DNA of 25,477 nt. Source: a virus. The stretch spans positions 1 through 25,477 of IMG/VR virus record IMGVR_UViG_3300017598_000009, one strand, 5' to 3'. Below the pieces are notes generated by a model. That model was not told the DNA's origin, did no database searches, and saw only the letters and a list, made by a program, of their open reading frames with translations. A program made the position numbers and the translations under genes. How positions within the stretch are numbered: position 1 is the stretch's first letter; each line of letters starts with the position of its first letter. Shown here piece by piece: positions 1 through 25,477 of the stretch.

Positions 1-1
1 C

Positions 2-235
2 ATTACAACCTCTGCATTAACGGTTGATGTCTGGATTGATGTAGCGGCAGCAGGTTCAACAGCCTCGATTGTTTACCTTGCTGATGACCTTCAGATACCG
101 CCTAAATCTTCTGTGGAACTGATACAAGGTGGCGCAAAGATTGTCATGCAAAGCACTGACCTACTGCGAATCCAATCATCTGCTGCAACATCTGTCGCGG
201 CTTACGTCAGTGTAGTTGACGCGATCTCAGCATAG
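2..235 (+). CDS. Phage structural protein, C-terminal part (cut by window start)
   Basis: An open frame enters from the left edge and ends at TAG 233-235, giving 77 visible residues. The visible part is rich in short alternating hydrophobic stretches (VDVWIDVAAAG, ASIVYLADDLQIPPKSSVELI, AAYVSVVDAISA) typical of an all-beta fold. The pattern of a pairing strand, an 'xIPPKSSVEL' turn, a 'GGAKIVMQSTDLLRIQSS' segment and a final V-rich strand resembles small beta-sandwich virion proteins that often sit just before tail-fibre genes. I know the pattern but cannot name the family. Stop and following gene are close-packed: the next ribosome-binding site overlaps this stop codon. The N-terminus lies outside the window. 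Confidence 0.8.
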   Translation: MTTSALTVDVWIDVAAAGSTASIVYLADDLQIPPKSSVELIQGGAKIVMQSTDLLRIQSSAATSVAAYVSVVDAISA

Positions 236-239
236 GAGG
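234..239 (+). promoter_or_regulatory. Ribosome-binding site AGGAGG
   Basis: A perfect AGGAGG overlaps the stop codon of the upstream gene and lies 5 bases before ATG 245. It fixes the start of the 58-residue gene that follows. Confidence 0.8.
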
Positions 240-244
240 CAATC

Positions 245-421
245 ATGGCAGCAGAAACAAACGGCACGTTGTACATAAACAATCCTCCGGGTAAGGAAGG
301 ATTCTTTGAGAATGCCGCAACGATAGATGGTGACTTTACTATTGCTGACAACGCGGTTGTTGCTGGCCCGGTAACCTTTACTGGAACGGTTACAGTCACA
401 GGAACACTGGTGGTCGTATGA
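245..421 (+). CDS. Small beta-rich tail-fibre-associated protein (58 aa)
   Basis: The ATG at 245 follows a perfect AGGAGG with 5-base spacing, and the frame runs to TGA 419-421, which overlaps the ATG of the next gene as ATGA. The 58-residue product starts MAAETNGTLYINNPPGKEGF and ends in a stretch of short beta repeats (GDFTIADNAVVAGPVTFTG, TVTVTGTLVVV). The [V/T]-x-[V/T]-x-G-x periodicity is that of the left-handed or trimeric beta stems found in phage fibre shafts. Translational coupling to the fibre gene at 418 suggests it is a small fibre or collar component. No specific family is recognised. Confidence 0.75.
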   Translation: MAAETNGTLYINNPPGKEGFFENAATIDGDFTIADNAVVAGPVTFTGTVTVTGTLVVV

Positions 422-1029
422 GTACAGTAGAAACGAATTTAGTCCAACCCTCAACAGGCACAACGCTAACGCTGGGCGCGGCATCAGATGTTATTCAGAT
501 TCCTGCATCTGGTGAAATAGACATAGCCTCTGGCGCGACTCTGGATGTCAACGGAACTATTGATCTAACAGGCGCGACTACGACAGGGTTCCCTGATAAC
601 ACTCCATCTTTTGCAGCACACCGCACATCTAGCCAATCAATTTCTAACGACACAGTAACAAAAGTCCAGTTTGATGTTGAACTCTGGGATACGGATGGTG
701 CTTACGACCATTCCACCAACTTTAGGTTTACTGTTCCAGTTGGAGGCGCGGGTAAGTACAGCGTTACTTGGTTGGCGGCTAATGGTTATATAGATGACGG
801 TGAGGGAACTTGGGCGCTCATTTATAAGAACGGTTCTTCGTTAGGGATTGCACCATATACTTATTACAGCGCAGGGACGAATCAAGGTCAGGCTGTTACA
901 AGCACTTGGATACTGGAATTAGCCGATTCTGATTATTTAGAAATATATACATGGCATAACGAAGGGAGCGCGGCAAATCTATTACCGGAACGTACTTTCT
1001 TCTCTGCTTACAGGTTGATAGGGGTTTAA
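418..1029 (+). CDS. Tail fibre protein with C1q-like C-terminal domain
   Basis: 203 residues. The N-terminus (MSTVETNLVQPSTGTTLTLG, then IPASGEIDIASGATLDVNG) is the short repeat-like lead common to phage fibre proteins, with a short beta-helical stem at about residues 20-55. From about residue 65 to the end, the order of strands (AAHRTSSQSI, VTKVQFDVELWDTD, FRFTVPVGGAGKYSVTW, GTWALIYKNGSSL, STWILELADSDYLEIY, RTFFSAYRLIGV) matches C1q/TNF-like jelly-roll heads, which bind receptors at fibre tips. The start overlaps the previous stop (ATGA). A small chaperone-like gene follows one base later, so the two probably form a fibre/chaperone pair. The domain call rests on pattern, not on a search. Confidence 0.8.
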   Translation: MSTVETNLVQPSTGTTLTLGAASDVIQIPASGEIDIASGATLDVNGTIDLTGATTTGFPDNTPSFAAHRTSSQSISNDTVTKVQFDVELWDTDGAYDHSTNFRFTVPVGGAGKYSVTWLAANGYIDDGEGTWALIYKNGSSLGIAPYTYYSAGTNQGQAVTSTWILELADSDYLEIYTWHNEGSAANLLPERTFFSAYRLIGV

Positions 1030-1030
1030 C

Positions 1031-1330
1031 ATGATTACATCAAATGGACTTCAAAAACTTGGGTTTGTATCTGGTGTTGATTTCACGCTACAAGACGATG
1101 GGCAAGGCGTTTACATAAAAGAATGGACAAGCGCATCACCACAACCATCCGTTGCAGAGATTGAATCTGCTGACGCAGAGTGGCAAGCAGAGTACAACTC
1201 ACAGGAATATGCTCGACTGCGAAAAGCCGAATACCCATCCATCGAAGAATGCGTCCACGCAATCCTTGACGATGACCTTGTGGCATTGCAAGCCAAACGA
1301 GCAGACGTTAAAGCGAGGTTCCCGAAATGA
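1031..1330 (+). CDS. Small tail-fibre assembly (chaperone-like) protein
   Basis: 99 residues, starting 1 base after the fibre stop and ending in an ATGA overlap with the next fibre gene. The layout is that of XkdW/tail-fibre-chaperone-like proteins: a short N-terminal beta part containing DFTLQDDGQGVYIKEW, a charged helix (EIESADAEWQAEYNSQEY), then the C-terminal signature Y-P-S-I-E-E with a closing LVALQAKRADVKARFPK. In such families the Y-P-x-I and the R-x-x-V-K-x-(K/R)-(Y/F)-P-K ending are typical. The role is inferred from this and from its position between two fibre genes. Confidence 0.65.
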   Translation: MITSNGLQKLGFVSGVDFTLQDDGQGVYIKEWTSASPQPSVAEIESADAEWQAEYNSQEYARLRKAEYPSIEECVHAILDDDLVALQAKRADVKARFPK

Positions 1331-1902
1331 GTAGCGAAGTTAAAGCAAATAAGATAAGCCCTGCTACAGGAACCGCTTTCACATTCGGTGATTCGGGTGA
1401 TACTTTTACAGTACCATCAGGTGCAACTATAACGAATAGTGGAACTGCTACTGGATTTGGTGGCGGGAAGGTTCTACAGGTATTAAGTCTTTCTTACAAC
1501 ACTACGGAAACTTGGACTACATCTTGGGTGGATACAGGGCTTACGATAGATATAACACCAGCGGCAACAGCAAACAAAGTGCTTGTGATGATAACAGCAT
1601 ATTTTGGAGGAAATTCTGACGTTTATTTTAGAATAGTTAGGGACTCTACTGATATATCTCAAGCAGCAGCCGCTAGTGCTAGACGAGTAACTACTGGAGC
1701 AAATGTTCCCGGAGATGTAAACGGGGTTATGCCCATGTCAGCAATCTTCCTAGACTCTCCATCAGCAACGAGTGCTACCACTTACAAAGTAATGGTATCA
1801 GCAGAAACTAGGGGAAGTTTGAATCGAAGTGATGGTGATGGAGATTATGCTGATAGGCCAAGATCAAACTCAACTATTACAGTAATGGAGGTAGAAGGAT
1901 GA
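1327..1902 (+). CDS. Tail fibre protein, second copy of fibre-type N-terminus
   Basis: 191 residues. The N-terminus MSSEVKANKISPATGT with the following FTVPSGATITNSGTATGF is the same kind of lead seen in the fibre genes at 418 and 2138, suggesting a shared attachment peptide. The rest is beta-rich (KVLQVLSLSYNTTETW, GLTIDITPAATANKVLVMIT, YKVMVSAETRGS, NSTITVMEVEG) and looks like a compact fibre-tip domain of about 140 residues. The motif 'TGLTIDITPAATANKVLVM' is common in phage fibre heads that follow a 'GGGKVLQV' linker. The ATG overlaps the previous TGA. It shares no obvious identity with the C1q-like head upstream, so the cassette carries different tips on similar N-termini. Confidence 0.75.
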   Translation: MSSEVKANKISPATGTAFTFGDSGDTFTVPSGATITNSGTATGFGGGKVLQVLSLSYNTTETWTTSWVDTGLTIDITPAATANKVLVMITAYFGGNSDVYFRIVRDSTDISQAAAASARRVTTGANVPGDVNGVMPMSAIFLDSPSATSATTYKVMVSAETRGSLNRSDGDGDYADRPRSNSTITVMEVEG

Positions 1903-2141
1903 GAGATCAAGCAATCCTTAACACACATCCTTCTGTTGTTAGAGTTGTTGCTAGTGCAGACGCTTACGATGTCAACGGAAATCCTGTTGTACTAGATGAA
2001 GCGGTAATAGACACAGAAACAGCACGACTTGAAACAGAACAAGTTAATGCTGTAGCACAAAAAGCCGCAGATAAAGCCTCTGCTAACGCAAAACTAAAAG
2101 CACTGGGGCTTACAGATGCAGAGATTGAGGCAATATTATGA
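1899..2141 (+). CDS. Small tail-fibre assembly-like protein (80 aa)
   Basis: 80 residues with an N-terminal beta part (LNTHPSVVRVVASADAYDVNG), a long Ala/Glu-rich helix of about 30 residues, and the C-terminal sequence KLKALGLTDAEIEAIL. Endings of the type 'aLGLtdaEiaAl' recur in small phage proteins encoded directly after fibre genes. ATGA overlaps join it to both neighbours. I infer a chaperone or accessory role for the fibre at 1327-1902. It is not homologous by eye to the chaperone-like protein at 1031-1330. Confidence 0.65.
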   Translation: MRDQAILNTHPSVVRVVASADAYDVNGNPVVLDEAVIDTETARLETEQVNAVAQKAADKASANAKLKALGLTDAEIEAIL

Positions 2142-2557
2142 GTGAAGTAAAAGTAAACGCCATTAGTCCTCGCAGCGGGACGGACATATCTTTCGCAGAT
2201 AATGTAGTGCTACGCCCAGAGATGAAAGACTACGCGGAATCTGTAAACGCTATCGGCGCAACTGGTGGCGGCACACAAGACATCGACTTGACGCTGGGAA
2301 ACGTAGTCACGGCTACCGTAGACACATCAGCCAACACCTTCACGTTCAGCAACCCACCCGCAACTGGTAAGTCTGGATCGTTCACTTTGATCCTGACCAA
2401 CGGTGGCAGTCAGACAGTTAACTGGCCCGGAGCAGTAGATTGGGCTGGAGGTTCTGCGCCAACCCTAACGACTGCGGGTATTGACGTAATCACCTTCACG
2501 ACTATTGACGCCGGAACTATCTGGTATGGGTTCGCTGCTGGCTTGGATATGGGCTAA
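2138..2557 (+). CDS. Tail fibre-type protein, third copy
   Basis: 139 residues. The N-terminus MSEVKVNAISPRSGTDISF is clearly related to the MSSEVKANKISPATGT of the gene at 1327. From about residue 32 it carries a beta-sandwich module (MKDYAESVNAIGATGGGT, TATVDTSANTFTFSNPPATG, SFTLILTNGGSQTVNWPG, DVITFTTIDAGTIWYGF) that I recognise as a frequent C-terminal module of phage fibre or virion proteins. It ends in TAATG with the next gene, giving re-initiation by one-base overlap. It is probably a host-recognition or fibre-tip component. Confidence 0.75.
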   Translation: MSEVKVNAISPRSGTDISFADNVVLRPEMKDYAESVNAIGATGGGTQDIDLTLGNVVTATVDTSANTFTFSNPPATGKSGSFTLILTNGGSQTVNWPGAVDWAGGSAPTLTTAGIDVITFTTIDAGTIWYGFAAGLDMG

Positions 2558-3153
2558 TGCCTTTAGGTGCTAACAAAGTAGCCCTGCTTGGAGCAAGTGC
2601 GGATTTATCCACATCTATTCTGTTGTCTACTGGCGTTGCATCCTCGTCTGCATCGTTAGTATTCACAATACCGGCAACTTATAAGCAGATCGTATTTGGG
2701 TTTTACAATATAAACCCTGCCACTGATGCAGCAGAGTTTCAGTTCCAATGCAGTATAGATGGGGGTTCTAATTATAACGTTACTACGACTACAACATATT
2801 TTTCTGCTGTACATTTTGAGGACGATTCGTATACGGCTCTTACCTATCAAGCCTCTATGGATCAAGCACAAGGAACTGGATTTCAAGATATAGGGCATGG
2901 TTTAGGTAATCAAGCAGACGCTTGCTTTGTAGGTAAACTTAATTTATTCAATCCGTCATCTACTACTTATGTTAAGAATTTTTTTGCAGAAGGACAACAC
3001 CTTGAAACCTCGTCTGGAGCAAGTTATCCGCAGTCAAGTAATTCATTTGTTGCCGGATACTTTAATGACACAAATGACATAAATGGAATTTCTTTCAAAA
3101 TGAGTACCGGCAACATCGCCAGCGGAACCATAAAGATGTGGGGTGTCCTATGA
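2557..3153 (+). CDS. Tandem beta-rich tail protein, paralogue 1
   Basis: 198 residues and the first of three adjacent paralogues. Shared landmarks in the order found here are: an ASSSASLVFTIPATYKQIVF start, F-x-F-x-x-S-x-D-G-G-S-N-Y-N-V-T with T-T-T-T-x-F, L-x-Y-x-x-x-x-D-Q-A-Q-G-T-G-F-Q, L-N-L-F-N-P-S-S-T-T-Y-V-K-N-F, V-A-G-Y-F-N-D-T, I-S-F-K-M-S-T-G-N, and a closing G-T-I-K-M-W-G-V-L. This family is common in marine phages as predicted fibre or virion surface protein; its exact function is not known to me. The start is the ATG inside TAATG with the preceding gene. Confidence 0.75.
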   Translation: MPLGANKVALLGASADLSTSILLSTGVASSSASLVFTIPATYKQIVFGFYNINPATDAAEFQFQCSIDGGSNYNVTTTTTYFSAVHFEDDSYTALTYQASMDQAQGTGFQDIGHGLGNQADACFVGKLNLFNPSSTTYVKNFFAEGQHLETSSGASYPQSSNSFVAGYFNDTNDINGISFKMSTGNIASGTIKMWGVL

Positions 3154-3686
3154 GCGACTGGAAACTAATCTCAACGGCTAACCCATCAGGTGCGGCAAAT
3201 GTCGAGTTCACTGATCTGACAGGTTATAAGATTTTCAAGTTTGTTTTTATTGATATAGATGCTGTTACCTACAATGCTACATTTGAGTTTCAAGGTAGTA
3301 CGGATGGTGGCTCAAATTACAACACCACTATGACTACTACGTTTTTCTACGCATATCATGCCGAAAATGACTCAGGTGCTGGTATGGCATATCTATCATC
3401 ACAAGATCAAGCGCAAGGCACGGCTTATCAACCTTTAGCCACAAGTTTTGGTAGTGATTCTGACCAGTCTGCCGGTGGTGAACTTTTCCTCTACAACCCA
3501 GCCTCCACCGTCTACGTCAAGCATTTTTTAGTTAGAACAACCCAATACTCGAAAGCACCTGAACAAGCGGAATATTATGTTGCTGGATATTTCAACACGA
3601 CAGCAGACTTGAATTCTATCAATTTCAAGATGTCAACAGGAAATTTCTCAGGCACGATAAAGCAATACGGATTGGTGGCAGGATGA
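3150..3686 (+). CDS. Tandem beta-rich tail protein, paralogue 2
   Basis: 178 residues. I take ATG 3150, which overlaps the previous stop as ATGA, rather than a GTG 12 bases upstream that would add MGCP. The conserved landmarks are FEFQGSTDGGSNYNTTMTTT, SSQDQAQGTAYQ, LFLYNPASTVYVKHF, YYVAGYFNTTADLNSINFKM and a closing SGTIKQYGLVAG. The start MSDWKLISTANPSGAANVEF is closely similar to paralogue 3 (MSKLTLISTASPSGSANVSF). It is all beta by pattern, with no signal peptide or membrane segment. It is probably a surface-exposed tail protein. Tandem copies imply duplication followed by divergence of receptor-contact loops. Confidence 0.75.
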   Translation: MSDWKLISTANPSGAANVEFTDLTGYKIFKFVFIDIDAVTYNATFEFQGSTDGGSNYNTTMTTTFFYAYHAENDSGAGMAYLSSQDQAQGTAYQPLATSFGSDSDQSAGGELFLYNPASTVYVKHFLVRTTQYSKAPEQAEYYVAGYFNTTADLNSINFKMSTGNFSGTIKQYGLVAG

Positions 3687-4234
3687 GCAAACTAACTTTA
3701 ATCTCAACTGCCTCACCATCCGGTTCAGCCAATGTTTCGTTTACGAGTGGCATTGACTCAACGTATGATGAGTATGTTTTTTATTATGTGAATATACATC
3801 CATCAGCAAACAATGCCTCATTTACATTTAATGGAAGTTCAGATAGTGGCTCAAATTATAATGTAACCAAAACCACAACTGTGTTTAACGCTCAACATCA
3901 AGAGAGCGGAGCCGGTAGCGCCCTAGCATACGATTCTGGTAGGGATTTAGCACAAAGCACGGGGTTTCAAATACTAAATTATACGCTCGATGGTGCGTCT
4001 AACGATGGCTGTGCCAGTGGTTGTTTGCATTTATTCGCACCTAGTTCAACAACCTATGTCAAAAATTTTTACTGTAAGAGCAACTATATGTATTACGATG
4101 TTTCATCTACTTATTGTATTAGTACTTATGTTGCTGGTTACTTTAATACCACATCTGCTGTTGATGCGATCAGGTTTCAAATGAATAGTGGAAACTTAGA
4201 TGCAGGAACAATTCATCTTTTCGGAGCATCATAA
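3683..4234 (+). CDS. Tandem beta-rich tail protein, paralogue 3
   Basis: 183 residues, joined by ATGA to paralogue 2. It keeps every landmark of the family: YDEYVFYYVNIHPSANNASF, NGSSDSGSNYNVTKTTTVF, DLAQSTGFQ, LHLFAPSSTTYVKNF, STYVAGYFNTTSAVDAIRF and a closing DAGTIHLFGAS. It differs from the other two by several cysteines in the middle (GCASGC, YCK, YC), which could form disulfides or be loop variation. It stands directly before a tail-assembly-chaperone-type gene. Function is inferred as a fibre or tail surface protein. Confidence 0.75.
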   Translation: MSKLTLISTASPSGSANVSFTSGIDSTYDEYVFYYVNIHPSANNASFTFNGSSDSGSNYNVTKTTTVFNAQHQESGAGSALAYDSGRDLAQSTGFQILNYTLDGASNDGCASGCLHLFAPSSTTYVKNFYCKSNYMYYDVSSTYCISTYVAGYFNTTSAVDAIRFQMNSGNLDAGTIHLFGAS

Positions 4235-4236
4235 CT

Positions 4237-4527
4237 ATGCACAAAATAGTAAACGGTCAGCGCGTAGAACTCACTGCTGAAGAAATAACACAACGCGAGG
4301 CAGAGGAAGCCCAATGGACTGCTGGTGCTTATGATCGTGCAATGGTTGATCTGCGCTCAAGGCGTAACCAACTACTCGCATCTAGCGATTGGACTCAGGT
4401 GGCTGACGTTGCGCTGACTGTCGAGCAGGATACCTCATGGCGCGACTATCGCAAAGCATTGCGTGATCTACCCGCTGGGTTAAGGACGGCAGACGATGTA
4501 GCCAGTGTTACTTGGCCAACGGTCTGA
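4237..4527 (+). CDS. Phage tail assembly chaperone-like protein
   Basis: 96 residues. The sequence follows the well-known pattern of small tail assembly chaperones (Gp31/T4 gp38-like group). It has an N-terminal Glu-rich helix (TAEEITQREAEEAQWTAGAY) and the core R-S-R-R-N-Q-L-L-A-S-S-D-W-T-Q-V-A-D, followed by W-R-D-Y-R-K-A-L-R-D-L-P and a final V-T-W-P. The 'RN-x-LL-x-x-sDWt' plus 'YRqaLRdlp' combination is diagnostic. It starts 2 bases after paralogue 3 and probably serves the fibre proteins encoded upstream. Confidence 0.85.
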   Translation: MHKIVNGQRVELTAEEITQREAEEAQWTAGAYDRAMVDLRSRRNQLLASSDWTQVADVALTVEQDTSWRDYRKALRDLPAGLRTADDVASVTWPTV

Positions 4528-4539
4528 TGGGTTACTAAT

Positions 4540-6150
4540 ATGGCGTTAGTTCCGATAGAACATGTTGGTGAGGTTGGGATTGTTAAGGATATTAATGCCT
4601 GGCAGTTGCCACCCAATGTTTGGTCAGATGGTAATAATGTTAGATCTGAGCACGGGTCTATTGTAAAGGCTCCAGGTTATGCGGAGGTTATGGCTACCTG
4701 CCCCATCGCGCCATATCACATAATCCAATTAAAATCTGGAGCCAACTCCTATTGGATTATTGCTGGACTTGCTGCCATCTATGTTCACAACGGAACAACT
4801 TGGAGTAACATCACACGATCGTCTGGAGCCTACAACGCAACAGCAGGAGAGGGATGGTCTTCTACCGTGCTGGGTGGCATCCTTATTATGACCAACGGTT
4901 TTGATGACCCTCAGTTTTGGGCTCTAACCACTGGTGTGCCGTCTACCTCCACTTTGATGGCGGACCTTACCAACTGGCCGGCGGATCTGGAGTGCTTTTC
5001 GTTAAGAGCATTTAGATCATTCTTGATCGCCCTTAACATAAATGATTCATCCACTACCCCTGACACACCATTTAGCAGAGTTGTAAAGTGGTCCACAGAG
5101 GCGGGGATACAAACAGTCCCCAGCTCATGGGATGAAACTTCAGCCACAAACGACGCTGGTGAATACTCCCTCGAGGACACGAAAGGAAAAATTGTAGATG
5201 GTCTGCCACTTGGCGATTCATTTATGATTTATAAGGAAGATTCTGTATACACAATGAGCTATGTTGGGACTCCTTTTATATTTGCGTTTAAACAGTTGTC
5301 CCCCTCAGTAGGCGCTCTGGCTAAGAACTGCGTGGCTGAGTTTGACGGTGGCCACTTTATACTGGGCAATGGCGATGTTTATATAAATGATGGCCAGCGC
5401 ATACAGTCAATACTACCGCATAAAATAAAAGACTATCTATTTTCTAATATGGATGGCGCCAATTTTAACAGATCTTTTGTGGTTGCTGATTATGGTAACA
5501 CGGAGATGTGGGCTTGCTTTCCCACGCCAACTAGCGCCACCAATCAATGCAATAAGGCCATTGTTTGGAACTGGACTAACAAGGCGTTTACTATCAGGGA
5601 TCTCCCTGACTTAGCACACATCGGATACGGCACAGAAGACGATCCCAATGCGTTCACAACTTGGGCTGCGGCAATTCCAGTTTGGAGTAGTGCTCTGGGT
5701 AGTTGGACTACAACGTGGTCGCAGTCTGAGAATGTTCTCGTGATGGCGTCACCCACAGACACGAAACTTTACAGAAACGCCTCTGGAAACAGGGAAAACA
5801 CCACCGACATGACCTCTTTTATAGAGCGTACTGGCCTATCTGTTAACTCTCAACAACAGTCTGACCAATCTGTGGTAAAGCGTGTAAAGGCTATATGGCC
5901 CAAGATGGAGGTATCTGGTTCAGGAAACACGGTTAATGTTTATGTTGGCACCCAGAACTCTACAGAGGAGGCGGTGTCGTGGTCTGATCCTGTCGAATTT
6001 AATCCAGATACTCAATCCAAGGTGTCGGTAAGAAAGAGCGGTAAACTCTACGGTGTTAAGTTTGAGTCTACTGGAGACTTCTATTGGAGATTGGACGGAT
6101 ATGAGGTGGAGCTGGATGACGCTGGCCGGAGAGGGTCTAGGAGTTACTGA
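4540..6150 (+). CDS. Large tail-hub/stabilisation-type virion protein
   Basis: 536 residues without signal peptide. The N-terminus (IVKDINAWQLPPNVWSDGNN, VRSEHGSIVKAPGYAEV) is the hallmark of a class of podovirus tail proteins that stabilise the portal-tail junction, of P22 gp10 (phage stabilisation) type. Repeated segments of the kind 'YWIIAGLAAIYVHNGTTWSNI', 'GWSSTVLGGILIMTNGFDDP' and 'GGHFILGNGDVYINDGQRIQ' suggest a beta-propeller or beta-barrel body. The C-terminal about 110 residues (VKRVKAIWPKMEVSGSGNTV, then VEFNPDTQSKVSVRKSGKLY and FYWRLDGYEVELDDAGRRG) form a separate beta domain typical of these proteins. The assignment to the gp10 class is by pattern only. It ends in a TGATG overlap with the next gene. 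Confidence 0.7.
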   Translation: MALVPIEHVGEVGIVKDINAWQLPPNVWSDGNNVRSEHGSIVKAPGYAEVMATCPIAPYHIIQLKSGANSYWIIAGLAAIYVHNGTTWSNITRSSGAYNATAGEGWSSTVLGGILIMTNGFDDPQFWALTTGVPSTSTLMADLTNWPADLECFSLRAFRSFLIALNINDSSTTPDTPFSRVVKWSTEAGIQTVPSSWDETSATNDAGEYSLEDTKGKIVDGLPLGDSFMIYKEDSVYTMSYVGTPFIFAFKQLSPSVGALAKNCVAEFDGGHFILGNGDVYINDGQRIQSILPHKIKDYLFSNMDGANFNRSFVVADYGNTEMWACFPTPTSATNQCNKAIVWNWTNKAFTIRDLPDLAHIGYGTEDDPNAFTTWAAAIPVWSSALGSWTTTWSQSENVLVMASPTDTKLYRNASGNRENTTDMTSFIERTGLSVNSQQQSDQSVVKRVKAIWPKMEVSGSGNTVNVYVGTQNSTEEAVSWSDPVEFNPDTQSKVSVRKSGKLYGVKFESTGDFYWRLDGYEVELDDAGRRGSRSY

Positions 6151-6434
6151 TGGCTACATATAAAGACAAAGTAGTAAAGTCTGTAACCCATTACCAACCA
6201 AGCACACTACCTATAAACCAGGATGATCTGGGCCTATACCTAACCACAGAACTAAAGAGACTTGGGGATATTATATTCAACCAAGCCACGTTTAGGTTGG
6301 AAAGAATACACGCGGCTCCCGATAAGCCCAGAGGTGGCGATATAAGATACGCCGACGGAACCAACTGGAATCCTGGCGGTGGAGAGGGGATATACTTTTT
6401 TAAAGAGTCTACAAGCGCGTGGGTTCAGTTGTAG
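6150..6434 (+). CDS. Conserved small phage virion-type protein (94 aa)
   Basis: 94 residues with an N-terminal region of about 50 residues rich in Leu/Asp (QDDLGLYLTTELKRLGDIIF). The C-terminal motif A-P-D-K-P-R-G-G-D-I-R-Y-A-D-G-T-N-W-N-P-G-G-G-E-G-I-Y is followed by W-V-Q-L. This 'P-R-x-G-x-x-x-Y-A-D-G-x-x-W-N-P-G-x-G-x-G-x-Y' signature recurs in short phage proteins located beside tail-hub genes and in C-terminal domains of virion proteins. The function is unknown. Its last bases form TAGTG with the next gene's GTG start. Confidence 0.75.
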   Translation: MATYKDKVVKSVTHYQPSTLPINQDDLGLYLTTELKRLGDIIFNQATFRLERIHAAPDKPRGGDIRYADGTNWNPGGGEGIYFFKESTSAWVQL

Positions 6435-6922
6435 TGTTTGACCAAAGCCGAATAAAGGAGTTTATAAGCAACAGAATGGATGAAGCAGAGCCGGGGCCTT
6501 TTCAAGCAAGAGCGGTTCTTGTGGAGACTGATGAGATAGAAGCAATATGGCATCATGTGCAACCACTGCTAGAGAAGTCTACTCCACACTCCGAAGGCGA
6601 GATGGAGGCAGAAGACATGTTCCCCATGTTGCTGTCTGGAGAGATGCAGTTGTGGGTGGCTATCGAGAGCAAAGAGATTATAGCCGCAATGGTGTCTCAG
6701 ATTATCACGTACCCTAAAAAGAGGGTTATGAGAATCATATCCATTGGCGGAGCAGACATGGAAAAGTGGATGCCTAATTTTCCCTTGTTTGAAAACTGGG
6801 CCCTAAACTTAGGCTGCACCTCCATAGAGGCGTGGGGCAGAAAAGGATGGTTGCGAGTGCTGGACGATTGGAAATGTAGCTACCATATAATAACAAAAGA
6901 TATTAAACATAGGATTCACTAA
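6434..6922 (+). CDS. Phage GNAT-fold-like protein
   Basis: 162 residues if translation begins at GTG 6434, inside a TAGTG stop/start overlap. A GTG at 6419 would add five residues, but the one-base overlap is the arrangement used repeatedly in this genome. The sequence (about residues 60-150: SGEMQLWVAIESKEIIAAMV, YPKKRVMRIISIGGADMEKW, ALNLGCTSIEAWGRKGWLRV) follows the GNAT-type beta-alpha order of conserved phage proteins often found among virion genes. The canonical acetyl-CoA loop (Q/R-x-x-G-x-G/A) is not evident. It may therefore be a structural or degenerate relative rather than an active acetyltransferase. Confidence 0.6.
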   Translation: MFDQSRIKEFISNRMDEAEPGPFQARAVLVETDEIEAIWHHVQPLLEKSTPHSEGEMEAEDMFPMLLSGEMQLWVAIESKEIIAAMVSQIITYPKKRVMRIISIGGADMEKWMPNFPLFENWALNLGCTSIEAWGRKGWLRVLDDWKCSYHIITKDIKHRIH

Positions 6923-7668
6923 TGGCTTCAAGACTTGTTACTTATGCAGAGTGGTTAAAACATGGGCATTATCCAGATGGTAGTAATCCAGGCGCTAAGT
7001 TTAATCCTGATGATAAAAATTTAAGATCGTATTATGATAACTATGTTTCCACTTGGAACGCTGCGTCAGAGGCGTTGCGGATTGCCATAAATGTTCAGCA
7101 TGGGTTGGGTAGTTTCAATTCTGGTGGTGGCGGTGGTGAAGGTGATCCGCCCGGTGGCGGTGGTGGTGCAGACCGGCACCCCCCATCTACCGTACCAAGT
7201 GAAGTCTTTTCCCCAACGTATGAACGCCCTGGGTTGCTTGATTGGTCTAGGTTTATGCCAACAGACAGCAGGAACATCTTGGGCGGAGGGTATATGGACC
7301 CATCTTTGCTCGCGTCACAACGATCAATAACTGCTGGTGATGGCAGGTACTATCAACCTTGGGCTCAAGGCGGCGTTGCCGGCACAGGAGCGTCTGGAAT
7401 ATGGGATTATTCCCCCCCAGCAACATCACTGTTCAGTCCGTTTGGACAACCCCTTAACATTCGTCCTGTATCATACTTTACGTTGCCAGAAAGTGGAAAC
7501 GGAAGCGGAACAAAACCTGAAGATGATGATGACGATGATGACGGCAGTAATACTGATGGTACTGGTGGAGATGGTCCGGGCGGAATTGCTGGCCCCGGCG
7601 GAACTTCCCCCGGTGGCCCCGACCCAGACGCTGGAAAGGGCTCCACCAGCAGCGGCGTGGTTAAATAG
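6922..7668 (+). CDS. Gly/Asp-rich virion-associated protein
   Basis: 248 residues with a folded-looking N-terminus of about 65 residues (VTYAEWLKHGHYPDGSNPG, NLRSYYDNYVSTWNAASEAL). There follow a Gly run (GGGGGEGDPPGGGGG), a middle part with Tyr/Pro/Trp (MPTDSRNILGGGYMDPSLLA) and a disordered tail with seven consecutive Asp (EDDDDDDD) and Gly/Pro repeats. Such composition fits an internal or tail protein that threads through the portal, or a flexible linker protein. I cannot assign a family. It is joined by TAATG to the upstream gene and separated by 17 bases, with a GAGG ribosome site, from the next. Confidence 0.65.
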   Translation: MASRLVTYAEWLKHGHYPDGSNPGAKFNPDDKNLRSYYDNYVSTWNAASEALRIAINVQHGLGSFNSGGGGGEGDPPGGGGGADRHPPSTVPSEVFSPTYERPGLLDWSRFMPTDSRNILGGGYMDPSLLASQRSITAGDGRYYQPWAQGGVAGTGASGIWDYSPPATSLFSPFGQPLNIRPVSYFTLPESGNGSGTKPEDDDDDDDGSNTDGTGGDGPGGIAGPGGTSPGGPDPDAGKGSTSSGVVK

Positions 7669-7685
7669 AAAAAGAGGAATATAAT

Positions 7686-8756
7686 ATGAGTGGCGGCGGA
7701 TCAAACACAAAAGAAACAATCAAGGAAACGGAACCTTGGGAGGCTCAACGCGGGTACTTGAAAAAGGGTTTCGACCAAGCTGAGCAACTCTATAACAGGG
7801 GACTACCCTCTTACTATAGTGGCCCCACGGTAGCCGGGTTTGATCCTGCTCAGCGTGCGGCTCAAACCTCTACGCTAGGATATACTATGGGACCGCGACC
7901 AGCGGCCATGCAGGCAGGTGCTGAAAACGCCCTGCTTGGATCTCTGGCAGGCCAAACACCGTTCGACCCATCTCAGATGACAGATCTTCTGGCGGGTAAT
8001 GTACGCACAGGAGCGGGCACCCCCTACACAGGGATGGAGGATGCACTAACAGCGGGAGTTATTGGTAATCTAGGTAGCAACGTGTTACCTCAAATAAGGG
8101 AAAACTTGGTTAGGTATCAGCCCGGTGGTAGTTCCCGTGGTGACGTTGTACAGAACAAGGCTATATCTGACGCGGTTAGCAAGGGTATGACCATGCCTAT
8201 GGCTCAGATGTATTCAGATGCTTATAGTCAGGCTCAGGGGCAGAGGTTCCCTGCGGCTGGCATGCAACTCGGGCAGCAAGGTCAGGGTATGCAGAATTAC
8301 CAATCTATCATGGGTGCACCGTTGGGACTGTATGGGGCAATGGATCAGGTGGGTGCTCAGCGTAGGCAGGAGTCTCAGGCCGCTATAGATGCTGCTATGG
8401 GTCGATATGACTACGATGCCAACAAGGACTACAACGCACTCAACCAGTACATGAATACCATCTCTGGAAACTATGGTGGTACCACAACCCAAACCTCACC
8501 GGGACCAGATCGTAGCGGTCAGATGATGCAACTGGCGGGCACACTTGGTTCCGCTCTGATCATGTCTGATGTGCGAGTAAAAGAAAACATAGAGAAAGAT
8601 GGGGCAACTATAAAAGGTTACCCAGTGTATCGGTACAACTATGTTGGTGACAGCACCCCAAGACGAGGACTGATGGCTCAGGATGTAGAGAAACATAACC
8701 CATCGGCCGTGAAAGAGTACGGTGGCGTCAAGCACATCGACTACGGTAAAGTATAG
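7686..8756 (+). CDS. Virion protein with C-terminal S74 intramolecular chaperone domain
   Basis: 356 residues. The N-terminal about 290 residues are Gln/Gly/Met-rich (KGFDQAEQLYNRGLPSYYSG, MQLGQQGQGMQNYQSIMG), resembling internal phage proteins. The last 63 residues match the Peptidase_S74 (endosialidase-type) chaperone. They start with SDVRVKENI, followed by GYPVYRYNYVGD, RRGLMAQDVEKHNPSAV and HIDYGKV. In this family a Ser-Lys pair five residues apart (here S294 and K299) cuts the chaperone off after it has trimerised the preceding domain. Unusually it sits in the internal-protein cluster, not in a fibre gene. It ends in a TAGTG overlap. Confidence 0.8.
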   Translation: MSGGGSNTKETIKETEPWEAQRGYLKKGFDQAEQLYNRGLPSYYSGPTVAGFDPAQRAAQTSTLGYTMGPRPAAMQAGAENALLGSLAGQTPFDPSQMTDLLAGNVRTGAGTPYTGMEDALTAGVIGNLGSNVLPQIRENLVRYQPGGSSRGDVVQNKAISDAVSKGMTMPMAQMYSDAYSQAQGQRFPAAGMQLGQQGQGMQNYQSIMGAPLGLYGAMDQVGAQRRQESQAAIDAAMGRYDYDANKDYNALNQYMNTISGNYGGTTTQTSPGPDRSGQMMQLAGTLGSALIMSDVRVKENIEKDGATIKGYPVYRYNYVGDSTPRRGLMAQDVEKHNPSAVKEYGGVKHIDYGKV

Positions 8757-9409
8757 TGGCTGACTATACCGCACCAAGCATGTTTGGTTTTGATCTTCTA
8801 AAGAAGAGAAAGGGCATGTACAATGACGCCGCAGCCAAGAGCCTGCAGCCAGGCCAGAGTACCGTGTCTGGTCTTGGTGGAGGAGGGTATGGGCAATATG
8901 GCCAAGGTAATCTTTTGGGTGCTGGTGGACCTATCACCAGAGATGAGGCAGATGCGCTACAGAACAATCCGTTATGGAATGTTCAGGCCAGAACCCATCA
9001 ATCCGCTCCATATCCTGATGCAATACTAAGAGAGCAGACAGCAATAAACGCAGGGTACGATCCTAACTTTCAGCCTAATGTTTCTAATGTTCCACCATCT
9101 CAGAGGGATGCTGAGAGGTCTAGACAACTTGCAGCCAACCAAGATATATCCCCTATTGGTGGATCATCATATGCCTCTGCTACCGATATGGCAGGCGAGT
9201 CACAGACTATAACAAACTTTTCCAAATCACTCGATCGAGACTTTCTAGCAGCCGCGTTTGGCTCTCTCATGCAACCACCACAGGATGGGTCACCGGCTGG
9301 CGGCACATATGTGAGCGATGTCGGAATCAGCCAACCCCAACCCGGGGACTATGGTATGCAGTTCAGTATGTACGGTGATAAGAAAAAGAAGAGAGGGTTA
9401 TTCGGATAA
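8756..9409 (+). CDS. Uncharacterised virion-cluster protein (217 aa)
   Basis: 217 residues starting from GTG inside the TAGTG overlap with the S74-domain gene. The sequence begins MADYTAPSMFGFDLLKKRKG, has a Gly-rich linker (GLGGGGYGQYGQGNLLGAGG), a Pro/Asn/Gln-rich middle, and a basic end (YGDKKKKRGLFG). A very similar basic 'KKRKG' sits near the N-terminus. There is no signal peptide, membrane segment or enzyme motif. Position among internal or ejection proteins suggests a minor virion component. It ends as TAATG with the next gene. Confidence 0.65.
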   Translation: MADYTAPSMFGFDLLKKRKGMYNDAAAKSLQPGQSTVSGLGGGGYGQYGQGNLLGAGGPITRDEADALQNNPLWNVQARTHQSAPYPDAILREQTAINAGYDPNFQPNVSNVPPSQRDAERSRQLAANQDISPIGGSSYASATDMAGESQTITNFSKSLDRDFLAAAFGSLMQPPQDGSPAGGTYVSDVGISQPQPGDYGMQFSMYGDKKKKRGLFG

Positions 9410-11256
9410 TGGCAAACACTCAACTGACAGAAGAAGAGCGGAAACGTCTGGCAATGATGCAGGCGCAGATGGATACAATGCGTTGGCGGACGGCTAATCA
9501 GTTCCCCGGTTCCGCAGCATACACTAGCAACCCAGATCTCGCCCCAGATCCAGGCCCAGTACCAGTGGGGCCTGTCGAGGCCCTGATAGGCGGCCCTGGC
9601 GTGGCGGCCGCGAGGGTCGGTACGAGAGTGGCTCCCTCTATTTTGAATTTACTCAAATCTGAAGGAGCGAAGAAAGCACTTTCACGAGCAAAAACTTTTT
9701 TCGTAAGACCCGGTTATAGTGGTGGCGCTCGGCCAACTTTTACAAGAGTGCCAGGCGGAGGGCGTGGTAAATGGAAAAGGCCGGATACTTGGAAGAGAAA
9801 CCCGGATCCACCTCACTTTAACCCAAGCCTGGGCCCGGGAAGTTATCTAGCGATGGGTGCTGGTGGGGCGGCTGCCGCCCTTATGGACGGTGACGAAACG
9901 CCCACTACTGAGGTCGGACTACTTGAGGCTGCTGGCGCACCGGTTGCCACGAATGCCACCACACCAACCGACACCACGACCGCTGTTGAGGGTGGACTAC
10001 TTGCCGATGATCCTAACTATGTTGCATCAGGAGATTGGACCCCGGCAGGAAAGGGTGGAAGAGATGATCCGTCACTGCCAGGCAACTTACAGAGGCAAGC
10101 GGTAGCGACTGTTGCGGCGGATACTGAGCGCTCCTATCAGATACCAGATCCTGATGCATCCACCGTTGGTAAATTAGATGTATCTCAGATCGCACCAGCA
10201 AAGCAACAAGAGTTAGAGCGCGTATGGGGTAAATACACATACAGCCCGAAAGAGCGCCACAACAAGTTCATGGAGCAACTGAACTCCATATACATGAAAG
10301 CCGCTTGGCTGGACGTTATAGCGTCCCTAACAGGCGGTACTAGCCAATCAGCTCAATACATATCAAGAGCCACTAGCAAACTGGAGATGATGGCCAAGTT
10401 CGATCAAGAGGAGAGGTTGTACAACATCTGGCGTGATGTCTATCACGACGAGAATGGAACATACGATCCTCCCAAAAGTAAGAAGGAGGCTGCAGAACGT
10501 GCTCGCAGGCTTGGCGCAAGTCCAGAAGAAACCCAGAAGATATACGGCTGGAGTGAGGAACAGGATGATCTGGTTTCATGGTGGCGTCCGGCTGATAATG
10601 AGAGGAAATACGAAGTCAAAACTACGCACGGCAAGAAGGAGCGTCCGGCTCGCGGCACAGGAGCGGATTGGATCATGGGATCACCGCCAGATAGTCTGAC
10701 AGCCCCGGTTGCTAAAACCACGAGGTATGATTCGTGGACAGATGGCACAACCACTATACGTGTCGAGAGAGGGCGTGATGGACCACCAGGATACTACCCG
10801 GGAACCGCGACAACCACCGGCTCTGACTCCATGTGGGCTGTCCCGCCGGGGGGTGGGGCCGCTAAGTACGTGCTAAAGAGTAGGGTTGCCAGCGAGGAGG
10901 GCTGGACTAAATCTACCCAAATACAAGGCAACCGTTTAGAAAGAGCTATAGATAGGGCAGAGGCTCATCTTAAAGGGGACGGCGGGGAAAGAGCCGCCAG
11001 AGCTGAACTTAAAATCTTCTTTTCAAGCGATGCTATGAGTTATCTTATGTTTGCTAAGAACATTGAAAAGACGGTAGACGAACAGATTGCAAACATCAAG
11101 GCCGCTAGAATTGCGCCTATTGGGGCCCCAGACAATAGGGATGATGCTGAGAAAGCATTGAGGGTTGCCAAGCCTAAGCCGGATGACGTTTCCTTAGAAG
11201 ATTACGAGGCTGCAATAAAGGAAGCACTAGATAGACTTTATCCAGACTCATCATAA
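9409..11256 (+). CDS. Large internal/ejection-type virion protein (615 aa)
   Basis: 615 residues. The N-terminus is helical and Met/Gln-rich (EERKRLAMMQAQMDTMRWR). A disordered Pro/Gly/Thr region follows to about residue 240, with a weakly hydrophobic Ala/Gly stretch (YLAMGAGGAAAALM) near residue 148. A folded helical centre follows (KERHNKFMEQLNSIYMKAAW, YISRATSKLEMMAKFDQEER, RARRLGASPEETQKIYGWSE), and the C-terminus is charged and helical (RLERAIDRAEAHLKGDGGER). The 'MKAAWLDVIASLTGGTSQSA' segment is of a kind seen in podovirus internal proteins. Its size, composition and position just before the 984-residue protein suggest a DNA-ejection or tail-lumen protein. No enzyme motif was found. Confidence 0.65.
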   Translation: MANTQLTEEERKRLAMMQAQMDTMRWRTANQFPGSAAYTSNPDLAPDPGPVPVGPVEALIGGPGVAAARVGTRVAPSILNLLKSEGAKKALSRAKTFFVRPGYSGGARPTFTRVPGGGRGKWKRPDTWKRNPDPPHFNPSLGPGSYLAMGAGGAAAALMDGDETPTTEVGLLEAAGAPVATNATTPTDTTTAVEGGLLADDPNYVASGDWTPAGKGGRDDPSLPGNLQRQAVATVAADTERSYQIPDPDASTVGKLDVSQIAPAKQQELERVWGKYTYSPKERHNKFMEQLNSIYMKAAWLDVIASLTGGTSQSAQYISRATSKLEMMAKFDQEERLYNIWRDVYHDENGTYDPPKSKKEAAERARRLGASPEETQKIYGWSEEQDDLVSWWRPADNERKYEVKTTHGKKERPARGTGADWIMGSPPDSLTAPVAKTTRYDSWTDGTTTIRVERGRDGPPGYYPGTATTTGSDSMWAVPPGGGAAKYVLKSRVASEEGWTKSTQIQGNRLERAIDRAEAHLKGDGGERAARAELKIFFSSDAMSYLMFAKNIEKTVDEQIANIKAARIAPIGAPDNRDDAEKALRVAKPKPDDVSLEDYEAAIKEALDRLYPDSS

Positions 11257-14210
11257 TGGCGCAGTTCACAATCACCGCACCGTGGGAAGAGAAGAAAAAG
11301 AAATTTCAAATCACGGCACCTTGGGAGGAGGAAACAGCAGAAACAGAGGAAGAGGAAACTGAGGATGGATGGTGGGAAACCACTAAAGACGTAGCCTCAT
11401 CAGCCTACGGAGCCATCCCTGAGCCTGTACAGGAGGGGTTGGAGTCTCTGGGTGGTGGTATGCTGGACGTATTACACCAACTAGGACGCCCTCAGAGCGC
11501 TGTAGCAGGCGGCCTGTACAACATCTTTGAAGAGATGCAGCAACAGGCTCCAGAGGACGATCGTAGTGCGTGGGATCGTTATGTGACTGAAACATTCGAG
11601 GCTATGGGTAAGGGTTTTACCTACGAGGACGAGAAGCGTATTCAGGATATCATGGCTAAAGCCAACCCAGAGTGGGTAAAGGAGCACCCTATTCTGTCCA
11701 CCATATTAGGGTTCGCTGGTGACGTAGCAACAGATCCGCTAAACCTTATTGGTCTGGGTCTTGTAAGAAAGGCTTTATCAGCACCTGCTCAGGGTGTGGC
11801 AAAGGCCCTCGAGGGCACAAAGTTGGGGGCTCAGTTGGCAGAGAAAGCCGACAATCCAGTGCTGCGTGCTTTTAATATCTATACCGGAGATAAGAAGGTA
11901 TCCCGGGATATATACATGAAGATGATCGACAGGATCAAAGGCAGGCAGGGAATGGTAGGCCGACAGAGGGATCTAGATGCTAGAGAACTGCGCACTGCCG
12001 CCAAGGCTCTCGGGGTAAGCGTGGACGATCTCAACCTGCAGATACGGCGTGAGTCAGAGGGTCTGGCTGCCGGGGCAAATATTCCTGCCAACCTTACAGG
12101 TGTGGCCAGAGAGCGTGCTGTGGCAGAGGCCAGAGACATGCGAGAGATGTTCAGTGATGTTATAACAAAGGAACAGTCAGCCACCCCTATAGCAGGCATG
12201 GGTGATGATGCTTTTGTGCCTGGCTCTCAAATGACAGAAATAGGCGTGGGCGGTGGTGTGGTTGGTGATGCACCATCTCTAGGAGAGGTGAGAGCGTCTG
12301 AGCTAGGGTTGGGCAGGGGCCTGACAGGCGATGCCGCAAAGCGCCCATACCTGCCACATGTGTTGGCGCCGGCAGGGTTGAAAGATTTAAAAAAGAGGGC
12401 CAAGAAGATTCATGGCGGTATGGAAAGTATGAGGGATGCTTGGAGACAAATGCCTAACGCTATCCGCCGTCACGTTCCAGGTACGGTTGAGGACGCAAAA
12501 ATCAGATTCGGTAAGGACTATTTTCTGGGTGACGTGCCCACGATAAAAGCGGTAAGATTGGCTGCGCATGAAACCTCGATGGCCAGCAGAGACTTTCTCA
12601 AAGAGACTGCTGAAACTCTGGGCAGAAAAGCTGATGATGCTCCTGCTCACTGGATAACCATAGACGGGGTAGAGGGAGTTAAGTTTGATCCCAAGTTGGC
12701 CCCGTTTATCAATGACATGCACAAGACGGTGAGCGATCCAGCCAAGGTGGGCGAGTTCTTAAAGTTCACAGACAGAGCCACCAAGTGGTGGAAGATGTGG
12801 TCTCTTGGATTGCGTCCAGCATATCACTCTCGCAACGTGATAGGCAACTTGTGGAACGCCTACAACATCGGGGGCATGGGCCCAACAGATGCCCACAGGT
12901 TTGGGCAGGCTATGAAAATACAGCGTCAGTCTGCGGTGCCTAGCCCCACAAAGATGGGCGATGTTAAGAGCGCGATCGGATTTGGCAAGTTCAGTGGCGA
13001 CACAAACGTAGGTAAGTTTGGTACGCACTCGAACGAACAGTTGTGGAAAATGGCCCAAGAGGATGGGGTTCTAAACCACGGTCAGTACGGTGCAGATGTA
13101 GGACGTAACATAGAGCGGTTCGCGGTTAATGACGCACCCAAAAATGCAGCGGCTAGTCTGGCTCAGTGGGTCACGCCAACAACTAAAAACAAGTTATTGC
13201 ATGGTGGGTTCGCTACAGGCACCGCGCTGGAAAACAATGCTCGGCTGGCTCTGTACCTCACAACTCTGGCCAAAACAGGTAGCAGGCAGAGTGCTAGGGC
13301 TAACGTAAAGAAGGCTCTGTTTGACTACTCAGATCTATCACCGTTTGAGCAGAACACAATGAAGCGGTGGATACCGTTCTATACGTGGTCCCGCAAAAAC
13401 ATACCCGCACAGATAGAGGCTCTGATCAAGAACCCGCAGCGCGGGGTTAAGATAGATCACTTGATTGATAACATTCAGTATGGTGTAGACACGCCCACTC
13501 TGGATGAAACGTCTGACTTCCTAAAGGGAAGATCACCGATATTTATAGACAAGTTTCTAGAGGGTGGTGGTGGTGATGTACGCAACGCTATTACCCTTAT
13601 GAACTGGCTGCCAATAGTAGACCCTGACAGACTGCTTGATTGGAAACCAATACGTGGCGGCAAGTTCAAAGAGCTAACGTCCGGTGTTCCGTTTCCCACA
13701 CTTATAGCTGAGATGACCAACCCGTTTTTCAAAAGCGTGCTGGAAGCCTTTATGAACTACGACATATATCGTCGTAGGGATATCTCAGATGGAAAGAAGG
13801 TGGACTTTCTCGGCATGAGGATGCCAGCGCATATAGCAAAGCTGGCTCAGAATTTGGTTATGTTGTCGGAGTTAGACCGTCTTAACCCCGATGGCGTGTT
13901 TGGAGAGAGGACCAGAGAACCCGATGGCAGCGCTGTTATGACCCGGGCAAAGTTTAAGCCGCCGTGGCAAGACGAGCCCTCGTTGCGACAGTCTCGCTTA
14001 GACCAGCCTGTTTCGGTTAGGCTTCTACAATACCTAGTTGGCCTGCGCCCGTATGAGGACAAAGGAGATGCAGAGATGTGGCGCCAGATGAACCTGTACA
14101 AGGACTACAAGACCTTGGTAGGACTTATGCGCCAAGAGCAGGGCAAGGGGAATGAGGATTCGGTAAAGGATTTGTGGCGCATGGTGGATCGCGTTATGGG
14201 AGAGATGTAA
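11256..14210 (+). CDS. Very large virion/DNA-ejection-type protein (984 aa)
   Basis: 984 residues and the longest gene in the window. It opens with a duplicated motif (FTITAPWEE at 4-12, FQITAPWEE at 17-25) and a Glu-rich linker. It then has amphipathic helices (DVASSAYGAIPEPVQEGLES) and a 'ILGFAGDVATDPLNLIGLGL' segment typical of large phage internal proteins that contact membranes. The middle contains KWWKMWSLGLRPAYHSRNVI and, further on, FDYSDLSPFEQNTMKRWIPF followed by YTWSRKNIPAQIEAL. I associate this signature with large virion proteins of podoviruses and related phages. No lysozyme or transglycosylase motif is evident. It probably forms the ejectosome or a tail-internal structure. The start is at a TAATG overlap. 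Confidence 0.7.
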   Translation: MAQFTITAPWEEKKKKFQITAPWEEETAETEEEETEDGWWETTKDVASSAYGAIPEPVQEGLESLGGGMLDVLHQLGRPQSAVAGGLYNIFEEMQQQAPEDDRSAWDRYVTETFEAMGKGFTYEDEKRIQDIMAKANPEWVKEHPILSTILGFAGDVATDPLNLIGLGLVRKALSAPAQGVAKALEGTKLGAQLAEKADNPVLRAFNIYTGDKKVSRDIYMKMIDRIKGRQGMVGRQRDLDARELRTAAKALGVSVDDLNLQIRRESEGLAAGANIPANLTGVARERAVAEARDMREMFSDVITKEQSATPIAGMGDDAFVPGSQMTEIGVGGGVVGDAPSLGEVRASELGLGRGLTGDAAKRPYLPHVLAPAGLKDLKKRAKKIHGGMESMRDAWRQMPNAIRRHVPGTVEDAKIRFGKDYFLGDVPTIKAVRLAAHETSMASRDFLKETAETLGRKADDAPAHWITIDGVEGVKFDPKLAPFINDMHKTVSDPAKVGEFLKFTDRATKWWKMWSLGLRPAYHSRNVIGNLWNAYNIGGMGPTDAHRFGQAMKIQRQSAVPSPTKMGDVKSAIGFGKFSGDTNVGKFGTHSNEQLWKMAQEDGVLNHGQYGADVGRNIERFAVNDAPKNAAASLAQWVTPTTKNKLLHGGFATGTALENNARLALYLTTLAKTGSRQSARANVKKALFDYSDLSPFEQNTMKRWIPFYTWSRKNIPAQIEALIKNPQRGVKIDHLIDNIQYGVDTPTLDETSDFLKGRSPIFIDKFLEGGGGDVRNAITLMNWLPIVDPDRLLDWKPIRGGKFKELTSGVPFPTLIAEMTNPFFKSVLEAFMNYDIYRRRDISDGKKVDFLGMRMPAHIAKLAQNLVMLSELDRLNPDGVFGERTREPDGSAVMTRAKFKPPWQDEPSLRQSRLDQPVSVRLLQYLVGLRPYEDKGDAEMWRQMNLYKDYKTLVGLMRQEQGKGNEDSVKDLWRMVDRVMGEM
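11265..11330 (+). repeat. Duplicated F-x-ITAPWEE peptide motif
   Basis: Two copies of the nonapeptide F-[TQ]-I-T-A-P-W-E-E lie 13 residues apart (11265-11291 and 11304-11330), separated by a Lys-rich spacer. The codons differ between copies (GCACCGTGGGAAGAG versus GCACCTTGGGAGGAG), so protein selection rather than recent DNA duplication keeps them alike. Confidence 0.8.
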
Positions 14211-14234
14211 TGAAAAATCACAAGGTAAACAATT

Positions 14235-15149
14235 ATGCCCGTTAGAGGAAGTTTGGCCTCACTGGCTATGGCCACTACCGGATGCCCTGTGGGCCAGCTC
14301 AAGGATGCTAATGGAGAGTGTCAGTGGGTTTATGTGCCAGAGCAGCAGCAGCAGCAGCAAGATGCTCCGATACAAGGAAAGAAAGGCGGATTATTGGATG
14401 ATTGGATTCTGCATGAATCCCCTCCCACAGATGATTACGGAAAAGACTCCATACCATTTTTCCCAATAGATGATTGGATTCCAACCGAGCCAATACCAAC
14501 TGAACCATTCCCAATCGAGCCAGCCCCAACCGAACCAGCCGCAACTGATCCAATAACGCAAAAAGCGCCTAGCCATTTTGTTCTTGATTATAACCATCCA
14601 GATGGCGGATATTGGAAAGAGGGAACAGAGTCAACATGGATAATATACCCCGGCGGTGGTTATTGGAGCGGTGGGGATATTCCAGATAAGGCTATGGAAT
14701 ATTATGAATCTTTAGGAAGAGAAGGATTAATGGGTTCAGATAGTTCATTACCAATAATACCTATATCAGATTCTATTACAACCCCACTCCCATCGATACC
14801 ACCACCAGCCCCAATGCCAATACCGATCCCAATACCAGATAATTCCTTACCACCTCCTATAGAGGAATACAACTCGTCACCCCACGGTGCTGGATCAGCA
14901 GATCAGTTTGAATACTTTTTAGATTCTGTTCCACCCGGAGTTTACACCCATGAAAGTATGTTGCAAGATTTTTTGGGTAGACCCCCTAATGCCGAAGAAC
15001 TATATATGCTTGATCTCCATAATAACCAGTTTAATATGCCGGTCATTGACCCAACAATCCCGGGTTGGGAGCCACCAAAAAACAATGACGGTCTTTTGGG
15101 TATAGTTGGCGGCGGCGGTTTAGTTGATCAACCTATTTGGGACGCATAA
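14235..15149 (+). CDS. Pro-rich, low-complexity virion-cluster protein
   Basis: 304 residues. Start ATG 14235 follows an 'aaggta' weak ribosome site. It contains a six-Gln run (residues 37-42), a tandem (x-P-T/I-E-P) repeat at residues 82-106, and a second Pro-rich stretch (PLPSIPPPAPMPIPIPIPD). Folded-looking islands are HFVLDYNHPDGGYWKEG, WIIYPGGGYWSGG and LQDFLGRPPNAEELYMLDLH. Such extended Pro/Glu repeats occur in spacer regions of phage virion proteins. No family is recognised. It directly abuts (TAA then ATG) a secreted-protein gene. Confidence 0.6.
   Translation: MPVRGSLASLAMATTGCPVGQLKDANGECQWVYVPEQQQQQQDAPIQGKKGGLLDDWILHESPPTDDYGKDSIPFFPIDDWIPTEPIPTEPFPIEPAPTEPAATDPITQKAPSHFVLDYNHPDGGYWKEGTESTWIIYPGGGYWSGGDIPDKAMEYYESLGREGLMGSDSSLPIIPISDSITTPLPSIPPPAPMPIPIPIPDNSLPPPIEEYNSSPHGAGSADQFEYFLDSVPPGVYTHESMLQDFLGRPPNAEELYMLDLHNNQFNMPVIDPTIPGWEPPKNNDGLLGIVGGGGLVDQPIWDA
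14343..14360 (+). repeat. CAG/CAA tract encoding six glutamines
   Basis: Five CAG codons and one CAA encode Q37-Q42 of the Pro-rich protein. Near-pure triplet repetition could change length by slippage. Confidence 0.85.
14478..14552 (+). repeat. Degenerate P-T-E-P repeat tract
   Basis: The tract encodes IPTEP, IPTEP, FPIEP, APTEP, AATDP in tandem (residues 82-106). The DNA copies are diverged in third positions (for example GAGCCA and GAACCA), so this is an old repeat kept at protein level. Confidence 0.75.
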
Positions 15150-15524
15150 ATGAAAAACATATTACTAGCACTAGCCCTTATCAGCACACCGCTTTTAGCA
15201 GAGGTGGAAAGACCAGAGGATATGGTGGACAAACAAGTTCCTATCATGCTCCACTGTTTCCCTAGTTTTGGCAGAGTAGTTGAACTACTAGGTAAGGACT
15301 ACCAAGAAGTTCCAGTAATGATGGCGCACATGAGTCCAACCACTACGATGGTATGGTTCACCAATAGAGATATGTCAACCTCTACACTGGTTGCGACTAA
15401 GACCTATAAGGATTCTGAGGAATCCTGCATAATGTGGAACGGATTAAGTGAGCCGGGTATGTCGTTCAGTCTAAACCCTGAACCTAACTTCCCTGGAACA
15501 GAAACAAAGTGGAATGAAACTTAA
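15150..15524 (+). CDS. Exported phage protein of unknown function (124 aa)
   Basis: 124 residues beginning with a clear Sec signal peptide (MKNILLALALISTPLLA, cleavage after LLA). The mature part has two cysteines (LHCFPSF and EESCIMW) that may form a disulfide in the periplasm, and motifs VMMAHMSPTTTMVWFTNRDM and CIMWNGLSEPGMSFSL. No enzyme fold was recognised. The start abuts the previous stop and the end forms TAATG with the next gene. Placement at the head of a membrane/export cluster suggests a late, envelope-directed role such as lysis or superinfection control. That role is inferred. Confidence 0.7.
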   Translation: MKNILLALALISTPLLAEVERPEDMVDKQVPIMLHCFPSFGRVVELLGKDYQEVPVMMAHMSPTTTMVWFTNRDMSTSTLVATKTYKDSEESCIMWNGLSEPGMSFSLNPEPNFPGTETKWNET

Positions 15525-15754
15525 TGGAAGCCCCAATGCTATTCGATGTACTGCTTGCCGGGGTCGTACTCTTGACAGGATTTATATTGAGAAGGATATT
15601 TGCATTAATGGACAAACTATCTAACGAAGATAAGAAACTACATGAAAGAGTCACTTGGGTTCAGACACAATACGTCAGTAAGAAAGATTTTGATACAGCA
15701 GTAGATAGGATTATAGATTGCATTAACAGGCTTGAAGTTAAGATAGGAAGGTGA
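15524..15754 (+). CDS. Small membrane protein with coiled-coil tail (holin-like candidate)
   Basis: 76 residues: one hydrophobic segment at about residues 6-27 (LFDVLLAGVVLLTGFILRRIF), then a charged helical part (DKLSNEDKKLHERVTWVQ, YVSKKDFDTAVDRIIDCINRLEVKI) likely to be coiled coil. This one-TM plus coiled-coil layout is seen in phage holin/antiholin and XhlA-like proteins. It is TAATG-coupled to the exported protein and overlaps the next membrane gene by GTGA. No lysis family can be named with confidence. Confidence 0.65.
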   Translation: MEAPMLFDVLLAGVVLLTGFILRRIFALMDKLSNEDKKLHERVTWVQTQYVSKKDFDTAVDRIIDCINRLEVKIGR

Positions 15755-16191
15755 GTGAGCAGGAGCCTGTAAGGATATCCGATCAAACCAGCATAGGTTT
15801 ACCTTTAAGGAATCTGATTGGGCTTGCGTCAGCGGTTGCTATAGGTACTTGGGCTTGGTTTGGGCTACAGGAAAGACTGAACAAGTTAGAAACCAATCAA
15901 ATCCTGATGCAGAAGTCTGTAGAACAGAATGAAAATTTTCGTATAAAGTGGCCACGAGGGGAGCTAGGCGCGCTGCCAGCGGACGCTGAACAATTTATGT
16001 TGCTTGAACACCTTGCGAAAGAGTTTGCAAAATTACAAGTGATAATAGAAACGGGCAAAGCACCTTACGACCAACAGCAAGCATTGACGCTGGACTTTTT
16101 CAAACAACGAATAGAGAACCTAGAACGTCATGTTGAAGTGTTGAAAGATAAAACTAGTGAGATGAGGGCTAACGGCCATAGCGTAAACTAA
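15751..16191 (+). CDS. Membrane-anchored coiled-coil protein (146 aa)
   Basis: 146 residues from GTG 15751, which overlaps the upstream TGA as GTGA. After 20 polar residues there is one transmembrane segment (LRNLIGLASAVAIGTWAWFGL, about 24-44). Coiled-coil heptads follow (ERLNKLETNQILMQKSVEQN), then a segment with PRGELGALPADAEQFMLLEH and a second long helix (FFKQRIENLERHVEVLKDK). An N-in, C-out topology with a periplasmic coiled coil would suit an inner-membrane spanin or a structural partner of the preceding protein. This remains an inference, and the family is not identified. Confidence 0.65.
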   Translation: MSEQEPVRISDQTSIGLPLRNLIGLASAVAIGTWAWFGLQERLNKLETNQILMQKSVEQNENFRIKWPRGELGALPADAEQFMLLEHLAKEFAKLQVIIETGKAPYDQQQALTLDFFKQRIENLERHVEVLKDKTSEMRANGHSVN

Positions 16192-16442
16192 TGCAATTAA
16201 CCATGATGATTCTTGTCTTATACCTTAATGGCTCTGTAATAGAGTTCATGGGTCACCATGAAACCTCCAGCGGTTGGGAGCGTATGGGCATGAGTGGGTG
16301 CTTGCAAATGAAACGAACACTAAAGCGCAACGGTTGGAAAGATAATAATGAAGGAACAACCCGCTATGCCTGTGAAAAGCGTACAGTGGAGTTAAAAGAT
16401 AACTGGGAAGGCAAAGAGATTGTTGCCAGTATAATAAAATGA
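16191..16442 (+). CDS. Small phage protein of unknown function (83 aa)
   Basis: 83 residues, start inside a TAATG overlap. The N-terminus MQLTMMILVLYLNGSVIEFM is hydrophobic but short. Two cysteines (GCLQMKRTL and YACEKRTVEL) and the W-x-x-M-x-M-S-G-C pattern resemble small exported or cytoplasmic phage proteins of the type 'sS-x-C-x-x-x-R-x-l-...-y-x-Ce-x-x'. The function is not recognised. It ends in ATGA with the next gene. Confidence 0.6.
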   Translation: MQLTMMILVLYLNGSVIEFMGHHETSSGWERMGMSGCLQMKRTLKRNGWKDNNEGTTRYACEKRTVELKDNWEGKEIVASIIK

Positions 16443-16615
16443 ATCACTTAAAGGAGCAGAATGAATCGTATGTGGAACACTTGCGTAAAGCAATGTATTA
16501 TTCCGGTTGTTTGCTTGTTGGTAGCGTTTGTGCTTTTGTCCACGCTCTTGTTCCATTCGTGATGACAAAGACAACTACCAATCTTGTGAGATACCTAAGT
16601 AATGATCTTAAATGA
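16439..16615 (+). CDS. DUF6356-like small membrane protein (58 aa)
   Basis: 58 residues starting MNHLKEQNESYVEHLRKAMY and continuing with a hydrophobic stretch that contains the H-A-L-V-P-F motif (residues 39-44), then a polar C-terminus. The order 'H-L-x-x-x-x-x-x-Y-x-x-H-x-x-x-A', one TM segment and 'HA-x-x-P-F' is the pattern of the DUF6356 family of small bacterial and phage membrane proteins (function unknown). ATGA overlaps join it to both neighbours, which supports this frame over the nested one at 16461. Confidence 0.7.
   Translation: MNHLKEQNESYVEHLRKAMYYSGCLLVGSVCAFVHALVPFVMTKTTTNLVRYLSNDLK
16461..16562 (+). CDS. Possible nested membrane peptide (33 aa), uncertain
   Basis: In another frame inside the DUF6356-like gene, ATG 16461 follows AAGGAG (16451-16456) with a 4-base gap and encodes MNRMWNTCVKQCIIPVVCLLVAFVLLSTLLFHS-like content: a short polar lead and a single strongly hydrophobic helix. 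Small nested TM peptides occur in phage lysis genes. However, shifted frames of membrane genes are often hydrophobic by chance, and the AAGGAG also encodes residues of the host frame. Kept as a weak candidate. Confidence 0.25.
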   Translation: MNRMWNTCVKQCIIPVVCLLVAFVLLSTLLFHS

Positions 16616-16923
16616 CGATAACAAATGGAGCGAGGAAAAGACTATCAGAAGTTCTAAAAGACGGAGAGTTCCTAGAGGTTGGATTGAAAGGTGGCGGCTG
16701 TGGTGGAGCAACTATCCTCCTGACAAAAGTGTCTACGATGAGTACAGACGCATTGAACATAGCAGGGAGTACCAACGTAATATTCGCAGACAAAACCTCG
16801 CAGACGTATTTGACAGAGGGTAGCCTTGATTACAATAACGAGTCGTTTAATGCCTCGTTCATATTTAAACCACCATTGGGTACGGAGTCCTGCGGTTGCG
16901 GGGCATCAATTAAAATAGGATAG
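16612..16923 (+). CDS. A-type Fe-S carrier (IscA/ErpA/HesB-like)
   Basis: 103 residues, near the usual 107-115 of the family. It shows the family order: an N-terminal helix (NGARKRLSEVLKDGEF), the first cysteine in GLKGGGCGG (C30), a beta-rich middle with V-I-F-A-D and the L-T-E-G-S-L-D-Y turn. The C-terminal CGCG box in ESCGCGASI follows, with C94 and C96. In IscA/ErpA the three cysteines bind a [2Fe-2S] or [4Fe-4S] cluster for transfer to apo-proteins, and all three are present here. The gene overlaps the DUF6356 gene by ATGA and lies in a membrane/export cluster rather than the replication block. The family is a known auxiliary gene of marine phages. Confidence 0.85.
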   Translation: MTITNGARKRLSEVLKDGEFLEVGLKGGGCGGATILLTKVSTMSTDALNIAGSTNVIFADKTSQTYLTEGSLDYNNESFNASFIFKPPLGTESCGCGASIKIG

Positions 16924-16926
16924 GAG
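16922..16926 (+). promoter_or_regulatory. Ribosome-binding site AGGAG
   Basis: AGGAG overlaps the TAG stop of the Fe-S carrier gene and stands 6 bases before ATG 16933, supporting translation of the 40-residue membrane peptide. Confidence 0.7.
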
Positions 16927-16932
16927 ATAGTT

Positions 16933-17055
16933 ATGTGGGAAAAGTTCAAAGCGTTAAACCCGAAAGTAAAGTGGGGCATAACAATAGCACTAGCGGTACT
17001 GTTCGTACTCGCCGCAATCTATGGCTCACCATCGCCCTCTGTTGTGGCGCAGTAG
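16933..17055 (+). CDS. Small single-TM protein (40 aa)
   Basis: ATG 16933 with AGGAG 6 bases upstream opens a 40-residue frame ending at TAG 17053-17055. The protein has a basic N-terminus (MWEKFKALNPKVKWG), a single TM helix (ITIALAVLFVLAAIYG) and a short Ser/Pro tail (SPSPSVVAQ). That is a positive-inside, N-in small membrane protein, suitable as holin, lysis regulator or scaffold. It overlaps the lipoprotein gene that starts inside it in a different frame. No family is recognised. Confidence 0.65.
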   Translation: MWEKFKALNPKVKWGITIALAVLFVLAAIYGSPSPSVVAQ

Positions 17056-17369
17056 GATGCACAACGGTAAAGAAAGCAACGGTAGTAGCAACGGGGGCAG
17101 CCGTGGGTGCAACTGCGGGGACTGTCTTGTCGGGGGGTGTGATTGCACCGATAGCGGGAGCCATGACAACTGCTTTTGTGGTAGATGTGGCGACAGAGAT
17201 ATCGCATCGGACATCGGTGAGTGATATGGACTGCGCCCCTGATAATATATGGACGATCATGCAATCGCTAGTAGAGATAGGAGGATGGGCATTACTGCTG
17301 ATATTCGTAGCACCAATGGTAATTGGATGGATATTACCCGGACCTTTAGAAAAAAAGCGCAAGCAGTAA
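16971..17369 (+). CDS. Lipoprotein with glycine-zipper and C-terminal TM
   Basis: Frame open from 16935 to 17369. I take GTG 16971 as start, giving 132 residues with basic residues (VRTRR), a hydrophobic core (NLWLTIALCC) and a lipobox-like A-V-G-C at residues 27-30. GTG 16935 would put the signal too deep. After the lipidated Cys comes a Gly/Ala-rich membrane-active stretch (ATGAAVGATAGTVLSGG, then IAPIAGAMTTAFVVD) with G-x-x-x-G spacing. A polar part and a second hydrophobic helix (ALLLIFVAPMVIGWILPG) ending EKKRKQ follow. It could be an outer-membrane lysis component. Start and function are inferred. Confidence 0.6.
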   Translation: MGHNNSTSGTVRTRRNLWLTIALCCGAVGCTTVKKATVVATGAAVGATAGTVLSGGVIAPIAGAMTTAFVVDVATEISHRTSVSDMDCAPDNIWTIMQSLVEIGGWALLLIFVAPMVIGWILPGPLEKKRKQ

Positions 17370-18376
17370 TAGCGGCGCTGTTACTGATATCATCAGCTCA
17401 GGCTGATCTACATGGTAGTAGAGCAAGTTTCCTGATGGTTGATGATGGGTGGATGACGTTGAACTACCTACACCCAGGAGCAGAAAAACTTAGAATGAGA
17501 GCCGCCGCATTAGCAAACGGCGATACCCATATCTACATCTACAGCCGCAACGCTGGTGATAATTTCGGCAGCAATTTCAAGAACGTTAGCGCCATTAGTC
17601 CCAAGCCAGATTGGGAGGCACAACTAGATACTCTAATAGCCGCAGGGTTAAGTCCTGTTATATGGTTAACACCAGACGATAGCGCAAGCATTACCCGTCA
17701 ATCAACTGCGGCACAAGCAGCACACTTCAGCGAGGTGGTTCGTAGATTTGATAGCAGGGTATCGGGCTATGTTGCCTGCCTCGAATGTGATGAGTATTGG
17801 AGCGCTACTAAAGTCAACGCTCTAGTCGCTCACTTAAAGTCAATCACCAATAAGCCAGTTGGGGTTCATTTAACTTCCGGTATCGGCGGTAAAAAAGGAA
17901 ACAAGGAATACTATGCTAATGCTGATTACGTCTTTCTACAGTTTGGTTGGGATAAGACCCCCGCAGAGATTTCTGCAATGGTCAAACAGACGATTGCTAT
18001 CACAGGCAAGCCGGTGGTTGCATCGGAGTATGCGAAAGAGAGCCGCTCAGCAGCGGCTAGGGCGCTAGGCAACGCGGCTTGTCGAGCGGGAGCGATAGGC
18101 ACAGGAAACGGAAGAAGCATCACTGCCTGCGGACAACGCCCCCCAGCAGCCAAGAAGGTGAGATGGTACAAGGAGTACGAGAACGAACTGATCGTTTCTG
18201 GGGTCGTAGTAGCAACCCTCTACGCTGTATCAAGATTCGGGGTACCACTGACACTACAGGCAAATGAGAGCGCATACAGGGTGGGAGTAGAACAACCCCT
18301 GTCGGAAAATACTTCCCTCTCTTTAGAGATTGATAACGCAGATAGGATAACAGGAAGGTTTAACTGGAGGTTCTAA
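17327..18376 (+). CDS. Secreted TIM-barrel glycoside-hydrolase-like protein
   Basis: 349 residues from ATG 17327. That start gives a proper signal peptide (RTFRKKAQAVIAALLLISSAQA), whereas the frame's earlier ATG at 17249 would bury it. The body looks like a (beta/alpha)8 hydrolase: THIYIYSRNAGDNFG, then LDTLIAAGLSPVIWLTPDDS, a possible acid/base Glu in GYVACLECDEYW (E153 or E156), ADYVFLQFGW, and a possible nucleophile in KPVVASEYA (E234). The Glu pair at these two strands is the clan GH-A arrangement. After about residue 275 come a possible TM (ELIVSGVVVATLYAVSRFG) and a beta end finishing in Phe. It may attack cell wall or surface glycans. The substrate is unknown. Confidence 0.55.
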   Translation: MDITRTFRKKAQAVIAALLLISSAQADLHGSRASFLMVDDGWMTLNYLHPGAEKLRMRAAALANGDTHIYIYSRNAGDNFGSNFKNVSAISPKPDWEAQLDTLIAAGLSPVIWLTPDDSASITRQSTAAQAAHFSEVVRRFDSRVSGYVACLECDEYWSATKVNALVAHLKSITNKPVGVHLTSGIGGKKGNKEYYANADYVFLQFGWDKTPAEISAMVKQTIAITGKPVVASEYAKESRSAAARALGNAACRAGAIGTGNGRSITACGQRPPAAKKVRWYKEYENELIVSGVVVATLYAVSRFGVPLTLQANESAYRVGVEQPLSENTSLSLEIDNADRITGRFNWRF

Positions 18377-18675
18377 TGCAACTGTGCATAGTAGAATGGA
18401 AAGATATTATATCCAGTGCTGGGTGGGACACCGCTGATATTGTCAACTGCCCAACCATATCATCTGTAGGATGGTTCGTCAGCGACGATGGACACACTAT
18501 AAAGATCTGTAACACGCAGGCCCCAGAGGAATTCGACGACACAAAGGATAGGCTGCCGTATGGGGTGACAGCGTTTCCCAAGGGGTGCGTTAGCAAGCTG
18601 GAGTTTATTTCGGTGGATAGCGTTGAGACAAAGAGGGGTCCAGCAGGCGCTGTTTTCCGTACTCCGCCAGGGTGA
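18376..18675 (+). CDS. Conserved small phage protein (99 aa)
   Basis: 99 residues, TAATG-coupled to the hydrolase-like gene. The pattern W-K-D-I, C-P-T-I-S-S-V-G-W-F-V-S-D-D-G, I-K-I-C-N-T and Y-G-V-T-A-F-P-K-G-C-V is a small phage protein family I recognise as widespread in marine and enteric phages, with no assigned function to my knowledge. The family usually ends soon after the F-P-K-G-C-V motif. Here about 30 further residues follow and overlap the end of the opposite-strand gene at 18605-18820 by 71 bases. It is the last gene of the + strand block. Confidence 0.75.
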   Translation: MQLCIVEWKDIISSAGWDTADIVNCPTISSVGWFVSDDGHTIKICNTQAPEEFDDTKDRLPYGVTAFPKGCVSKLEFISVDSVETKRGPAGAVFRTPPG

Positions 18676-18820
18676 TCCCCTCCTTTTGGGCAAACACGTC
18701 AGCCCATGTAGCGCCAGACGGGGCAATCACTCGAGCACGAGCATAGCACCACCTAGCGAAACACAGGCGTCGGTGTTGTTGCTGCTCCTCACGCAGCGCT
18801 GGGGTAGACTTGGTTGTCAC
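18605..18820 (-). CDS. Small basic phage protein (71 aa)
   Basis: The frame is open from 18868, but the most natural start is GTG at 18820 (reading MTTKSTPALREEQQQHRRLC). This gives 71 residues, with 'agg' about 10 bases upstream as a weak ribosome site. Helix-rich and basic at first, it then contains the motif G-A-T-W-A-D-V-F-A-Q-K-E-G-I-T-L-A-E-Y. The 'R-x-x-V-I-x-x-S-G-A-T-W-x-x-V-F-A' type sequence resembles small phage proteins of unknown function. It overlaps the HNH gene by 32 bases and the + strand gene 18376-18675 by 71 bases. Confidence 0.5.
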   Translation of the reverse strand: MTTKSTPALREEQQQHRRLCFARWCYARARVIAPSGATWADVFAQKEGITLAEYGKQRLLDPSLSQRYPPK

Positions 18821-19499
18821 GCACAAACCTAGCGTTTTCTTCTCTCCAACCAAGAACGTTTTGACCATCTAAGTTGGTAAGGGTTTCCCACAAATCCTTG
18901 TCCAGAACTTTGATGGTCCCATCTGCCAGGATTGTGAACCTGTTGAAATCATACAGCTTGTGCATAGCCATTGACATTGGCAGACTGCTATCCCTGTGAT
19001 ACCGATCCTGCTCCTCACACTCCTTGAACGGACGTATGTGGGCCACCTGTACCACCATAGTAGGATACCAGTTCCTGTCTATACAGCATTGCACCTTTCC
19101 ATCCTTCTCTTTGGATAGCACCACCCACTTACGCAAGTGATGGCTACCCGTCCAACTACGTCCAGAGTTGTGATAAGTTCTATCGTCTAGTGGGATGATT
19201 GGTGGCGTGTAGTCTGACTCAGCCCAATTTGCAGCATCAGAGCGCCTGCCACTACCCCCGGTAACAAACTTCCACTTGTACCCTCCGGCCCTGCCTCCTA
19301 TCTTGGCGGCAGCACCAACTCTATCCCCCCCTCTATAATCACCGACTATATTATATGAAGGACTGCCTCCTCGAGAAACGTACTTTGCCCCAGCCGTAAT
19401 TCTACTGGACTTGATTCCAGCCCACTTGGCTGCGGAGATTAACGATTCAAATATGGTGCCAGTGTCAACACACAGCACCTCCCTTTTAGGTGATGACAT
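18789..19499 (-). CDS. NUMOD1-HNH endonuclease (homing-type)
   Basis: 236 residues. The N-terminus (VLCVDTGTIFESLISAAKWA, SSRITAGAKYVSR, then AGGYKWKFVTGG) fits a NUMOD1 DNA-binding module, interrupted by a Gly/Arg-rich insert. The middle and end contain HIRPFKECEEQDRYHRDSSL and PMSMAMHKLYDFNRFTI, the 'AHI-x-P ... LP-x-x-x-x-x-H-x-L-x-D-x-x-x-F' pattern of HNH_2-type nucleases, with likely metal-binding His in AHIRP and AMHKLYD. Such NUMOD-HNH proteins are free-standing homing endonucleases that cut a related phage lacking the gene. The start is at an overlap with the RecB-like gene: TAA stop and ATG share base 19499. Confidence 0.7.
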   Translation of the reverse strand: MSSPKREVLCVDTGTIFESLISAAKWAGIKSSRITAGAKYVSRGGSPSYNIVGDYRGGDRVGAAAKIGGRAGGYKWKFVTGGSGRRSDAANWAESDYTPPIIPLDDRTYHNSGRSWTGSHHLRKWVVLSKEKDGKVQCCIDRNWYPTMVVQVAHIRPFKECEEQDRYHRDSSLPMSMAMHKLYDFNRFTILADGTIKVLDKDLWETLTNLDGQNVLGWREENARFVRDNQVYPSAA

Positions 19500-20290
19500 T
19501 ATTTCTTGCTCCTGCTACGTTTGTTAGAGTCTTTCAACTCCTTTAGGCGATAGTGCAATTCCTGAGCCCCTAAAAATGCTTTGAAATCTGCCGCTATATC
19601 TTTAGATTTAGCCGCCTCAAACTCCCCGGTCTTCTTATCAAACCTGAGAATCCAAGCGCCCTCTACAACCTCCCCGTGTACGTGTCGTACAGCCTCCGCA
19701 TATGCTGCACACTGCAGAAAATACTCATCCCATATGCCTGTTGAGGTTTTAAAATCTACCACGCAAAACTCGCCATTTATGTTAGCAACTGCGTCAACAG
19801 TGCCAGCATAGTTATGCTCCCGGTGGTACAGTTTTTCCTCTGAGCTGATCCACTCTATCGTGTTATCGTCTACCCATTTGTTAAACCCCTCTATTGCTCG
19901 AACAGCGTTCTCGTCTGCGGGCAGTTCTGGCTCATCACCATTGCCCATCTTGAAATTGATAGCAGCCTCACACCAACTGTGAACTATGGTCCCTATACCA
20001 CGCGCCGCCTCAGACTTCTTGCGGAACGCACTACGTATACCATTGTACACGCCGTCGATAGACATGTTTCCAGAGAATTCAAGTCCTTCATCTGTTAATA
20101 AGACGTTATCCTTGAACCATCTGGCACCTTCTGCGGCAGCCCACGGCATCAACGCGGGCTTGTTGATAACACCTAGAATAGTAGTGACGGAGGGAACATA
20201 CTTACCACCAACTAGGTAAGTATGTTTCCCCTCACTAAACTCTAGTTCGATAGACTCGCCATCAAAATACTCTAGAGAATACTTGGCCAT
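19499..20290 (-). CDS. RecB-like PD-(D/E)XK exonuclease
   Basis: 263 residues. The conserved order of PDDEXK (Cas4/RecB-family) nucleases is plain. H104 sits in GTIVHSWCEAA, D166 in AGTVDAVANI, D179 and K181 in CVVDFKTSTG, and Q193 and Y197 in LQCAAYAEA (motif III Q-x-x-x-Y). The N-terminal VTTILGVINKPALMPWAA is typical of phage members. In phages this enzyme acts as a processive 5'-3' or two-way exonuclease feeding an annealing protein, here probably the Rad52-type protein. A lysine-rich tail (SNKRSRSKK) ends it. It is joined by one-base overlap (TAATG) to the gene at 20290-20550 and so is expressed with the recombination genes. Confidence 0.85.
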   Translation of the reverse strand: MAKYSLEYFDGESIELEFSEGKHTYLVGGKYVPSVTTILGVINKPALMPWAAAEGARWFKDNVLLTDEGLEFSGNMSIDGVYNGIRSAFRKKSEAARGIGTIVHSWCEAAINFKMGNGDEPELPADENAVRAIEGFNKWVDDNTIEWISSEEKLYHREHNYAGTVDAVANINGEFCVVDFKTSTGIWDEYFLQCAAYAEAVRHVHGEVVEGAWILRFDKKTGEFEAAKSKDIAADFKAFLGAQELHYRLKELKDSNKRSRSKK

Positions 20291-20550
20291 TAGTACGGTG
20301 GAGGAGCGTCAGATGCGATTGAACTCTGCTTGGTAGCATTGCCACCTGCACCAGCACCACCCTGGAACGGGGCACCTAACTTACCTTTAAGGTAAGGTCG
20401 CCCAGCTTTGGATATGTTTTTCCACAGGCCGATCTCAAATGGCACCCCCTCGTACATCCCCTCTCCTTTGTAATCAGGCATGTTATCGCCCTCTTCCTTT
20501 TTTCCATTAGGAAACATCACCAACGTGTTGTTGTCTAATTCCATAGCCAT
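20290..20550 (-). CDS. Small phage DNA-metabolism protein, ssDNA-binding type (candidate)
   Basis: 86 residues from ATG 20550 (GAGG 8 bases upstream). The core M-P-D-Y-K-G, E-I-G-L-W-K-N-I-S-K-A-G-R-P-Y-L-K-G-K resembles DUF736-type proteins, short OB-like phage proteins that stand in for ssDNA-binding proteins. The last 25 residues are a flexible Gly/Ser region ending S-D-A-P-P-P-Y, which recalls the acidic-hydrophobic tip of SSB, though the match is loose. It is one base from the RecB-like gene (TAATG), consistent with recombination or replication work. The role is inferred. Confidence 0.55.
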   Translation of the reverse strand: MAMELDNNTLVMFPNGKKEEGDNMPDYKGEGMYEGVPFEIGLWKNISKAGRPYLKGKLGAPFQGGAGAGGNATKQSSIASDAPPPY

Positions 20551-20579
20551 CTTGCTTTCCTCGTGTTGTTGAAAAATAT

Positions 20580-20789
20580 TTAACTAATTGTACCATACAA
20601 TATCTCAGCGTAGTGAATAATTTTTTTAAGATCTTCACGCGGCTGCCCTTTCTTATCCCATCTAGTTGCATACTTAACGATGTTCGCACTGCAGTAGTCT
20701 AACTTATTCTGCATAATGTACTCGATCGGCTGGATAGGTAAGTCATAATAATCCGGTACCTTTTTAGGATCGGATATCTCGTTGCTCAT
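20580..20789 (-). CDS. DUF3310-type protein (T7 gp1.7-related domain)
   Basis: 69 residues. The sequence matches the small DUF3310 fold: Y-Y-D-L-P-I-Q-P-I-E-Y-I, then L-D-Y-C-S-A-N-I-V-K-Y-A-T-R-W, and P-R-E-D-L-K-K-I-I-H-Y-A-E-I-L. This 'NIxKYxxRW-x-K-x-G-x-x-x-DLxK' pattern is diagnostic. DUF3310 occurs as the C-terminal part of T7 gp1.7, a nucleotide kinase, so a role in nucleotide metabolism beside the reductase gene is plausible. The stand-alone form has no proven activity that I know of. It overlaps the upstream gene by ATGA. Confidence 0.8.
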   Translation of the reverse strand: MSNEISDPKKVPDYYDLPIQPIEYIMQNKLDYCSANIVKYATRWDKKGQPREDLKKIIHYAEILYGTIS

Positions 20790-21004
20790 TTTCTTTTTTC
20801 CACCTCGGTTAAAATTGATTCATCTCTATCTTGCGGTGAGCTGAACGGGCCCATCGAGCACAGGTAAGTCAACTTAGAATCTGCCAGTAGATACCAGAAC
20901 TGTTTAACACCATCAGACTCAAGCCAGTACCGCTCGCACCTGTAGTCTGTGCCCTCTACTCTGCCCATGTTACCTGCACCAAGACTTCCCCAAGTTATTT
21001 TCAC
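20786..21004 (-). CDS. Uncharacterised small protein (72 aa)
   Basis: 72 residues (MKITWGSLGAGNMGRVEGTD, then RCERYWLESDGVKQFWYLLA). It is a beta-rich small protein without signal or membrane segment, ending in a charged EVEKRK. It has ATGA overlap with the DUF3310 gene and a 25-base gap after the reductase gene, in which no terminator was noticed. I do not recognise the family. The location suggests nucleotide or DNA metabolism. Confidence 0.6.
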   Translation of the reverse strand: MKITWGSLGAGNMGRVEGTDYRCERYWLESDGVKQFWYLLADSKLTYLCSMGPFSSPQDRDESILTEVEKRK

Positions 21005-21029
21005 TAAACCGTGCAGTCAGGTGGCGCTA

Positions 21030-22673
21030 TCATATACCGCACACTCCTGAGAGGCACTGCTCCTCACTGTTGTCCTCGTAGATTACGCCACGCTTAGCAT
21101 GAGCCTCCTCATATGACACTGAGGTGATAGGCTGCCCCCCTCTCGAGCCATCAGGATACACAGTCAAACCTCTTAGTCCGGGCGCATACTTCTTAATGAT
21201 CCGAGCAAACTCACCAACCTTATCTTCATTGTTTTGGTCAGTTCCCCACGCAGGCAGGTTCAACGTGGAACTTATGCCGTGATCTACGAACTTCTGCAAC
21301 TCGTACTGCAGTTTAATCCTGCGCTCTGGATCTGACGCCAAGTCAACTGCTGACTCAATGTTATCAGGTTTAATTCCTGTGCCTATCAGTGCCTGTGCTG
21401 TACCGTCAACGACAAACTGATGTTTCCACCTGGTTCCATCAGAAAGATAGCGTCTGCGGTATGCAACGGCGTAGATAGGTTCCACTCCAGAGGTGGTGCC
21501 GGCAAGGATGCTGATGGTTCCCGTTGGCGCAATTGCCCTATATCCTTTAGGATAGTTGAGACAAAATCTTCCGCAATGCTCATCTGCCGATCTTTTACTT
21601 TCTGATTCATATACCCTCATCCATTGTTTAAGTTCGTCTACCATTTCGTACTTATGACCACGCCTTAGCAGCCACTCGTGCATGCCCATAAGGCCAAGCC
21701 CTATACGACTGTTCTTCTGCCTCACCTTGTACACCCTGCTATAGGGTAGGTGTGCCCTCATTAAACCACAAACCAAGAACTTAGAGCCAAGAGAAACGAC
21801 CTCTTTAAACTCCTCAACCGAAGAAATATTAGCCAAATTAACAGAGCCAAGGTTACATACATCGCTGTCATCCTCTGACGTAATTTCCGTACAAGCGTTT
21901 CGTAAAGTTTCATTCTGTTGCGCTCCAAAGTTAAACGAAAACCCAGGCTCACCTGTCATCATGGCCTGCTTAACATTCTCTAGGTAAATCTTGTTCATCG
22001 GGTCTTTGAGCCACGCATCATCGTAGTTCAGAGACACGTTCATCATGTCCAATGGGGCGGGCCAGTTAAAGTTTTCTTTCTTCAACTCTGCCAGAGTAGT
22101 GCCTGCTACCTTTATGTCATGCCAGTTCTTTACGGTTAGGAAATCACCCGCGTCTTCATGTTGCCAGTTCATACTGCCATACATTGCAGACCTGCGGCTA
22201 CCACCCTGCATAACGTAGCGACCAATCTCGTTGGTGGCTAAAAGAAACGGTATGGGGCCAGAGGACACCCCACCCGTCTTACTTAATGTCCTACCTTTCG
22301 GGCGGAATGCTGATACATCGATTCCGATTCCACCCCCGGTCATCAAACAAGATCCTGCACGTTGCCACAGTGCGGCCCATTCTTCCCGGGTATCCTCCTC
22401 TGCTTTAAGTAGGTAACAATTGTTGTAGAACCGCGCCTCTCTACCAGCATACCAGAGATACCTGCCTCCCGGCATAAACTTAAACTCTGATATATACTGA
22501 GTGAGCTGGTCACGATCAGACTTATCCATAAGCGGAGTCTTCATAGCATTGAAGTCACCACACACGCTGTTGACCACAGCGTGCGCCTTGTCCTCCCATG
22601 TTTCGTAGGGGTTAGAGGCATACTTCTGCTTGAATATAGTCTCCCCTAATTCTGTTTTAAATCCTTGACTCAT
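21030..22673 (-). CDS. nrdJ: Class II (adenosylcobalamin-dependent) ribonucleotide reductase
   Basis: 547 residues. The active site N-x-C-x-E appears as NACTE (N259, C261, E263), the cysteine carrying the thiyl radical. The reducing pair fits C86 (NNCYLL) and C273 (DVCNLGSVNLANI). The barrel motifs IGLGLMGMHEWL, APTGTISILAGTTSGVEP and GLTVYPDGSRGGQP are present, and the C-terminus carries the swinging-tail pair C540/C545 (CLSGVCGI). No small subunit gene is seen, and a single-chain design of this size fits class II, using coenzyme B12 instead of a di-iron subunit. It converts ribonucleotides to deoxyribonucleotides for phage DNA synthesis and works without oxygen. It is 3 bases from the transporter gene upstream. 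Confidence 0.9.
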   Translation of the reverse strand: MSQGFKTELGETIFKQKYASNPYETWEDKAHAVVNSVCGDFNAMKTPLMDKSDRDQLTQYISEFKFMPGGRYLWYAGREARFYNNCYLLKAEEDTREEWAALWQRAGSCLMTGGGIGIDVSAFRPKGRTLSKTGGVSSGPIPFLLATNEIGRYVMQGGSRRSAMYGSMNWQHEDAGDFLTVKNWHDIKVAGTTLAELKKENFNWPAPLDMMNVSLNYDDAWLKDPMNKIYLENVKQAMMTGEPGFSFNFGAQQNETLRNACTEITSEDDSDVCNLGSVNLANISSVEEFKEVVSLGSKFLVCGLMRAHLPYSRVYKVRQKNSRIGLGLMGMHEWLLRRGHKYEMVDELKQWMRVYESESKRSADEHCGRFCLNYPKGYRAIAPTGTISILAGTTSGVEPIYAVAYRRRYLSDGTRWKHQFVVDGTAQALIGTGIKPDNIESAVDLASDPERRIKLQYELQKFVDHGISSTLNLPAWGTDQNNEDKVGEFARIIKKYAPGLRGLTVYPDGSRGGQPITSVSYEEAHAKRGVIYEDNSEEQCLSGVCGI

Positions 22674-22676
22674 TTC

Positions 22677-23132
22677 TTATCCCCTTTTTTGCTTTTTCAG
22701 TGATATCCAGACCGCCACCGCACCAACCATCTTGGATGCCGTCATCACGATCACATTCGCGGGACTTAAAATCCCAATCATTGCGGTAAACACAATGGAA
22801 TCAATTGGTGTACCCACTGCTGATGACCATAGGATTCGATCACGCAATGGTCGCTTGGTGAATGTATAAACAACCCAATCAACGATCTCGGATACCAGGA
22901 ACGCGGCCACTGATGCGATAGCAACGAATGGGTCTGCCATTACATAAGAGATTGCACCGCCGACTAACATCACCGGGATCACCCAATGCCCTATCTTGCG
23001 TTGCGCTAGGTCGCGGAAGATGAACGTCAAGCCGACAATCATTGATGTTGGCTGCCAAATGCCAATGGGTGGAATGACGGTGAATAACCAATTCACCGAT
23101 ACGATACTGATCAGATAAATTATTGCCCACAT
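22677..23132 (-). CDS. yhhQ: YhhQ/QPTR-family queuosine precursor transporter
   Basis: 151 residues, shorter than bacterial YhhQ (over 200). About five membrane segments are visible. Family motifs are GIWQPTSMIVGLTFIFRDLA, then QRKIGHW, SEIVDWVVYTF, DRILWSSAVGTPIDSIVF and the final VIVMTASKMVGAVAVW. In bacteria these proteins import 7-deazaguanine bases (preQ0, preQ1) used for queuosine. The gene overlaps the 3' end of the DpdA/TGT-like gene by 13 bases and has no tRNA-queuosine synthesis neighbours. A supply role for the adjacent base-exchange enzyme is therefore the obvious reading. Family assignment is confident; substrate is inferred. Confidence 0.85.
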   Translation of the reverse strand: MWAIIYLISIVSVNWLFTVIPPIGIWQPTSMIVGLTFIFRDLAQRKIGHWVIPVMLVGGAISYVMADPFVAIASVAAFLVSEIVDWVVYTFTKRPLRDRILWSSAVGTPIDSIVFTAMIGILSPANVIVMTASKMVGAVAVWISLKKQKRG

Positions 23133-23857
23133 AGTTTGAACTCCCGTTGTACTGTTAAGTTGTTATTCCATAATGGAGCAGAGTTATAAGCCTCAACCCT
23201 ATCCGCTATGATGTTTGCCCTCTGACTTTCCTTTCTAGGCAGATATATTCCAAACCGTTGCTCTGGCATGAATGATCTAGTAGCCGCAGATGCACTGTCA
23301 GCAGATGCCAAGGGGATTGATTGGAAAATCCTTTGGTCTAACATCCGCAATCCATGTAACTTGCATCGCGGCCTACCAAGGTCATCACATAAAACGTCCA
23401 TCGCTTGTGCAATCCGCGTCCAGAATTTCTTGCCCCCGGGTTCCATGCCTTCCGTTGAGCCAAACGCAACTCGATCCCATCTGAGAGAGAGGCGATCCAA
23501 ACGATCTAGTGATTCATTTAGATGCCATACCGGAACCCCATCGCTGATGTAAGGCCAATCCTCGATCAAGCCATCGTTTTGATCTTCACTGCCGTTGATG
23601 ACATCAGGTATCAATGCCCAATCAAAACCAGGATGCCGCCGCCAATCATCCACCCAATCGGTGTAACCTTTAACGTCCAGGTCTTTGCCGGATTTCCATA
23701 CAGAAAATGCACCGTTATCGAGTACAAATGAATGACTGACTTCTGCCATTGTTTCCAATTCGGAGCGGTGGGCAAAACTGATCAAAGAATGTCGGCCAGT
23801 GAAGAATTCATGCGACTGATTGGCTTTACCAAGAGGGCCACCGTGGTAATGAATCAT
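23120..23857 (-). CDS. DpdA/TGT-like base-exchange enzyme (phage DNA 7-deazaguanine modification)
   Basis: 245 residues, a phage protein related to tRNA-guanine transglycosylase. The pattern runs from the N-terminal IHYHGGPLGKANQ and DNGAFSVWKSG (D47) through WALIPDVINGSEDQN, VPVWHLNESLDRL and AFGSTEGMEPGG to CKLHGLRML. The near-terminal I-P-L-A-S-A-D-S-A-S has D187, a likely nucleophile equivalent. DpdA enzymes swap guanine for preQ0 or related 7-deazaguanines in DNA, blocking restriction enzymes. The upstream ribosome site AGGAGG overlaps the previous stop. The short length (versus more than 350 for tRNA TGT) and the missing zinc-binding cysteines argue for the phage class. Direct neighbour of a YhhQ transporter. 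Confidence 0.8.
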   Translation of the reverse strand: MIHYHGGPLGKANQSHEFFTGRHSLISFAHRSELETMAEVSHSFVLDNGAFSVWKSGKDLDVKGYTDWVDDWRRHPGFDWALIPDVINGSEDQNDGLIEDWPYISDGVPVWHLNESLDRLDRLSLRWDRVAFGSTEGMEPGGKKFWTRIAQAMDVLCDDLGRPRCKLHGLRMLDQRIFQSIPLASADSASAATRSFMPEQRFGIYLPRKESQRANIIADRVEAYNSAPLWNNNLTVQREFKLCGQ

Positions 23858-23861
23858 CTTC

Positions 23862-23867
23862 CCTCCT
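23862..23867 (-). promoter_or_regulatory. Ribosome-binding site AGGAGG for the DpdA-like gene
   Basis: On the - strand AAAGGAGGG lies just downstream of the Rad52-type stop and 4 bases before ATG 23857, giving unusually strong initiation and fixing the start. Confidence 0.75.
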
Positions 23868-24326
23868 TTACGAATTGTCTTTTAGTTCTTTCGTCCACCC
23901 AGCAATCTCACCATCCTCTCGATCGTCCATCAGCGCGTCGTAGCCCTCTGGTGTGGCCCAATACGCCGCCTCTCTGTTGGCGTTAAAGCATCCCGGGTGA
24001 TAGTACAGGCGCCCGATTCCCCAAAGCACCCCAGCTCGCTTGAGCGCATCTGATATGCCACCCTTGGCTGACTCTATCTGGGTGTCGTCAGCGCCATCCG
24101 ACTTGCTGACCCAATCCCCTTGCACCCGGCAGGATATATTGCATATCATTCGGTTGCCAAGCCATTCGTACTTTGTCTGCCAACCCTCCGGCCCAAACAC
24201 CTCGTCCAGCCTGTCCATAACATCACGGGCTGTGATATAGGCCAGTTCTTTTCCTCCGGGTCCAGCCCTAAAACTTACCTTGGCTACGGGGAACGGGCGT
24301 TTAAGAGCGCGCTCAATCTGATTCAT
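23868..24326 (-). CDS. Rad52/Rad22-family single-strand annealing protein
   Basis: 152 residues. The Rad52-type core is seen in VSFRAGPGGKELAYITARDV, then LDEVFGPEGWQTKYEWLG and ISCRVQGDWVSKSDGADDTQ. IESAKGGISDALKRAGVLWG and IGRLYYHPG follow. The order 'AY-x-x-x-R-x-x-x-x-R-L-x-x-x-x-G-x-x-x-W', 'KG-x-x-SDALKRA' and 'lG-x-x-LY' is characteristic. Phage Rad52-like proteins anneal single strands after exonuclease action, and this window also encodes a RecB-like exonuclease and a PD-(D/E)XK nuclease. An AAGGAG ribosome site is 7 bases before ATG 24326. The start overlaps the stop of the upstream gene (ATGA). Confidence 0.85.
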   Translation of the reverse strand: MNQIERALKRPFPVAKVSFRAGPGGKELAYITARDVMDRLDEVFGPEGWQTKYEWLGNRMICNISCRVQGDWVSKSDGADDTQIESAKGGISDALKRAGVLWGIGRLYYHPGCFNANREAAYWATPEGYDALMDDREDGEIAGWTKELKDNS

Positions 24327-24673
24327 TCTTGTCTCCTTTTTTTTTGCGTTGATAATTGTAGAAAATGGTCCGCACGTACAACTGCCAGGACCGGGCGGTA
24401 ATTTTTCTTAATAAAAAGAGCAGGCTCATAGTCGCCCGCGTTAGCGCATGCTTGATCCCAACTGGACCACACGTTTAGCGCCTCTTGATTTTTACATTCT
24501 ACACTATATGGCCACTGGCGTCGAGCCTCTTGTGACAGCATCAGGTCTTCCCCGGGCGCTCCCATCGACCTAGACTCTATGTCTTCTGGTGCCACATTTA
24601 GCAGGCTTAACAGACTCAGGCGTAGCCACTGTTGTAGGCGACGGCCTTTCGATTTGGCGGACTGTGGCCTCAT
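24323..24673 (-). CDS. PD-(D/E)XK nuclease, Holliday-junction-resolvase-like
   Basis: 116 residues. The catalytic pattern is visible as the G-E-D-L-M-L-S-Q-E-A-R segment (acid at about residue 47) followed by S-V-E-C-K-N-Q-E (E and K of the PD-(D/E)XK core). A helix with W-S-S-W-D-Q-A-C-A-N-A and a strand E-P-A-L-F-I-K-K-N come next. This compact order is that of phage resolvase-like nucleases encoded near replication helicases. Start ATG 24673 overlaps, as ATGA, the end of the frame that continues the helicase past its TGA, which supports both. It probably processes recombination or replication intermediates. Confidence 0.75.
   Translation of the reverse strand: MRPQSAKSKGRRLQQWLRLSLLSLLNVAPEDIESRSMGAPGEDLMLSQEARRQWPYSVECKNQEALNVWSSWDQACANAGDYEPALFIKKNYRPVLAVVRADHFLQLSTQKKRRQE
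24333..24338 (-). promoter_or_regulatory. Ribosome-binding site AAGGAG for the Rad52-type gene
   Basis: AAGGAG on the - strand with 6-7 bases to ATG 24326, inside the end of the PD-(D/E)XK gene. Confidence 0.7.
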
Positions 24674-24798
24674 CCCACTTGGTATCCTCGAGTATTGGTA
24701 CCACCTATTTCAGACAATGCCTGTATCTCAACAAACGCCAAGTCTGCAGGTCTGCGTTTCTCAGACCAGCGCATCGAGTAGGGCGAGAAATACAATCA
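24670..24798 (-). other. Open extension of the helicase frame beyond its TGA
   Basis: Directly after the TGA at 24796-24798 the same frame stays open for 41 codons to TGA 24670-24672. The encoded stretch starts L-Y-F-S-P-Y-S-M-R-W-S-E-K-R-R and ends G-G-T-N-T-R-G-Y-Q-V-G. The 'aLYFsP-x-S-x-R' beginning is what one expects after the conserved K-Q-R-x-G segment of phage DnaB-like helicases. The final TGA overlaps ATG 24673 of the nuclease gene as ATGA, the same coupling used across this genome. The extension thus looks like the true 3' end of the helicase gene cut off by one stop codon. Confidence 0.7.
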
Positions 24799-25477
24799 CA
24801 CCGCTCCTATCCAAGCGCTACCGTGGCGTTGCTTTAGCACATGCAGGCGTGTGTCCGCCTGCGCGTTGATCTCCTCGCGGTCCTCGTCCGGCAGGCTCAG
24901 ATCCTGCAACTTGCGCTCCTTGGACTCATTGCGCTCTATCATCAGAATGTTGTCTGCCAAGTCCGACAGCATACTGCTGCCCCGGATGTTGTAGCGACTG
25001 ACCGGCTCGCCGGGACTAGGCTTGCGGGTATGCTCCACCAAGTGAATGTGCAGGCCGGTTTGGCGTGCGGTTTGCACAAGATCTGTCATCAACTCACCTT
25101 GGGATTGGTTAACATCCTGGCTAGGCAGTTTCATCACCGTGAGGTTATCGATGGCCACCTGCGTGGTACCATGCTCCTCTTGGCAATACCTCATCACGCT
25201 CATCAGGTCACCGATATCAACGCTGCCCACAGCGTCATAGATTAGAAAACGCTTTTCCAACCAAACCAGCACAGCATTAACACCAGGCTCCTCGATCTGC
25301 CCCGGCAGTTTAGCGCACGCCTGCTGGATCATGCGAGCGATGTTGATTGTGGGGCTGAACTCTGGGCTGATGAGCAGGATCTTTTCCTCACGATCGGACC
25401 AGCGATCGCCACGTAGCCAGTACAGAAGGCACTGGGTTAACATGGCACTCTTGCCTGCAAAATTGGCACCACCCACA
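24796..25477 (-). CDS. DnaB/RepA-like replicative helicase, partial (N-terminus beyond window)
   Basis: About 226 residues are visible, entering from the right edge. A GTG at the edge is not a real start, since it lies inside the Walker A. Motifs: Walker A G-G-A-N-F-A-G-K-S, LLISPEFSPTINIARMI, a Walker B-like T-Q-V-A-I-D-N-L, the sensor segment HLVEHTRKPSPG, and a G-S-S-M-L-S-D-L-A-D-N-I-L-M-I-E-R stretch matching 'G-S-x-x-l-x-D-x-A-D-x-v-l-x-l-x-R'. The segment VLKQRHGSAWIG matches the 'KqRnG' near the C-terminus of DnaB-like phage helicases. The frame then stops at TGA 24796, followed by an in-frame 41-codon remainder. If the stop is real, the protein lacks its C-terminal tail. Confidence 0.85.
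   Translation of the reverse strand, partial: VGGANFAGKSAMLTQCLLYWLRGDRWSDREEKILLISPEFSPTINIARMIQQACAKLPGQIEEPGVNAVLVWLEKRFLIYDAVGSVDIGDLMSVMRYCQEEHGTTQVAIDNLTVMKLPSQDVNQSQGELMTDLVQTARQTGLHIHLVEHTRKPSPGEPVSRYNIRGSSMLSDLADNILMIERNESKERKLQDLSLPDEDREEINAQADTRLHVLKQRHGSAWIGAV

Follow-up and report, generated by a model that had tools for sequence, protein, structure and literature searches.

The window analysed here is a linear, 25,477-base virus record from IMG/VR, probably a fragment, and carries two overlapping genes on its minus strand. The gene dpdA (23120-23857) encodes a predicted short DpdA/TGT-like base-exchange enzyme of 245 amino acids, with predicted catalytic residues D47 and D187, plus D85, H112, and H168. 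The gene qptr (22677-23132) encodes a small membrane transporter of the QPTR/YhhQ family (PF02592) with 151 amino acids and five long predicted helices. As the earlier note had described, both are minus-strand open reading frames, and the end of dpdA and the start of qptr share 13 nt (23120-23132), an overlap kept in most relatives within the clade. Reading by eye, we located Shine-Dalgarno-like sequences on the same strand before each ATG codon, AAGGAGGG for dpdA (23861-23868) and CGGGAG for qptr (23141-23146). Chance open reading frames and a chance overlap are excluded, because the two proteins, with their overlap, are found again in 18 related contigs and purifying selection acts on both genes (dN/dS = 0.03-0.12 for dpdA and qptr, where dS was not saturated).

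The two genes lie within a tight same-strand order of DnaB-like, RusA-like, Rad52/Erf-like, dpdA, qptr, and class II ribonucleotide reductase genes. The Rad52/Erf-like recombinase gene (23868-24326, minus strand) ends 10 nt before dpdA and is probably in one transcript with it. The class II (B12-dependent type) ribonucleotide reductase gene (21030-22673, minus strand) lies 3 nt downstream of qptr, with which it probably also shares a transcript. The nearest relatives of this adenosylcobalamin-type reductase are those of Roseobacter phages CRP-3 and CRP-212 (53-54%), followed by Streptomyces phages (46%). The structural genes of the window match Pseudomonas phage tf-like podoviruses, and a 536-residue virion protein has its matches in Pseudomonas phages tf, Bjorn, and UFV-P2, in line with the podovirus identity proposed previously. 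No match to phage records was obtained by megablast of the window, no tRNA genes were detected in it, and PADLOC made no call for the DpdA-like protein or QPTR. Elsewhere in the window, an Fe-S cluster biosynthesis match (16612-16923; HesB/IscA type, PF01521, E = 3e-8) overlaps the open reading frame at 16602-16823. Three consecutive similar tail-region proteins (2557-4234; 198, 182, and 183 amino acids), the first of which belongs to phrog_14820 of unknown function, are apparently the products of duplicated genes.

The 245-residue protein drew no match from Pfam, and it matched phrog_887 (queuine TGT) with E = 2.5e-60. Pairwise BLAST aligned it with the 306-residue CAjan DpdA (25% identity over 150 residues, E = 1e-10), and in this alignment D47, H112, H168, and D187 fall on the same residue types. 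Deletion of dpdA in CAjan abolishes dPreQ0 in the virion DNA (PMC6884629), and membership in the DpdA family is thus indicated by homology to a proven DpdA as well as by phrog_887. Among 40 diverse members of the short-DpdA family, D47-N48-G49, P84-D85, H112, G133, H168, L170-R171, P182, and D187 are invariant; together with the homology to CAjan DpdA, this conservation supports the assignment of D47 and D187 to the active site, as suggested before. The AlphaFold2 model, calculated from a 46-row alignment (pLDDT 88, pTM 0.86), is a confident TGT-like barrel, as had been anticipated; the two predicted catalytic Asp residues and the conserved H168 were assigned in it by alignment. Its best fold match in the PDB was Cap10, a TGT-like enzyme of type IV CBASS (E = 5e-5, TM = 0.64), and an archaeosine TGT ranked 24th (TM = 0.56), amid other TIM barrels. 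Sequence searches of the PDB with DpdA and with its profile returned nothing relevant.

The length of the enzyme had been taken as a possible sign of a distinct subgroup. This idea did not survive, as approximately 235-250 amino acids is the normal size in the known singleton DpdA family (PMC6884629). That family, represented by Salmonella phage 7-11, the temperate phages BTP1, SfI, and SPN3UB, and the DpdA/TGT_1 of the MED16 cluster as published, shares its length and invariant residues with the window DpdA. Searches of phage records with the window DpdA and with the 234-residue DpdA of phage 7-11, which are 34% identical, returned 104 records each with nearly equal organism tallies. The window DpdA therefore belongs to group 3 of Hutinet et al. 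(2019), the gamma-proteobacterial singleton DpdAs. Relatives of this short DpdA are encoded by at least 300 IMG/VR stretches, and members are also frequent among prophages of Pseudomonas, Burkholderiales, Enterobacterales, and others. Phages 7-11, BTP1, Epa33, Athena1, SEN1, and K394 lack QPTR, whereas in the window's clade it is present on every contig that extends far enough. Among cultured phages, Pseudomonas phage Epa33 has the nearest short DpdA (56%); its dpdA gene (L001:8001-10830) is followed by one for a C5-cytosine methylase, and such methylases recur beside short DpdA.

The 151-residue QPTR matched PF02592 with 28.1 bits (E = 3e-6), above the curated cut-off of 27.2, and phrog_4899 with E = 2e-33, which supports the earlier prediction of a YhhQ-type transporter. 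Its score against the TIGR00697 equivalog model (30.8 bits, E = 2e-7) lies below the cut-off of 50.95, and we therefore refer to it as a family member and not as an equivalog of the bacterial QPTR. The structural model consists of five long helices (pLDDT 81); Foldseek returned no match for it, and a PDB sequence search found no solved relative. Alignment with four bacterial QPTRs over the common core showed that Asn14, Asp41, Ser103, and Asp111 are kept. Bacterial QPTR/YhhQ proteins (PF02592, COG1738) contain approximately 240 amino acids, compared with approximately 150 in the phage QPTR (80-100 fewer), and their GDxxTEVYGY motif is replaced by RDxAQRxxG in the phage protein. Considering this shorter length and the presence of RDxAQ in place of GDxxTE, the substrate of the phage QPTR could differ from that of its bacterial counterparts. 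The E. coli QPTR moves preQ0 and preQ1, and the chlamydial QPTR moves queuine (PMC11130926); since these substrates differ, that of the phage protein is not readable from its sequence.

We observed the short DpdA directly adjoining QPTR in 18 IMG/VR contigs of the window's clade, and every close relative of the pair that reaches far enough has DpdA followed by QPTR, mostly with the identical 13-nt overlap. Outside the clade, the same order is found in Acinetobacter phage AB3P2 (13-nt overlap), Vibrio phages K392 and BUCT006, and one viral contig (L191), and QPTR comes first in viral contigs L029, L053, and L096-L098, with overlaps of 4 to 41 nt. Nine further paired loci are prophage-like, from Achromobacter, Erwinia, Ideonella, Rhizobium (two), Nitrosomonadales, a betaproteobacterium, Rhizobiales, and an actinomycetote. 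When neighbours were clustered by similarity, QPTR was the neighbour that occurred beside the largest number of DpdA lineages. In one scan, 20 of the 22 IMG/VR QPTR loci adjoined a short DpdA, one adjoined a divergent TGT-like open reading frame, and one was cut at the contig end; a scan with the AB3P2 QPTR returned no relatives. The divergent case (L095:2993-4059) consists of QPTR followed by a TGT-like open reading frame of approximately 201 residues with an FAADNGCF motif and a marginal match to the short-DpdA profile, possibly another enzyme family using the same importer.

On a tree of 96 proteins, the paired/unpaired state requires 10 changes, 9 of them forced by well-supported branches (5 and 4, respectively, on an earlier 48-protein tree). 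The occurrence of both gene orders favours repeated assembly of the pair, though the tree does not tell gains from losses. The DpdA and QPTR distances also correlate (r = 0.73; 1 of 5000 permutations was as high). This repeated, independent adjacency supports a functional link between DpdA and QPTR, as judged from the sequences. Hutinet et al. (2019) noted YhhQ homologs in some phages without correlation with any group, and a transporter within a full pathway has been described (PMC8310023). Among openly readable papers, we found no report of a recurring two-gene import-and-insert cassette, and the dpdA-QPTR pairing thus looks to be the new feature.

At the DNA level, the window matches 18 contigs of the clade from 22,689-22,720 to 23,856-23,869, as far as the partner contig extends, with 66-87% identity. 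The block of similarity common to these contigs (22694-23860, minus strand) has ends coinciding with the cassette and comprises almost nothing else; only L005 and L094 share another short stretch. The flanking genes differ: contig L277 carries genes for a Cas4-type exonuclease, Sak4, and SSB near an 82%-identical cassette, and of 11 further window genes that were tested, among them those of Rad52 and the ribonucleotide reductase, it has none. Its portal protein nevertheless matches the same tf-like podoviruses as the window tail protein, and a reading in which the clade's cassette sits in unrelated phage backgrounds was therefore softened. Since the L277 portal comes from the same broad group of tf-like podoviruses, we read the pattern as exchange of the cassette, or its unusual conservation, inside that group. 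The same contig carries a PAPS-reductase-like gene (L277:6708-7613, phrog_424).

To search for precursor synthesis genes, we built HMMs for FolE, QueC, QueD, and QueE from proteins of phages CAjan and 9g, adding VpKK5 for QueE. No open reading frame resembling any of the four was detected in the incomplete window, consistent with their reported absence, and none of the 15 paired records tested had QueC or QueD, among them the full AB3P2, K392, and BUCT006 records and contigs of 37 and 60 kb. Conversely, the QPTR model found nothing in the DpdA-only records searched. Seven other short-DpdA loci (L023, L025, L026, L028, L031, L058, and L270) have queE beside dpdA, two of them (L023 and L025) also queC, and none has QPTR; they form a small, preQ0-making type of short-DpdA locus. 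Full-pathway phages (CAjan, VpKK5, Rhizobium phage RHph_X3_2, and Erebus) carry synthesis genes and QPTR together, indicating that import and synthesis are not universally exclusive. In the Queuovirinae pathway (CAjan/Seurat/EC151; folE-queD-queE-queC-dpdA with a preQ0 transporter), QPTR (42% identical) and DpdA lie in one cluster, as in the window, and the presumed base exchange is the same. However, those phages make preQ0, their DpdA is the longer and distant 306-residue form, and their QPTR is not next to dpdA, whereas no synthesis gene is present in the 25.5 kb of the window phage. The simplest reading is that the 7-deazaguanine precursor limits DpdA, and that phages make, import, or borrow it.

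Of 9 host genomes with a paired locus, 4 lacked full-length QueC, compared with 1 of the 41 in which the locus was unpaired (Fisher p = 0.0025). Among isolates alone, the proportions were about 1/4 for paired and 0/30 for unpaired hosts, a difference that was not significant. These values are suggestive, but a hint only, since the QueC-lacking hosts are mostly Rhizobiales and metagenome-assembled genomes, in which taxonomy and genome quality confound the comparison. Import is not obligatory, as 5 of the 9 hosts that carry paired prophages encode a QueC themselves and most short-DpdA phages have no QPTR.

The best explanation of the pair, which we consider probable, is a salvage-type 7-deazaguanine DNA-modification module that combines import with insertion into DNA. 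QPTR would sit in the host inner membrane during infection and take up a free 7-deazaguanine base from the surroundings, either preQ0 or a related compound; we infer this substrate and the direction of transport from knowledge of the family. The short DpdA would then exchange guanines in the phage DNA for the imported base by the TGT mechanism, in which one Asp would form a covalent link to the sugar as guanine leaves, and the other would act as an acid/base. We likewise infer the DNA target and the timing of the module's action. With an imported base, the phage would not need folE, queD, queE, or queC, and translational coupling through the 13-nt overlap may keep DpdA and QPTR together.

A variant of this explanation, which we regard as possible but less probable, holds that DpdA works on DNA and leaves a sparse or site-specific mark that does not serve restriction evasion, with QPTR only topping up the supply. 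It draws on the two DpdA-only phages with measured DNA, Salmonella phage 7-11, with dADG at 0.02% of G (PMC6884629), and MED16, with 0.13% (PMC8306585), the DNA of which is still cut by enzymes including EcoRI and HaeIII (PMC8306585). With such values, the anti-restriction role that had been proposed for the pair is not supported, and traces of this kind in the nearest measured relatives also weigh against the salvage module. Both phages connect to the present enzyme: in our tests, 7-11 fell in the short-DpdA family, to which SEN1, the closest phage homolog of MED16, also belongs. Phage 7-11 has no QPTR, however, so its low level may just reflect a precursor shortage. Such a shortage, which QPTR would relieve, may underlie the low dADG of both phages.

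It is unlikely that the pair acts on tRNA, with QPTR enlarging the supply of queuosine precursor and the TGT-like enzyme modifying host or phage tRNA to favour phage translation. In favour of this, tRNA is the substrate of the TGT superfamily, the QPTR of bacteria serves the queuosine modification of tRNA, and Hutinet et al. (2019) suggest such a role for phages that have preQ genes and lack DpdA. Against this, none of the 40 short-family members matched Pfam TGT (PF01702), and the protein is therefore not classed as a tRNA-guanine transglycosylase; its single barrel offers no space for the C-terminal portion of TGT, and its sequence similarity points to CAjan DpdA. In addition, 49 of the 50 host genomes examined already encode a tRNA TGT, and the relatives 7-11 and MED16 have dADG in their DNA.

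More doubtful still is the attachment of the imported 7-deazaguanine to a protein, similar to CBASS Cap9/Cap10, for example to sabotage host defence. Cap10 is the closest solved fold to the window DpdA and was found in complex with CdnD carrying the deazaguanine modification, and it thus acts on protein. Its identity to the window DpdA is nevertheless approximately 10%, no Cap9/QueC-like partner occurs in the window or in the paired records tested, and direct sequence similarity links the enzyme to the DNA-modifying DpdA of CAjan. Finally, dpdA and qptr could be unrelated passengers whose adjacency is accidental or limited to one phage group, as phage genomes are dense and often shuffled and most short DpdAs lack a QPTR neighbour, but their adjacency in many DpdA lineages and in both gene orders, with 9-10 state changes, and at 20 of the 22 QPTR loci of the scan makes this very improbable.

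Beyond the window, we lean slightly towards a wider interpretation of the salvage module, in which salvage-only 7-deazaguanine DNA modification is widespread and modular, the two-gene unit having been assembled many times independently and passed on between phages as a block. Import would then be one of three supply modes of one enzyme family, beside synthesis, with queE/queC next to dpdA, and borrowing from the host by phages that have dpdA alone; it may be favoured in hosts unable to make preQ0. Whether DpdA phages without preQ0 genes modify their DNA, and from where the base would come, was a question left by Hutinet et al. (2019). The adjacency of dpdA and QPTR without synthesis genes names phages for direct tests of import, namely Acinetobacter phage AB3P2 and Vibrio phages BUCT006 and K392. 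If the interpretation is correct, the lack of an importer could explain why only traces of modification occur in DpdA-only phages, and the DNA chemistry of some phages would depend on 7-deazaguanines released by other microbes.
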